Positions 1 through 64,000 of a stretch of DNA of 64,000 nt are shown here, in pieces. Source of the stretch: Candidatus Izemoplasma sp. Lineage in GTDB: Bacteria > Bacillota_I > Bacilli_A > Izemoplasmatales > Izemoplasmataceae. The translations under genes were made by a program, and so were the position numbers. The stretch covers positions 186,001-250,000 of the forward strand of contig JAXKVY010000001.1 in the NCBI GenBank assembly GCA_036172455.1. The letters run 5' to 3'. Positions within the stretch are counted from its first letter, which is position 1. Each line of letters starts with the position of its first letter. The notes beneath the pieces are model-generated. The model saw nothing but the letters and a program-made list of their open reading frames with translations. It was not told the origin of the DNA and did not search any database.

Positions 1-367
1 TATTTTTAAAAGGCGGTATTATAGGGTGTGCGCCGCTCCCAATAATCAGCTTATCATAGGCAACTTCTAATGTTTGATTGTCTTTAAGGTTTTTAACAGT
101 TATTGTCTTGTCTAAATCATTTACTTGCGTGACTTCATGTCCAAGATGAACATGAATATCACGTGCTTCAAAGCCTTTTTTTGTTCGTGCTATGAGTGCT
201 TTTGAGTCTGTAATTTCATCACTGACAAAATACGGCATCCCACATGCGCCGTAACTAACAATATGGCCTTTTTCATATACATGAATATCAACTGTATCAT
301 CAAGTCTTCTTAATTTGCTCACAGCGCTCATAGAAAGCGCGTCACCACCAATGGCTACTATCTTCAT
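1..367 (-). CDS. CoA-disulfide reductase / NADH oxidase-like flavoprotein (5' part, runs off the window)
   Basis: Only the first 122 codons are in the window. Translation starts MKIVAIGGDALSMSAVSK, the FAD-binding beta-alpha-beta of the pyridine nucleotide-disulfide oxidoreductase class (related proteins usually read GGDAAGMSAAS). It continues to SYGACGMPYF, which places the single redox Cys near residue 43 where CoA-disulfide reductases and NADH oxidases carry theirs. A good ribosome site (AAGGAGTTGATTT) fixes the ATG at 367. Members reduce CoA disulfide, O2, or, in Thermococcales (NSR), sulfur with NAD(P)H and CoA. The gene lies just downstream of the Mbx-like operon on the same strand but has its own promoter and is separated by a terminator. 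Substrate cannot be settled from this fragment. Confidence 0.85.
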   Translation of the reverse strand, partial: MKIVAIGGDALSMSAVSKLRRLDDTVDIHVYEKGHIVSYGACGMPYFVSDEITDSKALIARTKKGFEARDIHVHLGHEVTQVNDLDKTITVKNLKDNQTLEVAYDKLIIGSGAHPIIPPFKN

Positions 368-386
368 CAAATCAACTCCTTATTTT

Positions 387-414
387 ATTTTATCATATAT
401 ATTGTTTTTTGTAA
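387..414 (-). promoter_or_regulatory. Probable promoter of the CoA-disulfide reductase-like gene
   Basis: On the minus strand, TTACAA is followed after 16 nt by TAAAAT, about 20 nt before the start codon at 367. It is AT-rich and of moderate quality. Confidence 0.45.
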
Positions 415-427
415 CTAATCTGCTAAA

Positions 428-463
428 AAAAGGACATCACATTTTGATGTGTGATGTCCTTTA
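428..463 (-). terminator. Rho-independent terminator of the Mbx-like operon
   Basis: The stem AAAGGACATCACA pairs with TGTGATGTCCTTT around a short loop and is followed on the minus strand by a run of T. It lies directly after the stop of the last operon gene (467) and separates the operon from the downstream flavoprotein gene. Confidence 0.9.
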
Positions 464-466
464 TGT

Positions 467-2455
467 TTATTTTATTCCCCGTTGTTTTGGGGTGAGCTCT
501 GGTGTGTTAGCTTTTACCCGTTCACGTAAATCATTTACGGTATCTGATAATGACTTTTTATGTGCTTTTTGATATAAAAAGTCATCAATACCTTGCGCAG
601 CTCGATGTCCATCGGCAACCGCACTAATTAAATCAGGACCACGTAAAATATCTCCACCAACAAAGTATTGGTTGGCACCCTCTAACTGTCCAAAGTGATT
701 GGCTTTAATTTTACCACGTTCAATCGTTATTTTATCTTGTAAACGTTCTGGAATGTAATCATAGTCAGGCGCTTGTCCAATTGCAATATAGACTTGTTGT
801 CCTTCAATAATCTTTTCACATTCGCTATCAAACTCTGGGTTGAATTTACCCTCTGTATCAAAGATACATAAACATTCCCAAAGTCTAAGTCCTGTAACGT
901 TACCATTTTCTTGCATGATTTCTTGTGGACCATTACCACAATGGAATTCAATACCTTCTTCGCCACCTTCGATGTATTCATCAGTACTCGCTGGAATCGC
1001 ATCTTCATTCTCTAAAGAGGTTAATTTGACATTTGATTTGCCATACTTCAACTGTTGAATACGTGTGGCACTTCTTGCAACATCAAATGCAACATCGCCG
1101 CCACCAATGACGACTATGCTTTCTTTCACATCAAGATCATCGAGTGTCAGATTGCCACGTTCAAATTCACGTACTTGTGGTAAGAAGTCCATTGCTCCAA
1201 TGACGTCTTTATGATCGCTTCCTGTAATGTTAAGACCTCGTGGTTTAAAGAATCCTGTACCCAAGAAGATCGCATCATGTGATGACTCTAGTTCATCTAA
1301 CGTAATATCGTCACCGACTTTAGTATTGGTATGAATGTTAACACCCATTTTCTTGATAAAGTTAATATCTTTATCGATTGCCTCATCTGGTAAACGGTAA
1401 GCAGGTATTCCATAACGCATTACCCCACCAGCCAGTGGCATTTCTTCATAAATATCAACTTTATACCCTAGGGCACTTAAGTAATAGGCTGCGCCTAATC
1501 CTGCAGGGCCACTCCCAATAACGGCTATCTTCGCATCAATGACTTCACTGATGTTGTCATTGATTACAGTGTCATAAATATCTTGTGGGGCACTATCAAT
1601 AATGTAGCGTTTCAACCAACGTATCGCAATCGCTTCACCACGTTCTGCAATCGCACATGCTGTTTCACAGTTGTGTGTACACACACGTCCACAGACACCA
1701 GGTAATGGATTGGTTTCATATATTTTACGTAATCCACCCTCAATATCATCTTCCCAAATCGCACGAATATATTCAGGGATATGCATTTGGACAGGACAAC
1801 TGCTTGTACAGACACCACATTCAACACAGCGCGCTGCTTCAGCCATAGCGGCTTCTTTGCTATAACCTCTAACAATCTCGACAAAGCTATTACTTCGTTC
1901 TTCTACCTTTTCATGTATCATTGATTCACGTTCTAAGGCCAATAAGTCACTTGTGTCATCTTTTACCCATCCTTTATCAACGTGTTGTCCTTGCCATAAT
2001 GTTTCAGGCATCATGGTAAAGGAATTAGGGTCTGAATCACTATAGATATACTCATTACTCATTTCAAGTGAGCTTGTTGTACACGTATCAACACACAAGG
2101 CACAGAAACAACAGCGTCCATAATCAATGACTGGTCGTTGTTGGTGTTCTCCTGCTTTTTCAGGAAGATCTAAGCGCTCTACCATTGTAATAGCTTCTGT
2201 TGGACAAATTTCTTCACAGGTTGAACAGCCAATACATGTCTCCCAATCATTGGTATGAAAACCACGTAAATTAGGAGGTGCTTGACGAGGTGATGACTCA
2301 AGACGTGCTTTATTCTTAATAATTGAATTTTGATTTAAGTAATTTGCATTTTTCTTTGTAAAAATATCTTTAAAGGGAATAGTGACAGGTTTTTTAAAGA
2401 GATATTTCCAAAGGCGTAATGGATTAAAAATACTTATACGTTCTTTATCTTTCAT
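467..2455 (-). CDS. Fusion protein: NuoI/MbxN-like ferredoxin domain plus GltD/NfnB-like NAD(P)H flavoprotein domain
   Basis: This 662-residue protein is the last gene of the Mbx-like operon. Residues ~1-190 resemble NuoI/MbxN, with a CIGCSTCEEICP cluster motif (~74-85) and a second motif CCFCALCVDTC (~114), whose usual CP is CT. From ~200 on it resembles the small subunit of glutamate synthase and NfnB: CVECGVCTSSCP and CGRVCTHNCETAC (Fe-S ligands), GSGPAGLGAAYY (FAD) and IGGGDVAFDVARSATR (pyridine nucleotide site). The usual RR after the second strand of the nucleotide fold is SLEN here; an acidic residue at that place usually favours NADH over NADPH. The fusion suggests that the peripheral arm exchanges electrons with NAD(H) as well as, or instead of, ferredoxin. 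It is one uninterrupted frame, with 11 nt between it and the NuoD-like gene. Confidence 0.9.
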   Translation of the reverse strand: MKDKERISIFNPLRLWKYLFKKPVTIPFKDIFTKKNANYLNQNSIIKNKARLESSPRQAPPNLRGFHTNDWETCIGCSTCEEICPTEAITMVERLDLPEKAGEHQQRPVIDYGRCCFCALCVDTCTTSSLEMSNEYIYSDSDPNSFTMMPETLWQGQHVDKGWVKDDTSDLLALERESMIHEKVEERSNSFVEIVRGYSKEAAMAEAARCVECGVCTSSCPVQMHIPEYIRAIWEDDIEGGLRKIYETNPLPGVCGRVCTHNCETACAIAERGEAIAIRWLKRYIIDSAPQDIYDTVINDNISEVIDAKIAVIGSGPAGLGAAYYLSALGYKVDIYEEMPLAGGVMRYGIPAYRLPDEAIDKDINFIKKMGVNIHTNTKVGDDITLDELESSHDAIFLGTGFFKPRGLNITGSDHKDVIGAMDFLPQVREFERGNLTLDDLDVKESIVVIGGGDVAFDVARSATRIQQLKYGKSNVKLTSLENEDAIPASTDEYIEGGEEGIEFHCGNGPQEIMQENGNVTGLRLWECLCIFDTEGKFNPEFDSECEKIIEGQQVYIAIGQAPDYDYIPERLQDKITIERGKIKANHFGQLEGANQYFVGGDILRGPDLISAVADGHRAAQGIDDFLYQKAHKKSLSDTVNDLRERVKANTPELTPKQRGIK

Positions 2456-2466
2456 CAGTTTCCCTC

Positions 2467-3573
2467 CTATCGATCAATTTCAGGTGAACAAACACCCATT
2501 GTATCTACCCACAATGCGGCATCATCGATCCGTGTGCCAGGTAGATATTTTTCTATTCCGAGTAACCCTTGTGGGTAACTTGCGCCTCTTACACCAACGC
2601 GGTAAGGATGTGTCCCACCGTTAGAAACCATGTAGTAACCAAATTCACCACGAGAGGATTCAATCGGTGCGTAAACATATCCTTTTGGTACACGCCAACG
2701 CATAGCTTGCCCTTTATCAAGTGGCACCCTGACTGGTCCATCTTCCATTTTATCAAGGACTTGTCGAATTATACGGATTGATTGAACTACTTCTTGTAGT
2801 TTTAAATCAACACGACTTCGCGCGTCACTATACGATGATACAGGGACATCAAACTCGACTTTATCGTAATGGCAATAAGGCATCACTTTGCGGATGTCGT
2901 AGGCTTTATTGGTTGCACTTCGCATCCCAATACCGGTCACACCAAGATTCCATACGACTTCTTCAGGTAACATAATAGTGTCTTTAATCCGTTTTAACAA
3001 CGTTGGATTTGCGACTCCTAGTCGGCGATATTCTTCATATCTGCTTTCAAGGTCATCCAAAAAGGCATGGATTTCTTGTTCAATTCCGTTTGGTAAATCT
3101 TTTCTTACACCACCGGGGACAATGTATTGATGATACACACGGTGTCCTGTAATCTTTTCAAAGATATTTAAAATCGTATTACGATCAGCATGCGCATGAT
3201 GCATCAAGGTATAATTACCTGTTGGGGATCCAAGCCCACCGTATGCCATTAAATGAATTGTAATGCGGGCAAGTTCCATAATTAACATTCTAATCCATTT
3301 TGCACGGTCAGGTACATCAATACCTGCAAGTTTTTCAGTCGCAAGCGCAAATGATAACTCATTAATGTCCGGTTCAACAACACAAACGCGTGGTATTAAA
3401 CTAATATTGTTTACCCATGTTTTGCGTTCCATGCCTTTTTCAAAACCACGATGTAACATTCCTGGTAATAAATAAGATTTCTTAATTATATCTCCTTCAA
3501 CAAACATGTGAACGGCTGCATTACCGTGCATTCCTGGATGTTGAGGACCTAAAAATAGTTTCATTTCACGCAT
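2467..3573 (-). CDS. NuoD/MbxL-like large subunit with an incomplete NiFe-site
   Basis: This 368-residue homologue of complex I NuoD and group-4 hydrogenase large subunits opens with GPQHPGMHG (NuoD: GPQHPxTHG) and ends PEIDR like NuoD. A NiFe centre needs two CxxC pairs. The N-terminal pair is reduced to RVCVVE (only Cys64) and the C-terminal pair to DTMGVC (only Cys362), so a normal hydrogenase site cannot form. Mbx/Mbs complexes of Thermococcales also lack a full NiFe ligand set (family knowledge). The ATG at 3573 follows AAAGGAGG by 8 nt. It should dock on the NuoB-like subunit near the membrane. The electron acceptor is not determined by sequence; polysulfide, quinone or internal transfer to the flavoprotein are possible. 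Confidence 0.92.
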   Translation of the reverse strand: MREMKLFLGPQHPGMHGNAAVHMFVEGDIIKKSYLLPGMLHRGFEKGMERKTWVNNISLIPRVCVVEPDINELSFALATEKLAGIDVPDRAKWIRMLIMELARITIHLMAYGGLGSPTGNYTLMHHAHADRNTILNIFEKITGHRVYHQYIVPGGVRKDLPNGIEQEIHAFLDDLESRYEEYRRLGVANPTLLKRIKDTIMLPEEVVWNLGVTGIGMRSATNKAYDIRKVMPYCHYDKVEFDVPVSSYSDARSRVDLKLQEVVQSIRIIRQVLDKMEDGPVRVPLDKGQAMRWRVPKGYVYAPIESSRGEFGYYMVSNGGTHPYRVGVRGASYPQGLLGIEKYLPGTRIDDAALWVDTMGVCSPEIDR

Positions 3574-3574
3574 G

Positions 3575-4159
3575 TTATTTCCCTCCTTTATCTAGGGAAT
3601 TGATTCGTGTTTTACGCTGTTGGCGTTTTGCTTGTTTACTTGGTTGATTGTTTAATTCAGTAAAATCATGTGAGTATTCACGCCCAACAAAATGCGCATC
3701 ACTATATTGTCTTGGATCAAAGTCTTTTCGCATTGGTGGCATATCATCCCATTTCTCCAAAATTAATTGTTTCTCATAATCTGGATTACCAGGGAATTTA
3801 ACCCCAAAAAATTCGTGTGCTTCGCGTTCATAATATTTAGCGCCTTCATAGATAGAAATAATAGACGGCATGACGGGATTCTCACGATCAATTCTCGTTC
3901 TCAATTGAATATGCACCGGCTTTTTCCAATTCATTAGAATATAAACAACTTCAATTTCATTTGTATCTGGCCAGTCGACTGCGCTCAAATAAGATAGTTG
4001 AATCCATCCAGCATTTTTTAAGTAACCAAGCGTTTTATGGATATCGTCTTGCTTGAGTTCATAGGCTATTTGAAACTGATCAATAATATTTTCTTTAATC
4101 GGTGAACAAATATCTTTCATTAGTGATTGTACGTGTTCAATATTATTCATGGAATTCAT
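3575..4159 (-). CDS. NuoC/MbxK-like 30-kDa-type subunit
   Basis: The 194-residue protein carries the NuoC signature region: YYEREAHEFFGVKFPGNPDY, then PPMRKDFDPRQYSD. The C-terminal tail is short and basic. NuoC-type subunits bind between the NuoD-like and NuoB-like subunits in the hydrophilic arm. The gene overlaps the NuoB-like gene upstream by 17 nt and ends 2 nt before the NuoD-like start, as expected for a tightly coupled operon. The start at 4159 is the first ATG; a second ATG three codons in is also possible because the ribosome site is weak. Confidence 0.9.
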   Translation of the reverse strand: MNSMNNIEHVQSLMKDICSPIKENIIDQFQIAYELKQDDIHKTLGYLKNAGWIQLSYLSAVDWPDTNEIEVVYILMNWKKPVHIQLRTRIDRENPVMPSIISIYEGAKYYEREAHEFFGVKFPGNPDYEKQLILEKWDDMPPMRKDFDPRQYSDAHFVGREYSHDFTELNNQPSKQAKRQQRKTRINSLDKGGK

Positions 4160-4712
4160 CTTTTATGCGCACCTCCCCAAGAGCTTCTTCTTGGTTCTTT
4201 TTGTACCAGTCATAGTTGTCGTGGTATCGTTTCCAACCATCAGCTTTTTTCGATTTAATGAGATCCATTAAATCAACAAACCCATTCATGACAGCTTCTG
4301 TATTTGGCATACAGCCAGCAACATACACATCGACAGGAACATATCGATCAAGTCGGTTAATGACGACATGAGAATCATGATATATCCCCCCATTAATCGT
4401 ACAACTACCAAAGCCAACAATATATTTTGGTTCACTCATTTGTTCATATGTATAAATTAATCGACGTAACGTTTTTAACGATAGATACCCAGTAACAAGT
4501 AATACATCTGCTTGTCTTGGTGTTGCCATTGGTCCCATACCAAGCCGTTCCATATCATAAGCACTTGTCATCGCAGGTGGCAACTCAATTGCACAACACC
4601 CCGTACAGTACATTAACATCCATAACGAGTTACGTCTAAAGAAGTCACCTATTTCCCACCATTTACGATCGATTTGTTCTTGTGTTAGTTCTGTAAATTT
4701 TGTTGATTTCAT
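4143..4712 (-). CDS. NuoB/MbxJ-like Fe-S small subunit
   Basis: This 189-residue homologue of NuoB and hydrogenase small subunits contains CTGCCAIELPP (Cys36, Cys39, Cys40), GSCTINGG (Cys104) and VAGCMPN (Cys134), enough cysteines for the terminal [4Fe-4S] cluster (N2/proximal). The PRQADVLLVTG and VDVYVAGC segments are typical of the family. It passes electrons to the NuoD-like active site and contacts the NuoH-like subunit. The ribosome site GGTGATT precedes the ATG at 4712, and the gene abuts the NuoH-like gene. Confidence 0.94.
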   Translation of the reverse strand: MKSTKFTELTQEQIDRKWWEIGDFFRRNSLWMLMYCTGCCAIELPPAMTSAYDMERLGMGPMATPRQADVLLVTGYLSLKTLRRLIYTYEQMSEPKYIVGFGSCTINGGIYHDSHVVINRLDRYVPVDVYVAGCMPNTEAVMNGFVDLMDLIKSKKADGWKRYHDNYDWYKKNQEEALGEVRIKDEFHE

Positions 4713-5618
4713 TTAAATCACCCATCCAAGATATATTGCGATAATTGCTTGTGATACAGCTAAAAGTAATGGCCATTTGTAAAAGAACGTAACCACTTGG
4801 TCAATTTTAAAGCGTCCATTAACATTACTAATTAAGTTCACAAATGTATAGACCAAGACATATTTAACTAAAAAGACAAAAATATTTTCTGCGCCACCTA
4901 AGAATAGGTGAACAAATAAACTGACTTCGATAAACACAGTGATTTCATGCATAATGAATAACATACCAAGTTGCTTACCACCGTATTCAACCATTGGCCC
5001 AGATGCTATTTCAGCTGGAGCAATGTAGGTTTCAAACGGTTTTTTTCCAAGCATACCCATCAAGGCTAATATAGCAACAATACCACCAAGAGGTAAGGCA
5101 ATGATAAACCAGTGATTATTAGCAAGTTGTTGAAACTCCGCGATCATTGAGATGCTTGAATCGCCTGTGATATTGATAATCGTTAATACTACAACCATAA
5201 ACGGCACTTCATAGGCCAACATAGTTGTTAAAGCGCGCATGACACCAATACTTGCTAATGGGTTCCCAGACCCACTCGCGCTCATTGCCATACCAAGCAT
5301 ACCAACCGCAATCAAGTAAACAAAAATGAAGAAGTTATCATAGCCATCAAATGCGACAAGTTCATTGGTAATCGGCATAAACATTGCCGTAGCGATAATA
5401 CCACCAAGGGCCATAATTACACCGAAATCAAAAATCCATCCATGTGACGTCGCACGCTTACTTAACAATTTAAAGATATCAAGAAACTCTTGGTACCATT
5501 TTGGACCATACCGTTTTTGAAGACGTGCTATGACTTTACGGTTTATCCCACCAAGTGCGGTCTGTAAGACAAACCCAAACAATGCGACACCTAAACCAAA
5601 TAAAATATTTAATATCAT
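4713..5618 (-). CDS. NuoH/MbxM-like membrane anchor subunit
   Basis: A hydrophobic protein of 301 residues with about eight membrane helices. Landmarks of the NuoH/EchB/MbhM family are GGINRKVIARLQKRYGP near the N terminus, a central EVPF motif and PAEIASGPMVEYGG. These line the passage joining the Fe-S arm to the antiporter-like subunits. Position M before J, K and L is the gene order of Mbx operons. It overlaps the H' gene by 4 nt. Confidence 0.93.
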   Translation of the reverse strand: MILNILFGLGVALFGFVLQTALGGINRKVIARLQKRYGPKWYQEFLDIFKLLSKRATSHGWIFDFGVIMALGGIIATAMFMPITNELVAFDGYDNFFIFVYLIAVGMLGMAMSASGSGNPLASIGVMRALTTMLAYEVPFMVVVLTIINITGDSSISMIAEFQQLANNHWFIIALPLGGIVAILALMGMLGKKPFETYIAPAEIASGPMVEYGGKQLGMLFIMHEITVFIEVSLFVHLFLGGAENIFVFLVKYVLVYTFVNLISNVNGRFKIDQVVTFFYKWPLLLAVSQAIIAIYLGWVI

Positions 5619-7447
5619 GCGATATCACCCCATAAAAGCAGTGTTATTAAAATAAGAATCCAAAACACTGTGATTTCTGGCTTGTAAGTAAAGAAGTAAT
5701 ATTTAAAGACTTCTCCTAACTCTTTCACTTTGATACTTAATGATTGATAGAATCGTTGCATTTTATCAATATATGCCTCATACAAACGTTCTAATGGGGC
5801 ATAGAAGTTACTTGTATAATGTAAGTGTTGTTCTGTATAGATAAAGTTACCTGCTGTATACGTATCCATTAGATCTACTTTCTTTGATTTCTTAAGCGAT
5901 ATAAAGATGATAAAGGCAACAAAGACACCTATGCCAAACATACTAGCAATTAACAATGGATGAAGATCACCATTGTTCCCTTGAATCGTAAACTGTGTTA
6001 AGTTGAGTTGGGCAATATTTAACTCACTTAAAATCTTATTTGTATAACGTAAAATATAATTTGGAACAACGCCACTCAAGATATTCAATCCACTAAGTAA
6101 TAACATTGGAATGAGTAAGAGTAAAGGTGCTTCTTTTACGCTTGTTTTATATTCAGGTAATTCTTGTCCTAAGAATAACGCAGCAAGCGGTCTGAAAACA
6201 TATAAGAAAGACCCGATACTGCCAAAGAATGTCGCAATCGCAACAAAGATGAAGCCTTCACTAATGACACCTTGAAAGATTAACCATTTCGAGATGAAAC
6301 CACCCATTGGGGGAATTCCAGCCATTGAGATAATCGCAATTAAATAAACCATATAAGTGATCGGCATTTTGTGAATCATCCCACCAAGTTCACTAATTTT
6401 AGTGGTATGTGTTTGTCGAGCAACCGCACCGATAGCTAAGAAAGCACTTGTTGATGCAATCGCATGAGCAAATATATGGAGTAATCCCCCACTAATGCTT
6501 GTGGTTGTCATGAATCCAAGTGCGACTAAAATATAACCGCCATTACTCATTGAAGAGTAGGCAAGCAATGTTTTTGCATCGTCCTGTCTAATTGCCATTA
6601 AGGTACCTATAACAATGGTAATCGCTCCAAGTATCATTATGATGTAGTTAAATAGGTGAATATTCAGTGCTGAAATCATTGTGCCAACACCACCAAGGCG
6701 CACAAGCGCAATGACAGCGACAAACGCACCAAGTTTTTCCAATCCACCACTGAATAATCCTGTCACTGGATCAGGCGCATCGGTTAATACGTTTGGTAAC
6801 CAAATATGTAATGGAAAAGCACCGAGCTTTGATAACGCTGAGATCATCATTAATAAGAAGACAAAGACTTTTGTAGTACCACTAAGGGCAGCTAAATTCA
6901 ATGCAATATTAAAGGATTCTGTACCACTATACATCAATAAAATAGCGACCAATAAAGAAAATCCACCAAAGGCACTAAATCCGTAATACAGTGATGCTGA
7001 TGAGCGTGTTCGTCCTAAAGGAATTAAGAATAGACTGCTCCAAACAACCAACTCAAAATAGAAGAAAAAAGCTAAAAAGTTTGTTGTATAGAATAAACCA
7101 ATAACCCCTACTAAACTTAATAAATAAAGCATACTATATAACGCAGGATATTTTTGTTTATCTATATAATAAGGATTAAAGAATGCAACCATCAAATAGA
7201 CAAACGATACCAATAAAGCAAAGTAATGACTTAATGCACTTGCGCCTAAGTCACCTAAAACACCTGGTAAATAGTTAACAGTCAGGTCAAGTGTATCAGT
7301 ATACCCATACATTGCTAATGAGCCAAACACAAATGCTGATCCTAAAATGGTGATGACACTCCCTAAGGTACGATGTAAATTGCCTAGCAGATAGGCCAAC
7401 ATACCGAATCCAAGTGTAATGATAATAATGAGTTCTAAATTAGCCAT
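5615..7447 (-). CDS. MbxH'-like antiporter subunit (NuoL/MrpD type) with C-terminal extension
   Basis: The 610-residue polytopic protein belongs to the proton-conducting membrane transporter family (NuoL/M/N, MrpA/D). It has the conserved WLPNVLTDAPDPVTG segment, KLGAFPLH with its buried Lys, and SKLGAF/HAIAS regions. The last ~130 residues form a polar linker and a final membrane helix, resembling the lateral-helix extension of MbxH'/NuoL that braces neighbouring subunits. It is the second of two such subunits; duplication of H is a hallmark of Mbx rather than Mbh. It likely moves Na+ or H+. It overlaps the preceding gene by 13 nt and has its own strong AAAGGAG ribosome site. Confidence 0.92.
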   Translation of the reverse strand: MANLELIIIITLGFGMLAYLLGNLHRTLGSVITILGSAFVFGSLAMYGYTDTLDLTVNYLPGVLGDLGASALSHYFALLVSFVYLMVAFFNPYYIDKQKYPALYSMLYLLSLVGVIGLFYTTNFLAFFFYFELVVWSSLFLIPLGRTRSSASLYYGFSAFGGFSLLVAILLMYSGTESFNIALNLAALSGTTKVFVFLLMMISALSKLGAFPLHIWLPNVLTDAPDPVTGLFSGGLEKLGAFVAVIALVRLGGVGTMISALNIHLFNYIIMILGAITIVIGTLMAIRQDDAKTLLAYSSMSNGGYILVALGFMTTTSISGGLLHIFAHAIASTSAFLAIGAVARQTHTTKISELGGMIHKMPITYMVYLIAIISMAGIPPMGGFISKWLIFQGVISEGFIFVAIATFFGSIGSFLYVFRPLAALFLGQELPEYKTSVKEAPLLLLIPMLLLSGLNILSGVVPNYILRYTNKILSELNIAQLNLTQFTIQGNNGDLHPLLIASMFGIGVFVAFIIFISLKKSKKVDLMDTYTAGNFIYTEQHLHYTSNFYAPLERLYEAYIDKMQRFYQSLSIKVKELGEVFKYYFFTYKPEITVFWILILITLLLWGDIA

Positions 7448-8811
7448 GAATACACTCCTTTCATGGTGCTTATTACGTCAAATAGTGATTCAAACGGTGT
7501 AAAGAATACCCCAAATACCACTAATAATAAGGCAATAATAAGATATGCATAGACTGTACTCGTTGAGAAGACGACACGTTTATTCTCTGACTCACCATAC
7601 CACAATGTCATTGAGAGTTTGATAAAATATACCCCTTCAACAACACTACTCATTAAAATGACAATTACTAGCCATAATAAATCGGTATTCGCAAATCGCA
7701 TTAAAATATGTAATTTCACAAAGAATCCAGCAAATAACGGCAAGCCTAAAATACTTAGTACTGCGACACTAAAGGCAAAACCAATCAGTTTATTGTCTGT
7801 AAAAACTCCTTTTAAATCCGTTAGAGTATCAGAGCCAATTTGCCGTTCGATGACCGTAATTGAGCCAAATAAAATTAATTTAGAAAAACCATTTAACGCA
7901 ACGAGCATAATGCCTAAATCCGTTAATCCATGGACAAACACTATGACAGCAATCGCTGCTTGTGCTATCGAACTATAAAGCAGAATATGTTTTGCTCGAG
8001 AGGAAGCGTAAGCCATAGCCTCTCCGGCAATTATACTCACAACTAAAACAACCGATACAATTGTCATTAATGTTTCATTAAATACAAAGAGTTGTGTTAA
8101 AATGCGTCCAAATACCAAAACCATCGTACTCGCATATACACTGGCAATCATTGGTCCACTGAGTGGATTTGAACTTTCTAATATTCCTTTTACCCACGCA
8201 TTTAACGGTAATAACTTAGCTTCTACGCCCAACCCAATAAACATAAATAATAATGGTAAACTGACCAAGGCAGGGTTAACTTGTGCAATAAGATTGCTTA
8301 AAACGCCTAAGTTTAAGGTGTGAAACATTCCATATAAAATAATTAATCCAAGTAAATAGAAACTACTTCCAACAGTCCCTAGGACTAAGTAATGAAATGT
8401 AGCTAATGGTTTACGGTTAGTTGTCGTTATCAGGTAAGCTGATATTCCCGCAATTTCTAAGAAAACAAATAAGTTGAATAAATCACCTGTTAGCAATAAC
8501 CCATTTAACCCAGCTAAGCTAATTAATAAGATAGATCCTATCTTTTTATAATCACATAACGATAAGATTGCTACTAAGAAGAATAAAATATTGACAATAT
8601 AAAGTCCTGCAATGGCATAATCATCAACAATCAACTCAATACCGTAAGGTGCCTTAAAGTTACCAATAACAACAACACCTTTCGTGACATAATCAAGGGA
8701 TACAACACTTAAAAATGAAACAACCAGTAACAAATATGGAGCTACTTTTTTCATTAAAATACTGAGAAAACCAACGAGTAGTGGAACAGCAATTAATAAT
8801 ACAGCATTCAT
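7435..8811 (-). CDS. MbxH-like antiporter subunit (MrpD/NuoN type)
   Basis: This 458-residue polytopic protein of the NuoL/M/N-MrpD family contains GDLFNLFVFLEIAGISAYLI, the conserved glutamate-bearing helix, and LGVEAKLLPLNAWVKG with its key lysine. It is the first of two ion-translocating subunits here. The ribosome site GGGGGAAAAC lies in the end of the C-type gene just upstream. Mrp/Mbx membrane modules translocate Na+ or H+ when electrons flow through the peripheral arm. Confidence 0.92.
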   Translation of the reverse strand: MNAVLLIAVPLLVGFLSILMKKVAPYLLLVVSFLSVVSLDYVTKGVVVIGNFKAPYGIELIVDDYAIAGLYIVNILFFLVAILSLCDYKKIGSILLISLAGLNGLLLTGDLFNLFVFLEIAGISAYLITTTNRKPLATFHYLVLGTVGSSFYLLGLIILYGMFHTLNLGVLSNLIAQVNPALVSLPLLFMFIGLGVEAKLLPLNAWVKGILESSNPLSGPMIASVYASTMVLVFGRILTQLFVFNETLMTIVSVVLVVSIIAGEAMAYASSRAKHILLYSSIAQAAIAVIVFVHGLTDLGIMLVALNGFSKLILFGSITVIERQIGSDTLTDLKGVFTDNKLIGFAFSVAVLSILGLPLFAGFFVKLHILMRFANTDLLWLVIVILMSSVVEGVYFIKLSMTLWYGESENKRVVFSTSTVYAYLIIALLLVVFGVFFTPFESLFDVISTMKGVYSWLI

Positions 8812-9147
8812 TTAGTTTTCCCCCATTTCATCGAGATTCAATGTACCATATTCGGCATATATTTTTCTAGCTAATGCTAATCCGAGCGCTGTTGTTCCAA
8901 CACCTATAACAATAGCTGTTAACACAAGTGCTTGTGGTAATGGATCAACAAACGCTAAATTATTGGTTGCATTGACACTGGTAAATATAGGGGCAATACC
9001 ACCCTCATAATAGCCGACTGTAATAATGAAGATATTTAAACCAATTTCTAATATATTTAAGGCAATAATAATCTTAATAATATGACGTTGAGTGAGTAAC
9101 CCGTAAAGTCCTATCATAAAGAGGATAATCGCTGCATATTGTAACAT
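8812..9147 (-). CDS. MrpC/MbxG-like (NuoK-type) subunit
   Basis: A 111-residue protein with three membrane helices, homologous to MrpC/MnhC and NuoK. The middle helix has NILEIGLNIF with the conserved Glu, and the third has DPLPQALVLTAIVIGVGTTALGLAL, which is nearly the family consensus. It shares one base with the upstream gene and abuts the H gene, as in Mrp and Mbx operons. Confidence 0.93.
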   Translation of the reverse strand: MLQYAAIILFMIGLYGLLTQRHIIKIIIALNILEIGLNIFIITVGYYEGGIAPIFTSVNATNNLAFVDPLPQALVLTAIVIGVGTTALGLALARKIYAEYGTLNLDEMGEN

Positions 9148-9893
9148 TATAACGCCTCCTCTGTTAAGAAATTATCGATTATACCGGTAATTTCACTACC
9201 AACTTTTAAACCAATTAACACATATATAATTGGAATAATACCGGCACTAAAGACTGTACCGATCGTCCCTGTTGGCAAGAAATTTTCTAAGAAGTACCCA
9301 CCGATTAATAATCCAGCAAGGCCAATAGCGACATACGCCATACCAGCAAAGCTTTCTAATAATTTAAACCGTTTCACTTTTGTTCTAAACGTATCATTCG
9401 CTAGATATAATAACAACAAACTACTGGCAATCATTGTCCCACCAGGGAATCCACCACCAGGTGTTAAGTGTCCATGAACAGCCATAAACACACCTGTCAT
9501 TAAAATAATCCCAAACAATGCCCGTGACCCAATACGCAACATAAAGTTAGGTGTGTAATGAAGATCCATACGTTCCTTTTTCTTACCGCCAAGTAATAAC
9601 GCCACCCCTAAGGAACTAATAAAGAGTACTGTAATTTCCCCTAATGTATCAAATGAACGGTAATCTGCCACAATTGCAGTAACGATATTGGCTGGTCCAC
9701 TTTCTAGATTCTCAGATTCACCAAAGATGACATCATCATTATTCTCAGTTACATCACGATCGATATAACTATCGCTATAATGATCGGATGGATTGTTGTT
9801 TCCAAATTCAGTGAATAGCGTATTATTATGTAATGACAGAATGATCATGCCACCAACAACTATTACAAAAATAAATGCTAAAAATTGTTTCAT
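9147..9893 (-). CDS. Fused MbxE/F-like subunit (MrpB domain with N-terminal extension)
   Basis: The 248-residue protein joins two parts that are separate MbhE and MbhF genes in Mbh operons. Residues ~1-110 have one membrane helix, an acidic external loop and an FDTLGEITVLFISSLGVALLL helix (MbhE/MrpA C-terminal type). Residues ~110-248 are MrpB-like, with HGHLTPGGGFPGG, the family's strongest motif. Such a merged form is consistent with Mbx operons, which have no separate E gene. The GGTGATG ribosome site precedes the ATG at 9893. Confidence 0.9.
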   Translation of the reverse strand: MKQFLAFIFVIVVGGMIILSLHNNTLFTEFGNNNPSDHYSDSYIDRDVTENNDDVIFGESENLESGPANIVTAIVADYRSFDTLGEITVLFISSLGVALLLGGKKKERMDLHYTPNFMLRIGSRALFGIILMTGVFMAVHGHLTPGGGFPGGTMIASSLLLLYLANDTFRTKVKRFKLLESFAGMAYVAIGLAGLLIGGYFLENFLPTGTIGTVFSAGIIPIIYVLIGLKVGSEITGIIDNFLTEEAL

Positions 9894-10138
9894 TGCACAT
9901 CACCTGTCTTTCTAAACGATAAAAGTGTAAAGACAAATAAACTAGTAACAAGCCCACTACCAATAACAGCCTCTGTTACCGCTACATCTGGTGCTTTTAA
10001 TAAGACAAAAGCAACAACTGCAAGCATACTAATGCCTGATAGAAGCATGACAGATTTAATTAAGGACTGTGTATTTAACGCAATAAAAGCGAGTCCAATT
10101 AACAACACACTTAACACGATTTCAATGATATTAAGCAT
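9890..10138 (-). CDS. MbxD-like subunit (DUF4040/MrpA C-terminal-type)
   Basis: A small, fully hydrophobic protein of 82 residues with three predicted helices. The stretch LKAPDVAVTEAVIGSGLVTS is the conserved MbhD/MrpA C-terminal domain motif. I chose the ATG at 10138 rather than the in-frame GTG at 10153 because GGTGGTGAGACAG lies directly ahead of it. The gene overlaps its neighbours on both sides by 4-8 nt. Confidence 0.87.
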   Translation of the reverse strand: MLNIIEIVLSVLLIGLAFIALNTQSLIKSVMLLSGISMLAVVAFVLLKAPDVAVTEAVIGSGLVTSLFVFTLLSFRKTGDVQ

Positions 10139-10460
10139 CTGTCTCACCACCAAATAATTCTTCTAGTTCATCGACTACTAAGTTACTAGGTTTTTTAAAT
10201 GAACGATATGCTGCTTTCGCTAAGACACTCGATCCAATTGGATTTGCAAGCACGATGAAGATAATGATTAATCCAATCTTTAGCCACCAGTCAGGATGAT
10301 GAATCGCAATCCCAATGAGCAATGAGAATGCTCCAAGGGTCGTTGCTTTCGTTCCTGCCTGAATCCGATCAAAACTATCGGGCATACGTAAAATACCAAG
10401 TCCACCTAAAAGATAAAATAGACCGCCGATGATCATAAATATATAACTAACGATTACCAT
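10131..10460 (-). CDS. MrpG/MbxC-like subunit
   Basis: The 109-residue protein has three helices and the MrpG signature RMPDSFDRIQAGTKATTLGA. The start at 10460 is preferred over the upstream ATG at 10484 because the GGAGGG ribosome site lies between them. It overlaps the MrpF-like gene by 14 nt. MrpE, F and G subunits form the conserved end of the antiporter module. Confidence 0.9.
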   Translation of the reverse strand: MVIVSYIFMIIGGLFYLLGGLGILRMPDSFDRIQAGTKATTLGAFSLLIGIAIHHPDWWLKIGLIIIFIVLANPIGSSVLAKAAYRSFKKPSNLVVDELEELFGGETDA

Positions 10461-10707
10461 AATGACCCTCCAAATATCGTGCAAACACGATTGTTTCTAA
10501 GAATGCCAATATACCGTAAACAATTGCAATATCAAGATATAAAGCATTGTCATAATAATGTGCAAATAACGCGATTACTCCGATTACAATCACATTAAAT
10601 GTGTCCAGTGATAAAACGCGATCAGCGGCTGTTGGACCTTTTAATAATCTTATCACCGCAAACAATATGCCAAGGCCAATAAGGCCAAATACAATCATCG
10701 TTATCAT
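10447..10707 (-). CDS. MrpF/MbxB-like subunit
   Basis: An 86-residue protein with three membrane helices. RLLKGPTAADRVLSLDTFN is the MrpF/MnhF signature, followed by YLDIAIVYGILAFLETIVFARY. A GGTGGTG ribosome site precedes the start. It overlaps the MrpE-like gene by 4 nt. Confidence 0.92.
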   Translation of the reverse strand: MITMIVFGLIGLGILFAVIRLLKGPTAADRVLSLDTFNVIVIGVIALFAHYYDNALYLDIAIVYGILAFLETIVFARYLEGHYGNR

Positions 10708-11186
10708 TTGAACACCACCCTTAAAATGCGTTCAAATGTCGCACTTATGTGTTGCGTGTTCTCTTCGATAGATGACCCTTGTACATCAATTGTATGAATA
10801 TACAATGTGTCATCCTTCACATCAACACTAAGAGTACCAGGTGTTAATGTAATTGAGTTTGCTAAAATCAACTTGGCAAAGTCTCCTGTTAAATCGGTTT
10901 TCACTTTTACAAAACCGGGATTTAATGGAATATGGACACTTAATACACGCTTCGCAACATTTAGGTTTGATAGGATTAAATGCCAAACGAATACAGGGAT
11001 ATATAAAAATATAAACACTGCGAGACGATATGGCAATAGGTAGTCAATTTTGTAATCCACATACCGAGCAATAATCACTGTGAGAATTAGTGCAATCATT
11101 GCGCCTAAGATGAGTTCTTCTATTACCCAACCAGCTAACAAAATGTAAATCACAAAAAGGACCAAAAATGTAGCTACATATTTCAT
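10704..11186 (-). CDS. MrpE/MbxA-like subunit
   Basis: The 160-residue protein has two to three N-terminal helices followed by a soluble domain. TLTPGTLSVDVKDDTLYIHTIDV is the typical MrpE/MnhE motif region. It is the first of the Mrp-type genes and overlaps the upstream methyltransferase-like gene by ATGA, so both are probably on one transcript. Confidence 0.92.
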   Translation of the reverse strand: MKYVATFLVLFVIYILLAGWVIEELILGAMIALILTVIIARYVDYKIDYLLPYRLAVFIFLYIPVFVWHLILSNLNVAKRVLSVHIPLNPGFVKVKTDLTGDFAKLILANSITLTPGTLSVDVKDDTLYIHTIDVQGSSIEENTQHISATFERILRVVFK

Positions 11187-12097
11187 AAACTTCCTCCTTT
11201 ATTATGGGTATATGTTTGTATCTTAACAACATATTCTTTATTATCTGAAAATGGCCAAATTAACCACTGTTCAAAACCTTTTTTTAAATATTCTTCTAAA
11301 TTGTATAATCCAAAATCTCCCAAGCCCATCCCGTAAGTATCCCGGTATCTACGATAGTGATCATTCATGGTATTATTTTTCATCGATTCCTTAATTTCGC
11401 GCTCAAACTGACTACCTTCTTCTAACTCGAAGATATCACTCATGACAATCAACTGACCCTCTTTTTTAAGATGTCTGTAAAGACTTTGATTAAAGCGATT
11501 AAGTAACGTTGGCATATAATCAAGCACTTGACCTTCAACATATTTAATATAATGTTCTTCAGTAGTTCGTTGTCTGATATGAGCACAAACAGTTAAAAGT
11601 TGATAATATACTAGTTGCGTATATATCGGACTCACATAGATAACGTCATAATATTTATCGTCGAAAAAAGTATACGACTCCAATTGTTTAAAATGAGTAG
11701 TTAAAAATTGATCAAGTTTTTTGTAATTAAGTGGTTTTTGAAAGAGTGCAATTAAATTTTTGAAGAAGTTAATCTGTTCAAAGCCAGTCACATCAACCTG
11801 ATGATACACAATTTTATTCATTGCTTCATCAGATAATTGAAGCGCTTCAACAGATTGTTTTACTGTCTCTATATCAATATCATATAGTGTCATGTGTTGA
11901 CAAAAACGCAGCAAAAAGGATAGAGAAAACTCTCGCATTTTCCCTGCCCCGATAATACATATATCTTTAGTGTTCTCCATTTCTTTCAATGTATCTTTAA
12001 ATAATTGATCAATCTTATGACGAAAATCACGTAACGTCTTATGGTTCGTTTGTAAACTTTCATTCAGTCTTTGATTAAATGTTTGTATACTATACAT
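11183..12097 (-). CDS. SAM-dependent methyltransferase-like protein, first gene of the Mbx-like operon
   Basis: A 304-residue soluble protein. Residues ~45-80 (CIIGAGKMREFSLSFLLRF, then TLYDID) look like motif I and the acidic strand end of a Rossmann-type SAM methyltransferase; SDIFELEEG later fits a late core strand. I do not recognise a closer family or substrate. The ATG at 12097 follows GGTGATTT and fits the promoter; the longer open frame to 12154 would start inside the promoter region. The ATGA overlap with the MrpE-like gene suggests a link to the complex, for example in assembly or regulation, but that is inference. Confidence 0.6.
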   Translation of the reverse strand: MYSIQTFNQRLNESLQTNHKTLRDFRHKIDQLFKDTLKEMENTKDICIIGAGKMREFSLSFLLRFCQHMTLYDIDIETVKQSVEALQLSDEAMNKIVYHQVDVTGFEQINFFKNLIALFQKPLNYKKLDQFLTTHFKQLESYTFFDDKYYDVIYVSPIYTQLVYYQLLTVCAHIRQRTTEEHYIKYVEGQVLDYMPTLLNRFNQSLYRHLKKEGQLIVMSDIFELEEGSQFEREIKESMKNNTMNDHYRRYRDTYGMGLGDFGLYNLEEYLKKGFEQWLIWPFSDNKEYVVKIQTYTHNKGGSL

Positions 12098-12191
12098 TAA
12101 ATCACCATATATATTATAACAAAGCATTAAGCGCATACAAGGGTTATTTTGCATACAAAATAGTTGCTTTTGCTAACAATGGTTTGTATAC
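12081..12191. repeat. Four copies of a G(C/T)ATACAA motif around the Mbx-like operon promoter
   Basis: Copies read GCATACAA at 12133-12140 and 12151-12158 on the plus strand and GTATACAAAC on the minus strand at 12081-12090 and 12182-12191. One overlaps the -35 region. The clustering suggests binding sites for a regulator; I cannot name it. Confidence 0.5.
12113..12140 (-). promoter_or_regulatory. Probable promoter of the Mbx-like operon
   Basis: TTGTAT, 16 nt, TATAAT on the minus strand, 16 nt before the chosen methyltransferase-like start codon at 12097. The -35 hexamer overlaps one of the repeated motifs. Confidence 0.65.
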
Positions 12192-12257
12192 GCTTTTGTT
12201 ATGCGATTATGGATATTAATTAAATTATTGTGATTTAGAATTTTTTTATTTAAGGGT

Positions 12258-12287
12258 AAAAAAAAGGATGCATTATGCATCCTTTTG
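12258..12287 (-). terminator. Terminator of the ABC-F/exporter operon
   Basis: AAAAGGATGCA pairs with TGCATCCTTTT and runs into nine T on the minus strand. The stop codon of the exporter gene (12273-12275) lies in the loop. Confidence 0.9.
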
Positions 12288-14096
12288 GCTTGATTCATTA
12301 ATAAATTGATTGGTATATAAGTTGTAATAATTACCTTTTAAAGAAATTAACTCTTGATGAGTTCCTGATTCAATAATCTTTCCTTTATCTAAAACGAGAA
12401 TTCGATCAGCTTTCGTAATGGTTGACAATCTGTGCGCAACAATGAAACTTGTTCGTCCTTCTAGTAATGTGTCAATCGCATGTTGAATACTTTTTTCTGT
12501 TTTAGTGTCAACGCTTGAAGTGGCTTCATCAAGAATTAAGATTCTTGGATCAGCAATTAATGCCCGTGCAAAACTAATAAGTTGTTTTTGACCAACGCTT
12601 AGTCTGGCACCCCCTTCACCAACTTTTGTGTCGTATCCCTCTTCAAAGGTAATGATAAAGTCATGTGCTTCAACCAGTTTTGATGCCTTAATGATTTCTT
12701 CTTTCGTTGCATCATGGTTACCATACTTAATGTTATCATAAATCGTTCCGCTAAATAAATGCGGTGACTGTAAAACATATCCCAAGTTGTCATGTAACCA
12801 CCCAATTGAGCGGTCTTTATAGTCTTTATCATCGATTAGAATTTGTCCTTCAGTTGGTTCATAGAAGCGACATACTAAGTTAACAATGGTTGATTTACCT
12901 GCGCCTGTATGCCCAACTAATGCAATTGATTCACCTGCTTTGACATGGAGATTAAAGTCATCTAAAACTTTTTCGCCCTCCTTATATTTGAATGTGACAT
13001 GATCAAACTTAATGTCACCAATGAGTGGCTCCCAGTTTTCTTTTTTAAAATTAATCGCATCACCATACGTTTCGATGACATCATCGCGGTCCCAAATTTG
13101 GGGTTCTTCTTCAATTAGCGAGAGCAAGCGTTCGGCTGATGCTTGTGCTTGTTGGAAACGGGCTAAGATATTAGCCAGCTGCATGACGGGTTCAAAGAAC
13201 ATCCCAATATATGCCACAAAGACATAGAATACTCCTATTTCAATAAAGTGATCCGATACTTGAATACCGCCATAATACATAATAAAACCGGTTGTAATAG
13301 AAGCAATAAATAAAATTGTAGGGAAGTATAATCCCGCGAAAATAGCAGCTCTAATGGAGTGTTGGCGCATAGAACTTGTTAAACGATCAAAATCATTATA
13401 ATTTTGTTCTTCTAAGACAAGTGTTTTCGTTGTCTTGGCTCCGGTAATACCTTCATTAAAGGCTCCTGTAATTTTCGAGTTTTCTTTTCTGATTTTTCGG
13501 TAAGAATAGAGAATCTTTTTCCGAAAATAAACACTCACAACAATTAAGAATGGAATTGATATCATAACAATTAAGGCTAATTGCCAGTTTGTAAAGAACA
13601 TAAAAACGGTAATTAATACCATCATTAATAATCCCCATGATAAATCAATCATTCCCCATGATAAGATATCACTTAGTTTCCGTGAGTCACTTGTCATACG
13701 GGCCATAATCCATCCTACTGGTGTTTTATCATAATATGAGAATGGTAATTGATGCAGCTTTTCAAAGGCTTTTTTCCGTAGTGTGTAGGACAATTTTTGT
13801 TGAACTTGACCTGCATTAATGATAAATGAATATACCATAGTCGCAATCACAAACATTAATATAACATACGCACCAATAAAATATGGGAGTAAGGTTAAGT
13901 CTTTTGTCGCTGCAATATTATCAATCGCAAATCGGTTAATCTGTGGATAGATTGCATCTGTAGCTGCTAATACAATGGCACTAAGGACTCCTAAAATGAG
14001 ATGTTTTTTAAAAGGTGCCATCATTTTAAATATTTTAATCCAAACGTTTATATCAAACTTGGATTCGGTAAATTCTTCTTCATCAATATAGTTCAT
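12273..14096 (-). CDS. Heterodimeric ABC exporter, half with canonical Walker B (pair A, second subunit)
   Basis: A 607-residue half transporter: about six membrane helices (~30-325), then a nucleotide-binding domain with GHTGAGKST (Walker A), LILDEATSSVD (Walker B with catalytic Glu) and AHRLST (switch His). Its signature is LSVGQ, a departure from LSGGQ. The partner upstream has LSGGQ but Asp for Glu, so the pair should form one canonical and one degenerate ATP site, like BmrCD/LmrCD-type drug exporters. The ATG at 14096 overlaps the stop of its partner (TAATG) and has an AAAGGAG site; the open frame upstream to 14156 overlaps the partner gene and is not used. Confidence 0.93.
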   Translation of the reverse strand: MNYIDEEEFTESKFDINVWIKIFKMMAPFKKHLILGVLSAIVLAATDAIYPQINRFAIDNIAATKDLTLLPYFIGAYVILMFVIATMVYSFIINAGQVQQKLSYTLRKKAFEKLHQLPFSYYDKTPVGWIMARMTSDSRKLSDILSWGMIDLSWGLLMMVLITVFMFFTNWQLALIVMISIPFLIVVSVYFRKKILYSYRKIRKENSKITGAFNEGITGAKTTKTLVLEEQNYNDFDRLTSSMRQHSIRAAIFAGLYFPTILFIASITTGFIMYYGGIQVSDHFIEIGVFYVFVAYIGMFFEPVMQLANILARFQQAQASAERLLSLIEEEPQIWDRDDVIETYGDAINFKKENWEPLIGDIKFDHVTFKYKEGEKVLDDFNLHVKAGESIALVGHTGAGKSTIVNLVCRFYEPTEGQILIDDKDYKDRSIGWLHDNLGYVLQSPHLFSGTIYDNIKYGNHDATKEEIIKASKLVEAHDFIITFEEGYDTKVGEGGARLSVGQKQLISFARALIADPRILILDEATSSVDTKTEKSIQHAIDTLLEGRTSFIVAHRLSTITKADRILVLDKGKIIESGTHQELISLKGNYYNLYTNQFINESSQKDA

Positions 14097-15898
14097 TAGT
14101 TGTCTCCTTTCTCGAGAGATTGAAATTCTCCCTCGATACTTGTTTGGATTTCCCATAAGTGAGCATATAATCCATCATTTTCTAGTAACTCACTGTGGTT
14201 ACCCATTTCTGTAATATGTCCGTCTTCCAAGACAATAATTTTGTCAGCTTCCATCGCACTCGTTATACGATGTGTAATGATGAAGACTGTCGTATCTTTC
14301 CAGTATTTATTTAATGCACGTCTTATTTGAATATCTGTTTCAGTATCCACAGCACTTAAACTATCATCAAAGATGAGTACTGGTTTATCATCTAGCAACA
14401 TCCGAGCAATCGCTACGCGTTGTTTCTGACCACCACTTAAAGTAACACCTCGCTCACCAACGACTGTTTTATATCCTTTTTCAAAGTCTTCTATATCATC
14501 ATGTAATGCGGCAATACTAGCTGCTTTATACACTTTTTCTTTTGGTGCTTTTTGATCCATAATCCCAATGTTATCGTATACAGAACGACTGTATAAAAAT
14601 GGTTCTTGCATAATGATTCCAATGTTTTTACGAAGATGTTTTTTATTGATTTGGTTGATGGGTACCCCGTCGACTAATATCTCTCCATCAGTAACTTCTA
14701 ATAGTCTTACTAGTAAGTTAATTAGGGTTGATTTACCACTACCGGTTCTACCAATAATGGCGATACTTTCACCACGTTTTGCATCGAAAGAAATCCCTTT
14801 TAATAGTGGTTTATTGTCATCATCAAATTGGAATTTAACATTTTTAAATTGAATATGTCCATTAATAGGCGCTGTATTGTCTGAGTCTCCGTGATGCTCT
14901 GATGGGTTATCCATAATTTCATCAATCCGATCGAGCGCAACGGTTGTTTTACCAAAATCACCAACAATGCGTCCTAATTGACGCATTGGCCAAACAATCA
15001 TTCCTATAAAGGTTAAGAAAGCAACATAACCACCAATTGTTAGACTATCAATACTGACTAAATAGATGCCTACTGAAAGTGTAATTGCATACTGAATGAA
15101 AATGACAAAGTCAGTCCCACTCCAGAAAAAGGCCATTAGTTTTAATAGATGCAAGTCTTCTTTTAAGTAAGTTTTACTTTTTTTATCAAATTGATTAATT
15201 TCAAACTGTTCATTGGCAAATGCTTTTACAACACGAATCCCCGTTACACTTTCTTGTAGTGTTGTTGTCATCTGTGCTTCTGCATCTTCTACTTTACGGA
15301 ATATCTTCTTAACAAATGAGAAATAAATTAATGCAGTAATAAAAATGATTGGTGTGATAATGACTGAGAATAATGTCATCGTCACGTTCACGCGAGACAT
15401 TTGATAAATGGTTAATGTGACTAAAAAGAATAGCCTAAAAATCTCAATCATTTGTGCACCAATAAAGACGCGAAATGTTTCTACGTCTGTGGTACAGCGT
15501 TGAATTAAATCACCCGTCTCAGCATGTGAGTGATACGTAAAGGATAAATCTTGGATATGGGTATACAATGTATTACGCATATTATATGCTACATTCTCAG
15601 TGAATTTCGCATTGATAAAGCGTCTAATAAAAATTAATGTGACACGGAACAATGTATAGAATACATAGACTAGGGCTATATATAATAATTTTTCTTCTAT
15701 TGTATCGCCACGAAATAGTGTCGTGATAAAATCTGGCAAGGCACTTGGCTCATCACCAAAAGTTGTATCAATAATGTGTGTTAAAAATAATGGGGTCAGC
15801 GTTCTAAAGTATTGCAAAGCAATCAATAGAATTACCGTGAAGGCATATATTTTTTTATAGCCATAAATCCATTTTAATACTTGTTTAAGTCGTTTCAT
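14096..15898 (-). CDS. Heterodimeric ABC exporter, half with degenerate Walker B (pair A, first subunit)
   Basis: A 600-residue ABC half exporter with six N-terminal membrane helices. Its nucleotide-binding domain has GRTGSGKST, LSGGQKQR, LIFDDSLSAVD (Asp in place of the catalytic Glu) and THRITS. It forms a heterodimer with the next gene. It starts 3 nt after the ABC-F stop, with the AAGAGGTG site inside the end of that gene, so the order leader peptide, ABC-F, exporter 1, exporter 2 is one operon. Transported substrate is unknown; context points to ribosome-targeting drugs. Confidence 0.93.
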   Translation of the reverse strand: MKRLKQVLKWIYGYKKIYAFTVILLIALQYFRTLTPLFLTHIIDTTFGDEPSALPDFITTLFRGDTIEEKLLYIALVYVFYTLFRVTLIFIRRFINAKFTENVAYNMRNTLYTHIQDLSFTYHSHAETGDLIQRCTTDVETFRVFIGAQMIEIFRLFFLVTLTIYQMSRVNVTMTLFSVIITPIIFITALIYFSFVKKIFRKVEDAEAQMTTTLQESVTGIRVVKAFANEQFEINQFDKKSKTYLKEDLHLLKLMAFFWSGTDFVIFIQYAITLSVGIYLVSIDSLTIGGYVAFLTFIGMIVWPMRQLGRIVGDFGKTTVALDRIDEIMDNPSEHHGDSDNTAPINGHIQFKNVKFQFDDDNKPLLKGISFDAKRGESIAIIGRTGSGKSTLINLLVRLLEVTDGEILVDGVPINQINKKHLRKNIGIIMQEPFLYSRSVYDNIGIMDQKAPKEKVYKAASIAALHDDIEDFEKGYKTVVGERGVTLSGGQKQRVAIARMLLDDKPVLIFDDSLSAVDTETDIQIRRALNKYWKDTTVFIITHRITSAMEADKIIVLEDGHITEMGNHSELLENDGLYAHLWEIQTSIEGEFQSLEKGDN

Positions 15899-15901
15899 AG
15901 T

Positions 15902-17767
15902 TTACACCTCTTCTTCTGTCTGCTCTAAGATGTCAAAATAAGATTGTTCTAGTTGTCTAATCTCCTTTTGAATGTTAGTCATTTTTGCTTGTATTTTTAA
16001 TCCCTTTTCAGCGTCCAAATAGTTTTCTTCATCAAATGATGCTTCTTGTAACATATTTAACTTTTTTTCAAGAGAGTGAATCTGTTGTTCATAGTCTTTT
16101 AATAGTGCTTCTTTGTCTTGTTTATTCGTCTTTTTAGATGTCTTAGTAGTATTTTTTTGTTTTTTTGACTGTTCACGATATTGATTATAGAAAGAATTGA
16201 AATCGCCATCGTGGACATAATAATTATCCCCAGCTAAATATAGTATCCGTGTTGCGATACGGTTGATAAAATACCGATCATGTGACACAAATAATACAGG
16301 TCCCTCAAACTGCTCAATGACATCTTCAATAATGTCTTTTGTATCGATGTCTAAATGATTTGTTGGTTCATCAAGAATCAATAAATCTGGCTTTTCTAGC
16401 ATTAATAAAAGTAATTGAAGCCTTACTTTTTCACCACCACTTAAGACACTAATTGGTTTGTCTAAGTCATCATTAAAGAACAAAAATCTTGCTGCGTATG
16501 TTCTCACATCATAGTTTGTAAATAACGGATGGAGATCATGAATCTCTTCAAATATAGTTTTTGAATGATGCAGTGTACTTTGATTCTGGTCAAAGTATCC
16601 AATCCGGTATCTTCTTAGGAATTTAATACGACCAGATAAAGGCTTAAGACGGTTTCTAATCACATTGATTAATGTTGTTTTACCTGTACCATTAGGTCCA
16701 ACAATACCCAATTTTTCAAACCCTCTCATGGCGAATGAAATATTATCTAATAATATGTTATCTTTATATCCGATAGAGAGATTTTCTGCCTCTAAAACAA
16801 TATCCGTTGTGGCCCGTCTACCGGATAACTCCATCGACACTTTGGCCTTACTCTGCTTAGGTGAGTCAATCCGATCGATGCGTTTCAATTTCTTTGCACG
16901 ATCTTTTGCTAGGGAAGCACGTTTTGCATTATATCTAAATCGGTCAATAAAACTTTGCAAGTGTGCAATTTCTTTTTGTTGTTGTTCATATCGTTTTAAT
17001 TGTAATTCATAGCGTTTGAGTTTTTCTTCTTCATATTGTTCATAATTACCATAATAAATATGCGATGTATGATGATCAATTTCGATGATTTGATCACACA
17101 CATTATCAATAAAGTATTTATCATGTGTCACAATTAATAAAGCACCATCAAATCGATTTAGATAATCCTCTAACCAGCTAATTATTTCAATATCTAAATG
17201 ATTGGTCGGTTCATCAAGAATTAAGAGGTCAGGATTTTCAAGTAACAATTTAGCAAAGGCAATACGTGTTTTCTCACCACCACTAAATGTTTTAATCTCA
17301 CGATTATACAACTCCTTATCAAAGCCGAACTGCGTCAAAACATAATCTATTTTATAATGATAGTCATACCCGCCTCTAAACTGATATTGCTCTTCTAATT
17401 TAGCATACTGATCAAGTAAGGTGTCATTATGGGGATCATTTGCAAGCGCGTGTGCACACTCATCTAATCGCTCTTTGAGATTGATAAGTGATTTAAATAC
17501 ATCGAGCATTTCTTCTTCTAAGGTTTGGTTCGGTTGATGTAAAACAGACTGCGATAAGTATCCTATATTGGCCTGTTTATTTATATGGATTGCACCGTCA
17601 TCAATGAGTTCGTCACCAATGATCATTTTTAACAACGTCGATTTACCGGTTCCATTTTTACCAATTAAAGCTATTTTATTTTTTGTATTTATATCGAATG
17701 AGATATTACTAAATAATGTATCACCGTTAAATTCTTTTTTCAATTTTGAAATCGAAAGTATATTCAT
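15902..17767 (-). CDS. ABC-F family ribosome-associated ATPase (YdiF/Uup-like) under attenuation control
   Basis: This 621-residue protein has two ATP-binding domains and no membrane segments. Domain 1 has GKNGTGKST, FSGGEKTR and LDEPTNHLDI; domain 2 has GPNGTGKTT, LSGGEKVR and LDEPTNHLDI. The interdomain linker is long and basic (~240-300), and a C-terminal coiled coil (~545-621) resembles YdiF-like proteins. ABC-F proteins bind the ribosomal E site to relieve stalling or displace antibiotics. The ATG at 17767 is preceded by AAAGAGGTGATT; the in-frame GTG three codons earlier is less likely. A leader peptide and terminator upstream, and the drug-exporter-like genes downstream, suggest a resistance role, although the linker looks like that of housekeeping members. 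Confidence 0.9.
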   Translation of the reverse strand: MNILSISKLKKEFNGDTLFSNISFDINTKNKIALIGKNGTGKSTLLKMIIGDELIDDGAIHINKQANIGYLSQSVLHQPNQTLEEEMLDVFKSLINLKERLDECAHALANDPHNDTLLDQYAKLEEQYQFRGGYDYHYKIDYVLTQFGFDKELYNREIKTFSGGEKTRIAFAKLLLENPDLLILDEPTNHLDIEIISWLEDYLNRFDGALLIVTHDKYFIDNVCDQIIEIDHHTSHIYYGNYEQYEEEKLKRYELQLKRYEQQQKEIAHLQSFIDRFRYNAKRASLAKDRAKKLKRIDRIDSPKQSKAKVSMELSGRRATTDIVLEAENLSIGYKDNILLDNISFAMRGFEKLGIVGPNGTGKTTLINVIRNRLKPLSGRIKFLRRYRIGYFDQNQSTLHHSKTIFEEIHDLHPLFTNYDVRTYAARFLFFNDDLDKPISVLSGGEKVRLQLLLLMLEKPDLLILDEPTNHLDIDTKDIIEDVIEQFEGPVLFVSHDRYFINRIATRILYLAGDNYYVHDGDFNSFYNQYREQSKKQKNTTKTSKKTNKQDKEALLKDYEQQIHSLEKKLNMLQEASFDEENYLDAEKGLKIQAKMTNIQKEIRQLEQSYFDILEQTEEEV

Positions 17768-17789
17768 TGTAATCACCTCTTTTTGTGCA

Positions 17790-17826
17790 TAAAAAAACTG
17801 CCTTCCATCACTTGATGAAAGACAGT
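17790..17826 (-). terminator. Attenuator terminator upstream of the ABC-F gene
   Basis: In the transcript, ACTGTCTTTCATCA pairs along its whole length (with G-U pairs) with TGATGGAAGGCAGT and is followed by seven T. It lies between the leader peptide stop and the ABC-F ribosome site, 23 nt before the ABC-F start. A terminator before the first structural gene marks transcription attenuation. Confidence 0.88.
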
Positions 17827-17872
17827 ATACGTATCCATAGTAAGTTATATCTCGTTGTATCTAAGGTGATAA

Positions 17873-17983
17873 CTAAGATATAGAGGGATCGACTCTCTTT
17901 GATTCAGTGATGAATTTTTGCATAACAAAAAACATAATTTTTGCATTGTAAGTTCCTGTTGTAATACGCATTTTGTTTACCAT
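17873..17983 (-). CDS. 36-residue leader peptide of the ABC-F/exporter operon
   Basis: A short open frame starts MVNKMRITTGTYNAK and ends RVDPSIS before TAG. It has a strong ribosome site, AAAGAGGTGATGAAA, nearly the same as that of the ABC-F gene. It lies between a good promoter and the attenuator terminator. In operons such as bmrB-bmrCD, stalling of an antibiotic-bound ribosome on the leader prevents terminator formation (known mechanism). Its operation here is inference. The TGATGAAA of its ribosome site (17984-17991) is complementary to TTTCATCA in the terminator's 5' arm, a possible alternative pairing. Confidence 0.75.
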   Translation of the reverse strand: MVNKMRITTGTYNAKIMFFVMQKFITESKRVDPSIS

Positions 17984-18022
17984 TTTCATCACCTCTTTCG
18001 TTTGTTTTTTTTAGCCGATATA

Positions 18023-18051
18023 ATGTTAGCATATCTTATTTAGAATGTAAA
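18023..18051 (-). promoter_or_regulatory. Promoter of the leader/ABC-F/exporter operon
   Basis: TTTACA, 17 nt, TAACAT on the minus strand, about 40 nt before the leader peptide start and directly downstream of the stop of the E2-like gene. Confidence 0.7.
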
Positions 18052-18064
18052 GGTTTTATTTAGA

Positions 18065-18931
18065 TTAAATTTCATCATCTTCAAAAACTTCTTTTGGCTC
18101 ATCTAAAAGCAAACGAGGATTTTCCATGTATTTTTCAGAAAGTCTTAAGCTTTTCGCAAAATAGAATCCATCGACAATACGTTCATCAGCAACAATTTTC
18201 AAATTCATCTTCTTACGCTTTTCGATTTCCATGTCATTATTAACAACATGTTCTTTTCGTTTAATACCAAAGGCGATAAAGATTGAGTTTGTACCAAAAT
18301 TATATATATGATGATATATTGGATCAATTTTTAGTGAGCCTAAATCTGTCACAAATACACTGGAATGAAAAGGACTTAGGTTGATAAGAAACTTTGGTAA
18401 TTTCCCACGATTATCCAAAAACTTAATAAAACCAATCGTAAAACTCAATAGAAAATTCGGTAACAAATTAAAAAACTTTGCCGCCTTATCTGTATTATTA
18501 TTCGCAGCAGCATCTTTATTCTCTTCAACTATCTCATTTACTTTTTTAACGACATCAAATAATGTATCTTTTGGATCAAATACGACTTTAACGGTTGTTT
18601 CTTCTCCATCATCTTCAAGACTTCTTTTTAAGGCAAACGAAATTGAAATTTCATTGCGCGCGTATGTTTTTTTACCACGAACAAACCGATTAAGTTTAGG
18701 TCGTTGTGAGAGTGTCCTAACAACCGCTGCAATGACAACGTGCAAAAAACCAACTTTTAATCCATCTTTGCGTAATTCTCGAATAATTTCATGCGTCTTT
18801 TCTAAATCAATTTGAGATTCAAAAAAGACTTGTGCATCATTGCGTTCTGGCATTAAGTGTGGTATAACACGGAAAAAAGGATTTACGTTACGTAATTTTT
18901 TTCCATCACTTCGATCTCCGAATCTTCTCAT
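18065..18931 (-). CDS. Stand-alone 2-oxoacid dehydrogenase E2-like catalytic-domain protein lacking the active-site His
   Basis: The 288-residue protein matches the CAT-like catalytic domain of lipoyl acyltransferases: SQRPKLNRFVRGK, then FHSSVFVTDLGSL, and near the end a counterpart of the FDHRxxDG motif. There is no lipoyl or subunit-binding domain. The motif reads ADERIVDG, so the catalytic His is Glu250 and normal acyltransferase chemistry is unlikely. A central ~25-residue hydrophobic stretch (LPNFLLSFTIGFIKFLD) is unusual. It has its own promoter and a GGGGAG ribosome site. Function unknown. Confidence 0.8.
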   Translation of the reverse strand: MRRFGDRSDGKKLRNVNPFFRVIPHLMPERNDAQVFFESQIDLEKTHEIIRELRKDGLKVGFLHVVIAAVVRTLSQRPKLNRFVRGKKTYARNEISISFALKRSLEDDGEETTVKVVFDPKDTLFDVVKKVNEIVEENKDAAANNNTDKAAKFFNLLPNFLLSFTIGFIKFLDNRGKLPKFLINLSPFHSSVFVTDLGSLKIDPIYHHIYNFGTNSIFIAFGIKRKEHVVNNDMEIEKRKKMNLKIVADERIVDGFYFAKSLRLSEKYMENPRLLLDEPKEVFEDDEI

Positions 18932-18958
18932 TAAAAACTCCCCAATCTTTTCTTATAT

Positions 18959-18987
18959 ATTATACCACTACCCCTAGGGTTGTGCAA
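18959..18987 (-). promoter_or_regulatory. Promoter of the E2-like gene
   Basis: TTGCAC, 17 nt, TATAAT on the minus strand, 28 nt before the ATG at 18931. A GC-rich CCCTAGGGG palindrome lies in the spacer. Confidence 0.7.
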
Positions 18988-19010
18988 TGAGAAACAAGAA
19001 ACAAAAAAAT

Positions 19011-20927
19011 CTATTCAGTAACCAAATCTTTAAACTGGGTGGTGTACAAGTCATAATAGAATCCTTTTTGACTAAGTAACGCGTGATGATCTCCAGACTC
19101 AATTAATTGTCCATCCTTCAGCACCAGAATTTGATCTGCATCACGAATCGTTTGTAATCTATGCGCAATAACAAAACTGGTACGATTAGCCATTAAGTTT
19201 CGCATACTTTCTTGAATCTTAAACTCTGTGCGCGTATCTACATTACTAGTTGCCTCATCAAGAATTAAAATATCAGGATCACTCAGAATAGTACGTGCAA
19301 TAGAGATTAACTGACGTTCACCCTGACTGAAGTTCTTACCACCTTCGCGTACAAGCGTATCATAGCCTTTTGGTAGTTTCATGATAAAGTCATGTGCATT
19401 CGCTAATTTACTTGCTTCTATCACTTCATCTTTAGACGCTTTGTGGTTGCCATAGACGATATTGTCATACACACTTCCACTAAATAAACTAGTATCTTGC
19501 AATACGACCCCAATTCGTTTTCTAAAAGCATCTTTTTGTAAAATATCGATTGACTTTTCATCAATTGTTATTGTGCCTCCATCAATATCATAGAAACGAT
19601 TGAATAAATTGATAATCGTTGTCTTGCCACTTCCGGTAGGGCCAACAATTGCTGTGACTTCTCCTTCTAATGCGTTAAAAGATACATTTTTTAAGACAGG
19701 TGTTTCATCATAACCAAATGTTACGTTATCAAAGATAATATGGCCTTTAAGATGCTCTACATCTAATTCACCATCATTGACATACTCATCATCTTCATCG
19801 ATTAGTTCAAATACCCGTTCTGCTCCTGCAATACCTTGTTGAAGGGTACCGAAAAGTTGTGCTAAGTTAGAAATTGGTTGTACAAATTGTCTCGCGTATT
19901 GTGTAACTGCCGAGATATCTCCAATGGTAATCGCTATCCGTCCAGATAATTTAATCAGACCACCGACGAAAACAATCATGACATAAATTAAATTATTCAT
20001 AAAATTAATGGTAGGCATAATTAAACCAGCCATGAGCTGTGCTTTAAAACTTGCTAAACGTAATTTACTGTTTGTCTCGGTAAACTCATCCATAACCGTA
20101 TCTTCAAGTGAGTAAAGTTTAATATTATCAAGACCAGTAATGCTTTCTTCAACAATACTGTTTAAGTTTCCTAAATGTTTTTGTTGAGCGGTAAATTCTT
20201 TTTTGGTCCGTTTACCAATTTTCATAGTAAAAATAACCATCACGGGGATAAATAAAATAGCAACAAGTGCTAATGCCCAGTTGACGACAAACATCATTAT
20301 GAGTGAGCCTACAAGTGTAATAAATGATGCGATTAACTGACTCACAACTTGTGATAATGAATTACTAATCAAATCAACATCATTAGTGATACGCGATACG
20401 ATTGTCCCTGGTTGATTTGTATCATAATATGAGACAGGTAAATTTTGTAAGTTATCGAACGCATCTTGCCGTATTTTAGCAACCGTTTGTTGTGAGATAA
20501 CAGTTAGCAGATACCGTCCAAAATATCTTACGATAACATTTAATAGTCCAACTATGACAATGTAAGCTCCGATTCGGTAAGCCCCTATAAAATCTTTTGT
20601 AAGAATGTAGTTATCAATTGCATAAGCAAATAGCCATGGTACAAAAATAGCAAGTATACTCGTTATCATAATCGCAATTGCAACAATAATTAGTCCAATC
20701 CGATAGTTTCCTAAATAATGCCATATCCGTTTTATTGTTCCGATTCTATCTTGCGCATGTGATCCAAGATAAACACCAAAACGCCTCCCACCAACGCGTT
20801 TATTTAGATGTTTAGAATAATCTTTCATTGCTTCATTTCGTTCTTTTACTTGTGAGTGTGTCAGGATTGTTTTTTTATGATTAACATCTTTATATGGATC
20901 ATGTTGCTGGTTAGATTCATTTGACAT
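19011..20927 (-). CDS. Heterodimeric ABC exporter, half with canonical Walker B (pair B, second subunit)
   Basis: A 638-residue half exporter with a ~75-residue polar N-terminal extension (YKDVNHKKT, then a basic segment), six membrane helices and a nucleotide-binding domain: GPTGSGKTT, a degenerate signature FSQGE, LILDEATSNVD with the catalytic Glu, and AHRLQT. The partner gene supplies the LSGGQ signature. The ATG at 20927 lies inside the end of the partner gene (11-nt overlap) after GGTGGTGATA. The operon is TetR, exporter 1, exporter 2. Confidence 0.93.
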   Translation of the reverse strand: MSNESNQQHDPYKDVNHKKTILTHSQVKERNEAMKDYSKHLNKRVGGRRFGVYLGSHAQDRIGTIKRIWHYLGNYRIGLIIVAIAIMITSILAIFVPWLFAYAIDNYILTKDFIGAYRIGAYIVIVGLLNVIVRYFGRYLLTVISQQTVAKIRQDAFDNLQNLPVSYYDTNQPGTIVSRITNDVDLISNSLSQVVSQLIASFITLVGSLIMMFVVNWALALVAILFIPVMVIFTMKIGKRTKKEFTAQQKHLGNLNSIVEESITGLDNIKLYSLEDTVMDEFTETNSKLRLASFKAQLMAGLIMPTINFMNNLIYVMIVFVGGLIKLSGRIAITIGDISAVTQYARQFVQPISNLAQLFGTLQQGIAGAERVFELIDEDDEYVNDGELDVEHLKGHIIFDNVTFGYDETPVLKNVSFNALEGEVTAIVGPTGSGKTTIINLFNRFYDIDGGTITIDEKSIDILQKDAFRKRIGVVLQDTSLFSGSVYDNIVYGNHKASKDEVIEASKLANAHDFIMKLPKGYDTLVREGGKNFSQGERQLISIARTILSDPDILILDEATSNVDTRTEFKIQESMRNLMANRTSFVIAHRLQTIRDADQILVLKDGQLIESGDHHALLSQKGFYYDLYTTQFKDLVTE

Positions 20928-22689
20928 TATTATCACCACCAATCTGGGATAATGCAATTTCTTGATATACTGTTGATGTTTTTAGTAATTGTTCATGTGT
21001 ATCATACCCATCTATGTGACCTTTGTTATCAAGAACTAATATTTTATCCATATCTTTTATGGTTGAGATTTTTTGAGCAATAACTAACGTAGTCATATTA
21101 TCACTTAACCTATCAATTGCATGAAGTATCTCAGCTTCACTTTTCGCATCAACTGCGCTCGTTGAATCATCTAAAATAAGAATCTGAGGTTTCTTTATAA
21201 ACGCTCTAGCCAAACTTAACCGTTGTTTTTGACCGCCACTTAAATTCGCGCCTTCTTGTTCTACACGATGATTAAAGTAGTCATTGTATTCAGAAATGAA
21301 TTCATAAGCATTTGCTTGTTTTGATGCATTTTCTAAGTCATCAAAAGAAGCCTCTTTTTTTCCTTGTAACATGTTCGTCGCAACACTCCCACTAAAGACT
21401 GTAGCTTTTTGTGTCACCACACTAATTTGTGATCTCAAGGTATCGAGTTTAATGTCTTTAACATCTATATCGTCGATATACACTGTGCCTGAAGTCACAT
21501 CATAGAGTCTAGGAATCAGTTGGATTAAACTAGATTTACCACTACCAGTTGAACCAATAATGCCAACTGTTTCACCAGGGTTAATGGTAAATGAAATATT
21601 ATCTAAGACGTGATTACCATTGTGTCCATATCCAAATGTAACATTTTCAAAAGTAATCTTTCCTTTTAGTGCATGATTTGAAAGACTTTTTGGTTGATCT
21701 TTCAAGTCAATCTCAGTGTCTAACACTTCGGTAATACGATTAGCACTTACAATGGCGCGTGAAATAAAAATCATCATCATTGCGAACATGAGTAGACCAA
21801 ATAAAATTTGCATACTGTAATTATTAAATGCCACCATGATTCCAACTGCAGGTAATGACTCACCTTCAATTATATTTATTAGGTATCCTTGATTAAAATA
21901 ATAGGCACCTAAAAATAATATACCTGCTAACGTGGATGTAAATATAAAAATCATAATCGGTTCAGCAGCAGCTAAGATGCGCTCGGCTGCTGTATTAATA
22001 TCTCTATAAGCAGTATTTACTTTGGTAAAACGATCATTTTCAAAGTCCATGGTCACAAACGACTTAATTACACGTGGTGACTTCGTTGTTTCCAAAGAAA
22101 CCTTATTAAGATCATCAACTGTTTTTTGCACTTTGCTAAATAAAGGAAACGCAAGTAACATTATAACAATAATTGATATAATCAATAATGGAATTGAAAC
22201 AAGAAACACATTTGATAATCGTACACTAGTTGTTAGTGCCATAAATAACCCGATTCCAACCATTAAAGGTGCTCTAACAATAATACGTAAAAGCATTTGA
22301 AAGAATTGTTGCATTCTCACAACATCATTGGTTGAAGTCGTAATTAAACGACTTGTTTTTAAATCATCAATGTTTCTGAAACTTAATCGTTGAATTTTAG
22401 CAAATAGTGTTTCACGTAAATCAGCTGTCGCAAATACCGCCACTTTTTGTGAATTGTATGTATTGATATACCCCATTAAAAGCCCAATAAAAGCAACGCC
22501 AATCATCAATAATCCAGTACGGGTTAAAAGAGCCATATCATTTGAAGGGATAGCAACATCAATGATATCAATCATTAATAAGGGCACAACAAATCCAACA
22601 GTTGTTTGAATCAACATTGCAAATAGCCCAATAAATACATTGAGTTTATATTGCAAAGGATATTTGAATAATCTTAGTAAACTTTTCAT
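20917..22689 (-). CDS. Heterodimeric ABC exporter, half with degenerate ATP site (pair B, first subunit)
   Basis: The 590-residue half exporter has six membrane helices and a nucleotide-binding domain with GSTGSGKSS, LSGGQKQR and LILDDSTSAVD, where Asp replaces the catalytic Glu. The switch His is also gone: the H-loop reads IAQKIST. Both losses mark the non-hydrolysing site of asymmetric exporters. It starts 4 nt after the TetR stop. Substrate unknown; TetR control suggests induction by the exported compound. Confidence 0.93.
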   Translation of the reverse strand: MKSLLRLFKYPLQYKLNVFIGLFAMLIQTTVGFVVPLLMIDIIDVAIPSNDMALLTRTGLLMIGVAFIGLLMGYINTYNSQKVAVFATADLRETLFAKIQRLSFRNIDDLKTSRLITTSTNDVVRMQQFFQMLLRIIVRAPLMVGIGLFMALTTSVRLSNVFLVSIPLLIISIIVIMLLAFPLFSKVQKTVDDLNKVSLETTKSPRVIKSFVTMDFENDRFTKVNTAYRDINTAAERILAAAEPIMIFIFTSTLAGILFLGAYYFNQGYLINIIEGESLPAVGIMVAFNNYSMQILFGLLMFAMMMIFISRAIVSANRITEVLDTEIDLKDQPKSLSNHALKGKITFENVTFGYGHNGNHVLDNISFTINPGETVGIIGSTGSGKSSLIQLIPRLYDVTSGTVYIDDIDVKDIKLDTLRSQISVVTQKATVFSGSVATNMLQGKKEASFDDLENASKQANAYEFISEYNDYFNHRVEQEGANLSGGQKQRLSLARAFIKKPQILILDDSTSAVDAKSEAEILHAIDRLSDNMTTLVIAQKISTIKDMDKILVLDNKGHIDGYDTHEQLLKTSTVYQEIALSQIGGDNNVK

Positions 22690-22693
22690 AAGA

Positions 22694-23293
22694 TCACTTC
22701 AGTACGCCATGTTTAATGATGTCAAGCTTCCACCTTAATGCTTCTAAGGCTTGACTAAAATCAAGTTCTTTATGTTTCGCTTGATGAATGGTATGGCGTT
22801 TAATACTTTGTAATAACTCATAAAACTTAATAAACTCTTCAAATGACATATCTTTATACTTGGATAAATCTAAATGATTCAAAATTTCAATGACATATTC
22901 ACGATGTTCAACTTTACGCTTATCAAAATACGCCTCATTAGATTGTGCATTTTGTAATAAATGCATTAAAAATAAATGGTCTTTTGTTTTGAAATAACCA
23001 TCATAATCTACTTTGAACGTGCGTTCAATAAATTCGAACAAATCGTCTGTTTCCTTGGCAATTCGTCGTCCTTCATCAAATAAATTTGTAAATGATAGAT
23101 CGATAACATAAAAGTAAAGATCCTCTAAGCTATCAAAGTATTGATAGAATGACCCTCTTGGTATATCCGCTTGTTTGATAATATTGCTGATTCTACATTT
23201 ATGCAATGGATGAAGTTTAAACTCATGAATCGCAGAATTAATAATACGTTGTCTTTTTTCTTCACTTAAATTATAAAACGTTTCGTTTGGCAT
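22694..23293 (-). CDS. TetR-family repressor of exporter pair B
   Basis: The 199-residue protein has an N-terminal helix-turn-helix (INSAIHEFKLHPLHKCRISNIIKQADIPRGSFYQYF spans ~18-53), typical of TetR proteins, and an all-helical ligand domain. It is the first gene of the exporter operon. Two inverted repeats in its own promoter fit autorepression relieved by drug binding. Confidence 0.92.
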   Translation of the reverse strand: MPNETFYNLSEEKRQRIINSAIHEFKLHPLHKCRISNIIKQADIPRGSFYQYFDSLEDLYFYVIDLSFTNLFDEGRRIAKETDDLFEFIERTFKVDYDGYFKTKDHLFLMHLLQNAQSNEAYFDKRKVEHREYVIEILNHLDLSKYKDMSFEEFIKFYELLQSIKRHTIHQAKHKELDFSQALEALRWKLDIIKHGVLK

Positions 23294-23307
23294 AATATCC
23301 TCCTATA

Positions 23308-23352
23308 ATGACAGTATGTCATAATTATATATGACGCGTTGTCATAAGTCAA
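23308..23352 (-). promoter_or_regulatory. TetR operon promoter with two operators
   Basis: On the minus strand, TTGACT (23347-23352), 17 nt, TATAAT (23324-23329). The spacer is exactly one inverted repeat, TATGAC-GCGTT-GTCATA as read on the plus strand (23330-23346). A second repeat, ATGACA-GTA-TGTCAT (23308-23322), lies just downstream of the -10. Both share the half-site TGAC/GTCA. Binding would block RNA polymerase. Confidence 0.85.
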
Positions 23353-23356
23353 ATAA

Positions 23357-23380
23357 AAAAATAACCTTACGGTTATTTTA
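23357..23380 (-). terminator. Terminator of the DUF2188 gene
   Basis: AAAATAACC and GGTTATTTT form a stem around a 4-nt loop, with T on the minus-strand side. The gene's stop codon is inside the stem. Confidence 0.75.
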
Positions 23381-23819
23381 ATGTGCCATCCATTTTATAG
23401 ACTTCATAACTAAAATCATGTTCTTCACAGTATTCAATGGCTTTTGCTTGCGTCTCTAAACGTCTAGTTGCACGTTCTGCACCTTTTTTAATAACTTGCC
23501 ATCCACCATCATCATGTGTTCTTACTTCATAAACAGGCTCGTCATCGTCTTCTTCAGTAACTGGATCTGCCTTAGGTTTAGGTCTAGATTCAGTTTCTTC
23601 TTTAGGTTCATGAACGTCTTTTCGCTCTGGGTTCTCATCAACTATTGGTTTAGGTCTTGGGGGTACCACAGGTGCTACTTCTGGTGAAGGCTCTGCTTGC
23701 GGTGGTACGACAGGATCAACAATAGGTTTACTCTCTTTATCATCACTGTCTGAATCATTTTTTACAACTTCATTATCTTGTTTCTTTTTCCAAAACTTTA
23801 AAAAATCAAAAAATCCCAT
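23373..23819 (-). CDS. DUF2188-type protein with acidic proline-rich linker
   Basis: A 148-residue protein in three parts: a short N-terminal amphipathic segment (MGFFDFLKFWKKKQ) that may touch the membrane; a ~75-residue acidic, Pro-rich disordered region with VVPPQAEP and VVPPRPKP; and a C-terminal DUF2188-like domain (~95-148) with DGGWQVIKKGAERATRR and TQAKAIEYC. Function of the family is unknown. It is a single gene with its own terminator, between the TetR operon and ldh. Confidence 0.75.
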   Translation of the reverse strand: MGFFDFLKFWKKKQDNEVVKNDSDSDDKESKPIVDPVVPPQAEPSPEVAPVVPPRPKPIVDENPERKDVHEPKEETESRPKPKADPVTEEDDDEPVYEVRTHDDGGWQVIKKGAERATRRLETQAKAIEYCEEHDFSYEVYKMDGTLK

Positions 23820-23994
23820 TTCATCTCACCTTTCATATTCTTATATAATCATATTATAGCCTTTTATTAGGCTTTTTGCAAACTTTAATCTATGAAAACA
23901 TTTTCTTATTTAGAAATCACGAATACAAACGTTTTCTGTCTATATCATTTTTATTATATGCAATAATTTTATATAATATAGGTGAGGTGAGAAA

Positions 23995-24939
23995 ATGGAA
24001 CGGAGTAAAGTAGTAATTGTTGGTACTGGATTTGTCGGTATGTCTTATGCATATGCTCTAGTAAATCAAGGTGCCGTTGAAGAAGTTGTGTTAATTGATA
24101 TTGATCGTGATAAGGCTGAAGGAGAAGCTATGGACTTGAATCATGGATTAGCCTTTGGACCACGTAAAATGACGATAAAAGCTGGAGATTACAGTGATTG
24201 TAAAGATGCTGGATTGGTTGTTATCACTGCTGGTGTCAATCAAAAAGATGGCGAAACCCGAATTCAATTACTAGAACGTAACGCTAAAATTATTAAAGAT
24301 GTTGTCGGTAACATTATGGATTCTGGATTTGATGGAATCTTGTTAGTCGCATCTAACCCTGTCGATATCTTAGCTTATGTCGCATGGAAAGAATCTAATT
24401 TACCTAAATCTAAAATCATTGGTAGTGGAACTTCTTTAGATACGGCACGTTTACGCTATGAAATATCAAAATATATCCATATTGATTCAAGAAACGTACA
24501 CGCTTACATCTTAGGTGAGCACGGTGATAGTGAATTCGTATGTTGGTCAAATGCTTTTGTTGGCGCTAAACCAATAGGCGATGTGATTAAGACAATGGAT
24601 GAAATAACCTTTGAAAACTTAGATCACATATATAAAAATGTTCGTGATGCGGCTTATGAGATTATAAAACGTAAAAAAGCAACATTTTACGGAGTTGGCA
24701 TGGCACTTGTAAGAATTACACGAGCAATCTTTAATAACGAAAATCGTATTATTCCGATTAGTGTACTAAATGACGGTGTATACGATTGTGAAGACGATGT
24801 TTATATTGGGCTACCCGCGGTATTGAATCGTGATGGTGTTCATCATATAGTGAAATTAACTCTTAACGAAGATGAAAAAGTGAAATTGAAAAATTCAGCT
24901 AAGATACTTCGTGATTTATTATCTAGTATCGGATACTAA
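23995..24939 (+). CDS. ldh: L-lactate dehydrogenase
   Basis: The 314-residue protein has the NAD site GTGFVGMSYAY, the substrate loop NQKDGETR with Gln typical of LDH rather than Arg of malate dehydrogenase, LDTARLR (substrate Asp/Arg) and GEHGDSE with the catalytic His. Arg in ARLR and His in NVHAY match residues that bind fructose 1,6-bisphosphate in allosteric LDHs. It reduces pyruvate to lactate and regenerates NAD+. A TATAAT lies at 23972-23977 with no clear -35; GAGGTGAG is the ribosome site. A single-gene unit with a strong terminator. Confidence 0.96.
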   Translation: MERSKVVIVGTGFVGMSYAYALVNQGAVEEVVLIDIDRDKAEGEAMDLNHGLAFGPRKMTIKAGDYSDCKDAGLVVITAGVNQKDGETRIQLLERNAKIIKDVVGNIMDSGFDGILLVASNPVDILAYVAWKESNLPKSKIIGSGTSLDTARLRYEISKYIHIDSRNVHAYILGEHGDSEFVCWSNAFVGAKPIGDVIKTMDEITFENLDHIYKNVRDAAYEIIKRKKATFYGVGMALVRITRAIFNNENRIIPISVLNDGVYDCEDDVYIGLPAVLNRDGVHHIVKLTLNEDEKVKLKNSAKILRDLLSSIGY

Positions 24940-24947
24940 AATAATTT

Positions 24948-24989
24948 AAAAAATGCTTAATGTCATGATTTGACATTAAGCATTTTTAT
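24948..24989. terminator. Bidirectional terminator between ldh and the Gfo/Idh/MocA gene
   Basis: AAAAATGCTTAATGTCA pairs with TGACATTAAGCATTTTT, with A/T tracts on both sides, so it can end transcripts from either direction. Confidence 0.92.
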
Positions 24990-25001
24990 TTTACATTTTA
25001 G

Positions 25002-25970
25002 TTATTCAAATGGATAACGCAAGTTTATTTTTTGTCGGATTTTATCCATAAATCTTGTGGTTTCTAATGATTTAGAAAATGGTAACAAATCATTTTCTAT
25101 TTTTTTATTATTTATCGTTTCAATAAAAGACTCTATTTCATGAACAAATCCATTCCCTTTAAACGGTGTCTCAAACGTTTCACCATTAATGATGTATGAA
25201 GAACTTCTTGAAAAGTCTGGGATGTTGATTGTTGCGTGTTCAAATACAAGTTTACCGTGTTGTGATAATTCATCTTTGATACTTGATTTGAGTGTAATTT
25301 TAGGTACATTCTTGTCATCGTTTGTGGTCATAATACACGTTGCATCTACACCCGTTTCTGTCATTTCTGCCTCTGCGTTCCATTCAAATTGGTTTATATT
25401 TACAAAATTGTTAATGTAATGAACTGGATATACTCCAATATCAAGAATACTTCCTCCTGCCAAATCAGGATTAAGAAGTCGTCTTTTTGGATCATAATCA
25501 TCAATTAATGCATACCCAAATGGTAATGAAGCTTCTAAAAGATTACCAACATTATTGTTATTAACGTAAGCAATGATGGCTTTTGTACTTGGTAAAAAGC
25601 GTGTCCACATAGCTTCCATTAATGCCACTTTTTGTTGTTTAGCAACCATCATTAAATCCGTCAATTGTTGTTCATTGACAGTTATTGGTTTTTCACATAA
25701 GACATGTTTCTTATGCGTCATAAACAACAAACTCTGTTCACGATGAAAATTGTGTGGTGTTGCTATATATACGGCATCTATCTCATCTGATTTCGCCATT
25801 TCCTCATACCCTTCAAAAGCGAGTGGTATGTCATACTCAGCTTGAAATTCTTTAGCTCTTTTTAATGAACGCGATGCAATCGCAACAAGTTTTGCGTCTT
25901 TAACATGTTTGATATCTTGTGCAAAAACATGGGCAATATCGCCAGCCCCAACTACGCCAAATCTAACCAT
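25002..25970 (-). CDS. Gfo/Idh/MocA-family NAD(P)-dependent oxidoreductase
   Basis: The 322-residue protein has an N-terminal Rossmann domain (FGVVGAGDIAHVFAQ) and the family's EKP motif (HVLCEKPITVN) with its catalytic Lys. DIGVYPVHY is in the position of the active-site Asp/His segment. It resembles dihydrodiol/sugar dehydrogenases; the substrate is not evident. The start shares bases with the stop of the aldo/keto reductase gene (TAATG), so the two are translationally coupled. Confidence 0.9.
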   Translation of the reverse strand: MVRFGVVGAGDIAHVFAQDIKHVKDAKLVAIASRSLKRAKEFQAEYDIPLAFEGYEEMAKSDEIDAVYIATPHNFHREQSLLFMTHKKHVLCEKPITVNEQQLTDLMMVAKQQKVALMEAMWTRFLPSTKAIIAYVNNNNVGNLLEASLPFGYALIDDYDPKRRLLNPDLAGGSILDIGVYPVHYINNFVNINQFEWNAEAEMTETGVDATCIMTTNDDKNVPKITLKSSIKDELSQHGKLVFEHATINIPDFSRSSSYIINGETFETPFKGNGFVHEIESFIETINNKKIENDLLPFSKSLETTRFMDKIRQKINLRYPFE

Positions 25971-26794
25971 TAATATGGCACATTGTCGAACTCGGTAAAG
26001 AATTTTTTACCGCGATTCAACCCATTTATATCTTTAATGTCTTTATCAGATAATTGGAAATCAAACACATTAAAATTTGATTTTATATGTGATGGTGTTA
26101 CACTCTTTGGTATGGCGATAATACCACGTTGAATTAACCATCTGATGGCAATTTGAGGAACGGATTTATCATATTTAGCAGCGATTTCTTGCATTGTCTC
26201 ATTACTGAGCATGGTTTCAATTTCAAAACTCATTAATGGTGCATACGCTTCTAAGCGTATATCATTGTTTTCACAATAATCCTGTAAAAAGTGATTTTGT
26301 AAGGAAATATGGGTTTCTACTTGGTTTACTGCTGGTTTCATGTCAGCGAAATCAAGTAGATGCATAATGTGGTGAACATTAAAGTTACTGACACCGATTG
26401 CCTTCACTTTTCCTTGTTCAACCATTTCTTGCATTGCTCGATACGTTTCTTTCATTTTATCATATCCTTTAAACCAATGGATAAGATATAGATCAACATA
26501 GCCTAAGCCTAATTTTTCTAGTGAGGTATCAATCGCTTTATGCGCTGATTCATACCCTTGATCTGTGTTCCATAATTTTGTTGTTATAAAGATTTCTTCG
26601 CGCGGGACGCTCGAGTCTTTAATCGCTCGTCCTACTGCTTCTTCATTGCCATAAATGGCAGCGGTATCAATATGACGATACCCTGTTTTCAAAGCAGTTA
26701 ATACAGCATTATAGGCGTCTTCTGGTTCACTTTTCCAAGTACCTAATCCTAAAATAGGCATTTTTATGCCGTTATTTAATGTAACCTTTTTCAA
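25970..26794 (-). CDS. Aldo/keto reductase
   Basis: The protein has the catalytic tetrad of the family: Asp and Tyr in HIDTAAIYGNE, Lys in TTKLW and His in YLIHW. The C-terminal IPKSVTPSHIKSN binds NADPH. I chose a TTG start at 26794 (274 residues, KKVTLNNGIKMP) because GAGAGG sits 9 nt upstream. The ATG three codons earlier directly abuts that site, and the longer frame to 26878 would overlap the Fpg gene. Such enzymes reduce methylglyoxal, sugars or ketones; the substrate is unknown. Confidence 0.9.
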   Translation of the reverse strand: MKKVTLNNGIKMPILGLGTWKSEPEDAYNAVLTALKTGYRHIDTAAIYGNEEAVGRAIKDSSVPREEIFITTKLWNTDQGYESAHKAIDTSLEKLGLGYVDLYLIHWFKGYDKMKETYRAMQEMVEQGKVKAIGVSNFNVHHIMHLLDFADMKPAVNQVETHISLQNHFLQDYCENNDIRLEAYAPLMSFEIETMLSNETMQEIAAKYDKSVPQIAIRWLIQRGIIAIPKSVTPSHIKSNFNVFDFQLSDKDIKDINGLNRGKKFFTEFDNVPY

Positions 26795-26856
26795 AATTAT
26801 CATCCTCTCTTCTATTTTATTATAAAATGGTTTGATGTTTTTCTCAATAATGATGC

Positions 26857-27651
26857 TTACTTCTGACACACAGGACAAATATATGATGTGGTTTGTCCTG
26901 TTTTTATTTTTTTAACGACATGACCTAATGGACATTTTTTATCCTCTTTATAAGCAACTTTATCTGCTTTAAATTGACCTTTATTTTGATAAATATCTTG
27001 TTCATAGTAAGAACCGCCAAGTGTGTAAGCAGTATACAATTCAGTATTAATTGCTTCATACAACCGCGCGAGTTCAGTTTCTTTTAGAGTAGGTATTTTA
27101 CGCTTTGGATGAATCTTGGCGACATATAAAATATCATGGATATAATAATTTCCAATCCCTGACATTACCTTTTGATTTAACAATATGTTTTTTAACATAC
27201 CGCGTCTTCCTTTTAGCGTCTCTTTAAAATAAGATTTTGTGAACGTTTTATCAAAATAATCAATCGCTAGACTATCCGTTGGCTTATGTTTCTCATTTTC
27301 TTTAATCAGATGGACATGGCCAAACCACCAAAATCGAATGTTTAGGATTGAATTATCTGTGAAATGGATTTCGCCTTGATGTTTTTTCTCTAAAACGTGA
27401 TCTAAATAAGTAAGTTCACCACCCATACCCAGATTAATCGCAATTGTGTGATTATTAGAGAGTCGTATAAAAAGCCACTTCCCTTTTGCCGTAATTGCTT
27501 CAATTTGGGTGTTGACACTATGATTACTGAAATCCTTATGTGATAAATTAAATGATTTGGGTTGTTTTATCACAATGTTTTTAATTATTTTATCGATTAA
27601 CACCTCTTCTAACTGGTCTTTTAAATGGTATATTTCTGGTAATTCTGGCAT
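26857..27651 (-). CDS. Fpg/Nei-family DNA glycosylase
   Basis: The 264-residue protein begins MPELPE, giving the catalytic Pro and Glu, with Lys in AKGKWLFI. The helix-two-turn-helix has MSGIGNYYIHDILYVAKIHP and the C terminus a zinc-finger-like end. The first half of that finger is CPLGH rather than CxxC; the second is CPVC, so zinc may be held by Cys-x3-His plus CxxC. It excises oxidised bases such as 8-oxoguanine or FapyG; the exact preference is not set by sequence. The ribosome site AAAGGAG precedes the ATG. Confidence 0.88.
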   Translation of the reverse strand: MPELPEIYHLKDQLEEVLIDKIIKNIVIKQPKSFNLSHKDFSNHSVNTQIEAITAKGKWLFIRLSNNHTIAINLGMGGELTYLDHVLEKKHQGEIHFTDNSILNIRFWWFGHVHLIKENEKHKPTDSLAIDYFDKTFTKSYFKETLKGRRGMLKNILLNQKVMSGIGNYYIHDILYVAKIHPKRKIPTLKETELARLYEAINTELYTAYTLGGSYYEQDIYQNKGQFKADKVAYKEDKKCPLGHVVKKIKTGQTTSYICPVCQK

Positions 27652-27679
27652 AAAATTAACTCCTTTAAATGCTTTAGGG

Positions 27680-27711
27680 AAAAGACAACACGATTAATTT
27701 GTGTTGTCTTC
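27680..27711 (-). terminator. Probable terminator of exporter pair C
   Basis: AAGACAACAC pairs with GTGTTGTCTT around a 9-nt loop. The T tract on the minus strand is short (TTTT). The stem overlaps the end of the exporter gene. Confidence 0.65.
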
Positions 27712-29493
27712 TTTTTGATCTTGATATTGCAGACGATACAAATTATAGTAATGTCCGCGTTCTTTTAAAAGTTCTTGGTGATTTCCTTGTTCTAATATTT
27801 CACCCTTACTTAAAACAATGATATTGTCAACATGTTGAATGGTTGATAGTCTATGAGCAACGATTAACATCGTACCAATATTCATCATTTTTTTAAGTGA
27901 TTCTTGAATAAGTTGCTCTGTTTCAGTATCAATATTACTTGTTGCTTCATCTAAAATCATAACTTTGGGTTCATGTACAATGGTTCGAGCGAATGACAAC
28001 AATTGGCGTTCGCCTAAACTGAAGTTATTACCACGTTCTCTGACGGGTTCATCATATTTATGATCGAGTTTATTAATGAAGTAGTTTGCATTAACATATT
28101 CACATGCCTGAATCATTTGTTCTTCAGTGATAGAATCATCACGCAAGGTAATATTTGATCGTATCGTACCACTAAACATAAAGACCTCTTGTAGCATTTG
28201 TCCGATATGTTTTCTAAGAGAACCTTTTGTGATTTTTTTAATGTCTATACCGTCAATCAATATTTGACCTTTTTGAATATCATAATTACGCGTGATTAAT
28301 CCTAATATTGTAGTTTTTCCCGCACCAGTCGCTCCAACAAAAGCAACAGATTCTTTAGGTCGAACTTTAAATGAAACATCTTTTAAGATCCATTCATTTT
28401 CATTATAGGCGAACCACACGTTTTTAAACTCGATTTCACCCTTCATGTTCTCTAACTCAATAGCATCATCAGCATCATTTACCTCAGATTTTGTGTCTAG
28501 AATACCAAAAATGCGTTCACTTGATGCATAAGCACTTTGCAAGATATTAAATTGTTCTGCTAGTTGTTGGATTGGTTCAAAGAAACGTCCAATGTATTGA
28601 TAAAAGGCAAAGAGCACACCAATTTTAATCGCGCCTTCAAGAACTGTTTGACTTCCAAAGTAAAACACAATTGCAGTAGCCAACATGTAAAGGAAATACA
28701 TGGTAGGGCGATAGATCCCAAATATGGTGATTTGCTTATAATATGCACGTTTTAATTTTTCATTACGCTTGTTGAATTGATCAAATTTAACATCTTCTTT
28801 ATTGAAGATTTGAATAATTTTCATACCAGATAAATGTTCTGCTAAAAAGGCATTGATATTTGATAAATTTCGTCTAACTTGACGATAAGCTTTACGCGAT
28901 AATATGCGAAATAAGAATGAAAAGATAATAATAAATGGGATAACCGATAATACATATAGTGTTAATGTACTGTTTAAAACAAACATTGCGATTAATATTC
29001 CAGCTACCATTAGCAAGTTTTTGAACACATTTATAATCACTGATGTATACATTTCATTTAATGTATTCGTGTCATTGGTCACCCGTGTCACTAATGAACC
29101 AGTCGGTCGGCTATTTAGGTAATCAATATCATGATATTGTAAGTGTGTAAATATTTCTTCTCGAATATCATAGATAACACTTTGTCCAGTTTTTTGAAGT
29201 GTAATGGTTTGTAAATAGTTAAAGGCATTCGCAAGTAATACCACTAAGACAAATAATGCAAGATTATTGGTTAGTAGTACCGCATCAAATTCGTAGATAA
29301 TAACATTGATGATCAACCCAATATAATACGGTTGCAAGACGGTGAATAATACTGTAATGATCATATATACAAATGCTAAGATAAAGTACTTTGTATAAGG
29401 TTTCGCATAGCCTAGTAAGCGTTTTGTAATAACTGTGTCTTTCATTGTATGTAGCCGTTTATCATCGGCGCTACCTGATAGTTTACGTGGCAT
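27694..29493 (-). CDS. Heterodimeric ABC exporter, half with canonical Walker B (pair C, second subunit)
   Basis: A 599-residue half exporter with six membrane helices and a nucleotide-binding domain with GATGAGKTT, a degenerate signature FSLGE, MILDEATSNID (catalytic Glu present) and AHRLST. It pairs with the next gene upstream, which has LSGGQ but no Glu. I place the start at the ATG at 29493, 1 nt after the partner's stop, with GGGGG upstream; a TTG three codons earlier is possible. Third gene of the MarR operon. Confidence 0.93.
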   Translation of the reverse strand: MPRKLSGSADDKRLHTMKDTVITKRLLGYAKPYTKYFILAFVYMIITVLFTVLQPYYIGLIINVIIYEFDAVLLTNNLALFVLVVLLANAFNYLQTITLQKTGQSVIYDIREEIFTHLQYHDIDYLNSRPTGSLVTRVTNDTNTLNEMYTSVIINVFKNLLMVAGILIAMFVLNSTLTLYVLSVIPFIIIFSFLFRILSRKAYRQVRRNLSNINAFLAEHLSGMKIIQIFNKEDVKFDQFNKRNEKLKRAYYKQITIFGIYRPTMYFLYMLATAIVFYFGSQTVLEGAIKIGVLFAFYQYIGRFFEPIQQLAEQFNILQSAYASSERIFGILDTKSEVNDADDAIELENMKGEIEFKNVWFAYNENEWILKDVSFKVRPKESVAFVGATGAGKTTILGLITRNYDIQKGQILIDGIDIKKITKGSLRKHIGQMLQEVFMFSGTIRSNITLRDDSITEEQMIQACEYVNANYFINKLDHKYDEPVRERGNNFSLGERQLLSFARTIVHEPKVMILDEATSNIDTETEQLIQESLKKMMNIGTMLIVAHRLSTIQHVDNIIVLSKGEILEQGNHQELLKERGHYYNLYRLQYQDQKEDNTN

Positions 29494-29494
29494 A

Positions 29495-31279
29495 TTACTC
29501 AACCCCCATTTCGTCTTCTAAACGCTGTCTTTCAACCAAATCTGCATAAAACTCACAACGTGTAATCAACGCATCATGTGGTCCAACATCGACAACTTCA
29601 CCCTCATTGACAATAATGATTTTATCTGCATCTTTAACCGTACTAATACGGTGGGCGATTATAAGTGTTGTTTTATCACCACGTATTTTTCGTAGGTTGT
29701 TTAAAATGGTTTCTTCTGTTTTGGTATCTACTGCAGAAACACTGTCATCTAGAATCATGATAGGTGAATTTTTCATTAATGCACGTGCTATTGCGACACG
29801 TTGGCGCTGTCCACCACTAAGAGTCACACCACGTTCACCTATTACTGTATCATAACCATCACTAAACTCTATGATGTTATTATGAACATCACTAAGCGTC
29901 GCAGCTTCACGAACCTGTTTAAATGAATCGTCATTATGCTTAAAAGATAATGAGATATTGTTTTTAACAGAATCAGAGAACAAGAATCCATCTTGTGGAA
30001 CATAGCCGATATTATCTCTCACTTTCTTAATAGGTAAATCCATGATGTCATAACCATCGAGTAAAATTTGATTCTGATCAATATTATAAATTCTTAATAA
30101 GAGATCAACAATACTTGTTTTCCCGCTACCAGTTCGACCTAAGATTCCAACTGTTTCACCTGCATTAATTTTAAAGGTAATATTCTTTAATACGGGTTTA
30201 GATGCATCCGGATAGGTAAAGGTTAAATTATTGAACTCAATGCTTCCTTCAAGTCGTTCAATGTCAATGACATCATCGTGATCTTTTACTGTGATTTCTT
30301 CGTTTAAGATACTTTCAATACGTTGTAGTGATGCATGACCACGACTGCGTACATTTATAATCCTCGCCAAGGCCATCATTGGCCATATAAGTGATCCAAA
30401 GAGCATATAAAATTCTGTTAAATTACCAGGTGTAAAGTTTTCAACACCGCCGACTGTACGTGTGATATAAACCAAGTATCCTCCATATCCCAAAATAACC
30501 GCAAAAATTAAACCGACGACAGTTCGCACCATGATTTGAAAGCGTGTTTGAGTAATCACAAAATCAATATTCTTCTCTTTGGCTTTTTGATTAAACTTTA
30601 AAAATTCTTTTATTTCTAGTTTCTCTTTTACAAATGCTTTAATAACAGTAATACCACTTAAACTCTCATTCGTAAAGTCACTGAGATCTTCAAATGCATG
30701 TTGCGCTTTTTTCCATTTTTCTTTCATTAAGCGTCCAATATAAGCACCAACCAAAGCAATAAACAGCATCGGAACGGCGCTAAAAATAGTCAATCTCCAA
30801 CTAAGATTTGACATTTTATATATAGCTAATCCACCTAAATAAACTGTATCAACAAACATGATCATACCCGGACCTACTGCACGTCTAACACTTTCTAAGT
30901 CGTTGGTGAAGTATGCCATTAATCCACCAACTTTATGACGAGAGTAAAACTCATTTTGAAGTTTTTCAGCATGACGAAACATATCATTACGTAGACCATA
31001 ATCAAAACGACGTGAGGCACCGAATAAAGTGATTCGCCATATGAAACGTCCGAGCATAATAATTGCGACATAAAGCCCAATGGTTTTAAGCACATCCAAA
31101 ACATCAGAAAGCTCCCAAAGTCTATTTCCTTCTTCAGGATTAATCCCATCAATGATACTACCAATTAACCCAGGGATTTCAAGTTGTAGTGTATTAATAA
31201 CAATTAACGTTAGTATTCCAGTTAAGAACCATAACGCGTTTTCTTTATAGTATTTATTAATAGCTTTTCCAAAAATCAT
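29495..31279 (-). CDS. Heterodimeric ABC exporter, half with degenerate Walker B (pair C, first subunit)
   Basis: The 594-residue half exporter has six membrane helices followed by GRTGSGKTS, LSGGQRQR, MILDDSVSAVD (Asp for the catalytic Glu) and AHRIST. It begins 3 nt after the MarR stop. The exporter pair plus a MarR regulator is a common multidrug-resistance layout; the substrate is unknown. Confidence 0.93.
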   Translation of the reverse strand: MIFGKAINKYYKENALWFLTGILTLIVINTLQLEIPGLIGSIIDGINPEEGNRLWELSDVLDVLKTIGLYVAIIMLGRFIWRITLFGASRRFDYGLRNDMFRHAEKLQNEFYSRHKVGGLMAYFTNDLESVRRAVGPGMIMFVDTVYLGGLAIYKMSNLSWRLTIFSAVPMLFIALVGAYIGRLMKEKWKKAQHAFEDLSDFTNESLSGITVIKAFVKEKLEIKEFLKFNQKAKEKNIDFVITQTRFQIMVRTVVGLIFAVILGYGGYLVYITRTVGGVENFTPGNLTEFYMLFGSLIWPMMALARIINVRSRGHASLQRIESILNEEITVKDHDDVIDIERLEGSIEFNNLTFTYPDASKPVLKNITFKINAGETVGILGRTGSGKTSIVDLLLRIYNIDQNQILLDGYDIMDLPIKKVRDNIGYVPQDGFLFSDSVKNNISLSFKHNDDSFKQVREAATLSDVHNNIIEFSDGYDTVIGERGVTLSGGQRQRVAIARALMKNSPIMILDDSVSAVDTKTEETILNNLRKIRGDKTTLIIAHRISTVKDADKIIIVNEGEVVDVGPHDALITRCEFYADLVERQRLEDEMGVE

Positions 31280-31282
31280 AAG

Positions 31283-31702
31283 TTATTCCCCCGTAATTTT
31301 GTTAAAAATGGTTGTTAACGTACAAATATCTTCTTTACTTAATTCACTCTGTAGTTTAGTCACAGCACGCTCACTCTCAAGTCTATTCGTTGAGGCAAGT
31401 AATTCACCTAACTCAGTGAGGTAAATATGAATGACACGTTTGTCTTCTTCTGATCGTTCTTTTTTTACAATGTTATTGTCTTCAAAGATTTTTATTACTT
31501 CAGTTACTGTAGGCTTAGAAATATCAAAATGATCCGCAAGTTCTGTAATCGTAACACGATTACGCTTATAAATCTCTTTTAAATATTTGAACCGAATCCC
31601 TGTAATTTGATTAAAGTTTATTTCATCATAAACTTCATTACAGGCATTAAAATATAATTTTAAAAACTTGTTAAGTGCTAAACGTATGTCTTCTTGTTTC
31701 AT
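31283..31702 (-). CDS. MarR-family regulator of exporter pair C
   Basis: A 139-residue winged-helix protein: VTITELADHFDISKPTVTEV is the recognition helix region, then a wing with ERSEEDKRVIHIYLTELG, the typical MarR pattern. First gene of the operon with the two exporter genes. An inverted repeat at its transcription start suggests autorepression. Confidence 0.92.
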   Translation of the reverse strand: MKQEDIRLALNKFLKLYFNACNEVYDEINFNQITGIRFKYLKEIYKRNRVTITELADHFDISKPTVTEVIKIFEDNNIVKKERSEEDKRVIHIYLTELGELLASTNRLESERAVTKLQSELSKEDICTLTTIFNKITGE

Positions 31703-31726
31703 ATAATTACCTCGCTTTTCATAATG

Positions 31727-31774
31727 ATTAGGTTTACCCTAATTAATTATAGAGTGTCTATCATTTTATGTCAA
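31727..31774 (-). promoter_or_regulatory. Consensus promoter and inverted-repeat operator of the MarR operon
   Basis: TTGACA (31769-31774), 17 nt, TATAAT (31746-31751) on the minus strand is a perfect sigma-A promoter. Just downstream, at the expected start of transcription, ATTAGG-TTTAC-CCTAAT (31727-31743) is a MarR-type operator candidate. Confidence 0.88.
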
Positions 31775-31775
31775 A

Positions 31776-31806
31776 TAAAAAAGCCGAAAAATATTTCGGC
31801 TTTTAA
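31776..31806 (-). terminator. Terminator of the surface-protein gene
   Basis: AAAAGCCGAAA and TTTCGGCTTTT form a stem with a 4-nt loop, just after the stop of the surface-protein gene and just upstream of the MarR promoter. It reads well on the minus strand. Confidence 0.85.
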
Positions 31807-31808
31807 AG

Positions 31809-33650
31809 TTATTGTTTTTTAGTCACCCATAAAGTAATCATGACAAGCGTTGAAGAAAGTCCATATAAAATGATATTTCGCCAAATTAAATCTGCATCTA
31901 TTAAAGGTTGATTACTGACTACATTAATCATAATCTCTTTTTGGTAACTTTGACCGTCTTCACCTTTTAAGACAGCTATATAGCGATAGGAACCTGGTAC
32001 AGTCTCATTTCCTTTATACTCATTGATGACCTCATCTATATCATAGGATTGCTCAGTAATTTCATCATTTTGAATCATCAAAAGTAGCATATCATTTTTA
32101 TCAAAAATCGTGTCGGTAGTAACAGTAACTAAGAACTCATCAGCATATATTACCGGGGGAATATCATCAATCACGGTTATAGCAATATCGTGAGTTGCAA
32201 CATTCCCACTTATATCACTCGCTTTAAGGGTCATAATATAGGTTCCTACTGTATTAAAGTTAGCACTGTATGTATCATTGACAATTGATGCATCGTTGAT
32301 AGTCATCGTTGAACCTGTATCAGTGACGGTCAACTGGGACAAAATATCACTATGTAAAAGTTGCTTGGTATAAGATACTGTTAACTCAGTTGGCCCTGTA
32401 AAGGTCGGATTTATATCATCTAGTACTGTGACTTGTAATGTTTCAGATACTGTATTACCACTCTGATCAGATGCTACTACATCGATTGAATAGGTGCCCG
32501 GGATCATTTCATTACCAGTATACGTGTTTGTCCCTTCTGTTACAGTTAAACTGCTCTCATTATCATAATTATCGCTCCATGTAAGACCATTAATTATTTG
32601 TTCACTTGTTAATGGGTTAGAGATAAACACAGTGATATTAGATGATTGATTAAGCATCGGGGCTGTCACATCTTCAACGGATAAATTAAGCGTTTGTGAT
32701 GTGACATTATGTGATGAATCCATTATCTCAAATATAACTTGGTAAGTGCCTAATATTAGTTTATTAGCAGTATAATTATCAGTAACGACAGTTGGTGTCA
32801 GTATGCCATCATACCCATCACTGAAGGTAAAATTGTCCTGTAATATCTGATCAACTGTTGGCGGATTATCGACATTAATTGATACATTACTAGGTCCTGT
32901 GATAACAGGCACAATGGTATCCTTTACCAAGATAGAAAAGTGATACTGAGTTGTATTATTACTTGTATCTGAAACCTCTAAAGTCACTGCATAAGACCCT
33001 ATAGTTTGTTCATTACCGGTATATTCATCATAGACAACAACAATACTATCGGTCAAATCACCATCAATATCATCCGAAGCTGTAAAATGCGTACTGACAA
33101 TTGTATTTAAACTTTCGTTTGTTGAGTAAGATGTTATATAGGCACTATCCCCTGATATAACTGGTTCAGTATCTTCAGGTGGAATGATATACTCGTCATA
33201 ACTTGTAGGATAGGTTCCTTCTTCAAGTTGAAAATCATCTAATCCATACGTCTGAAAGTGGTAATCCATATAATACGCTACAAAATCCACTGTAATAAAT
33301 GTTTCTGTTGATGTGGTATGAAACGTGCAATAAGTCCTGTCTGTTTCTAGCACACAATTACTTAAATCACGTGCTAATCCATTAACATAAGCCACTTCAC
33401 CACTAATATATATTTCCATATTTGGCATATATTCTTCAGATGGTACTGAAATGACATAATCCGTGTCAGGCAAGACGTAAATGGGATCGATCTGATTGAG
33501 TTCATCACGGAAATTTGTATAGTTCTCAACATCCAAATAGTTTTTACCTCCAGGTAAACGATCTGAATAGACCGTTGCATGCACCTGTTCGATTGAAATC
33601 ACACTAAATAATACAATACATAACATAGCTATTTTTTTCATTTTTTTCAC
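31809..33650 (-). CDS. Secreted, membrane-anchored protein with Ig-like (DUF5011/HYR-type) repeats
   Basis: A 613-residue protein. Residues ~1-26 are a signal peptide (KKIAMLCIVLFSVISIEQVHA). An N-terminal unique domain (~27-165) has two Cys (in NCVLETDRTYC) that could form a disulfide. Five Ig-like repeats of ~80-85 residues follow, with recurring YTGNE..GTY and VSDTSNNT/ASDQSGNT/ASDISGNV motifs. The C terminus is one membrane helix (NIILYGLSSTLVMITLWV) and a KKQ tail. There is no LPxTG sorting signal. A surface adhesin or scaffold is likely; its ligand is unknown. Confidence 0.85.
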   Translation of the reverse strand: MKKMKKIAMLCIVLFSVISIEQVHATVYSDRLPGGKNYLDVENYTNFRDELNQIDPIYVLPDTDYVISVPSEEYMPNMEIYISGEVAYVNGLARDLSNCVLETDRTYCTFHTTSTETFITVDFVAYYMDYHFQTYGLDDFQLEEGTYPTSYDEYIIPPEDTEPVISGDSAYITSYSTNESLNTIVSTHFTASDDIDGDLTDSIVVVYDEYTGNEQTIGSYAVTLEVSDTSNNTTQYHFSILVKDTIVPVITGPSNVSINVDNPPTVDQILQDNFTFSDGYDGILTPTVVTDNYTANKLILGTYQVIFEIMDSSHNVTSQTLNLSVEDVTAPMLNQSSNITVFISNPLTSEQIINGLTWSDNYDNESSLTVTEGTNTYTGNEMIPGTYSIDVVASDQSGNTVSETLQVTVLDDINPTFTGPTELTVSYTKQLLHSDILSQLTVTDTGSTMTINDASIVNDTYSANFNTVGTYIMTLKASDISGNVATHDIAITVIDDIPPVIYADEFLVTVTTDTIFDKNDMLLLMIQNDEITEQSYDIDEVINEYKGNETVPGSYRYIAVLKGEDGQSYQKEIMINVVSNQPLIDADLIWRNIILYGLSSTLVMITLWVTKKQ

Positions 33651-33689
33651 CTCAACTTCATAATACGTGTTAAGGTCATTTTTTACTTT

Positions 33690-33721
33690 AAAAAAAGAGC
33701 AATTTATGATAATTGCTCTTT
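33690..33721 (-). terminator. Terminator of the toroid-protein gene
   Basis: AAGAGCAATT pairs with AATTGCTCTT and runs into T on the minus strand; the stem overlaps the end of the gene at 33704. Confidence 0.85.
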
Positions 33722-34573
33722 AGCTTTTAAAATGTCATAGATAATAAGTCCAATCCAGTTATCTTTAATCTCTTCAAAAGCGTCATCATATTGATGCCAT
33801 GACCATGAAGGTTCAGGTAATGTTTTTTCTAATTTATTTGTCCGATAGTTAATATTTTTAACAACATCAGATATATAGTTTTTCATAAAATCTGGGGTTA
33901 TCGCACGTATTTTATAGGGTTCTAAACAATACTCATCCCACTGTGTTTCCTCCCACTCAACGCTACTATTAATAACATCATTCATAATCGCGTAGATTTT
34001 AACTTTTGGCATATCGTCAATACGATCATAAAACCGAACAGCACTCAGGACAGTATGCATTGATGCACCCTTTAAATTACCCTCTTTAATATATCTCATA
34101 GCTTTATCCATTAAGCCATCAATATCAAGTGACTGTAACGCGTCTTTAAATTGATATAAGAATCCGATAATTTCTAAATTGGGATTTCCAAAAGGAAAGT
34201 CACCTAAATTATCATAGTTCCACCAAACAGCATGTGGATGATCATCTACTTCTTTCGGGACAAAGGGAAACGTTTGGTTGTCTTCATCAAATATAGACTC
34301 ATAGTAACTAATGCATTCCTTCAATAAAGCATCCCGTTTATTACTTTGTTTCATACTAAGTAATATTGAGACAGCGGTATTTGTCGCAACAACATTAGAG
34401 TCGGGTAATTGCACATCAGGCTCTAACCCGTGCCCAAATCCACCATCATCATTTTGATAGGCTTTCAATGCCTTTATGATAGCGTCGTCGTTATTCTGTT
34501 CGAATGATTTAATAAGTTCTATGTCGATTTTACGGCATCTTTTTTCACAGCGCTCTAAGAGCCCGTTAAGCAT
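33704..34573 (-). CDS. Hypothetical protein, terpenoid-cyclase-like alpha-toroid
   Basis: The 289-residue protein is soluble and helical. ALKAYQNDDGGFGHGLEP resembles the QxxDGGFG motifs of alpha/alpha-toroid proteins (prenyltransferase and squalene-cyclase fold). DDHPHAVWWNYD and PSWSWHQYDDAFEEI are further conserved-looking aromatic patches. I do not recognise a characterised family and would not assign an activity. It overlaps the GyrI-like gene by 8 nt. Confidence 0.65.
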   Translation of the reverse strand: MLNGLLERCEKRCRKIDIELIKSFEQNNDDAIIKALKAYQNDDGGFGHGLEPDVQLPDSNVVATNTAVSILLSMKQSNKRDALLKECISYYESIFDEDNQTFPFVPKEVDDHPHAVWWNYDNLGDFPFGNPNLEIIGFLYQFKDALQSLDIDGLMDKAMRYIKEGNLKGASMHTVLSAVRFYDRIDDMPKVKIYAIMNDVINSSVEWEETQWDEYCLEPYKIRAITPDFMKNYISDVVKNINYRTNKLEKTLPEPSWSWHQYDDAFEEIKDNWIGLIIYDILKAKEQLS

Positions 34574-35045
34574 TATGATCTTCTCCTTCTAGTAATAACG
34601 CAAAGTACACAATTGCATTATCAAGATCCTTGTTTGGTGTTACAAAATCTTCATAATCAAATCCTGGATGGATTTTAATGTTATTGCGTTTAATGTATCG
34701 ATAAACTTTTCTAATTTCATCTTGGATATTTTCATTTGGAATCTCGAACAAGATGTATTCACCTTTGGGTAATTTCTTTGTTACAAAACCACTTTGTTCT
34801 TGGGCATTTAATATTTCTACCATCGCATAGTAATCAAACTTTTGTTGCTGTTTAAAGTCTGGTGGGTAACAATCTAAGCCAATAATATTAAGAGGATATT
34901 TAACATCCCTCAATAGGGCTAAATCTTCTTGTAAAAAAACATCCCAAAATTCTGTAAGGTCTTCGTTCTCACCAACACTTAAACCATCTTCTTTTTCGAT
35001 TCCAGCAAAATATCGCGTATCATAGGTTTTAATCGTGTATTTCAT
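34566..35045 (-). CDS. GyrI-like / effector-binding-domain protein
   Basis: A 159-residue single-domain protein: an N-terminal YTIKTYDTRYFAGIEKE strand region and C-terminal EYILFEIPNENIQDEIRKVYRYI, consistent with the GyrI-like SBP fold of AraC/MerR effector domains. There is no DNA-binding domain. Such stand-alone proteins bind or hydrolyse small molecules. The ATG at 35045 follows GAGGTGATA. Cotranscribed with the toroid gene. Confidence 0.7.
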   Translation of the reverse strand: MKYTIKTYDTRYFAGIEKEDGLSVGENEDLTEFWDVFLQEDLALLRDVKYPLNIIGLDCYPPDFKQQQKFDYYAMVEILNAQEQSGFVTKKLPKGEYILFEIPNENIQDEIRKVYRYIKRNNIKIHPGFDYEDFVTPNKDLDNAIVYFALLLEGEDHNA

Positions 35046-35095
35046 TATTATCACCTCATATTTTTATTATACAACATCTGAAAGTGTTTTTAAAA

Positions 35096-35126
35096 TGAAA
35101 AAGCAAGCGATATTATCACTTGCTAT
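35096..35126 (-). terminator. Terminator of the GGDEF/HD-GYP gene
   Basis: AGCAAGTGATA pairs with TATCGCTTGCT (one G-U pair) and runs into TTTTT on the minus strand. Confidence 0.8.
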
Positions 35127-37636
35127 TTGATGTTACTGCGATTGACGAGTTCTAATGTATTGAGTTCACCTGACTGAACAAGATCAATAAATATTTTAAC
35201 ATAATCCGGATCAAATTGTGTACCTGCATTCCGCTTTAATTCATAGATAGCTTGTTCTAAGGATAGACCTTCACGGTAAGGACGATTGGTTGTCATCGCA
35301 TCAAATGAATCGGCAATGGTAATAATGCGCCCTAGTTCTGGAATATTATTTCCTTTAATTCCCCGCGGATACCCTTTACCATCATAACGTTCATGATGGC
35401 TAATGACAATTGGTACGATATCAATTAAGTTTGGAATATGTTTAATAATGTTAATCGACTGAACAACATGGCCTTTCATAATTTCATATTCTTCATCTGT
35501 TAATACATCTGGCTTAGAAAGGACTTTTTCAGGGATACCGACTTTACCGATATCATGCAGTAATCCAGCATTATAGATTTTGTTTACATCACTATCAGAA
35601 AAATCCAGTTTATTTGCAAGAAGTTGCGACATCAGGGCAACATTTTTACTGTGCCCATACGTATAATGATCTTTTGCATCAATCGTAGCTGCCAAAGCAT
35701 AAATACTTGAGACAAAAGCGTCTTGAATCTTTTCATGAACACCTGACTCTTCAACCACATCATTGTCCTTTTCTTGGTAAACAAAGACTTTATTTCGACC
35801 AGACTTTTTTGCTAAACGCAATGCCTGGTTAGCGTTTGCTATTAATTCATTTAACGTACTCCCATGAGGAGGATAGACACTTAATCCCACACTAACAGTT
35901 AAGAACTCACGAATATCACTTGATAATAAGAATTGTTCTTCTATGGTTTCACGAATTTTATCTGAAAGATTTAAAGCTTGTTTTTTGGTTAAATTCACCA
36001 TAACAACCACAAATTCTTCGCCACCAAACCGAACCTTCATAAATTCATTTGGAACTACCTCATTGATGATGGATGTGATCCGCTTTATGGCTCTATCCCC
36101 ATTCGCATGGCCATAAAGTTCATTGTAAATCGCAAATTGATCAATATCAATAATTGCCAAAGCAAAAGTGTTATAGTGTTCTTCTTTAACCCATTTGCTA
36201 ACTGTATCTTGAAAATAACGATGGTTATAAAACTTCGTTAACTCATCTGTTATTGACTGTTTCTTAATTGCTTCAATGGTCTTTGCATTCTCGATAATTG
36301 CCGCAGCGTTATTAATAATTGTTTGAAGAAAGTTTGTTTCCTCAATACTATAAGGATTTTCATCAGCGCGTTCTGCGATAACAACAAGGCCAACCAATTC
36401 ATCTTGATATCGAATTGGTGCAATAATTTCTGTGTGCATTGCATCAATAATTTCACGTTCACGTTTCCAAATACCTTTAAACATAACATGGGAATGTATC
36501 TGTGATTTGAGTAAAATATCATTCCCATTTTTAAACCATTTTACGATAGGGTGATTAAACGCTAATTGAATATCTTTATCTTTGGACTGTTCACTCGTTT
36601 GATGTAAATAATACCCCTTCCTATTTTGAAGTATTAAATACACTTCTTTTGAATTAATGGCTTTTTGAATAGCGTTAATAAGTGTTGCGCCAATCTTATC
36701 CAGGTCAAGTGATGTACTAATCAAATCACTAAACTCTTTCAACGCAGCATTCATATCTATTGTATTACGGTAAAAAATTCGTTTTGATAATTTCACTAAT
36801 CCATTTCTGATTGGCTCTAAAATTAAAAAGAACGGCATCATGATAAAAATCAGTGAAATCGTTGATTCTACTTCAACATACGCTCGAATAAACTGTTCTG
36901 CATATAAAATAATCAGTGCATATGTAAAATACAGTAAAATACTGGTAAATGAAAACGATAACCCGCGTTTGACAATTAAGTTGATTTCTAAAAACTTATT
37001 TCGATAAATCGAATACATAATTAATATCGCGTTAACGGTATTGAATAAGATATCCACGCCATAGGCACCAATATCGGGTGATATATTTAAAGCACCACCG
37101 ATAATAACTAAAACAAGCCCCAGCAAAACCAATCTAATCCGTTTCAAAGATATTTCTTTTTGAATCGATTTTTTAATAATTACAATTAATGCAAGAGAAC
37201 TATAAAATAAGCCTATCACAGCAAATACATAAGCCGCAAATCCTGGTGTATAATTAAAGACACCATTAACATATGTTGCGTCAGTCACCACATATTCGGC
37301 AAAAGACAAGTACACCATAACAATACTTATGAGATAGCCATATACCACTATTTTCTTGGTCCGATAATCCCCCGCTAATATATAACTAAATCGTAATAAT
37401 AATACCGGAACAAAGACAAACCCAATCTGAAGTATTTTATTCCAAAATAGGCTGGATGGTGGCACATTGGTTTTCATGAGAAAAGAACCAATTGACCAAA
37501 ACATCATCGCTATAATATAACCAACAAAAGATCGTGACAATTTGGTTTGGTTCGAACTTAGAATTATGATTAAAATAATTGCATATAATATAAATGATAT
37601 TAAAGGAATTATATTGTACTGTGTTAATTCTATCAT
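35123..37636 (-). CDS. Membrane sensor with GAF, GGDEF and HD-GYP domains (cyclic-di-GMP turnover)
   Basis: An 837-residue protein. Residues ~1-275 hold about nine membrane helices like the N-terminal 7TM region of some histidine kinases. A GAF-like domain follows (~300-440), then GGDEF with an intact RFGGEEF active-site motif (no RxxD inhibitory site before it). The HD-GYP domain (~640-830) has HDIGKVG, HHERYDGKGYP and DSFDAMTTNRPYR. It carries motifs for both making and degrading c-di-GMP in one protein. It may act as a sensor-controlled switch. It follows a GH3-like gene by ~50 nt on the same strand, with AAGGAGTG as ribosome site. Confidence 0.93.
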   Translation of the reverse strand: MIELTQYNIIPLISFILYAIILIIILSSNQTKLSRSFVGYIIAMMFWSIGSFLMKTNVPPSSLFWNKILQIGFVFVPVLLLRFSYILAGDYRTKKIVVYGYLISIVMVYLSFAEYVVTDATYVNGVFNYTPGFAAYVFAVIGLFYSSLALIVIIKKSIQKEISLKRIRLVLLGLVLVIIGGALNISPDIGAYGVDILFNTVNAILIMYSIYRNKFLEINLIVKRGLSFSFTSILLYFTYALIILYAEQFIRAYVEVESTISLIFIMMPFFLILEPIRNGLVKLSKRIFYRNTIDMNAALKEFSDLISTSLDLDKIGATLINAIQKAINSKEVYLILQNRKGYYLHQTSEQSKDKDIQLAFNHPIVKWFKNGNDILLKSQIHSHVMFKGIWKREREIIDAMHTEIIAPIRYQDELVGLVVIAERADENPYSIEETNFLQTIINNAAAIIENAKTIEAIKKQSITDELTKFYNHRYFQDTVSKWVKEEHYNTFALAIIDIDQFAIYNELYGHANGDRAIKRITSIINEVVPNEFMKVRFGGEEFVVVMVNLTKKQALNLSDKIRETIEEQFLLSSDIREFLTVSVGLSVYPPHGSTLNELIANANQALRLAKKSGRNKVFVYQEKDNDVVEESGVHEKIQDAFVSSIYALAATIDAKDHYTYGHSKNVALMSQLLANKLDFSDSDVNKIYNAGLLHDIGKVGIPEKVLSKPDVLTDEEYEIMKGHVVQSINIIKHIPNLIDIVPIVISHHERYDGKGYPRGIKGNNIPELGRIITIADSFDAMTTNRPYREGLSLEQAIYELKRNAGTQFDPDYVKIFIDLVQSGELNTLELVNRSNIK

Positions 37637-37686
37637 CGTAACACTCCTTGAAGTGAATTTTATCCTTCATATCCCCTTATTTCATC

Positions 37687-39243
37687 TTATAACATTGCTT
37701 CAATAGTCTCCTTCTCTGGATTCATTATCTTCGGATAATATCCTTTTTGTTCCTTGAATGAAGCAAATGAATTGTTTTTTAGTCGCGTAATTTTTAATGG
37801 ATCATACCCTAACATTTCATGCACATCCTGATAATCAGAATCTAATTGTTTCAATTCATGATTAATCTTTTCCTTAATCAGTTTGTCACTTACAACACCT
37901 TTCACTTCTAAATATAAATGAATGATGGGCTTGTTATTTATATATTCCTTATTTGCGATATAATGTAATATATCAAGTTGAGATAATTTAATCGCGTCCC
38001 CAATAACTTGTTTTGTCAACCGTGTGAAACCAGCTAAATCGATAATATTATGAACTCTGTCTAAATAAATGACCTGTGGTAAGTTAACACCATCTTCTTT
38101 ATTCTTTAATCCAACACACTTCATAATGTCACCGATACGATATCGCACAAATGCACCACCACGTAATTTTGTGATAACCAGTTCGTATACTTCGTTGGGT
38201 TTTATTTCATCTAGCAACACAGTACTTGGCTTATATCCAGGTGTGTTTTCTTCTTTTTTTATTTCCTTTTCAGGAATAAATTCTAAAAAGTTTACATCAG
38301 GGAAAAATGTCATGCCATTACGACTCCATGTTTCTGTGGCTACCGCAGCAGATTCAGTCCCACCAAATATTTCAAGTGGTGTAATACCAAACAAGTGTTC
38401 AATGCGCTCTTTATATGTCGCAGAATCTGTTCCCCCGCACACAATACCTTTAAACTCAAATAAATCTTTTGGTAACAACGGTTTTTTCTTAATTTTTTTC
38501 TTATAAAGTGCTTTGATAAGCTTAATCGCTTGCTTGACATTGGCTGGCCAAATCATACCTGATTTTCCTGAATCATTGGCAAATGATTCTCCAATTTTAA
38601 CGAGTACACTACTTACGCCATAAAATAAGTCAGCGCCATGTTTAATCGCTAACTTAAACCCTTCAACATTACGTTCTTTAAAACTAAGTTGTTCTGCCCG
38701 CTCGGTATCTGGTAGATAGTCAAAATCAATCTCGTTTTTCAAGATATATGGCGCGTACCCTGTTAAATACGGGCGTGGTGCCATGCCGTATAAAAACTTG
38801 TCATGATTTCTCAAAGTAAAGTGTCCTCTTGATTTACTTGTCGAGAGAATCAAACTTGATAAAAACATTTTCGTGTTTTCTTCTACCATTGTTTTTGAGT
38901 ATGGGGCGAGTTTAATTGGTTTGTCTCCTCCTTTCCAAGTGGTTTGAACCCAATGTAATGGTTCACTTGGTAATGCTTCATTTTGTTTATTGAGTAAAAT
39001 GTCTGCATAATCATCGTATGTTGTTAGTGGTACTTTTTTACGAAAATCTTCAATCGACTTAATTGATTGATTATTAAAAATCTTTCTTCCTAGTTCAGAA
39101 TCATTTAACAGTTCAATTTGTTCTAACAATAAACGCTTTTGAATTGTCATAAATTCTTTGATGTCAAGATCTAAAAAACCTAGATAAGTATCCCATATTT
39201 TATTGTATTCTTCATCATGTAACATGTCGCGTAAGTTTTTCAT
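37687..39243 (-). CDS. GH3-family adenylate-forming enzyme
   Basis: The 518-residue protein resembles plant/bacterial GH3 acyl-acid-amido synthetases: PLTTYDDY near residue 73, a Thr-rich ATP-binding stretch, GGTESAAVATETW in the place of the ATP/acyl motif, and GAFVRYRIGDIMK, the YRxGD motif. GH3 enzymes activate carboxylic acids as acyl-AMP and join them to amino acids. The bacterial substrates are mostly unknown. It sits between a membrane methyltransferase and the c-di-GMP regulator. Confidence 0.85.
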   Translation of the reverse strand: MKNLRDMLHDEEYNKIWDTYLGFLDLDIKEFMTIQKRLLLEQIELLNDSELGRKIFNNQSIKSIEDFRKKVPLTTYDDYADILLNKQNEALPSEPLHWVQTTWKGGDKPIKLAPYSKTMVEENTKMFLSSLILSTSKSRGHFTLRNHDKFLYGMAPRPYLTGYAPYILKNEIDFDYLPDTERAEQLSFKERNVEGFKLAIKHGADLFYGVSSVLVKIGESFANDSGKSGMIWPANVKQAIKLIKALYKKKIKKKPLLPKDLFEFKGIVCGGTDSATYKERIEHLFGITPLEIFGGTESAAVATETWSRNGMTFFPDVNFLEFIPEKEIKKEENTPGYKPSTVLLDEIKPNEVYELVITKLRGGAFVRYRIGDIMKCVGLKNKEDGVNLPQVIYLDRVHNIIDLAGFTRLTKQVIGDAIKLSQLDILHYIANKEYINNKPIIHLYLEVKGVVSDKLIKEKINHELKQLDSDYQDVHEMLGYDPLKITRLKNNSFASFKEQKGYYPKIMNPEKETIEAML

Positions 39244-39260
39244 GCTTCCTCCAGTATTTT

Positions 39261-39809
39261 TTATTGATTTTTAAATTTTATGATACTCTTAAACGATGGA
39301 ATAATCATTGGTGTTTCTTTTTTATACCGATTATACTCTGTAAAAATCTTTTCTAAAATCATTTTTTCTTGAATAATGACATAACATATATTAATAGCTG
39401 TCCATACTAACCCTGCCGCGAGCAAATATAAATTCGCATAATATAATGCTGTTAAGAGAAAAATGATAAGTAGCCAAATCACACCGGGATGTCTGACAAG
39501 AGCATAAGTGCCTGTTGTCACTAAACGATGTTCTGGATCTGCTTGATATGTTTTTACACCAACTTCTATCACGATAGAATACATCAATACACCCATAAAG
39601 AAAATAATCATTATCAAGATAATGGGTAAATATATGAAACTATTATCAAACATGTAATTATACTGTAGCAAATCAATAAAGGCATAAATGATTGATCCTA
39701 AGCCGAAAACCAGCATAAAATACTTACTTACATGCCGGCTGTGTAAAGAACATATATCAAACAATAACAAGAATATAAACCCTAATATTCCGATCAGTAT
39801 TGCGTCCAT
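39261..39809 (-). CDS. ICMT/phospholipid-methyltransferase-like membrane protein
   Basis: A 182-residue protein with about five membrane helices. HRLVTTGTYALVRHPGV and the later IIQEKMILEKIF have the ICMT/PEMT pattern (RHP...EE-type), which binds SAM at the membrane face. Substrate unknown: isoprenoid-linked, fatty or phospholipid methylation are options. AAGAGGTGG is the ribosome site; it is the first gene ahead of the GH3-like gene. Confidence 0.78.
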   Translation of the reverse strand: MDAILIGILGFIFLLLFDICSLHSRHVSKYFMLVFGLGSIIYAFIDLLQYNYMFDNSFIYLPIILIMIIFFMGVLMYSIVIEVGVKTYQADPEHRLVTTGTYALVRHPGVIWLLIIFLLTALYYANLYLLAAGLVWTAINICYVIIQEKMILEKIFTEYNRYKKETPMIIPSFKSIIKFKNQ

Positions 39810-39880
39810 AAGCCACCTCTTTCAGAAAACTATTTTTAACTATTATTAATACTATAAACGATGTTTAATAAAAAGAAAAC

Positions 39881-39892
39881 GTCATATATGAC
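39881..39892. repeat. 12-bp palindrome GTCATATATGAC
   Basis: A perfect palindrome upstream of the ICMT-like gene, in the divergent region before buk. It uses the same GTCA/TGAC blocks as the TetR operators but in a different arrangement. It may be an operator; there is no further evidence. Confidence 0.35.
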
Positions 39893-39979
39893 CCATTTTT
39901 ATATTTTAGCAGATAAAAGTGTCACTAAATGGCTTAACTAAGAGATTATTAAAGAATTCAAATTTTTCCAAGATATTGG

Positions 39980-40008
39980 TTGTAGTGAAAACGCTATCAT
40001 GTTATAAT
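39980..40008 (+). promoter_or_regulatory. buk operon promoter with a perfect cre site in its spacer
   Basis: TTGTAG (39980-39985), 17 nt, TATAAT (40003-40008). The spacer begins with TGAAAACGCTATCA (39986-39999), which matches the CcpA consensus TGWNANCGNTNWCA at every defined base. Bound CcpA would sit between -35 and -10 and repress. Confidence 0.85.
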
Positions 40009-40046
40009 GTATTCGTGAAATTAAACCAGAGTTCAAGGAGGACACT

Positions 40047-41117
40047 ATGACGTATAAAATTTTAACAATTAACCCTGGTTCAACATCAACAAAAATAGCA
40101 ATTTTTGAAGATGATAAGAACATATTTAGCAAAACAATCAGACATAAAACTGAGGACATCGCTAAGTTCCAATCTATTTTTGATCAATTTGATTTTCGGA
40201 AGTCAGCTATTCTTGATGCACTTAAGGAATCTCCTTATGACTTAGAATCCTTTGATGCGATCACTGGTCGCGGAGGTATGTTAAAGCCGATTGAAGGTGG
40301 AACTTACCGTGTTAACGACCATATGATATCCTATATGAAGCGCGCTCCCAGAGGAGAACATGCTTCCAACTTAGGGTGTGTTATTGCTAAAGAATTAGCA
40401 GATAAGATTGATGTACCCTCATTTATTGTCGATCCTGTCGCAGTCGATGAAATGGAGAATATTGCACGCTTCACTGGTATGCCTGAAATTAAACGACAAA
40501 GTTTATTTCATGCCTTAAATCAAAAAGCTGTCGCGTTACGTGCGGCCAGTGATCTTAATAAATCATACCACTCACTTAATTTAATTGTTGCACATTTAGG
40601 TGGAGGGATTAGTGTTGGCGTCCACAAGGCAGGTCGCGTGATTGATGTTAATAATGCACTTGATGGGGACGGTCCAATGTCACCTGAACGCAGTGGGAGT
40701 GTGCCTATTGGTCCATTATACAAAATGGCTATGAGTGGGAAATATACCCTTAGTGAAATGAAACGGAAAAATTATGGCAAAGGCGGTCTTGTCGCTTACT
40801 TAGGAACAAATGATGGCTATGAAATAGAACAGCGTATAAAAAATGGTGATGAAGAAGCCAAGTTTATGGTTGATGTTATGTGTTACCAAATAGCCAAAGA
40901 AATTGGCGCTGATGCAACGGTATTAAAAGGGAAAGTTGATGCCATTGTATTGACAGGTGGATTAGCATATGATACATATATAGTTGAACAGATTAAAGCG
41001 CGTGTTGCGTTTATCGCAGATGTCTTGGTTTATCCTGGTGAGGATGAAATGGAGTCACTTGCCTTAGGGACGTTACGCGTATTAAGAAATGAAGAATCAT
41101 ATAAAATATATCAATAG
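40047..41117 (+). CDS. buk: Butyrate (branched-chain acyl) kinase
   Basis: The 356-residue ASKHA-family kinase starts ILTINPGSTSTKIAIFEDD, and has GRGGMLKPIEGGTY, HLGGGISVGVHK and LTGGLAYD, all typical of butyrate kinase. It makes ATP from butyryl (or isobutyryl/isovaleryl) phosphate. AAGGAGGACACT is the ribosome site. The ptb gene follows after 8 nt, the reverse of the ptb-buk order common in clostridia. Chain-length preference cannot be read from sequence; the ilvE nearby makes branched-chain acids plausible. Confidence 0.94.
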   Translation: MTYKILTINPGSTSTKIAIFEDDKNIFSKTIRHKTEDIAKFQSIFDQFDFRKSAILDALKESPYDLESFDAITGRGGMLKPIEGGTYRVNDHMISYMKRAPRGEHASNLGCVIAKELADKIDVPSFIVDPVAVDEMENIARFTGMPEIKRQSLFHALNQKAVALRAASDLNKSYHSLNLIVAHLGGGISVGVHKAGRVIDVNNALDGDGPMSPERSGSVPIGPLYKMAMSGKYTLSEMKRKNYGKGGLVAYLGTNDGYEIEQRIKNGDEEAKFMVDVMCYQIAKEIGADATVLKGKVDAIVLTGGLAYDTYIVEQIKARVAFIADVLVYPGEDEMESLALGTLRVLRNEESYKIYQ

Positions 41118-41125
41118 GAGGCATA

Positions 41126-42025
41126 ATGAAAACAATTAATGATATTGTTAACAAAGCAAAGGCAATTCCTACACAAACATTAGTTGTCGCTGTCGCAGAT
41201 GACTCACATGTCCTTGAAGCTGTTGAAATGGCCCGTAAAGACAATATTGTAAATGCTATTTTAGTGGGGGACAAATCGAATATTGAAGCAATTGCTAAAA
41301 CATTAGATATCGATTTATCTCATTATGACATTATTAATGAGTCGGATCACGAATTAGCCTGTCAAATAGCTGTTAAAGAAGTTCACGACAACGCCAATTA
41401 TTTTCTAATGAAAGGTTTAGTCAGTACCAGTACCATTTTAAGCCAAGCACTAAATAAAGACTATGGACTAAGAACAAAGAACCGCATATCACATGTTAGT
41501 GTTATGGAAGTCTCAACCCATGATAAACTCATCTTTATGAGTGATGGCGCAATGAATATTGCCCCAAATCTTGATGAAAAACGACAAATCATTGAAAATA
41601 GTGTTGTGATTGCTAGAGCCATTGGAATTGATTACCCTAAAGTTGGTGTGATTGGAGCGGTTGAGAAATTTAATCCAAAGATGGAAGCTACGATTCATGC
41701 GAAAGAGTTAGTTGACCTCAATACATCTGGTACAATTAAACACTGTCGTGTTTCGGGACCCTACGCAATTGATAATGCAATTAATAAAGAAGCCGCGGTA
41801 CACAAAGGCATCACACACCCAGATGCAGGCGAGATTGATATCTTACTAATGCCCCGTATCGAAGCGGGTAATGTTTTTTACAAAACAATGATGTTTCTCG
41901 CAAATGCAAAAAGTGCCAGTGTCATCGCAGGCGCTAGCAAACCAATCGTTTTAACATCACGTGCAGACTCAACTATGAGTAAATACTATTCTATTGCACT
42001 TGGTGCACTTGTCGCTCATTTTTAG
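41126..42025 (+). CDS. ptb: Phosphate butyryltransferase
   Basis: A 299-residue PTA/PTB-family enzyme: VLVGDKSNIEAIA-like start region, FLMKGLVSTSTILSQAL, SDGAMNIAPNL and AGASKPIVLTSRADS are family landmarks. It converts butyryl-CoA and phosphate to butyryl-phosphate for the kinase upstream. GGAGGCATA is the ribosome site. Second gene of buk-ptb-pckA. Confidence 0.94.
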   Translation: MKTINDIVNKAKAIPTQTLVVAVADDSHVLEAVEMARKDNIVNAILVGDKSNIEAIAKTLDIDLSHYDIINESDHELACQIAVKEVHDNANYFLMKGLVSTSTILSQALNKDYGLRTKNRISHVSVMEVSTHDKLIFMSDGAMNIAPNLDEKRQIIENSVVIARAIGIDYPKVGVIGAVEKFNPKMEATIHAKELVDLNTSGTIKHCRVSGPYAIDNAINKEAAVHKGITHPDAGEIDILLMPRIEAGNVFYKTMMFLANAKSASVIAGASKPIVLTSRADSTMSKYYSIALGALVAHF

Positions 42026-42033
42026 GAGGAATT

Positions 42034-43662
42034 ATGGCAACCATCAATCATCACACAGTCAACTCAATATCTACAGACAATTCACATCTTTTTTCAAAAA
42101 TACGCACCACTATTGAAACTGCATTTTATAGAAACAACGTTAAACGCATCACGTCTATTAATGAAGCTTATGACCTTGCAAAAAATGCACCAGGGACGAT
42201 TGTTACAGATTTGCCAATCTACCGAGCAAGTGATTTAGGACTTCAAAATGATGCAAAAGTACTCATTTTTAATGATGGTATTATTACAGGACGTCAAGCC
42301 CATGTTAGACGTTTGATCAACCGTTCAAATAGAGAAAAATATTCAGATGTTTTAAAAAATGCAATCTTTAACTCTCGTAAAAAAACAATGTATCATGCAA
42401 CGGCATATATTGGCCTTCATGAAGATTTTATGGTAAAAGCTCATCTCCTTATTCCTGAAGGCTATGAAAATACCTTATATTCATGGATGTTAAACTTCCA
42501 GTATGAAAATCCAATGACTGAAAAAATGTATCAAAACTCGAAGAAAATGGATGAAGGTGACATCTTCTTATACTCTGACCCTGATGAGTTTATTGACAAA
42601 TTCCCAACTGGATTAAGTTTATTTGATCATACGAACAACTGTGGGGCATTACTCGGGTTACGCTATTTTGGTGAACACAAAAAAGCTACCTTAACAATGG
42701 GGTGGAGCGTCGCATCACGTAATGGATACACAGCTTGTCATGGCGGACAAAAGCGATTCAATCTAGATAATGACAAAACATATATTGCCGGGGTTTTTGG
42801 CTTGAGTGGAAGCGGAAAATCAACCATTACCCATTCACGCCATAACGGTAAATTTGATATTACTGTCTTGCATGATGATGCCTTTATTATTTCTAATGAA
42901 GATGGATCAAGTATATCAATGGAACCATCGTATTTTGATAAAGTGCAAGACTATCCTACAAACTCACCTGATAATAAATATCTATTAACAATGCAAAATG
43001 TCGGCGCAACCCATGATGAAAACCACCGAATTGTCCCAATTACAGAAGATATCAGAAACAATAATGGACGTGCATTAAAATCTAAATATTGGACAATGGA
43101 GCGTGCCTACAAGTTTGATAACAAAGTTGATGCTATCTTTTGGATTATGAAAGATGATTCATTGCCACCTATCTTAAAAATCAACTCAAGTATACTTGCG
43201 AGTACACTGGGGGCAACATTGGCAACAAAACGCTCTACTGCTGAAGAGGGGGTAGATGCATCGAAACTTGTTATTGAACCTTATGCAAATCCGTTTAGGT
43301 TATACCCACTACGTAACGATTATTTAAAATTTAAAGATTTATTTGAAAACCGTGACGTAACATGCTATGTCATTAATACAGGATCATTCTTAAACAAAAA
43401 TATAACCCCTAAAATAACCTTAGGGATTATTGATAATATCGTAATGGATAACACGCAATTTAAACCTTTTTCCAATTTAAATGCGATTGAGTATGCATCT
43501 ATTGAGGACTATGAACCTGATTTTTCAAGTGAGAAATACATCAACTTATTTAAAGAGCGTATGCAATCTCGTATTGATTTTATTGAACATCTGTACAACC
43601 AAGATATTTTACCAGATGAAGCGAAACAAAGCATTCAAGAGATTATTAATCAGTTATCCTAA
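42034..43662 (+). CDS. pckA: Divergent ATP-type phosphoenolpyruvate carboxykinase
   Basis: The 542-residue protein has the PEPCK kinase motif GLSGSGKST and kinase-2 Asp pair HDDA, plus CYVINTG near the C terminus, and the length of ATP-dependent PEPCKs. Several usual blocks differ: the TENTRxxYPI and FSACFGAPF segments are not recognisable, and the lid region reads ILASTLGATLATKRSTAEEG. It should interconvert oxaloacetate and PEP with ATP/ADP; in fermenters it can run toward ATP. It is 8 nt after ptb with an AGGAGG site. Family assignment is firm; activity is less so. Confidence 0.82.
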   Translation: MATINHHTVNSISTDNSHLFSKIRTTIETAFYRNNVKRITSINEAYDLAKNAPGTIVTDLPIYRASDLGLQNDAKVLIFNDGIITGRQAHVRRLINRSNREKYSDVLKNAIFNSRKKTMYHATAYIGLHEDFMVKAHLLIPEGYENTLYSWMLNFQYENPMTEKMYQNSKKMDEGDIFLYSDPDEFIDKFPTGLSLFDHTNNCGALLGLRYFGEHKKATLTMGWSVASRNGYTACHGGQKRFNLDNDKTYIAGVFGLSGSGKSTITHSRHNGKFDITVLHDDAFIISNEDGSSISMEPSYFDKVQDYPTNSPDNKYLLTMQNVGATHDENHRIVPITEDIRNNNGRALKSKYWTMERAYKFDNKVDAIFWIMKDDSLPPILKINSSILASTLGATLATKRSTAEEGVDASKLVIEPYANPFRLYPLRNDYLKFKDLFENRDVTCYVINTGSFLNKNITPKITLGIIDNIVMDNTQFKPFSNLNAIEYASIEDYEPDFSSEKYINLFKERMQSRIDFIEHLYNQDILPDEAKQSIQEIINQLS

Positions 43663-43663
43663 A

Positions 43664-43697
43664 AAATAAACGTCTAGTATAAACTAGACGTTTTTAT
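43664..43697. terminator. Bidirectional terminator after the buk-ptb-pckA operon
   Basis: AAACGTCTAG pairs with CTAGACGTTT around a short loop, with A and T tracts at both sides. It serves the convergent gene as well. Confidence 0.88.
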
Positions 43698-43698
43698 A

Positions 43699-44703
43699 TT
43701 AACTTGACTTCACTTCATTCCATCCGATTAAAACAGCTTCGTATTTTAGGTCTAAGTTAAGACTATGAACACCTGAAGCAAAGTCTATTTTAATGCGTTT
43801 TTTCATCACTTTCCAATCTGAAATTATGCCATCAACACAATATTTCTTAATATTCTGTGCGGTTGGTTCTAATGGCTTTGCTTTCTTATCTTCATCGTTT
43901 GGATTAGATACGCTAAACCCATTAATGACTGGCTTGGTAAAAATCAATACCCCATCAGCTACTTGAATCGGATCAAAATGGGTATTTTCTGGATGACCTT
44001 CTTTGACCGTAAAACGAGCGACTTTAAACGCAAGTACATCCGTATTACTCAACACATCATCAATGACACTATTACGCATAATCACTTCTTTAATAAAGCC
44101 GGGTGTTAACGAATTATAGTCATCTATATACTGTTCATAAACTATATCAGTATCCGTCTTCACTTCGACATCTTCTATCGTGATTTCATTATTATTAATA
44201 TGAATTTTAATGGGACGAACCATATATTCTTTATCTTTTTCAAAAGTTTTTCCTTTAGCTTCTAGGATATCTATAATAGGCTCGATTTCTTCTCTAAACA
44301 TTGTAAGTGATAGTGTGATAACTTCGCCATTTCCTTTGATGATAATGCCGTGTTCTGTTAAATTAAATGACGTAATATCGTCATAAGGAATCACAGCAAA
44401 TGTCTTTTTACCCGTGCGTTGAATGAGTTCATTTGGCGTGACAATAATCGCTTCGTACTCCGTTTTTTTATTTAAACCCAGTGGAATTAAAACCAATACG
44501 AACAACCCAAACACAATATAAATAAAATCGAGTTGAAAGAGAACGTCATTTTCTCCTAATACAAACAACGTCAGTAAAATTACAAACAGAAAAACCCCTA
44601 CTTTAAGTGTATGGTTACGCTTTATATTGGCATCGTAAATCGCGTACTCATCCAGTGTAATATGATACTTGTTCTCTAACACTTCTTTTATTTTATCAAT
44701 CAT
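43699..44703 (-). CDS. Hypothetical membrane protein with PH-like domain
   Basis: A 334-residue protein with two adjacent membrane helices at ~33-78 and a following PH-like beta segment (EAIIVTPNELIQRTGKKTF, IPYDDITSFNLTEHGI). The C-terminal ~180 residues do not match a family I know. The ATG at 44703 follows AGGTGGTG; the open frame upstream to 44760 has no ribosome site. Monocistronic and convergent with the buk operon. Confidence 0.6.
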   Translation of the reverse strand: MIDKIKEVLENKYHITLDEYAIYDANIKRNHTLKVGVFLFVILLTLFVLGENDVLFQLDFIYIVFGLFVLVLIPLGLNKKTEYEAIIVTPNELIQRTGKKTFAVIPYDDITSFNLTEHGIIIKGNGEVITLSLTMFREEIEPIIDILEAKGKTFEKDKEYMVRPIKIHINNNEITIEDVEVKTDTDIVYEQYIDDYNSLTPGFIKEVIMRNSVIDDVLSNTDVLAFKVARFTVKEGHPENTHFDPIQVADGVLIFTKPVINGFSVSNPNDEDKKAKPLEPTAQNIKKYCVDGIISDWKVMKKRIKIDFASGVHSLNLDLKYEAVLIGWNEVKSS

Positions 44704-44857
44704 TATAACACCACCTACATTTATCATATCACAGTTTAAAATAAAAACAAATAAGAACATACTTTTTTATACAAAATTAACCGGTTTTTAATGGGAATCA
44801 TCATGAAAAAATGGTATAATATATTAAGTATATTGATTCTAAGAAAGGTGATATTAT

Positions 44858-46075
44858 ATGACATTTTTAAACAGCTTAAGTGATGGTAAAAAAATGACTG
44901 ATAAAGTCTTTAAAGCAGCAGTTAAAGCAAATGAGGCAAAAATAAAACATGGGTCAGAAAACGTTGTTGATGCGACTCTAGGAACACTCTTTGATGAGAC
45001 CGAAACATTCTGTGCATTCGACTCCGTATGGGAACCTTATAAATCAATCAGTAATATTCAAAAAGCTAAGTACGCTGGTGGCATTCCTGGTAATCCTAGT
45101 TATTTAACAACTGTCTATAAATGGCTTTTTAAAGATTTAACGTTACATACAAAAATCGTTGCAACCCCAGGTGGTGCGGGCGCAGTAAGTGCAACGATTC
45201 ATAACATCCTTGATCCCGGACAAATCTTGCTGAAACCTTCGTTAGGATGGGGACCCTATAACACGATGGCAACCGAACATGGCGTTAAAGCGGTTGATTA
45301 CAATTTATTTTCTGATGATGGGTTTGATATTGACAATTTCAAACAAAAACTAGCCAATGTAATGGCAAAGCAAGGTAAAGTATTAGCTATTATAAATGAC
45401 CCATGTCATAACCCTTCAGGTTATACAATGACTGAAGATGAATGGGATGAGATTTTAACCTATGTTGATATGCTTGCCCAGCGTGGACCTATAATTATTT
45501 TACAAGATATTGCCTATATTGATTTTTCGACTAATCCAGATTGGAAAAAACATTTCAAAAAATATCAAAATCTAAGTGACAATATTATGGTTGTTATAGC
45601 CTTCTCTCTATCAAAAACACTCACTGCTTACGGTGCACGAGTTGGGGCTGCTATTGCAATTACATCTAATCAAAAAGAACTCGATAAATGGCACGACGCA
45701 ATGGTTTATACAGCCCGTTCAACATGGTCTACCATTAACAATAGTATGATGACATTGTTCGCCAAACTGTATAACGATAAATCGCTATACGATGCTTACT
45801 TAAATGAAAAATCAAAATATGTTTCATTATTGAAAGAACGTGCTGATATATTTATTAAAGAAGCTGATCAAGAAAATTTACCCTATTATCCGTTTGTTGA
45901 AGGCTTTTTTGTCACATTACGGATTGATAATGCAGATAAAGAGGCGATTTACAAACGACTTCAAGATAACAACATCTTCACTGTCCAAGTCAATAATGGT
46001 TTACGGATTGCATTATGTAGTGTCTCGAAAAATAAACTTAAGGGACTTGCAAAGAAAATTAAAGCCTGTCTTTAA
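44858..46075 (+). CDS. PLP-dependent class I/II aminotransferase
   Basis: The 405-residue fold-type I enzyme has NDPCHNPSGYTM (family NPTG-type motif), LQDIAYIDF (PLP-binding Asp/Tyr) and SLSKTLTAYGARVG with the PLP lysine. It resembles aromatic/aspartate aminotransferases; amino-acid preference is not evident. TATAAT at 44815-44820 and an AAAGGTGATA ribosome site precede it. It converges on ilvE through a shared terminator. Confidence 0.88.
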   Translation: MTFLNSLSDGKKMTDKVFKAAVKANEAKIKHGSENVVDATLGTLFDETETFCAFDSVWEPYKSISNIQKAKYAGGIPGNPSYLTTVYKWLFKDLTLHTKIVATPGGAGAVSATIHNILDPGQILLKPSLGWGPYNTMATEHGVKAVDYNLFSDDGFDIDNFKQKLANVMAKQGKVLAIINDPCHNPSGYTMTEDEWDEILTYVDMLAQRGPIIILQDIAYIDFSTNPDWKKHFKKYQNLSDNIMVVIAFSLSKTLTAYGARVGAAIAITSNQKELDKWHDAMVYTARSTWSTINNSMMTLFAKLYNDKSLYDAYLNEKSKYVSLLKERADIFIKEADQENLPYYPFVEGFFVTLRIDNADKEAIYKRLQDNNIFTVQVNNGLRIALCSVSKNKLKGLAKKIKACL

Positions 46076-46086
46076 CAATAGAGAAA

Positions 46087-46122
46087 TAAAAGGAGCTCCG
46101 AATATTCGGAACTCCTTTTATT
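46087..46122. terminator. Bidirectional terminator between the aminotransferase and ilvE
   Basis: AAAAGGAGCTCCGAA pairs with TTCGGAACTCCTTTT with one bulge/mismatch; A and T runs flank it. Confidence 0.88.
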
Positions 46123-46127
46123 ATGTG

Positions 46128-47123
46128 TTAGTTGATTTTAATTGGATGAATCCACCCTTCAGGAGGATCGATTTCACCATAATATATACCGATTAGTAAG
46201 TCATACAATTTTTTAATTGTAGGACCAACTTTACCATCACCAAATTGATGTTTGTTACCTTTGTGTGTAATTGATTTAATTGGCGTAATAATTGCCGCTG
46301 TCCCGCAAGCACCTGCTTCTTTAAATTCATCTAATTGATCAATATGAACAGCACGTTCTTCTGTTTCTAATCCTAGTACGTTTTCGGCTAAATATAAGAT
46401 TGAACGGCGTGTAATGCTTGGTAATATTGAAGACGATTTCGGCGTCACTACTACATTGTCATGTGTCACACCAAAGAAGTTAGCCGCACCAACTTCATCA
46501 ATCTTACTATGCGTTAGCGGATCAAGATATATCACGCCTGCATAGCCTTTTTCTTTTGCTAAATGGCGGGGATAGAGACTTGCTGCATAATTACCTGCAA
46601 CTTTGACTTTTCCCATTCCATTAGCTGCTGCACGATCATAATCTGTTGTGATGAAATCTAATGCTTTTAACCCCCCTTCAAAATAGGTCCCTACAGGTGC
46701 ACAAAATACATTGAATAGATATTCTTCTGAAGGTTTAACACCTAAGTTCATTCCGTGGCCCATGATATGCGGCCGGATATACAGTGATTGTTCAGTCCCA
46801 TATTCAGGAATATCATCGATATTTGCTTTAACCACTTCTTCAATGGCTTCGAAGAATAGATCTTTTGGCAACTCAGGTGCAACGATACGTCTCAAACCAT
46901 CATTAAGTCGCTTAAAGTTTAAGTCTGGACGGAACAAAACGACTTGTCCATCTTTAGTTTTATAAGCTTTTAATCCTTCAAATAATGCTTGTCCGTAATG
47001 AAACACGTTTGATCCTTCATGGATTGTTATGTGTTTGTCTGTTGTTAAATCACCTTTTTGCCAATTACCGTTTTTTGTAAAGGCACGGTACCGATATTTT
47101 GTTTCTTTTAATGCATAACCCAT
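46128..47123 (-). CDS. ilvE: Branched-chain amino-acid aminotransferase
   Basis: The 331-residue fold-type IV enzyme has FHYGQALFEGLKAY, YIRPHIMGHG, KVAGNYAASL (PLP Lys) and GACGTAAIITPI. It swaps amino groups between Leu/Ile/Val and glutamate. It lies 25 nt after the DUF1015::GDH fusion gene on the same strand with a good AAGGAG site, so it probably ends that operon. With GDH it can drive branched-chain amino-acid synthesis or fermentation. Confidence 0.95.
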   Translation of the reverse strand: MGYALKETKYRYRAFTKNGNWQKGDLTTDKHITIHEGSNVFHYGQALFEGLKAYKTKDGQVVLFRPDLNFKRLNDGLRRIVAPELPKDLFFEAIEEVVKANIDDIPEYGTEQSLYIRPHIMGHGMNLGVKPSEEYLFNVFCAPVGTYFEGGLKALDFITTDYDRAAANGMGKVKVAGNYAASLYPRHLAKEKGYAGVIYLDPLTHSKIDEVGAANFFGVTHDNVVVTPKSSSILPSITRRSILYLAENVLGLETEERAVHIDQLDEFKEAGACGTAAIITPIKSITHKGNKHQFGDGKVGPTIKKLYDLLIGIYYGEIDPPEGWIHPIKIN

Positions 47124-47148
47124 AAGTTCACACTCCTTGTTCGATAGG

Positions 47149-49779
47149 TTAGTATTTACCTTGTTTGATCATTGAATCAGCAACTTTTGTAAATCCAGCA
47201 ATGTTCGCTCCGGCAATTAAGTCGTATCCAAATCCATATCGACTACTTGCTCGTACACAACTATTGTAGATATTTTTCATGATGCCGCGTAATTTTTCGT
47301 CTACTTCATCACTTGTCCAATGAAGTCTCATACTATTTTGTGACATTTCAAGCGCACTTGTTGCTACCCCACCAGCATTCGCTGCTTTACCAGGACCAAT
47401 AATAACTCCTGCTTCTTTCAGCAATTGGATTGCTTCATTGGTGGTAGGCATGTTGGCACCCTCTACAATATATTTTACACCATTTTCAATGATTTGTTTA
47501 GCATCTTCAGGATAAATTTCATTTTGCGTTGCACATGGCATAATAATATCAACTTCACGTTCCCAAGGTTTTTTACCTGCGAAGAACTCTACATCAAAGC
47601 GCTCTGCATAGTCTTGAATCTTACCATTGGTGTTCGCTCGCATTTCTAACATAAAACTAAATTTTTCTTGCGTATTTACACCATCTGGATCATAGATATA
47701 TCCTTCTGGGCCACTTAAGGTAACGACTTTACCACCTAAGGCTGTCACTTTCTTACAGACACCCCATGCAACGTTTCCAAATCCAGATACTGCGACAGTT
47801 TTATTTTTGAAGTCTAAGTCGTCGTGTTTTAACATTTGATAGGCAAAATATGTTGCGCCATACCCCGTTGCTTCTGGACGTATGAGTGATCCTCCATATT
47901 CTAGACTTTTACCAGTTAAGACACCATTTTCAAATGCGCCACGAAGACGACGATAATGGCCGAATAAAAATCCTATTTCACGAGCACCCACACCAATGTC
48001 ACCAGCAGGTACATCAACGTTAGGGCCAATATGACGATAGAGTTCAGTCATAAACCCTTCACAGAATCGTCTGATCTCTTCATCAGATTTACCAAGTGGG
48101 TTAAAATCACTACCACCTTTTCCACCACCGATCGGCAAACTGGTTAAACTATTTTTAAATATTTGTTCAAATCCTAAGAACTTAATCATTCCTAAGTAAA
48201 CAGATTCATGGAAACGTAGTCCACCTTTATACGGTCCAATCGCTCCATTAAACTGCACACGGAAACCACGGTTAACATGTGTCATACCGTCATCATCAAC
48301 CCATGGCACTCGGAACATAATCACACGTTCTGGTTCAACAATACGTTCTAAGATATTATTTTCAATATATTCAGGATGTTGTTCTAAGACAGGGCCAAGA
48401 GAATGAAGTACCTCAGTGACAGCTTGAACAAATTCACTTTGGTGACCATCTTTTTGACGTACTTTTTCCAATACGCGTTCAATATATTCTTCTGTTTCAA
48501 GTGAGATTTCACTATCTTCATCTTGAGCACTTTCGAAACTATTGAACTTATGGATGAAGAGTCCACTACGTAGTTTTGGTTCAAACCATGTTGATTTTGC
48601 AGGCATGATTAACCCAGCATCACTGACTTCCATAATGTCTTGCATGGTGACTGGATACATACTAAATCCAACACCATCTATTTCATCCGTTAATTCACGT
48701 AATCCTTTTAAACCACGGATACCACCAACAAAACTAATGCGTGATGAATTTCTAACATTTTTGATGCTTAATAAATTATTTAAGACATATTCTTCCATTA
48801 TTGCCGCATCGATTGATGCTAAAACATCATTCTCATCGACAATGCCATCACGTAGCTCTAAGCTATACCATTGGTTATTTAAGTACATACCAAATTTATG
48901 TTTTTTCATAGGTTTGTATGGTGCTTTGCTTTTTTCTATTTTAAAAAGTTTGTCTAACTCATTAATGAACGTTTCTTCTGACATACCGTTAAGGTCATGT
49001 ACTACACGGTTATAGTCCATAATTGTTAAATTACTTTCAGGGAAGATAACACTCATAAAGAAGTTAAATTCTTCATCACCTGTATAATTTGGATTTTCTT
49101 GGCGTCGTTTTAACGCCACTTTTGCAGCTGATGCAGCTCTGTGGTGTCCATCTGCGATATATAAGCTTTCAACATCACCGAAGTGTTCACTAATTTCTAA
49201 TAATAAATCGTCATCATCAATTAACCAAGCCGCATGACCGACACCATCATCGGTTAAGATATCAAATTCAGGATCATGATTACTCGTCCATGATTCTAAG
49301 ATTTCATTTAAGCGATCACGGTCACGGTACGTTAAGAAAATAGGGGCAGTATTCGCATCACAACGATCAAAGTGATTAATTCTGTCTTTTTCTTTTGATA
49401 GTAATGTTGTTTCATGACGTTTAATAACACCATTCACATAGTCATCAACTGATGTACATGCAACAAATCCTGTTTGAACTTTACCATTCATCGTTTGTTG
49501 GTAAATATAGATGTGATCATTTTCATCTTGAATTAAAATACCATCATCTTCAAACATTTTTAAGTTTTTCTGTGCTTTTTTGTACACTTTTGGATCATAT
49601 GCATCCACACTTGATGGATAATCAATTTCTGAACGAACAACATGTAAGAAACTATATGGATTCCCCATTGCCATTCGTTTTGCTTCTTTACGACTCATGA
49701 CATCATAAGGTAATGAAGCAACACGTTCAACTAAGTCAATTCTTGGACGTAAGGCCTTAAAAGGTTTTACAATTGCCAT
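47149..49779 (-). CDS. Fusion of a DUF1015 domain to NAD(P)-dependent glutamate dehydrogenase
   Basis: One uninterrupted 876-codon frame. Residues ~1-412 are a full-length DUF1015 protein (IVKPFKALRPR start, DGHHRAASAAK at 210-220, MPAKSTWFEPKLRSGLF near 392). An acidic linker (~413-430) leads to a complete glutamate dehydrogenase (~431-876) with GPYKGG (Lys518), GGGKGG (Lys554) and PAGDIGVG (Asp593), the substrate and catalytic residues. No Met occurs where a separate GDH would begin. GDH links ammonia, 2-oxoglutarate and glutamate. DUF1015 genes often sit beside serA and serC in Firmicutes (recalled), as here. Its function is unknown; DGHHR recalls ParB/Srx-fold serine kinases, an inference only. 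Confidence 0.92.
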   Translation of the reverse strand: MAIVKPFKALRPRIDLVERVASLPYDVMSRKEAKRMAMGNPYSFLHVVRSEIDYPSSVDAYDPKVYKKAQKNLKMFEDDGILIQDENDHIYIYQQTMNGKVQTGFVACTSVDDYVNGVIKRHETTLLSKEKDRINHFDRCDANTAPIFLTYRDRDRLNEILESWTSNHDPEFDILTDDGVGHAAWLIDDDDLLLEISEHFGDVESLYIADGHHRAASAAKVALKRRQENPNYTGDEEFNFFMSVIFPESNLTIMDYNRVVHDLNGMSEETFINELDKLFKIEKSKAPYKPMKKHKFGMYLNNQWYSLELRDGIVDENDVLASIDAAIMEEYVLNNLLSIKNVRNSSRISFVGGIRGLKGLRELTDEIDGVGFSMYPVTMQDIMEVSDAGLIMPAKSTWFEPKLRSGLFIHKFNSFESAQDEDSEISLETEEYIERVLEKVRQKDGHQSEFVQAVTEVLHSLGPVLEQHPEYIENNILERIVEPERVIMFRVPWVDDDGMTHVNRGFRVQFNGAIGPYKGGLRFHESVYLGMIKFLGFEQIFKNSLTSLPIGGGKGGSDFNPLGKSDEEIRRFCEGFMTELYRHIGPNVDVPAGDIGVGAREIGFLFGHYRRLRGAFENGVLTGKSLEYGGSLIRPEATGYGATYFAYQMLKHDDLDFKNKTVAVSGFGNVAWGVCKKVTALGGKVVTLSGPEGYIYDPDGVNTQEKFSFMLEMRANTNGKIQDYAERFDVEFFAGKKPWEREVDIIMPCATQNEIYPEDAKQIIENGVKYIVEGANMPTTNEAIQLLKEAGVIIGPGKAANAGGVATSALEMSQNSMRLHWTSDEVDEKLRGIMKNIYNSCVRASSRYGFGYDLIAGANIAGFTKVADSMIKQGKY

Positions 49780-49792
49780 TTTTGTATCCTCC

Positions 49793-50701
49793 CTATGCTA
49801 AATATTGTTTTATTACTTCAATTGTTTCTAACCCAATACGTGCTTGCGCTTCATAAGTGGCCGCACCAATATGTGGGGTAAGTGAAATTTTGTCATGCGT
49901 ATAAATACGCATGTTTTTAACTGGTTCATCTTCGTAAACATCAAGTGCAGCGCGTTTTACAATACCTGCATCAAGTGCATCAAGTAAGGCTGTCTCATCA
50001 ACTACACCACCACGAGCCGTATGAATTAAGTACATACCTTTTTTCATTTGTTTAAATGCTTCTCTATCTAAGAACGGCCCATCTTGCTTAATGAATGGGA
50101 TGTGCAAACTAATGAAGTCTGCGGTCTGTAATAACGTTTCTTTATCAACACGTTGACAACCATCAACTTCTGTCACAGAGTCTGATTTATCATAATATAT
50201 AATTGACATCCCAAGTGCCATAGCTTTTTTCGCAAGGCTTCGTGCGATACGCCCGAAACCAACTAATCCAAGTGTTTTACCGTTCAACTCAATACCACGG
50301 TACTGTTTTTTCTCCCAACGACCTTCACGCATGGTCACATTTGCAATATAAATGTGACGGGCTAAGGCAAACATGTGCCCAAGCGCAAGTTCTGCGACAG
50401 CCGCACTACTTGAGTTTGGTGTATTCATAACTTTGATACCTTGTTCTTCTGCATATACATGATCAATATTATCAATCCCGACACCTGCCCGGATGATCAG
50501 TTTTAATTGTCTTGTTTCGAGTGCTTTATCAATAATAGGTTGTCTTAGTTTAGTCGCAGATCGAACAATAATACAATCAATTTCTTGTATTTTTTCAATT
50601 AATGCTTCCCCGTCATAATGGTCAACTTCAACGGTATAACCCATCTCTTCTAAGGTTTCTTTTGCGCTTGAATCAATCCCATCGTTAGCTAATACAATCA
50701 T
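49793..50701 (-). CDS. serA: D-3-phosphoglycerate dehydrogenase, short form
   Basis: The 302-residue D-2-hydroxyacid dehydrogenase has GLVGFGRIARSLAKKA (NAD site), HTARGGVVDE (substrate Arg), YEDEP (Glu) and TPHIGAATYEAQ (catalytic His). It lacks the C-terminal regulatory (ACT) domain of long SerA forms. It oxidises 3-phosphoglycerate to 3-phosphohydroxypyruvate. The start overlaps the stop of the aminotransferase gene upstream (TAATG). Confidence 0.9.
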   Translation of the reverse strand: MIVLANDGIDSSAKETLEEMGYTVEVDHYDGEALIEKIQEIDCIIVRSATKLRQPIIDKALETRQLKLIIRAGVGIDNIDHVYAEEQGIKVMNTPNSSSAAVAELALGHMFALARHIYIANVTMREGRWEKKQYRGIELNGKTLGLVGFGRIARSLAKKAMALGMSIIYYDKSDSVTEVDGCQRVDKETLLQTADFISLHIPFIKQDGPFLDREAFKQMKKGMYLIHTARGGVVDETALLDALDAGIVKRAALDVYEDEPVKNMRIYTHDKISLTPHIGAATYEAQARIGLETIEVIKQYLA

Positions 50702-51780
50702 TATTTAAGCCCCCATATCTCTTCGATTTCACGTAACAACCCTAATAATTCATCTTCTGTACGATCTGCCATATGGGCAATTCTAAAGGCTTTTTCCTTC
50801 ATATCTCCGTAACCATTACTAATCATGTAGCCACGGTTACCAAGTTCTTCATTTAGTGCTTTAACACTCTTGCCATGCGTATTTAAAATGGTTGTTACAG
50901 TGTTTGAGGCGTACGCTTCATTCGCAAAGAGTGCAAAATATTGTTTCGCCCAATTGCGTACAATGTTTGCTAGATGTTCGTGACGATCGAAGCGATTATC
51001 TAATCCTTCTTCATCGATAATTTTAGTTAATTGATAATCTAATGCCCACATATGTGGTGTTGATGGGGTTGAAGGATACTGATAATTTCGTTTTACACGA
51101 TTCACAACGTTAATTAAGTCTAAATAGTATCCACGATTTTCAACTGTTTCTGCTCGTGCAATCGCTTTATCTGAAACACTAGCAACGGCAAGTCCAGGTG
51201 GCACTCCGAGACTTTTTTGTGTTGATGATAAGCAGATATCAATGTTTGATTTATCCACTTCAATTTTTGCCCCTCCAAGTGAACTAACACTATCTACTAA
51301 ATATACAACATCTGGATAGTCTTTAATCACTTGTCCGATTTCATAAACTGGATTCATAAGTCCTGCACTGGTTTCATTATGCGTAACAGTAACAACATCA
51401 TATTTACCAGTATCCAAAGCATTTCTTACCATCTCTGGCGTTGTTGGTTCTCCGGGGTCACTTTTAAAGTGATCAGCAGGTACATTATTCGCTTTTGCAA
51501 TCTTATACCAGCGATCACCAAATGCGCCAACACTAAAAATAGCGGCACGTTTCTTCGTACATGAACGGACACTCATTTCCATAATACCAGTCCCTGATGA
51601 GGTTGATAAAATAATGGTATTATTGGTATACATTAATTGTTGTAGCTTGTCACTTATGCGTTTTTGTAAGTTCGTTGCTTCTTGTGTTCTGTGACCAATC
51701 TGTGGTGTAGCCAATTTAGCAAGTACATCAGGCGCTACATCTACTGGTCCAGGAATAAATAGTTTCTTTTTCAAATTCAA
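50701..51780 (-). CDS. Class V aminotransferase (AGXT-type, probable phosphoserine aminotransferase)
   Basis: A 359-residue class V PLP enzyme: FIPGPVDVAPDVL, GHRTQEATNL, VDSVSSLGG (PLP Asp) and SSTQKSLGVPPGLA with the PLP Lys. It is of the alanine-glyoxylate/serine-pyruvate type, which serves as SerC in several anaerobes (family knowledge). The next gene is serA, which makes it the likely phosphoserine aminotransferase, using glutamate that the fused GDH can supply. First gene of the operon. Confidence 0.88.
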   Translation of the reverse strand: MNLKKKLFIPGPVDVAPDVLAKLATPQIGHRTQEATNLQKRISDKLQQLMYTNNTIILSTSSGTGIMEMSVRSCTKKRAAIFSVGAFGDRWYKIAKANNVPADHFKSDPGEPTTPEMVRNALDTGKYDVVTVTHNETSAGLMNPVYEIGQVIKDYPDVVYLVDSVSSLGGAKIEVDKSNIDICLSSTQKSLGVPPGLAVASVSDKAIARAETVENRGYYLDLINVVNRVKRNYQYPSTPSTPHMWALDYQLTKIIDEEGLDNRFDRHEHLANIVRNWAKQYFALFANEAYASNTVTTILNTHGKSVKALNEELGNRGYMISNGYGDMKEKAFRIAHMADRTEDELLGLLREIEEIWGLK

Positions 51781-51812
51781 TCATCCTTTATGACATATTT
51801 CAACACATTGAC

Positions 51813-51851
51813 ATTTTAACAATTAATTTGTTCTAAAACAAGCGTTTTCAT
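51813..51851 (-). promoter_or_regulatory. Promoter of the serC-serA-DUF1015::gdh-ilvE operon with a cre-like site
   Basis: TTGTTT (51836-51841), 17 nt, TAAAAT (51813-51818) on the minus strand. ATGAAAACGCTTGTT (51837-51851, minus strand) overlaps the -35 and matches WTGNAANCGNWNNCW with one mismatch. Confidence 0.65.
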
Positions 51852-51941
51852 TAAAAAAGTATAAGTTTTTATGAGTTTGTTAATATTCGCTAAATTTAGC
51901 CATTTACAATTTTATTATTAAAAATTATTTTCAATTATTTT

Positions 51942-51957
51942 ATGAAAATATTTTCAT
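51942..51957. repeat. 16-bp perfect palindrome in the divergent serC/aminotransferase region
   Basis: ATGAAAATATTTTCAT is a perfect palindrome in the 310-nt region between two divergent operons. It looks like a cre site with TA instead of CG in the middle, so CcpA is doubtful. It may be an operator for another regulator. The surrounding 51852-52000 is very AT-rich with no gene visible. Confidence 0.4.
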
Positions 51958-52003
51958 TGTTTTTTTTGACATTTAATTCTAAACCCAAATACCTAAAATC
52001 CGT

Positions 52004-52063
52004 TGAAAGTGTTTACATTTTTATGCGTGTTATATTGCTTTTTTAAATACCTAGTGATACAAT
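52004..52063 (+). promoter_or_regulatory. Promoter and cre-like site before the aminotransferase/gamma-CA pair
   Basis: TTGCTT (52035-52040), 17 nt, TACAAT (52058-52063). Upstream, TGAAAGTGTTTACA (52004-52017) differs from the cre consensus at one base. Its position upstream of -35 would suit activation rather than repression. Confidence 0.6.
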
Positions 52064-52090
52064 AAGAATGGTTTTGAAAGGAGAATGAGG

Positions 52091-53287
52091 ATGAAACTAT
52101 CTAAACGAATTCAAGCAATGCAGGAGTCCCCAGTACGCAAACTAGTTCCAATCGCTACAAAAGCGAAATCACTTGGAAAAAAAGTCTATCATTTAAATAT
52201 AGGACAACCAGATATCGAAACACCCAAGGTATTTATGGATGCCGTGAATGCACATGACTCACGAATAATTAAATATTCTTTTTCACAGGGTGAACCTAAA
52301 CTAATACAAGCAATTCAAGCTTATTTTAAACGGGATAACATTCATTTTAAAGACAATGAAATACTCATCACAAATGGCGGAAGCGAAGCTGTCACTTTCG
52401 CAACTATCGCAACATGTGATCCTGGTGATGAAATATTGGTTCCTGAACCATTTTATACAAACTATAATGGATTCACTGGTGAAGTCAATGCGACGATTAA
52501 ACCGATTACTACCTACGCTGAAAATGGATTTAGATTACCCAATAAAGAAGCTATTGAGGCATTAATCACACCAAAAACAAAAGCGATCATGTTTAGTAAT
52601 CCAGGAAATCCTACCGGAACAATCCTCACCGATGATGAAATGCAGATGATTGCTGAACTCGCTATCGAACACGATCTCTTTATTATCAGTGATGAAGTGT
52701 ATCGTGGTATGGCATTCGATGGATTAGATAGTAAATCAATGGGGACCGTTAAGGGGATTGAAGAGCACTTAATTATAATCGAAAGTGTTTCTAAGCGGTA
52801 TAGTGCATGCGGTGCGAGAATTGGTGCTATCGCCTCTAAAAATACAGCTTTAATGCTTAATATCTTAAAGTTATGTCAAGCAAGGCTCTGTGTTGCCACA
52901 CTTGAACAAGTTGGTGCTTCTGCTTTATATCAACTACCTGATTCTTACACTAAAGAGATTAAAAACGAGTATGAAAAACGCCGTGATATCGTCTATCAAA
53001 CCTTAAATAATATCGATGGTATCGTATGTGAAAAGCCACAAGGCGCATTTTATGTTATAATAAAGTTACCAGTCCCTGATGCTGAACAATTTGTTGTTTG
53101 GCTATTAGAAGAATTTGATGTCAATAATGAAACAGTTATGCTAGCACCTGCAGAAGGCTTTTATGCAACCGAAGGACTTGGTAAAGATGAAGTACGATTG
53201 GCTTACGTACTGAATGCAGAAGATATGCAAACAGCTATGAATATTTTAAAACTCGGGTTAAAAGCCTACCCAGAAAGGTTGATTTGA
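52091..53287 (+). CDS. Class I aspartate-type aminotransferase
   Basis: The 398-residue fold-type I enzyme has NIGQPDIETP, NPGNPTG, SDEVYRGM and SVSKRYSACGARIG with the PLP Lys (note Cys next to it), and R near the C terminus in EVRLAYV for the substrate carboxylate. It belongs to the AspC/AraT-like group; substrate unknown. The ATG at 52091 is better spaced from AAAGGAG than the ATG at 52085. It overlaps the gamma-carbonic-anhydrase gene by one base. Confidence 0.9.
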   Translation: MKLSKRIQAMQESPVRKLVPIATKAKSLGKKVYHLNIGQPDIETPKVFMDAVNAHDSRIIKYSFSQGEPKLIQAIQAYFKRDNIHFKDNEILITNGGSEAVTFATIATCDPGDEILVPEPFYTNYNGFTGEVNATIKPITTYAENGFRLPNKEAIEALITPKTKAIMFSNPGNPTGTILTDDEMQMIAELAIEHDLFIISDEVYRGMAFDGLDSKSMGTVKGIEEHLIIIESVSKRYSACGARIGAIASKNTALMLNILKLCQARLCVATLEQVGASALYQLPDSYTKEIKNEYEKRRDIVYQTLNNIDGIVCEKPQGAFYVIIKLPVPDAEQFVVWLLEEFDVNNETVMLAPAEGFYATEGLGKDEVRLAYVLNAEDMQTAMNILKLGLKAYPERLI

Positions 53288-53790
53288 TGTATTTACAAAG
53301 ACATTTAGAAAAAACGCCACGTGTGAGTAAAGATGCGAAAATTTTTCAAGGCGCATGTTTATCTGGCGATATCATTATCGATGAAGGTGTGAATATATGG
53401 TATAACGTCTCAATGCGAGGCGATATGGCCCCTATCCGTGTTGGAACGGATACTAATATTCAGGATAATGCTGTCATTCATACAAATACCGACCAGCCTA
53501 CAACCATCGGTAAAAATGTAACAATTGGCCATGGTGCCATCATTCACGGTTGTACTGTTGAAGATGATGCGTTAATTGGTATGGGCAGTATTCTTTTAGA
53601 TGGCGCAACTGTTGAACAAGGTGCATTGGTTGGCGCAGGTACGTTAGTACCACCAGGAAAAACCGTACCGAAATATCATTTAGCCATTGGTAATCCAATG
53701 AAAATTATCCGAGAATTAACAGAGGATGATATTAAAGCAAACGAAGCGAATAAAGATTATTACTTAAAATTAGTCAAAGAATACGAGTGA
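53287..53790 (+). CDS. Gamma-carbonic-anhydrase-family protein (YrdA/PaaY-like)
   Basis: The 167-residue left-handed beta-helix protein has hexapeptide repeats and the zinc histidines in AVIHTN and IGHGAIIHGC, with MRGDMAPIRVG. Family members are carbonic anhydrases or thioesterase-like; activity varies. The ATG overlaps the upstream stop (TGATG), so it is coupled to the aminotransferase. Confidence 0.9.
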   Translation: MYLQRHLEKTPRVSKDAKIFQGACLSGDIIIDEGVNIWYNVSMRGDMAPIRVGTDTNIQDNAVIHTNTDQPTTIGKNVTIGHGAIIHGCTVEDDALIGMGSILLDGATVEQGALVGAGTLVPPGKTVPKYHLAIGNPMKIIRELTEDDIKANEANKDYYLKLVKEYE

Positions 53791-53807
53791 TTTCACTCGC
53801 TTTTTTG
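53783..53807 (+). terminator. Terminator after the gamma-CA gene
   Basis: CGAGTGA and TCACTCG form a stem with a tiny loop followed by six T. The stop codon lies inside the stem. Confidence 0.85.
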
Positions 53808-53816
53808 TGACCAATT

Positions 53817-53845
53817 TTGCTTTTGTAAGCGTTTTTTGTTATAAT
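53817..53845 (+). promoter_or_regulatory. Promoter of the KamA-family gene with a cre-like spacer
   Basis: TTGCTT (53817-53822), 17 nt, TATAAT (53840-53845). The spacer holds TTGTAAGCGTTTTTT (53823-53837), one mismatch from WTGNAANCGNWNNCW. Confidence 0.7.
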
Positions 53846-53875
53846 TTTATTACCATATAGAAAAGGATGATTGAG

Positions 53876-55096
53876 ATGAATGCGAAAAAAATATCACTTG
53901 CTCGGGCAAAGGAGTTATCCAGTAGTATTAATGACTTTATGGCATTTAAACAAAAAGCCTTAAGACAGCTTAAAGGTAATAAAGAAGCATACTTAGAAAA
54001 TAAAGCTAAGTTATTAACACATTTTAATGCAAACGAAGATGATTGGAATGATTGGCATTGGCAAATGCGTAACCGCATTGTTGATGTTGAGACATTAGTC
54101 AAATTTATTCATTTATCACAAGATGAGGTCCAAGATGTTAAAAAACTTAGTAAAACAAACCGTTTTGCCATAGTTCCTTATTATCTCGCCCTTATTACCT
54201 CAGAAAAAAATGATCCCATAAAAATGTTAAGTGTGCCAAGTAAAGGCGAATATGCCGTTGATTTAGGTAAAGAAGACCCCATGGCAGAAGAGTTTACCAA
54301 TCCCGCTGGTAGTATTACAAGACGTTACCCCGATCGTTTAATCATCAATGTTACCAATATATGTGCGATGTATTGTCGTCACTGTCAACGACGGCGATTA
54401 ATTGGTGAAACCGATGCTCATACCAACCAATCACTTATCGATGAGTCCATTGAATATATTAAAAACACCCCTGAAATTCGGGATGTCTTAATTACTGGTG
54501 GCGATGCATTTTTATTATCTGATCACCAAATTGAAGCATTATTAAAACGTTTAAGAGCAATCAATCATGTTGAAATTATACGTTTTGGTACAAGAACTCC
54601 TGTCACAATGCCCATGCGGATTACAGACAAGTTGGTTAACATTTTGAAACAATATCATCCCATTTATGTCAATACACAGTTCAATCATTATTATGAACTC
54701 ACCGATGAAAGCATTCACGCCGCAGAAAAACTTGTGAATAATGGCGTTGTGCTAGGTAATCAAGCCGTCCTTTTAAAGGGGATTAATGATGATAAATATA
54801 TTATGACTATGTTAAACCAACGTCTCTTAACTGCGCGCATTAAGCCCTATTATATTTTCCATGCTAAAGAAGTTAAAGGAACACACCACTTTATCCCAAC
54901 TATTGCAAAAGGTTTAGAAATTATGGCTTATATGAGAGGGCACACCTCAGGTTTAGCAATTCCAACCTATATTTTTAATGCGCCAGGTGGACTGGGTAAA
55001 ATTCCATTACTACCACAGTACATCATCTCTCACGAGGATAATGTTTATCACATCAAAACATGGGAAGGTAAAATTATCGAATATATTGAACAATAG
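53876..55096 (+). CDS. KamA-family radical SAM aminomutase, probably glutamate 2,3-aminomutase
   Basis: The 406-residue protein has the radical SAM cluster motif CAMYCRHC (Cys163, 167, 170) and the PLP Lys in NAPGGLGK (Lys375). Lysine 2,3-aminomutase binds the lysine side chain with two Asp; here these positions are Lys331 (in YYIFHAK) and Asn368 (in IFNAPGG). That Lys/Asn pair was reported to mark glutamate 2,3-aminomutase. The product, beta-glutamate, is an osmolyte in some anaerobes. Start 53876 follows AAAAGG by 9 nt; the ATG at 53867 abuts it. Own promoter and terminator. Confidence 0.82.
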   Translation: MNAKKISLARAKELSSSINDFMAFKQKALRQLKGNKEAYLENKAKLLTHFNANEDDWNDWHWQMRNRIVDVETLVKFIHLSQDEVQDVKKLSKTNRFAIVPYYLALITSEKNDPIKMLSVPSKGEYAVDLGKEDPMAEEFTNPAGSITRRYPDRLIINVTNICAMYCRHCQRRRLIGETDAHTNQSLIDESIEYIKNTPEIRDVLITGGDAFLLSDHQIEALLKRLRAINHVEIIRFGTRTPVTMPMRITDKLVNILKQYHPIYVNTQFNHYYELTDESIHAAEKLVNNGVVLGNQAVLLKGINDDKYIMTMLNQRLLTARIKPYYIFHAKEVKGTHHFIPTIAKGLEIMAYMRGHTSGLAIPTYIFNAPGGLGKIPLLPQYIISHEDNVYHIKTWEGKIIEYIEQ

Positions 55097-55099
55097 ACT

Positions 55100-55136
55100 T
55101 AAAAAAAGTAAGCATTCGACTGCTTACTTTTTTAAA
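55100..55136. terminator. Bidirectional terminator between the aminomutase and YczE-like gene
   Basis: AAAAAAAGTAAGCA pairs with TGCTTACTTTTTT around a 6-nt loop; usable from both sides. Confidence 0.9.
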
Positions 55137-55765
55137 TAGGCAAATATATTATGATCCTGTTTAGCTTTAGGGTCAAACCGCATAATCTTCATGTATCCCT
55201 GAACAATATATCCATTCAATACGATGGCTATTACGGTTCCAACGCCCACTTCTCCTCCAAGGATAAACCCTACAAAAAGAACTATAAACTCAATCGTAGG
55301 TTTAATATACTTGACATCAATCTTTGTCACATGTGAAAGGCCGACAAATAAACCATCACGCGGCCCACTTCCGAGACGGGCACTAATATATAAACTCCGT
55401 CCAAATGTCATCAAGATAATCCCTAAGACAAGTAGAATTGTTTGCGAATGTAACGACTCAGGGGTGTAAGCAAAAAAATAATCAGCTAAGTCTATAAACC
55501 ACCCGACAAAGATGACATTAAGTAGCGTTCCGATGCCAATTTTTGTCTTGAGAAAAACCATGCTAATCAGCATGACAAGTAAACCGACCAGTTGGGTTAT
55601 GCGACCAAATGTTAATGGTGTAGACACCTCTAATCCTTGATGTAATACTCCCCATGGGGGTAGCCCAAGTTCACTGCGTTTCATTAGCATGATACCCACT
55701 GCTAAAAACATAAATCCAATAAAGATCATTGGAATCCGCCTTATATCTTTTTTTAATTTTTCCAT
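55124..55765 (-). CDS. YczE/YyaS-family membrane protein
   Basis: A 213-residue integral membrane protein with about five helices. SELGLPPWGVLHQGL and SARLGSGPRDGLFVGLS are the two repeated GxxPW/GxGPRDG motifs of this family. Function is not established; some members affect export or antibiotic synthesis. Alone in its transcription unit. Confidence 0.85.
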   Translation of the reverse strand: MEKLKKDIRRIPMIFIGFMFLAVGIMLMKRSELGLPPWGVLHQGLEVSTPLTFGRITQLVGLLVMLISMVFLKTKIGIGTLLNVIFVGWFIDLADYFFAYTPESLHSQTILLVLGIILMTFGRSLYISARLGSGPRDGLFVGLSHVTKIDVKYIKPTIEFIVLFVGFILGGEVGVGTVIAIVLNGYIVQGYMKIMRFDPKAKQDHNIFAYLKK

Positions 55766-55881
55766 TTTTACACCTCTAATTACAAAGATAGTATAGCATG
55801 TCTGAAAAGTTTGTAAAGGATAGTTTGCATACTTCTTTGTTTTTTATAACAATTTTGATAAACTATTTTTAGGTGATTATT

Positions 55882-56358
55882 ATGTTACAACTTGTTTATA
55901 AAAAAAGCTTAAAAACTAAATATATCATTTTACAAGTAGCTTTGTTCTTTTTCTTCTTGGGATTATACATTTTTTTAGATTTTGAAGGGAACATCAGTTA
56001 TGATACGATGATTAATCGATTTGGTGTCGGTATAACCCTCTTACATATCAGTATGAATGTGATAATTGCCATTGCGTCTGCTATTATGGTATCATACTCT
56101 ATTATTAATTTTACTTTCACTAAAAAAGAGGTTGCTGGGTCAAGCGCGGTACCCTTCTTATCGTTTATTTTTGGTATTTTGACATTTGGATGTACGTCGT
56201 GCGTAGTCGCATTTCTTAGCGCTGTAGGTATTGCCTTTACACCAGTTGTATTACCCAATGGTAATCTTTTGTTTAAGTTAATTGCCACCCTATTTGTCTT
56301 ACTCGGCATGGCTTGGGTTTTGTATTCAATTAAACACACTAAATGTAAAATTAAGTAG
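55882..56358 (+). CDS. Hypothetical four-helix membrane protein with a CTSC motif
   Basis: A 158-residue protein with about four membrane helices. The loop/helix FGCTSCVVAFLSAVG holds a CxxC pair that could bind a metal or do thiol chemistry, and another Cys lies in the basic C-terminal tail. The ATG at 55882 follows AGGTGATTATT. I do not recognise the family. Confidence 0.6.
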   Translation: MLQLVYKKSLKTKYIILQVALFFFFLGLYIFLDFEGNISYDTMINRFGVGITLLHISMNVIIAIASAIMVSYSIINFTFTKKEVAGSSAVPFLSFIFGILTFGCTSCVVAFLSAVGIAFTPVVLPNGNLLFKLIATLFVLLGMAWVLYSIKHTKCKIK

Positions 56359-56376
56359 CTATGGCTACTTTTTTTC
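56353..56376 (+). terminator. Terminator of the CTSC membrane-protein gene
   Basis: AAGTAGC, loop TATG, GCTACTT, then a T run. The stop codon is in the stem. Confidence 0.8.
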
Positions 56377-56429
56377 TTGTAAATTAACTTACCTTTTTGT
56401 ATACTAAACTGTTAAAGGTGTGTGAAAAA

Positions 56430-57476
56430 ATGAAAAAAGTATGTCTTTTAATAACAACTGTTTTACTGATTTTTCTATCAAGCTGTGCTTCAACTGAACA
56501 ACCAAATAATGAATCAAGTAAAATTGATGCTGTACAAGAGTCTTTATCAGTTTCTGATGAAGTGACACATCAAACGACGTTGCCAACCACAATTGATGGT
56601 GTGACGATTACTTGGCATTCAAATATTTCAGGAACACTTGATGATAATACATTTATCCAAGACGGTGTCGATCAAAATATTATGTTGACTGCTGTTCTAG
56701 AATATAATGACATAACACGTTACAAATACTTTGATGTCACAATCTTACTTGACCCTAATTTGGTTACCGTTCCCGATCCTGATGACACAGTATACTCTGG
56801 ATATTATGCTGGACTCGGTGAGGTTACTGATGATAATTTAAAACAATTCTTACATGATTTAATTGATGATCATATTGTCCTTGATTATGACGCATTATGG
56901 AATGCCTTAGCCAACAGTGATGAAGATCCTCTTAACCCAGACAATATCATCCTCTTCTATTCTGCTGAATCACGTAGTGAAGACTTGCATGGGGGCGATC
57001 AAGATGACTGGAATCGAGAACATGTCTGGCCTAAATCACATGGTAACTTTGATAATGATGATGTGATGGGTTCTGATATGCATCATATCCGTCCAACAGA
57101 TGTGAGCGTTAACGGGTACCGCGGTAATTTAGACTTTGATATCGGCGGTACGCTAGTGAACGAAACGACAGACTGTTTTAAAGATGGCGATAGTTTTGAA
57201 CCCAGAGATGAGGTCAAAGGTGACGTCGCGAGAATGATTTTTTATATGGCTGTCAGATATGAAGGCGATATTGCCCAAGAAATTGACCTTGAAGTAAATG
57301 ACCGGGTAAGTAATACTGGCCCATATGTTGGTAAACTTTCAATTTTATTAGCGTGGCATGAAGCAGACCCCGTCGATGCGTTTGAACGCAACCGAAATGA
57401 TGTAATTTTCTCATATCAAGGCAACCGTAATCCGTTTGTAGATTACCCCGAATTAGTCACACGTATTTTTAAATAA
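56430..57476 (+). CDS. Secreted endonuclease I lipoprotein with N-terminal Ig-like domain
   Basis: A 348-residue protein. Residues 1-19 are a lipoprotein signal with lipobox LSSC. Residues ~35-125 resemble an atrophied bacterial Ig-like domain (ITWHSNISGTLDD). Residues ~130-348 are an endonuclease I (His-Me finger) domain with NREHVWPKSHG and SDMHHIRPTDVSVN, the metal and catalytic His. It should degrade extracellular DNA at the cell surface. The ATG at 56430 follows AAAGGTGTG. Its original terminator is now split by the IS insertion downstream. Confidence 0.92.
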   Translation: MKKVCLLITTVLLIFLSSCASTEQPNNESSKIDAVQESLSVSDEVTHQTTLPTTIDGVTITWHSNISGTLDDNTFIQDGVDQNIMLTAVLEYNDITRYKYFDVTILLDPNLVTVPDPDDTVYSGYYAGLGEVTDDNLKQFLHDLIDDHIVLDYDALWNALANSDEDPLNPDNIILFYSAESRSEDLHGGDQDDWNREHVWPKSHGNFDNDDVMGSDMHHIRPTDVSVNGYRGNLDFDIGGTLVNETTDCFKDGDSFEPRDEVKGDVARMIFYMAVRYEGDIAQEIDLEVNDRVSNTGPYVGKLSILLAWHEADPVDAFERNRNDVIFSYQGNRNPFVDYPELVTRIFK

Positions 57477-57495
57477 AAAAGAATGATTGGTAAAG
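57472..57495 (+). repeat. 24-bp direct repeat, left copy (beside the IS)
   Basis: The 24 bp beginning AATAAAAAAGAATGATT and ending GGTAAAG recur exactly at 58611-58634. The copy is the 5' arm of the endonuclease gene's terminator and includes its stop codon. Confidence 0.85.
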
Positions 57496-58556
57496 TGAAG
57501 ATTTGTCAAACATGAGTTACACAATTGGCGTTACTGAAAGATACGGTATGCTAGAATAGACTTTGATAGATAGAATCCATAGAATTCTAGCGGGGATAGC
57601 CAATTGTGGGGAGACATGGGGAAGCTGTTATAGCTTCTTAAGTACTTTTGCCCTTCCCCCCTCAAGTCTTTCAGATTTATGAATGATCGATCCTGATAGA
57701 ATCGTTCATTGTCTTTGCGATGACTGCGCTCTACCTTGCCGTTGTGTCGGGGAGTGTAGGGCTTACAGTAATCATGCTTGATATTGTGTTGTTTGAGTGT
57801 ATTCTCAAATAGCGTCGGTTGCGGATCTATTGTATTCGCTAACCGGTTTGTGTATTCAAGTCCGTTGTCTGTTCGTACTTCCTGAATGGGAAAGGGGAAG
57901 TATTTGATGACACGCTTGAGGAACTCATTCGCACTATAGGTGGATTTATCCTCATAGAAGTAGATGTACCGTAGTCTCGTGAACTCATCAATGGCGGTAA
58001 ACTGATAGAGTTTTTGGCCATGGGGGAGACAGTGTGAGGGAACCTGTTTGGTATCGATTTGGAGTCGTTCACCAGGATAGGTCATCTGGACATACTTTTT
58101 CGGTTTATACTTTCGTTTCTTTTTCGGACTCATTTTCATATCGAGTCGTTTCATCACACGGTAGAGTGAAGATTGATGACGCGTGTAACCTCGCCTCATC
58201 AGTTTCACCCAGAAGGTGGTTAACCCATCTTTGGGATTGCGTCTTCGCATGTCCTTGATGAGTTTGATTTCCTTTGGTGTATGTTCGTTTGGATGATGGT
58301 GTGGTCTTCTCGATTGATCCATGAGTGAATCCATTGTTCCATCATACCGATTCATCCACCGATAGATGTATTGACGGTTCACCTTGTACCGTCTTGCGGC
58401 TTTCGTTACGGTATATCGAATCGCATATTTGATGAGTGATTGACGATATTTACATATTTGAAGATCTGTCTTCATGGCTTCATTCCTTTCTTTTGTCTTT
58501 AAAGAGAGGGGGAGGGAAAAGGTTCTTCCCAGGTTTCCATGTTTGACAAATCTTCA
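57496..58556 (-). mobile_element. IS481-like insertion sequence
   Basis: The ends are inverted repeats: AGTGAAGATTTGTCAAACATG at 57494-57514 is repeated exactly in reverse at 58538-58558 (21 bp; the TG...CA ends are 57496 and 58556). One transposase gene fills it on the minus strand. No short target duplication flanks the tips; instead a 24-bp direct repeat and a 54-bp inverted-repeat segment surround it. Confidence 0.88.
57531..58475 (-). CDS. IS481-family transposase
   Basis: A 314-residue DDE transposase with an N-terminal helix-turn-helix (VTKAARRYKVNRQYIYRWM) and an integrase core: Asp in LQIDTKQV, Asp in VRTDNGLEYT, Glu in NGKVERSHRKD. No frameshift, so it may be active. The composition is richer in G+C than nearby genes, consistent with transfer. 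Confidence 0.93.
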   Translation of the reverse strand: MKTDLQICKYRQSLIKYAIRYTVTKAARRYKVNRQYIYRWMNRYDGTMDSLMDQSRRPHHHPNEHTPKEIKLIKDMRRRNPKDGLTTFWVKLMRRGYTRHQSSLYRVMKRLDMKMSPKKKRKYKPKKYVQMTYPGERLQIDTKQVPSHCLPHGQKLYQFTAIDEFTRLRYIYFYEDKSTYSANEFLKRVIKYFPFPIQEVRTDNGLEYTNRLANTIDPQPTLFENTLKQHNIKHDYCKPYTPRHNGKVERSHRKDNERFYQDRSFINLKDLRGEGQKYLRSYNSFPMSPHNWLSPLEFYGFYLSKSILAYRIFQ

Positions 58557-58610
58557 CTGTGCGTTTACCTAATATGGATGATATGTCATAGATCTATTGT
58601 AAACGCACAG
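58557..58610. repeat. 54-bp element with 12-bp perfect terminal inverted repeats
   Basis: CTGTGCGTTTAC at 58557-58568 and GTAAACGCACAG at 58599-58610. It abuts the IS end on the left and the second 24-bp repeat on the right. Its origin is unclear. Confidence 0.8.
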
Positions 58611-58634
58611 AATAAAAAAGAATGATTGGTAAAG
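58611..58634 (+). repeat. 24-bp direct repeat, right copy
   Basis: Exact copy of 57472-57495. Here it is followed by the matching 3' arm of the terminator hairpin. Confidence 0.85.
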
Positions 58635-58659
58635 ATTCTTTACAAATCATTCTTTTTTT
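58614..58659 (+). terminator. Long terminator hairpin, formerly of the endonuclease I gene
   Basis: AAAAAAGAATGATT and AATCATTCTTTTTT pair; inside, GTAAAG pairs with CTTTAC around ATT. It is upstream of the nucleoside kinase gene and probably ended the endonuclease transcript before the insertion. Confidence 0.85.
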
Positions 58660-58698
58660 AATATAATAATAGGTCATACTTATGAAAGGAATGATGTT

Positions 58699-60339
58699 AT
58701 GTTCACAGTAACAATTAATGGAAAAAGTACGCATTACGATAGCCCGATACGCATCATTGACCTTATTGATGATAAGGAAATGAAATACCCTGTTGCTCGC
58801 GTTAATCATAGGCTTAGAGAACTACACTATCGCTTTGACTATGATGCAGAAGTTGAATTTTTAACGTTAGATCATCCGGAAGCCGTACATGTCTATGAAG
58901 CCTCATTAAGATATTTAATCGCTAAGGCATTTCATAACATCTATCCCGAGTATACTATTAAATTTAAATATAGTATCTCACGATCAACTTTTTGTTACAT
59001 TATGACAGAACCCCACGTCGATATTGCAAATGTTTTATTCAGTATACAAAAAGAGATGGATCGCGTCATTAACGAAAACTATACCTTAGAACGGATTACT
59101 GTACCAATTGAAGATGCCAAAACATTTTATAAAGAAAACGGCTATGATGATAGAGTCAAGATTTTAGAGTATCGTCCTGAGAAAACCGTTCATTTTTATC
59201 GTTGTCATGATTATCAAAATTACATGTATAGTTATATGGTGCCCTCTACTGGATACTTAAAACAATATAATTTAATTCCGTATGACATTGGTTTTTTGAT
59301 CCAATATCCTCGTGCTGAAACAAACACACAAATTCCTCCATTTAAAGATGCCCCGAAATATATCAAGACATTACGTGAGGCTTCAATATGGGCTGATGTC
59401 GTGACAGCCGACAATATTTATGATTTAAATAAACACGTGCATAATAATTATGTTGTTGATTTTGTGCATATGTGTGAAGCAAAACATAATGCGATGCTAA
59501 CTGAAATCGGTGATATCATTAAAGAACGTGAACACGAGATATCCCTTATTGCAATCGCAGGGCCTTCTTCGAGTGGAAAAACAACCTTCTCTAATCGTCT
59601 ACGTATTGAATTGATGACACGGGGAATCCGTCCTATTGCCATTAGTTTAGATGACTATTATCTAAACCGTGAAGACTTGATTGAGGATGAAAATGGGGCG
59701 GTTGATCTTGAGCATATCAACACATTAGATATTGCGTTATTCAATCGCAATATGCAAGAACTTATTCGTGGAAAAGAAACCAACATTCCTATTTTCGACT
59801 TTAAAGTAAAAAAACGGGTCGGCTATAGAACCTTAAAAATCACCGATGATACACCAATCATTATTGAAGGTATTCATGCCTTAAATGCGCAGCTCACGCA
59901 AAACATTCCAGACTACAAAATGTTTAAAATCTTTATAAGTCCTCAAATTCAATTGAATCTTGATCACCACAATCCAATCAGCATTACTGATTTACGCTTA
60001 ATAAGACGTATCGTACGCGACAAGAAGTTCCGTAACGCAGCAGCAGCCAGAACCCTAGCGATGTGGGATAGTGTAAGACAAGGCGAATTCCGATGGATTT
60101 ACCCAAATCAAGAACATGCTGATTATGTCTATAACTCAGGACTTCAATATGAATTAAACGTATTAAAAAAATATGCTTTACCAACGCTTCGTGAAATTCC
60201 GAATGATAGTGAGTTCTATATTACTGCAAATCGCTTAATTAAATTTATGAAATACTTTGTTGATATCGATGATTATCATGTTCCAAACAACAGCTTATTA
60301 CGCGAATTTATTGGTGGCAGCATCTTTGTAGAAGACTAA
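58699..60339 (+). CDS. TGS-domain nucleoside (uridine-like) kinase
   Basis: The 546-residue protein has an N-terminal TGS-like domain (~1-60), a threonyl-tRNA-synthetase-like second domain (~65-250, HVYEASLRYLIAKAF) and a C-terminal P-loop kinase (~280-500) with AGPSSSGKTT and SLDDYYLNRED, like uridine kinase/phosphoribulokinase. Related proteins in Firmicutes are annotated as nucleoside kinases; substrate is not certain. AAAGGA is the ribosome site. Confidence 0.88.
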   Translation: MFTVTINGKSTHYDSPIRIIDLIDDKEMKYPVARVNHRLRELHYRFDYDAEVEFLTLDHPEAVHVYEASLRYLIAKAFHNIYPEYTIKFKYSISRSTFCYIMTEPHVDIANVLFSIQKEMDRVINENYTLERITVPIEDAKTFYKENGYDDRVKILEYRPEKTVHFYRCHDYQNYMYSYMVPSTGYLKQYNLIPYDIGFLIQYPRAETNTQIPPFKDAPKYIKTLREASIWADVVTADNIYDLNKHVHNNYVVDFVHMCEAKHNAMLTEIGDIIKEREHEISLIAIAGPSSSGKTTFSNRLRIELMTRGIRPIAISLDDYYLNREDLIEDENGAVDLEHINTLDIALFNRNMQELIRGKETNIPIFDFKVKKRVGYRTLKITDDTPIIIEGIHALNAQLTQNIPDYKMFKIFISPQIQLNLDHHNPISITDLRLIRRIVRDKKFRNAAAARTLAMWDSVRQGEFRWIYPNQEHADYVYNSGLQYELNVLKKYALPTLREIPNDSEFYITANRLIKFMKYFVDIDDYHVPNNSLLREFIGGSIFVED

Positions 60340-60346
60340 ACCCTTT

Positions 60347-60372
60347 AGACCATCATTTGATGGTCTTTTTGT
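60347..60372 (+). terminator. Terminator of the nucleoside kinase gene
   Basis: GACCATCA pairs with TGATGGTC, followed by TTTTT. Confidence 0.88.
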
Positions 60373-60378
60373 ATATAC

Positions 60379-60412
60379 AAAAAAAGGTGCAAAGAGTTGT
60401 TCTTTGCACCCC
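60379..60412 (-). terminator. Terminator of the GH13 gene
   Basis: GGTGCAAAGA pairs with TCTTTGCACC around a 5-nt loop; seven T follow on the minus strand. Confidence 0.88.
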
Positions 60413-60420
60413 ACCTAACC

Positions 60421-62262
60421 TTACCTGAACACCCTAAACTGATAAGGAGATATCGTCAGTGTCGATTTGAGGTTAATATTCTTTTTTGAAAAAATATTAT
60501 TAACACGTTTATATGCGAGTGATTCAGGAAGATCAACTGTTTGTTCATTATGATTGTTGTTAAAAATAAAGGTTAAATCACCTTTTTGGAAAAGGAGAAT
60601 GTTTGGATTATCATTGTGTATCCAGTGATAATCCACTTGTTTAAACGCCGAATTCTCGTTTCTTATCTCAATTAATTGTTTCATAAAGGATAATAGGTTC
60701 GTATCTTGTTTTGTTTCATCCCAAATCATACAACGTCTATTATCCGGATCATGTTTGCCACCAAGGCCTACTTCTCCGCCATAGTATATACTAGGTGCCC
60801 CGGGAAAGGTAAATAGAAACGTATATACCATTTTAACAATGTCGGTGTTGTAATCACAAATTTCTAATATTCTAGCCGTATCATGTGAATCAACTAAGTT
60901 ATACATATATCTTAAGACATGTTTTGGATAGTCTGTCAAAACCTTATTAATCAGTTTTATAAACTGTTCAGTAGATAATTTTTTATTCTCAATATTGATA
61001 CCAAAATATTGCCAAATTGGAAAAAGAATTTCATAATTCATAACGCCATCATATTGGTCACCAAGTAACCATGGATTTGAATTATCCCAATTTTCGCCAA
61101 CAATATATGCATCCTTTTTGACTGCTTTAACGGTGTGCCTAAATTCACGCCAAAACTGATGACTTACTTCATTAGAAACATCTAAGCGCCATCCATCAAT
61201 ATCATATTCTTGGATCCAGTAAGTTGCAACATCTAAGAGATGCTTCCTCATTAATGGATGTGCAGTATTAAGTTTTGGCATTTTGGGAGTAAAAGCAAAC
61301 GTCCTGTAATTAATCGCATCAGGATACTCCCGACAAAAACGCATTTGTTTATCAGATAATGTTTCCCCTGGATTAATATCAAAGGGTAATAGTGGCTTGT
61401 CTTCATCAACAATGTGAAAACACCCAAAATATTTAGAATCTTTACCTTTTTCTAACACGTCTTGGAAATAAGGATGTCTGAATCCACAATGATTAAATAC
61501 CGCATCCAACATCACTTTAATTCCGCGTTTATGAGCTTCTTTTACTAACCGGCCAAACGTTTCATTATCACCAAATGCTGGGTCAATTTTTTTATAGTTA
61601 TTAATATCATACTTATGAGAGGAATCAGACTCAAATATTGGAGTCATATAAATACCAGTTACACCTAGTGATTGGATATAATCAAGTTGTTTAATAATAC
61701 CTTCTAAATCCCCCCCAAAGCGCAGAGCATTATCATATCGTTTTGTCTCTCCCCAAGGCAAGGTGCCTTTAGGATCATTTGCAGTATCGCCATTATGAAA
61801 CCTTTCTGGAAAAATTGAGTACCATATTTGGTTTTCAACCCATGCCGGTGCGTGAAATACATCTTCTTGATTTAAATACGGAAAATTAAAAAAGTTAAAT
61901 AAATCCGTTTTAGCGTCTGGCCGATTAGATAAATCAATGACTCCTCGCGCACCATATAAATAACGCTGATTAACAATAAAAGCATATTTTAGGCGTTTAT
62001 ATTGTGGTTTTAATGCAATAAAATAATGATCAAACTGTTGTGTTTCGTATTCTTTTACCAATGAAACAGTTTCACTTGTCTCTGCCTTCCATTCCCACGT
62101 TTCAGGCTCATCTTCTTTTGGTCCCCAGAAAAATGGATCACCATAAATAACATCAATTTGATGAATGTGTTGCTTGCTTGTTTGAACACGCAAATGGACA
62201 GTATCTTTATCATACATATAAGCAAATTTACTTTTCGCTTCATGATACACAAAAAATTTCAT
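60421..62262 (-). CDS. GH13 alpha-glycosidase (neopullulanase/cyclomaltodextrinase type)
   Basis: The 613-residue cytoplasmic enzyme has an N-terminal beta domain (~1-130, CBM34-like) and a GH13 barrel: DAVFNHCG, GWRLDVSNEV (nucleophile Asp), GENW (acid Glu) and NLVDSHDT (transition-state Asp). There is no signal peptide, so it acts on imported maltodextrins. Length and N-domain suit subfamily 20. It stands alone with no sugar transporter in the window. Confidence 0.92.
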   Translation of the reverse strand: MKFFVYHEAKSKFAYMYDKDTVHLRVQTSKQHIHQIDVIYGDPFFWGPKEDEPETWEWKAETSETVSLVKEYETQQFDHYFIALKPQYKRLKYAFIVNQRYLYGARGVIDLSNRPDAKTDLFNFFNFPYLNQEDVFHAPAWVENQIWYSIFPERFHNGDTANDPKGTLPWGETKRYDNALRFGGDLEGIIKQLDYIQSLGVTGIYMTPIFESDSSHKYDINNYKKIDPAFGDNETFGRLVKEAHKRGIKVMLDAVFNHCGFRHPYFQDVLEKGKDSKYFGCFHIVDEDKPLLPFDINPGETLSDKQMRFCREYPDAINYRTFAFTPKMPKLNTAHPLMRKHLLDVATYWIQEYDIDGWRLDVSNEVSHQFWREFRHTVKAVKKDAYIVGENWDNSNPWLLGDQYDGVMNYEILFPIWQYFGINIENKKLSTEQFIKLINKVLTDYPKHVLRYMYNLVDSHDTARILEICDYNTDIVKMVYTFLFTFPGAPSIYYGGEVGLGGKHDPDNRRCMIWDETKQDTNLLSFMKQLIEIRNENSAFKQVDYHWIHNDNPNILLFQKGDLTFIFNNNHNEQTVDLPESLAYKRVNNIFSKKNINLKSTLTISPYQFRVFR

Positions 62263-62352
62263 ACGTCACCTTCTATCGTATCGTTTACATATTATCGTCA
62301 ATAGTATATCACATGCACATCTTTATTGAACCATGGTAGCGGTTTCATATTT

Positions 62353-62381
62353 ATCTAAAAAAAAGAGGCTTATGCCTCTTC
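62353..62381 (-). terminator. Terminator of the GNAT gene
   Basis: AAGAGGC and GCCTCTT pair around TTAT, with eight T on the minus strand. The stop codon is in the loop. Confidence 0.85.
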
Positions 62382-62861
62382 TGCTTCTTTAGCTAATGCA
62401 ACTAACTCTTTACCATCTAATCGATAAGGAATCCATCCACGTAATGGTTTTGCACCTAATGCCTCATAAAAGCGCATTGATGGTTTATTCCATTCTAGAC
62501 AATTCCATTCAAAACGTGAACAATTATTATCAAGTGCTTCTTTAGCTAACCATGATAATACTTTATGTCCAAGACCTTTCCCACGCTCTTCTTTTTCAAC
62601 ATAAAAGTCTTCTAAGTGCAACGTTGGCTTAGCTAAAAAGGTTGAAAATGCATAGTAATAAACAGCAAACCCGATTGGTTCATCATCGCGGCATAAAAAG
62701 ATAACTTCGGCTCGTTCTTCTTTGAATACGCTATTTAATATATCCTCTTCAGTCGCTTTTACATACTTGCGCATGCGTTCATATTTTGCAAGTGCTTCAA
62801 TAAAATATAGCACTTTTGAAACTTCTGATTCTTTTGCCTTTCGAATTGTAAGATTACTCAT
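62370..62861 (-). CDS. GNAT-family N-acetyltransferase (SSAT-like)
   Basis: The 163-residue protein has the acetyl-CoA motif EERGKGLGHKVL, HLEDFYV before it and NKPSMRFYEALGAK near the end. FSTFLAKPTLHLEDFYV resembles spermidine/thialysine acetyltransferases. The likely substrates are polyamines or lysine analogues; not certain. Confidence 0.88.
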   Translation of the reverse strand: MSNLTIRKAKESEVSKVLYFIEALAKYERMRKYVKATEEDILNSVFKEERAEVIFLCRDDEPIGFAVYYYAFSTFLAKPTLHLEDFYVEKEERGKGLGHKVLSWLAKEALDNNCSRFEWNCLEWNKPSMRFYEALGAKPLRGWIPYRLDGKELVALAKEAEEA

Positions 62862-62941
62862 TATTTCGCCCCTTTCAAAAACAATTTGGTAACATTATTT
62901 TATCACATAATGATTAAATTATGAATAGTAAAACTTAATTA

Positions 62942-63781
62942 TTATGATTTTTTATTGCTTTGTAAAACGAGGTTTAGATATTTAATAACTTTTTTCTTAT
63001 CATTTATCGTAAACCGATGTGACGAATTTTCTTCAAACTCGATAACACGTGCTTCTTCTAAGACACGGTATATCGCTTTAAATTTCTTAAACTTCGTTTG
63101 ACTAAGATTAAGGTTACGTTCAATTTGGCGGAAACGATTGTTCGTGTCTAGTGTTGTATAAATCTTTTCTTCTTGATAAGAACGCATAACCTTTAACATA
63201 GCGGCTAAAGCGCGTTTATTTACCCGATCACTTAAGAATGGTTTCAATTTACTAAAACCACTTCGTGCATTGATTGTTTTTTTCTGTCCATTATGATTTT
63301 TATATTGTACATCACGATAATCATCAATGATGAGTATTTGATCAGTAGATGATTTAAAGACCGTTCTTTGCGAGTCTTCTTCAGTACCTACTAACCACAC
63401 TTGTTTATTAAATCGTCTCAGGGTGTTCATCACAATAGAATAATCTGAGTCACTCGTTAAAAATACAAACAAATCAAACTCAGGGTTTCCAATATGGAGT
63501 TTTTCAAGGGCATCAACACTGATAATTAAATCTGCGCGATTTTTCTTATTTACAATATGGGGTGCATCTTCAATCGTAAAGTTTAGTTCACTTAAATCAC
63601 TTCTAAAACGTTTCAAATTATTACTTTCTCCGATTGCTTTTTTTAATCCAAAAACAACCTTATCAATATTATCAAACTCATTGATAACTTTTAATCTAAT
63701 ATCATCAAGTAAATCTTCAAAATTGATCATCCCTTGGATATTTTCAACATCTAAATAAATGGCAATTGATATCGTATTCAT
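62942..63781 (-). CDS. NYN-domain (PIN-like) protein with C-terminal winged-helix
   Basis: A 279-residue protein. Residues ~1-150 form a NYN/LabA-like domain: YLDVENIQGM, NKKNRADLIISVDAL and FLTSDSDYSIVMNTL hold the acidic residues of the PIN-like RNase site. Residues ~175-275 look like a winged-helix (LKVMRSYQEEKIYTTL). It may be an RNA-binding nuclease; target unknown. Confidence 0.85.
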   Translation of the reverse strand: MNTISIAIYLDVENIQGMINFEDLLDDIRLKVINEFDNIDKVVFGLKKAIGESNNLKRFRSDLSELNFTIEDAPHIVNKKNRADLIISVDALEKLHIGNPEFDLFVFLTSDSDYSIVMNTLRRFNKQVWLVGTEEDSQRTVFKSSTDQILIIDDYRDVQYKNHNGQKKTINARSGFSKLKPFLSDRVNKRALAAMLKVMRSYQEEKIYTTLDTNNRFRQIERNLNLSQTKFKKFKAIYRVLEEARVIEFEENSSHRFTINDKKKVIKYLNLVLQSNKKS

Positions 63782-63849
63782 AGCATGCTCCTTTCTTTAT
63801 TTAGTTAATATCATTCTAACATATATCATTAAAAAACTCACGCAAAAAA

Positions 63850-63878
63850 GAAAACTCAGGATTACTCCTGAGTTTGTT
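63850..63878 (-). terminator. Terminator of the thioredoxin gene
   Basis: AAACTCAGGA pairs with TCCTGAGTTT; T-rich sequence follows on the minus strand. Confidence 0.82.
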
Positions 63879-63886
63879 TTACGCTA

Positions 63887-64000
63887 TTAACTAGCTGGTA
63901 ATTCATCGCGTTCAAGTTTTTTCAGAAAATCTTGCAACGGTTTTTCTGGCACAAAACCTACATTTTGTCCTAATACTTTATCACCGTTAAAGAATAATAG
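63887..64000 (-). CDS. Thioredoxin (3' end only)
   Basis: The last 37 codons are present. LLFFNGDKVLGQNVGFVP is the beta4-beta5 segment of thioredoxins, followed by the final helix (LQDFLKKLE). The CxxC active site lies outside the window, so the exact type cannot be told. Confidence 0.75.
   Translation of the reverse strand, partial: LLFFNGDKVLGQNVGFVPEKPLQDFLKKLERDELPAS

Follow-up and report, generated by a model that had tools for sequence, protein, structure and literature searches.

The large subunit encoded in the window (the whole stretch of 64,000 nucleotides that was analyzed, from Candidatus Izemoplasma sp.) is, judged from its sequence, part of an Mbx/Mbs-type, Mrp-linked membrane complex without a [NiFe] site. 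The two cysteines that remain of the old ligand set, C64 and C362, are taken to be leftovers of that site next to the proximal [4Fe-4S] cluster rather than the place of the reaction, because an MbsL double mutant is active and two relatives have neither residue. The best explanation of the complex, to which a probability of about 0.55 is given, is an ion-pumping enzyme that reduces sulfane sulfur or a similar acceptor and is driven by NADH and/or ferredoxin.

Organization of the operon

The operon comprises 13 genes on the minus strand, from position 11186 to 467, with the mrpE-like gene first and the NuoI-NfnL fusion last (Table 1). Two antiporter-like subunits and small Mrp-like subunits are encoded in it. 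The host genome (1.69 Mb, 99% complete) has Candidatus Izemoplasma/Izimaplasma as its nearest relatives. Relatives of the large subunit came from 25 genomes of the order, which gave 26 matches, and from 34 genome contigs of several phyla. The gene order, including the fusion, was kept in all relatives with a sufficiently long contig, across about eight phyla.

Table 1. Positions of the operon's genes, of selected codons in the large subunit, and of the hairpin beyond the operon's end.
Feature	Position	Strand	Remarks
MrpE-like subunit	10704..11186	-	first gene of 13
MrpF-like subunit	10447..10707	-	
MrpG-like subunit	10131..10484	-	
MbhD/DUF4040-like small subunit	9890..10153	-	
MbhE + MrpB-like fusion subunit	9147..9893	-	248 aa
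MrpC-like subunit	8812..9147	-	
Antiporter-like subunit, MrpD/MbsH-like	7435..8811	-	458 aa
Antiporter-like subunit	5615..7447	-	610 aa; MbsH'-like by place and size
NuoH/MbsM-like membrane anchor	4713..5618	-	301 aa
NuoB/MbsJ-like small subunit	4143..4712	-	189 aa; proximal [4Fe-4S] site
NuoC/MbsK-like 30 kDa subunit	3575..4159	-	194 aa
Large subunit (MbsL/MbxL/NuoD-like)	2467..3573	-	368 aa; ends at ...EIDR, without C-terminal extension
Codon of H16	3526..3528	-	beta1-beta2 loop His; column of the complex I quinone His (Nqo4 H38)
Codon of C64	3382..3384	-	first Cys of N-terminal CxxC; terminal Ni ligand column; MbsL C85
Codon of E67	3373..3375	-	in place of second (bridging) Cys of N-terminal CxxC
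Codon of C362	2488..2490	-	first Cys of C-terminal CxxC; terminal Ni ligand column; MbsL C385, HycE C531
Codon of E365	2479..2481	-	in place of second (bridging) Cys of C-terminal CxxC
Fusion of NuoI/MbsN-like two-cluster ferredoxin and NfnL/GltD-like domain	467..2455	-	662 aa; NF010590-like
Hairpin, 14 pairs	429..462	.	just beyond operon end; terminator-like; T-rich tail scored on + strand

Several features of the surroundings were recorded. An ORF of 323 aa (11183-12154, minus strand) without a Pfam match adjoins mrpE upstream, and ORFs resembling it occupy the same position in the Izemoplasmatales loci L029-L032, L034 and L039. One genome of the order (G004) has two copies of the large subunit (loci L019 and L027). 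A Rex-like, NADH-sensing redox regulator is encoded immediately upstream of the operon in one Aminicenantes genome (L051:1838-2464), and genes of the DHO_dh type (PF01180) flank it in two Bacteroidota loci (L049:122-1114 and L060:13395-14312). No conserved sulfur gene was recognized next to the operon among the neighbors of the relatives' loci.

Ligand columns of the large subunit

In [NiFe] hydrogenases, the first Cys of each CxxC pair is a terminal ligand, and the second is a bridging ligand. The earlier note had proposed that the window protein keeps one Cys of each pair. In the ORF translation, the Cys of RVCVVE is residue 64 and that of DTMGVCSPEIDR is residue 362, as the note had placed them. 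The four ligand columns were aligned using E. coli HycE, P. furiosus MbhL and MbsL, T. thermophilus Nqo4 and human NDUFS2 as references. Both residues fell on ligand columns, and no failure to align with them was seen. C64 corresponds to HycE C241, the first Cys of RVCGIC. C362 corresponds to HycE C531, the first Cys of DPCxxC (a terminal nickel ligand; PMC9474812), and to MbsL C385 by its equal distance from the C-terminus. The aligned chains all finish in ...DR (HycE, which runs 32 residues further, was trimmed at DR), which fixes the C-terminal register. An end at DR or ER was found in 59/59 checked copies (the window copy and duplicates counted). Thus, the ligand column named in the earlier note stands, while the opposite C-terminal register that its DTM-GVC reading suggests does not: the Cys that is kept is the first, and the second is replaced by E365. 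Both terminal-ligand Cys are therefore kept, and both bridging positions are acidic (E67 and E365). The alignment bears out the view that the protein is intermediate between the four-Cys hydrogenases and the Cys-free NuoD.

Both Cys were found in 54 of the 56 loci that span both motifs, from about eight phyla (this set includes the window's own copy and some loci duplicated between two collections). The only exceptions were two Bacteroidales loci, L059 and L060, which have Ala and Tyr instead and retain both Glu and the operon. They lie within the Mbx clade of the tree, and their loss of the Cys is therefore secondary. The C64/C362 pattern is not chance.

It had also been suggested that the remaining Cys mark a different substrate site. 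Such a site, in which the two Cys, perhaps with E67 and E365, would form a new active or metal center that handles the substrate, could draw on the conservation of C64, E67, C362 and E365 (each at least 90%) and on the fact that these two Cys and two carboxylates occupy the four former Ni/Fe ligand positions. However, MBS likewise retains two of four Cys (C85 and C385), and the C85A/C385A form of MbsL has activity comparable to that of the wild type; its reaction site is the proximal [4Fe-4S] cluster, which has three Cys ligands (PMC7684303). Ferricyanide treatment costs MBS about 98% of its activity and brings out a [3Fe-4S] signal. The loci L059 and L060 also argue against a new site, and NuoD, without any site of this type, likewise has an acid in the E365 column. 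The suggestion was accordingly abandoned: the Cys pair was rejected as a catalytic site on the published mutants and on L059/L060, and a new site of this kind is considered improbable. More probably, the decisive site is the proximal [4Fe-4S] cluster in the neighboring small subunit.

Family placement and fold

The best matches to solved structures by sequence were both to MBS (6u8y_L at 4.9e-77 for the large subunit; 6u8y_J at 1.2e-65 for the small subunit). In the tree, in which there is a single archaeal reference and the reference branches are long, the window protein groups with MbsL (99/99), apart from NuoD and from MbhL/HycE. Together with the same two Cys in the published MBS, these results uphold the likeness to Mbs/Mbx that had been put forward from the sequence. 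The large subunit also matches NF004739 (NuoD) over its cut-off.

An AlphaFold2 model of the large subunit was obtained from 24 sequences (mean pLDDT 79, pTM 0.84). It gave Z of about 40 against NuoD chains in VIA-align and a TM of 0.84 against MbsL (6u8y_L) in Foldseek; MbsL was not among the best 50 VIA-align matches listed. As a prediction, the model confirms the NuoD/MbsL fold. The pLDDT was under 50 at residues 10-17, 39-66 and 363-368, i.e. around the ligand loops, and no Cys-Cys distance is claimed because of this low confidence.

The P. furiosus MBS (6u8y) shares with the window complex the single Cys per former CxxC, an acid in place of each lost Cys, V in the quinone Tyr column, Tyr in the Nqo4 H169 column, the small-subunit CTGC motif and the Mrp-like membrane arm. 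It differs in that MbsN is a plain ferredoxin-like protein, whereas its counterpart in the window carries an NfnL-like NAD(P)H arm as part of a fusion; moreover, MbsJ has CTGCG where the window has CTGCC, and MbsL has no His in the loop where the window protein has one. The Thermotoga locus L045 agrees with the window in gene order, NuoI-NfnL fusion included, and in the Cys pattern of the large subunit, but it features YRRR (NADPH-type), CTGCG and a loop Glu in place of TSLE, CTGCC and His. The MBX of T. maritima is a 13-subunit complex (PMC9431562).

Hydrogenase maturation and quinone synthesis

Group 4 [NiFe] hydrogenases (MbhL, HycE) share with the window complex a homologous large subunit, the operon plan and the first Cys of both pairs. 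A hydrogenase that still makes H2 could be proposed from that plan and from the remote homology to MbhL and HycE, but the window protein has lost two of the four ligands (both bridging Cys) and lacks the C-terminal extension needed for maturation. In addition, HypD was absent from 90/90 genomes of the order (the control gave matches in 4 genomes). The host's own genome contains several [FeFe]-hydrogenase-like ORFs, which explain H2 more easily. One of these ORFs is split across two adjacent frames (C1:271973-272832). H2 evolution was rejected on the ligands, the HypD absence and the absent extension, and it is regarded as extremely improbable; the argument against it that had been made from the Cys pattern holds and is strengthened by the HypD result.

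The 'NuoD' annotation and published Izemoplasma models would instead make the complex a true NADH:quinone oxidoreductase (complex I). Consistent with this are the match to NF004739, the presence of both the loop His and the tandem Cys, and the assignment of a complex I to X. coldseepsis (PMC8397711). Complex I NuoD/NDUFS2 has the same fold, the loop His, an acid in the last ligand column and a tandem Cys in NuoB. However, NuoD has RxDY without Cys, while the window protein keeps two Cys and lacks the quinone Tyr: V65 stands in the column of Nqo4 Y87, and Y147 in that of Nqo4 H169. In a contrast set of 37 complex I-type loci, the alignment showed no Cys, mostly RxDY, a loop His and, where covered, the NuoB CC. 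The tree position with MbsL also speaks against complex I.

UbiA, absence of which speaks against quinone synthesis although cells may still take up quinones, was not found in the host's own genome (99% complete; all 14 controls matched). Within the order, UbiA occurs in 17 genomes and the complex in 25, and the overlap is 0. By a simple draw, the chance of zero overlap is 0.002, a descriptive figure since the genomes are related and some are incomplete. Because none of the 25 complex-bearing genomes has UbiA, quinone is an unlikely substrate there. Outside the order, UbiA was present in 10/12 tested hosts of relatives, the two without it being those of L034 (an Izemoplasma-like genome) and L042; the argument from UbiA absence therefore holds for Izemoplasmatales and L042 only. 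Quinone reduction was rejected as the main reading on the missing UbiA and the Y87 column, and a true complex I is judged very improbable.

The NAD(P)H arm, the small subunit and the loop histidine

The fusion carries NuoI-like and NfnL-like cluster motifs, a GxGxxG FAD site and a GGGDVA dinucleotide site; its NfnL/GltD-like domain has two further cluster motifs. It covers positions 29-609 of the 611 of NF010590 (PRK13984, putative oxidoreductase) with 832 bits, which falls below the curated cut-off of 946 bits. In NfnL, the YRRT motif holds the 2'-phosphate of NADPH. YRRR is found at this position in L045 and most other phyla, and SLE or a similar sequence in Izemoplasmatales, L042, L043 and L059. 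The missing NADPH arginines of the Izemoplasmatales fusion suggest that it uses NADH, as the same motif suggests for L042, L043 and L059. The fusion of L059/L060 is slightly closer to the Izemoplasma type than their neighbors are, hinting at a module exchange.

The proximal-cluster motif of the window's small subunit is C36-T-G-C39-C40, with C104 and C134 as the other ligands. CTGCC, the tandem pair of complex I, occurs in every motif-covering locus of Izemoplasmatales and in L042, and offers, in the complex I column, a residue that could serve the proximal cluster as a fourth ligand. Relatives outside this group have CTGCG (L043, L045 and L047; also MbsJ) or GTGCG (Aminicenantes, Acidobacteriota, Chlorobiota and Bacteroidota). 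In the beta1-beta2 loop of the large subunit, Izemoplasmatales, L042 and L043 have His, Thermotoga has Glu, and the other relatives have Thr/Ser. In complex I, the loop His is thought to be the proton donor to quinone; the same position is acidic in hydrogenases (PMC9474812).

These features would fit a shift, in Izemoplasmatales and one Vallitaleaceae relative, from MBS towards a complex I that works without quinone and has a third hydrophobic acceptor in its chamber. A complete, N2-like proximal cluster (formed with the tandem Cys) and a proton-donating loop His would then stand behind an NADH arm, and the acceptor would be both reduced and protonated, being neither polysulfide handled by the MBS mechanism nor quinone. 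This proposal is tentative and rather unlikely.

Proposed reaction

In the favored reading, i.e. reduction of sulfane sulfur or a similar acceptor, electrons from NADH and/or ferredoxin would enter through the fused NuoI-NfnL flavoprotein and pass via the [4Fe-4S] clusters of the fusion to the small subunit's proximal cluster. They would then reduce a hydrophobic acceptor other than quinone, with sulfane sulfur/polysulfide the likeliest, in a chamber placed between the large subunit, the small subunit and the anchor, and this reaction would power the movement of H+/Na+ via the Mrp-like arm. The step from NADH to polysulfide releases little energy by itself, so ferredoxin or bifurcation may have to contribute. 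In T. maritima, mbxA was up 4.36-fold with S0, and ferredoxin was modelled as the donor (PMC9431562). This response of mbxA, together with the reduction of sulfane sulfur by MBS, makes sulfane sulfur the best candidate. Also counted in favor of the reading were the Rex-like regulator upstream in L051, the absence of HypD and UbiA, and the conserved gene order. Besides the small energy yield, three observations were counted against it. First, Izemoplasmatales have CTGCC, while the MBS mechanism needs a three-Cys proximal cluster; the tandem Cys may block that mechanism and, with the energy yield, is the main doubt. Second, thiosulfate promoted the growth of X. coldseepsis zrk13 with no obvious induction of sulfur genes (PMC8397711). 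Third, the RnfC matches in the order, described below, mean that ferredoxin and NAD are already linked, and the redox role of the complex could differ.

The complex might also act in an Rnf-like manner, as a ferredoxin:NAD(P)+ oxidoreductase that works through the NuoI-NfnL fusion and stores energy as an ion gradient, with the chamber as a relic of the coupling. The fusion joins a ferredoxin-like two-cluster part to an NfnL-like FAD/NAD(P)H part and is always present in the conserved gene order, and the P. furiosus Mbx was earlier described as a ferredoxin:NADP+ oxidoreductase (PMC6349859). However, that complex proved to reduce sulfane sulfur (PMC7684303), the chamber reaction drives the pump in known relatives of complex I, and the chamber loops and proximal-cluster ligands stay conserved. 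Furthermore, RnfC matches were found in 88/90 genomes of the order, 78 of which exceeded the cut-off, so a link between ferredoxin and NAD already exists in most of them. The idea that the complex replaces Rnf was rejected, as RnfC occurs in most genomes with and without the complex and the two do not exclude each other. On this evidence, an Rnf-like role is a real if minor possibility.

Implications

The two-Cys pattern was already published for MBS and is thus largely known for the family. Within one family and one gene order, however, large subunits with two Cys or none are found together with small subunits that have GTGCG, CTGCG or CTGCC. This series provides natural intermediates for testing how a hydrogenase site changes into a quinone site. 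Given the missing UbiA and the Mbx/Mbs type of the complex, the 'NADH-quinone oxidoreductase' annotations in Izemoplasma are probably wrong. The surroundings of the large subunit, as read from the genes, show an Mbx/Mbs variant that deserves a biochemical test.

Follow-up and report, generated by a model that had tools for sequence, protein, structure and literature searches.

Organization of the locus

The window analyzed here is a stretch of 64,000 nucleotides from a genome of 1.69 Mb (99% complete) whose nearest named relatives are Candidatus Izemoplasma/Izimaplasma and other metagenome assemblies. On the minus strand, the interval between the end of an acyltransferase-like gene (18065) and the ATG of an ABC-F gene contains a promoter, a short open reading frame (ORF) preceded by a Shine-Dalgarno (SD) sequence, and an intrinsic terminator, and the ABC-F gene is followed after 3 nt by two overlapping ABC half-exporter genes, here called EXP1 and EXP2 (Table 1). 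An earlier sequence-only reading of this DNA had placed three elements 5' of the ABC-F gene, namely a promoter, an ORF of 36 codons behind a strong ribosome site, and a terminator, and each of them was located. A scan of positions 10900-17800 revealed no minus-strand terminator internal to the operon, which together with the nearly gapless arrangement of the genes makes a single transcript of ABC-F, EXP1 and EXP2 likely. One promoter would thus likely serve the ABC-F gene and both exporter genes, in agreement with the proposal in the same reading of a single switch over ABC-F and the exporter pair.

Table 1 Features of the leader and operon, numbered from the first letter of the window
Feature	Positions	Strand	Basis
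Extended -10 promoter, TTTACA-17-TAACAT with TG	18023..18051	-	spacing kept in 25/26 leaders
Leader Shine-Dalgarno, AGAGGTGAT	17988..17996	-	sequence; homologous leaders
Strand A of P1, GTGATGAA, overlapping leader SD	17985..17992	-	conserved pairing
Leader ORF, 36 codons, ATG 17983 to stop 17873, MVNKMRITTGTYNAKIMFFVMQKFITESKRVDPSIS	17873..17983	-	homologues at 26 loci
T6 run (codons FF) just 5' of B, fits TTNTTT	17927..17932	-	NusG pause consensus
Strand B of P1, TTCATCAC, within leader ORF	17907..17914	-	conserved pairing; frame differs among species
Strand E, late leader ORF, alternative partner of C (antiterminator candidate)	17891..17907	-	conserved pairing
Strand C, terminator 5' arm, ACTGTCTTTCATC	17814..17826	-	conserved pairing
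Strand D, terminator 3' arm	17797..17809	-	conserved pairing
Terminator U-tract, predicted end of terminated transcript	17791..17796	-	sequence
ABC-F ATPase, 621 aa, SD 17780-17772	15902..17767	-	model search
EXP1, ABC exporter half, MDR-like	14096..15898	-	search; family genomes
EXP2, ABC exporter half, overlapping EXP1	12273..14156	-	search

The -35 hexamer occupies positions 18051-18046 and is separated by a 17-nt spacer from the -10 element, where TG-C-TAACAT finishes at 18023. The pattern TTTAC[A/T]-N14-TG-N-TA lies 5' of 25 of the 26 homologous leaders, as compared with 0.2% of shuffled sequences. The whole leader (251 nt) folds better than 200/200 dinucleotide shuffles (z = -4.5). Its terminator is formed by 13 consecutive pairs, two of them G.U, that are followed directly by the U-tract. 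This is the sole terminator-like site in 16.5-19.5 kb, where 1.3 would be expected in shuffles, so that the terminator taken alone stands at chance level and the case for it is made by its conservation before the first structural gene of the homologous loci.

The ABC-F protein is the only one in the genome above the model cut-off. It passes the generic ribosomal-protection model NF000355 (469 versus 380), a threshold that 8/14 control genomes also pass, and it lies far below the cut-offs of the named resistance models (OptrA, Vga, Sal, Msr, Lsa and others). Its best PDB match is YheS, followed by EttA, and its identity to OptrA is 38%. By these comparisons, the protein fits no named antibiotic-resistance (ARE) subfamily. 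EXP1 and EXP2 are of the MDR type, with BmrC and BmrD among their matches, not as the best ones. As two adjacent ABC half-exporters of distinct sequence, they are predicted to form a heterodimer of the BmrCD/LmrCD type.

Distribution of the leader among relatives

A DNA search within the family identified homologous leaders 5' of ABC-F genes, and a covariance model built from 15 leaders was searched in 90 genomes of the order. Matches were obtained in 25/90 genomes, all belonging to the window's own family of Izemoplasma relatives, and a sample of 296 genomes across the class gave none in any other family. The sequence-only reading had suggested conservation of the leader in relatives as a check on its proposal, and such conservation is indeed present across this family. 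An ORF of 27-36 codons, predicted to be translated, is preceded by an SD and begins with an AUG at constant position in 26/26 leaders.

In clade 1, which comprises genomes with an ABC-F orthologue of >50% identity, the gene order wherever contigs allow it to be read is EXPa/EXPb - acyltransferase-like - leader - ABC-F - EXP1 - EXP2. In at least 8 genomes with model matches, the leader lies directly before EXP1 and no ABC-F orthologue is detected at 1e-80. An EXP1 orthologue is present in 44/49 family genomes, and inspection of further genomes that the model had missed reveals a promoter-like site, a short ORF and a terminator 5' of EXP1. The sister family has the order ABC-F - argS-like - EXP1 - EXP2, with no such leader 5' of ABC-F. 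Because the leader accompanies the exporter in at least 8 genomes lacking ABC-F, gene order indicates that the switch belongs primarily to the exporter and that ABC-F stands behind it only in some genomes. We propose that ABC-F is an old neighbor that may have been brought under the switch, or lost from it in other genera.

A second leader-terminator copy is found in G013 (contig 31, L052:1501-1690) before a GNAT acetyltransferase gene, which suggests that the module is able to acquire new targets.

Conserved pairings in the leader RNA

Helix P1 is formed between strand A, at the leader SD (GGUGAUGG), and strand B (CCAUCAC), which lies 55-72 nt 3' of the AUG. From its position we propose that P1, which overlaps the leader ORF and is conserved, acts as an anti-antiterminator that would also mask the leader SD. 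When P1 and the terminator were examined together in 26 aligned leaders, 90.8% of cells were paired, as compared with 36-54% for a slid partner and 87.5% for shuffles. The covariation score was 0.250 versus 0.191, and 0/500 shuffles, which ignore relatedness, scored as high. P1 is retained with very different letters in G008, where GAUGGUGAUACU pairs with GGUAUCCCAUC, and the codons of strand B shift frame between species such that they read PS, IT or HH. That the helix is held despite changed letters and a changed frame of B indicates a constraint on the RNA. Among divergent genomes missed by the covariance model, a P1 clearly better than in shuffles persists in G005, G022, G033 and G043 and not in others, such that individual significance is reached only in a few of the divergent genomes; the leaders of G036, G040, G038 and G028 were left out of the P1 evidence.

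The T-run directly 5' of strand B fits the NusG pause consensus. TTNTTT stands directly before B in 19/26 leaders, a count to be read against the abundance of T-runs in AT-rich DNA, and G011, whose T-run is broken, still has TTCTTT. The run and what follows it are conserved as UUUUUUGUYAUG. To explain this conservation, a pairing of the T-run with the start-codon region was considered by inspection only and was set aside, as the NusG pause motif explains the T-run. The NusG of this genome carries RNTPGVTGF, a stretch that we take to hold the residues reading the TTNTTT motif. NusG-dependent pausing at TTNTTT has been published for vmlR (PMC9226507) and proposed for msrDL (PMC10314930).

The 5' arm of the terminator, strand C, has two candidate alternative partners. 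When leaders were folded without the terminator 3' arm, C mostly paired with A or with E, the stretch immediately 3' of B, and a scan of C against the whole leader gave two maxima, A (-9.7 kcal/mol) and E (-6.6), with most of the ORF at about -3 to -4. For A:C, the leader SDs give a mean of -9.6 kcal/mol versus -5.8 for the start regions of 12 other genes in the window, and the pairing is significant in clade 1 (p = 0.001). For E:C, 78% of cells are paired versus 40-52% for slid partners, the covariation is 0.211 versus 0.171 with 0/500 shuffles as high (these again ignore relatedness), and the comparison of own against swapped partners gives p = 0.001, weakening within the two clades to p = 0.11 and 0.06. 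Since the shuffle and swap tests ignore relatedness, their significance is overstated, and part of the covariation may go back to one change that the members of a clade share by descent (for example, in six sequences at columns 111-202). Only one of A:C and E:C can be the main antiterminator; each is a candidate that fits the same switch logic.

Model for attenuation

How would these elements work together? We consider it quite probable, judging from the sequence features, that the leader is a ribosome-mediated transcription attenuator over a stress-induced exporter operon in which ABC-F is here the first gene. The analysis indicates that this operon is very probably switched on by ribosome stalling, much like known antibiotic-resistance genes. 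By default, the ribosome would finish the leader and depart, such that strand A could pair with strand B; P1 would then hold A off C, the terminator C:D would form, and the transcript would end near 17791. Upon induction, a ribosome stalled or slowed on the leader would cover B, or A itself, and block P1. Strand C would in that case be taken by A or E, the terminator would fail, and ABC-F, EXP1 and EXP2 would be transcribed. The T-run 5' of B probably pauses RNA polymerase and would thereby give the ribosome time to load before B emerges. This scheme is in keeping with the bmrB-type layout of ribosome-mediated attenuation that the sequence-only reading had recognized, the SD-sequestering helix, antiterminator pairings and terminator being conserved with covariation across the family. 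A further mode of control, translation attenuation via the SD of the ABC-F gene itself, was dropped because that SD is not conserved in relatives (e.g., L036).

What the ribosome responds to is a separate matter. Macrolides, lincosamides and pleuromutilins, the drugs named in the sequence-only reading for a check, are candidate inducers. One hypothesis is that the leader encodes a drug-specific arrest peptide that stalls only with particular antibiotics through a +x+ motif (K-M-R) or FFVM, as in mefAL, ermDL and msrDL. In favor of this, the window leader has K-M-R at residues 4-6, six exporter-only leaders start with MIKLR or MIKRR, which resembles the MRLR of MefAL (PMC10314930), FFVM is common among the peptides, and, for the trio G013b/G017/G015 and for the pair G019/G020, pN/pS over the latter half of the ORF is 0.15-0.20. 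However, the +x+ motif (K/R-x-K/R) occurs in 10/41 leaders versus 6.3 expected by shuffling (p = 0.06), so close to chance that it was rejected as a common macrolide sensor, and FFVM is frequent because the T-run dictates these codons: in G025 (L063:1501-1718) the letters of this region are retained, yet they are read in another frame than in relatives. The N-terminal halves have a pN/pS of 0.6-1.0, which also argues against an arrest peptide, and the C-terminal halves range from 0.15 to 1.3. An arrest peptide is for these reasons possible but unlikely. Given that the peptide sequence is poorly conserved and that no arrest motif is shared across the leader peptides, the signal is more likely to be slowed translation in general, as at bmrB.

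If the leader stalled by itself and ABC-F relieved the stall, induction would follow whenever ABC-F activity became limiting; such feedback would suit a genome with a single ABC-F above the cut-off, and MsrD is known to feed back negatively on its own leader (PMC10314930). The same leader type, however, precedes the exporter in genomes without ABC-F, so that sensing cannot generally depend on this protein, and we regard the feedback as improbable. Slightly less probable still is a ligand-binding riboswitch or protein-binding leader in which the ORF is incidental. The stronger conservation of the pairing than of the peptide speaks for it, but an Rfam search of the leader returned nothing at the gathering level (only a chance snoRNA match, E = 0.5), the ORF with its SD and AUG is present in every aligned leader, the SD itself forms one side of P1, and apart from the T-run no unpaired core is conserved. 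Finally, the terminator could simply serve the upstream acyltransferase-like gene, for which no other terminator is found between its end and 17826, with the ORF present by chance; this would leave unexplained the conserved promoter between both genes, the conservation of ORF, SD and P1 alike, and the G013 copy before an unrelated gene, which makes it very improbable.

A more far-reaching version of this attenuation model is that the switch serves core physiology rather than drug resistance: an exporter nearly universal in the family would be tied to ribosome slow-down, with an ancestral housekeeping-type ABC-F placed under the same switch such that ribosome rescue and export rise together. 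We consider this version rather doubtful. If it were true, the leader would sense general translation stress via its RNA architecture while the peptide drifts.

Relation to known attenuators

The locus shares features with several characterized systems. In Bacillus subtilis, vmlR combines a uORF inside an anti-antiterminator with an antiterminator, a terminator and a NusG pause (PMC9226507), and the leader described here resembles it in having the uORF within the anti-antiterminator hairpin, an antiterminator, an intrinsic terminator, a TTNTTT motif and an ABC-F target. It differs in that the vmlR uORF is far shorter (MIN) and that VmlR, a proven resistance ABC-F, is not known to be controlled jointly with a pair of exporter genes; the vmlR leader and this one were not found to be related in sequence. 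The bmrB-bmrCD operon of B. subtilis (PMC4191407) likewise places a leader ORF, terminator, antiterminator and anti-antiterminator before a heterodimeric ABC exporter, whereas the bmrB ORF is 53 codons long and contains the terminator, the operon is without an ABC-F, and EXP1 and EXP2 match BmrC and BmrD only among many ABC exporters.

The sequence-only reading knew of no description of an ABC-F combined with a drug exporter pair under one switch. Joint control of efflux and ABC-F is not new in principle, as in mef(E)/mel and mefA/msrD a single leader-peptide attenuator governs both a pump and an ABC-F (PMC4335068, PMC10314930), but there the pump is of the MFS type, the leader encodes a +x+ arrest peptide of 8 residues, and the genes lie on a mobile element. 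The present locus is chromosomal, conserved by descent, and has the ABC-F gene first. A heterodimeric ABC exporter joined with an ABC-F under leader attenuation appears to be new; no described case was found in the open-licence literature searched, which is weak evidence, and no study of such attenuation in Izemoplasma was found there. Should the model hold, antibiotic-type ribosome-sensing attenuation would be permanently established throughout a family of Izemoplasma relatives, in which dozens of natural variants point to selection on the RNA pairing more than on the peptide, and a ribosome-acting ABC-F and a heterodimeric ABC exporter would be joined under one switch. As a related Izemoplasma has already been cultured (PMC8397711), the prediction could be tested within the lineage.

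Neighboring genes

Directly 5' of the attenuator, positions 18065-18931 (minus strand) encode a 288-aa protein consisting only of a 2-oxoacid dehydrogenase acyltransferase domain. This gene is found at almost every locus in the two clades, and near ABC-F in the sister family. In three sister-family loci (L025, L026 and L028, at about 7840-9610), the gene between ABC-F and the exporter pair was named by eye as arginyl-tRNA synthetase-like. A second ABC half-exporter pair, EXPa/EXPb, lies behind a TetR/FadR-like regulator gene at 19011-23293 (minus strand); it adjoins the attenuated operon and is syntenic in clade-1 relatives.

Follow-up and report, generated by a model that had tools for sequence, protein, structure and literature searches.

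Within the window analysed here, a stretch of 64,000 nucleotides of a Candidatus Izemoplasma sp. genome, an IS481-like transposase gene lies amid directly abutting repeats, which raises two questions: is this one mobile element or two, and what brought it to this site? The initial annotation had described an insertion sequence (IS) and a separate 54-bp palindromic element, enclosed together by 24-bp repeats. The parts of that description are indeed present. The transposase gene at 57531-58475 is the single IS481-type transposase gene at the site, with IS481 as its best family match, and the two exact 24-bp copies (57472-57495 and 58611-58634), the 21-bp perfect inverted repeat (57494-57514 and 58538-58558), the palindrome (58557-58610) and a 22-bp AT-rich stem (58614-58658) were all confirmed in place. 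An exact 24-bp repeat with an IS between its copies excludes a chance match. The features of the locus, as assigned in this study, are as follows.

56397-57476, plus strand: endonuclease I family gene (PF04231), left neighbour.
57471-57495: 25-bp target duplication, R-side copy, matching the L-side copy at 24/25 positions.
57496-58609, minus strand: the complete IS, a member of an IS481-like clade, 1114 bp long with the palindrome and with TG...CA ends; its limits were set from relatives and from the target duplication.
57496-57514: right end R of the IS, with an outward-reading TTGACA 8 bp from the tip.
57531-58475, minus strand: DDE transposase gene, 314 aa (NCBIfam IS481, 223.7 bits; Pfam rve; D, D and E motifs).
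58538-58556: R', an inner repeat of R that agrees with the outer R over all 19 bp.
58557: single base separating L' from R' (1-bp spacer), a G when read on the transposase strand.
58558-58568: L', the outermost 11 bp of L repeated internally in inverted orientation.
58575-58609: true left end L of the IS, with an inward-reading TACAAT 8 bp from the tip.
58610-58634: L-side copy of the target duplication.
58614-58658: AT-rich, terminator-like stem-loop with a 22-bp stem, left arm duplicated, overlapping the -35 box; not detected by a simple terminator scan.
58639-58667, plus strand: target promoter of the kinase gene (TTTACA at 58639-58644, 17 bp, TATAAT at 58662-58667).
58699-60339, plus strand: uridine kinase/phosphoribulokinase-like gene (PF00485), right neighbour, adjoining the target promoter.

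The palindrome proved to be part of the IS. The window IS is single-copy in its genome (1.69 Mb in 10 contigs), where a search for other copies found none, and copies and their flanks were read in relatives instead. The nearest named relative, L010 from a Candidatus Izimaplasma metagenome-assembled genome (JAIPGE010000062.1), encodes a transposase 81% identical to that of the window and carries the same palindrome at the same place in an IS at a different locus. In the sister genome G003, from the same genus as the window, all 11 left ends of a relative IS (11 copies, 72% identical over the part seen) begin with TGTGCATTTACAATAG..., followed by the inverted tip, a G and the inner right-end copy, one copy having TATGC. 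Moreover, the outer half of the supposed 54-bp element aligns with the left ends of other relatives. Because relatives carry the palindrome at the same place and their left ends align, the IS spans 57496-58609. Two events, an IS plus a separate palindromic element, are suggested by the perfect 21-bp inverted repeats of the inner segment, but this reading is practically negligible given the position of the palindrome in L010 and in 11/11 G003 copies, and given that neither a short form of the IS among the 24 right-end sequences of G003 (11 inner, all adjoining L', and 13 outer) nor a solo palindrome in the window's genome was found. The relative IS is present at least 11 times in G003 (loci L069-L116), and its copies break the assembly of that genome, contigs ending inside the IS.

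The order L, L', G, R', transposase, R was found in nine elements, with G as the spacer in 9/9. Within elements, L and L' are identical at 98/99 positions (nine distinct elements, with G003 included and L015 excluded as a near copy of L011) and R and R' at 120/120 positions (eight elements with known R), and in both pairs the sequences differ between elements. Random reassignment of partners reached the observed identity in 2 and 5 of 20,000 trials, figures that are optimistic as the elements are related. In a tree of 42 transposases, all elements with the L'-G-R' arrangement fall in a single clade (15 rows, support 93/95), 13 rows of which show it, three of these being the same contigs from two collections; the remaining two rows are L036, whose contig starts within the gene, and L038, with an unrecognisable left end and a stop in its gene. 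In the BRZ sub-clade, the L-L' stretch reaches 185-200 bp and folds as an extended covarying hairpin of 51 pairs (95.8% paired, 13 changed on both sides, 0/500 shuffles, seven sequences). The left ends of the BRZ elements from Bacilli (L013, L014, L018, L011, L035, L024 and L086) share a conserved stretch around CTCGGCATA. No match to a known RNA in Rfam was obtained for the left ends of four loci.

The function of the inner copy was considered against this background. A promoter formed by L'-R' is not favoured, the -10 half being lost in most elements. The arrangement might be a non-functional fossil that persists through descent alone, such as the product of an inversion within a tandem dimer, as its confinement to one clade would allow and as an inversion of the R-L dimer junction would plausibly generate. 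We regard this as doubtful, since L with L' and R with R' match within elements at 218/219 positions while differing between elements, and continuing constraint or conversion is therefore needed. As a tentative alternative to the fossil, L'-R' may be a self-regulatory site, possibly one bound by the transposase.

The second objection to a simple insertion was the length of the direct repeat, which had been judged too long for a target duplication of this family. The judgement holds against the IS481 family, for which Kojima and Bao (PMC10045372) give 2-15 bp in prokaryotes, with 24-29 bp for part of IS1202, but it fails for the clade of the window IS. The duplications at 22 targets measured 24 bp (one target), 25 bp (three), 26 bp (12), 27 bp (five, among them G003_L078, perhaps over-called through the TG of the left end) and 28 bp (one). 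In G003, a partner among the right flanks was recognised for 9/11 left flanks by a shared run of 25-27 bases. Across 26 loci, a duplication of at least 24 bp was found in nine, and at the other 17 the contig ends cut it or an exact repeat of that length is absent, as in L020 with 13 bp. The window duplication, 25 bp with one mismatch, is of normal length for the clade. Since the palindrome belongs to the IS and the duplication length is normal, the order of events that the initial annotation had left open reduces to a single insertion.

What these sites have in common became visible when the 22 targets (the discovery set, window site included) were aligned on the right-end joint with no prior motif model. 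Position -6 is A in 20/22, position -5 is A in 17 and position -7 is C in 12, and a second conserved block lies near -28. Read on the opposite strand, the motif is TTGACA-N17-TATAAT with a TG before the -10 box, starting 4 bp outside the duplication. All promoters in this study are predicted consensus matches, and most insertions come from draft or metagenome-assembled genomes. In the window, the left end of the IS faces the promoter of the kinase gene, the -35 box starting 4 bp from the duplication and the ATG lying at 58699.

Flanks were scored by the best promoter-like match within 100 bp of the left end, reading away from the IS. This match lay 27-33 bp from the left end in 15/22 discovery flanks and in 18/23 flanks of a first unused set, for which chance gives about 1.6. 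Under a stricter test (28-32 bp, score of at least 9.5), 27/45 left flanks were positive; the corresponding counts averaged 0.5 over 17 other intervals of these flanks, never exceeding 2, and 0.7 in resampled flanks, never exceeding 3. The extended -10 TG, which was left unscored, is present in 19/33 sites scoring at least 8.5, and an alignment without score selection also recovers the -35 box, the TG and the -10 box. A second unused set came from a left-end pattern search in 16 whole genomes holding earlier loci, which gave 49 places; 17 were dropped (14 already used, two with short flanks, one duplicate), leaving 32 new flanks, some of them one-mismatch pattern matches that may not be IS ends. 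The best score fell at 28-32 bp in 20/32 (1.6 expected), and 21/32 reached 9.5, with the TG in 13/21, against a mean of 0.82 and a maximum of 2 in other intervals.

The left-side motif is missing in 7/22 discovery flanks, 5/23 of the first and 12/32 of the second unused set, and some of these cases are explained by promoters on the other side. Right-hand flanks show a small excess of promoter matches (5/26), and in L014, L017, L024 and L027 a right-side promoter stands at the same distance where the left-side one is absent. For the 23 elements with both sides read (two-way ties counted; L047, whose left side is not a best match, is not among them), the best score at 28-32 bp was on the left in 17, on the right only in four and on neither side in two (L011 and L033), so that 21/23 have a promoter on either side. 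An outward open reading frame (ORF) follows within 400 bp in 36/42. These data support well that these elements target promoters, and suggest that the window IS and its relatives find their landing sites through the signal for transcription start. A literature search of open-licence papers found no promoter-targeting IS in print. Inward-reading promoter-like scores over the 45 left flanks rise weakly to a mean of 6.02 some 83 bp away from the left end, possibly by chance or from divergent promoters. Terminators were also considered as targets, 4/22 sites lying within 5 bp of a terminator-like hairpin compared with 3.5% of control positions; promoters explain this weak excess better.

IS1202-type elements with long duplications gave a second view of the same question. 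For this group, Harmer et al. did not find a conserved target (PMC10132070). We took 39 loci with an IS1202-type transposase from Bacilli, and in 20 of them a direct repeat of 14-40 bp brackets a segment of 1250-1850 bp; joints were placed at the nearest TG/CA within 2 bp, so that single-base shifts are possible. The best promoter-like match begins -2 to +1 bp from the right joint in 15/20 (0.8 expected), the motif is missing in 5/20, and the other side gave 0/20. This phasing holds for duplications of both 16-17 and 26-30 bp; the sole 33-bp case, L194, is doubtful. In genome G188, the same IS1202-like element made duplications of 16 bp (L201) and of 27, 27 and 28 bp (L173, L197 and L200), and in all four copies the -35 box stands at the right joint, 0 or 1 bp off. 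Therefore, the promoter fixes the position of the right joint, and the left one shifts by about one helical turn. Near-random insertion with survival only between genes near promoters would suit the finding that most targets of the window clade lie outside ORFs (5/22 overlap an ORF of at least 80 aa), but it is very improbable, as it cannot fix the best match at one distance in 18/23 and 20/32 unused flanks or phase the promoter to the R joint for two duplication classes.

IS1202-type elements were also seen upstream of cfr(D) on Enterococcus plasmids (L210, NZ_OQ298926.1; L211; L212). In L210, TTTACT-17-TAAAAT with a TG was read by eye ~26 bp from the left end. No duplication was found for the IS1202-like copies on Enterococcus plasmids, which were excluded from the count.

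The ends of the window clade carry promoter halves of their own. In 26/28 elements, TTGACA (at most one mismatch) stands exactly 8 bp inside R and TATAAT (at most one mismatch) exactly 8 bp inside L, the L-end box being mostly TACAAT; L027 and L035 are the exceptions to this layout. A 1-bp spacer, as in L'-G-R', would yield a predicted circle-junction promoter with 17-bp spacing that reads into the transposase gene. In the copy-out-paste-in IS3, IS30 and IS21 families, the circle-junction promoter is assembled from a -35 box in R and a -10 box in L. The predicted junction promoter of the window clade has the same layout, the circle itself being a prediction here, whereas an inverted copy of the junction inside the element sets the clade apart from these families. 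We propose that the element may move as a circle whose joined ends (R-1 bp-L) would form a strong promoter, TTGACA-N17-TACAAT, for the transposase gene, and that the internal L'-G-R' would mimic this junction just upstream of that gene.

In target coordinates, the joints lie 4 bp and ~30 bp upstream of the -35 box, or ~-40 and ~-66 from the transcription start. Most insertions turn their left end towards the promoter, and a minority their right end. The two joint positions fit the stretch that the alpha C-terminal domains of RNA polymerase contact. The transposase may thus locate its site via a promoter-bound protein, most likely the RNA polymerase holoenzyme (sigma region 4 or the alpha C-terminal domains), in parallel to the contact with XerC at dif sites put forward for ISAjo2. 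The 26-bp duplication would then be the upstream stretch between the two strand joints. With this stretch duplicated, the host promoter would retain its native upstream DNA, and the insertion would be mild because that DNA is preserved.

A polymerase or another promoter-bound protein is the receptor towards which we lean slightly, because a transposase that reads only naked DNA close to its joints would not be expected to demand a -10 box and a TG some 50-60 bp away from the far joint, whereas holoenzyme bound at the promoter would. Alternatively, the transposase itself might read TTGACA-N17-TATAAT without RNA polymerase, perhaps as its own circle junction shares this layout. Indeed, the predicted junction has TTGACA-N17-TACAAT or a near match in 26/28 elements, and the protein family would already sit on such sequences. 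Direct reading nevertheless seems unlikely: over 50 bp separate the -10 box from the far strand joint, the left ends of the window IS and of the BRZ elements lack the target TG (19/33) at the corresponding position, and the variation of the motif resembles that of host promoters. We return to the holoenzyme as the landing pad. On its extension to a whole branch of the IS481/IS1202 group, with one joint anchored where the -35 box begins on its upstream side and the other one to three helical turns further up, we are evenly divided; a second joint one, two or three turns up would explain duplication lengths of about 5, 16 and 26 bp. Taken together, the window very probably carries one complete IS with a junction copy in its left end and a duplication in the 24-28 bp range, phased to sigma-70-type promoters, to which we would add the receptor and the circle by inference.

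As for family placement, the window transposase matches NF033577 (IS481) with 223.7 bits (cut-off 224, E 3.4e-66), by far its best family match. Like IS481 members, it is a single DDE transposase of about 310 aa with the catalytic motifs and an rve domain, and the IS ends in inverted repeats that open with TG (TG...CA), L and R matching imperfectly. The clade differs from the IS481 family in its 24-28 bp duplications at 22 targets, in place of 2-15 bp, in its internal L'-R' junction and in its promoter targeting. Membership of IS1202 was rejected: NF033594 gave 45.2 bits against a cut-off of 250, the protein has 314 aa compared with 394-507 aa for IS1202 transposases (PMC10132070), and the residue seven positions after the catalytic E is N, not the Q of IS1202, most relatives having N or Q. 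The clade shares with the long-duplication group of IS1202 (16-28 bp) its long duplications, 16-17 and 26-30 bp in the elements examined here, and promoter targeting. The -35 box lies at the R joint in the IS1202-type elements, whereas it lies 4 bp from the R joint in the window clade.

Targeting of dif/Xer sites through the 54-bp palindrome was dropped, the palindrome having proved to be the left end. Siguier et al. reportedly dealt in 2023 with IS1202 and XerCD sites. The ISAjo2 group of IS1202, the dif/pdif hunters, resembles the window clade in inserting at a fixed distance from a protein-bound site in one orientation, but its target is dif and its duplications are 5 bp, whereas the window clade has promoters and 24-28 bp; contact with XerC at dif sites is the proposal of the authors. 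The IS481EU elements of parabasalids likewise combine an IS481-type transposase with duplications of about 4, 15 or 25 bp, but they are eukaryotic, and promoter targeting is not reported in the available part of their description (PMC10045372).

Searches beyond these genomes added few relatives. Viral contigs gave none, a pattern search there producing one chance match inside a gene, and the window transposase had no match in plasmids at 1e-40. Two unannotated phage records hold relatives of the window transposase. With the L019 transposase as the query, the plasmid collection gave four further, more distant records, one of which was retrieved and left out of the analysis, and the window's phylum gave four matching genomes, all already in the sample.

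At the window locus, the insertion was thought to have split a terminator and to affect both neighbours. The terminator appeared split because the kinase promoter overlaps the stem-loop after the endonuclease gene, and that gene has indeed been cut off by the IS from the stem-loop downstream. On the kinase gene, the effect is probably small, because the insertion ends 4 bp before the -35 box and leaves the promoter whole. No empty site of the window insertion was found, and G003 is without the endonuclease gene at this locus (L068).

The promoter target answers, for the elements tested, the question of the missing target raised by the IS1202 survey (PMC10132070). It also makes testable the question of long duplications in IS481EU, for the origin of which the authors had no clue (PMC10045372). 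If correct, these transposons would be guided by the transcription machinery, which would be a rarity in bacteria, and insertion maps of such elements would mark promoters in uncultured bacteria. Such elements could insert ahead of host genes, among them resistance genes, without shutting them off, and would thereby be a bacterial counterpart of the retrotransposons that settle upstream of RNA polymerase III genes and leave promoters unbroken.
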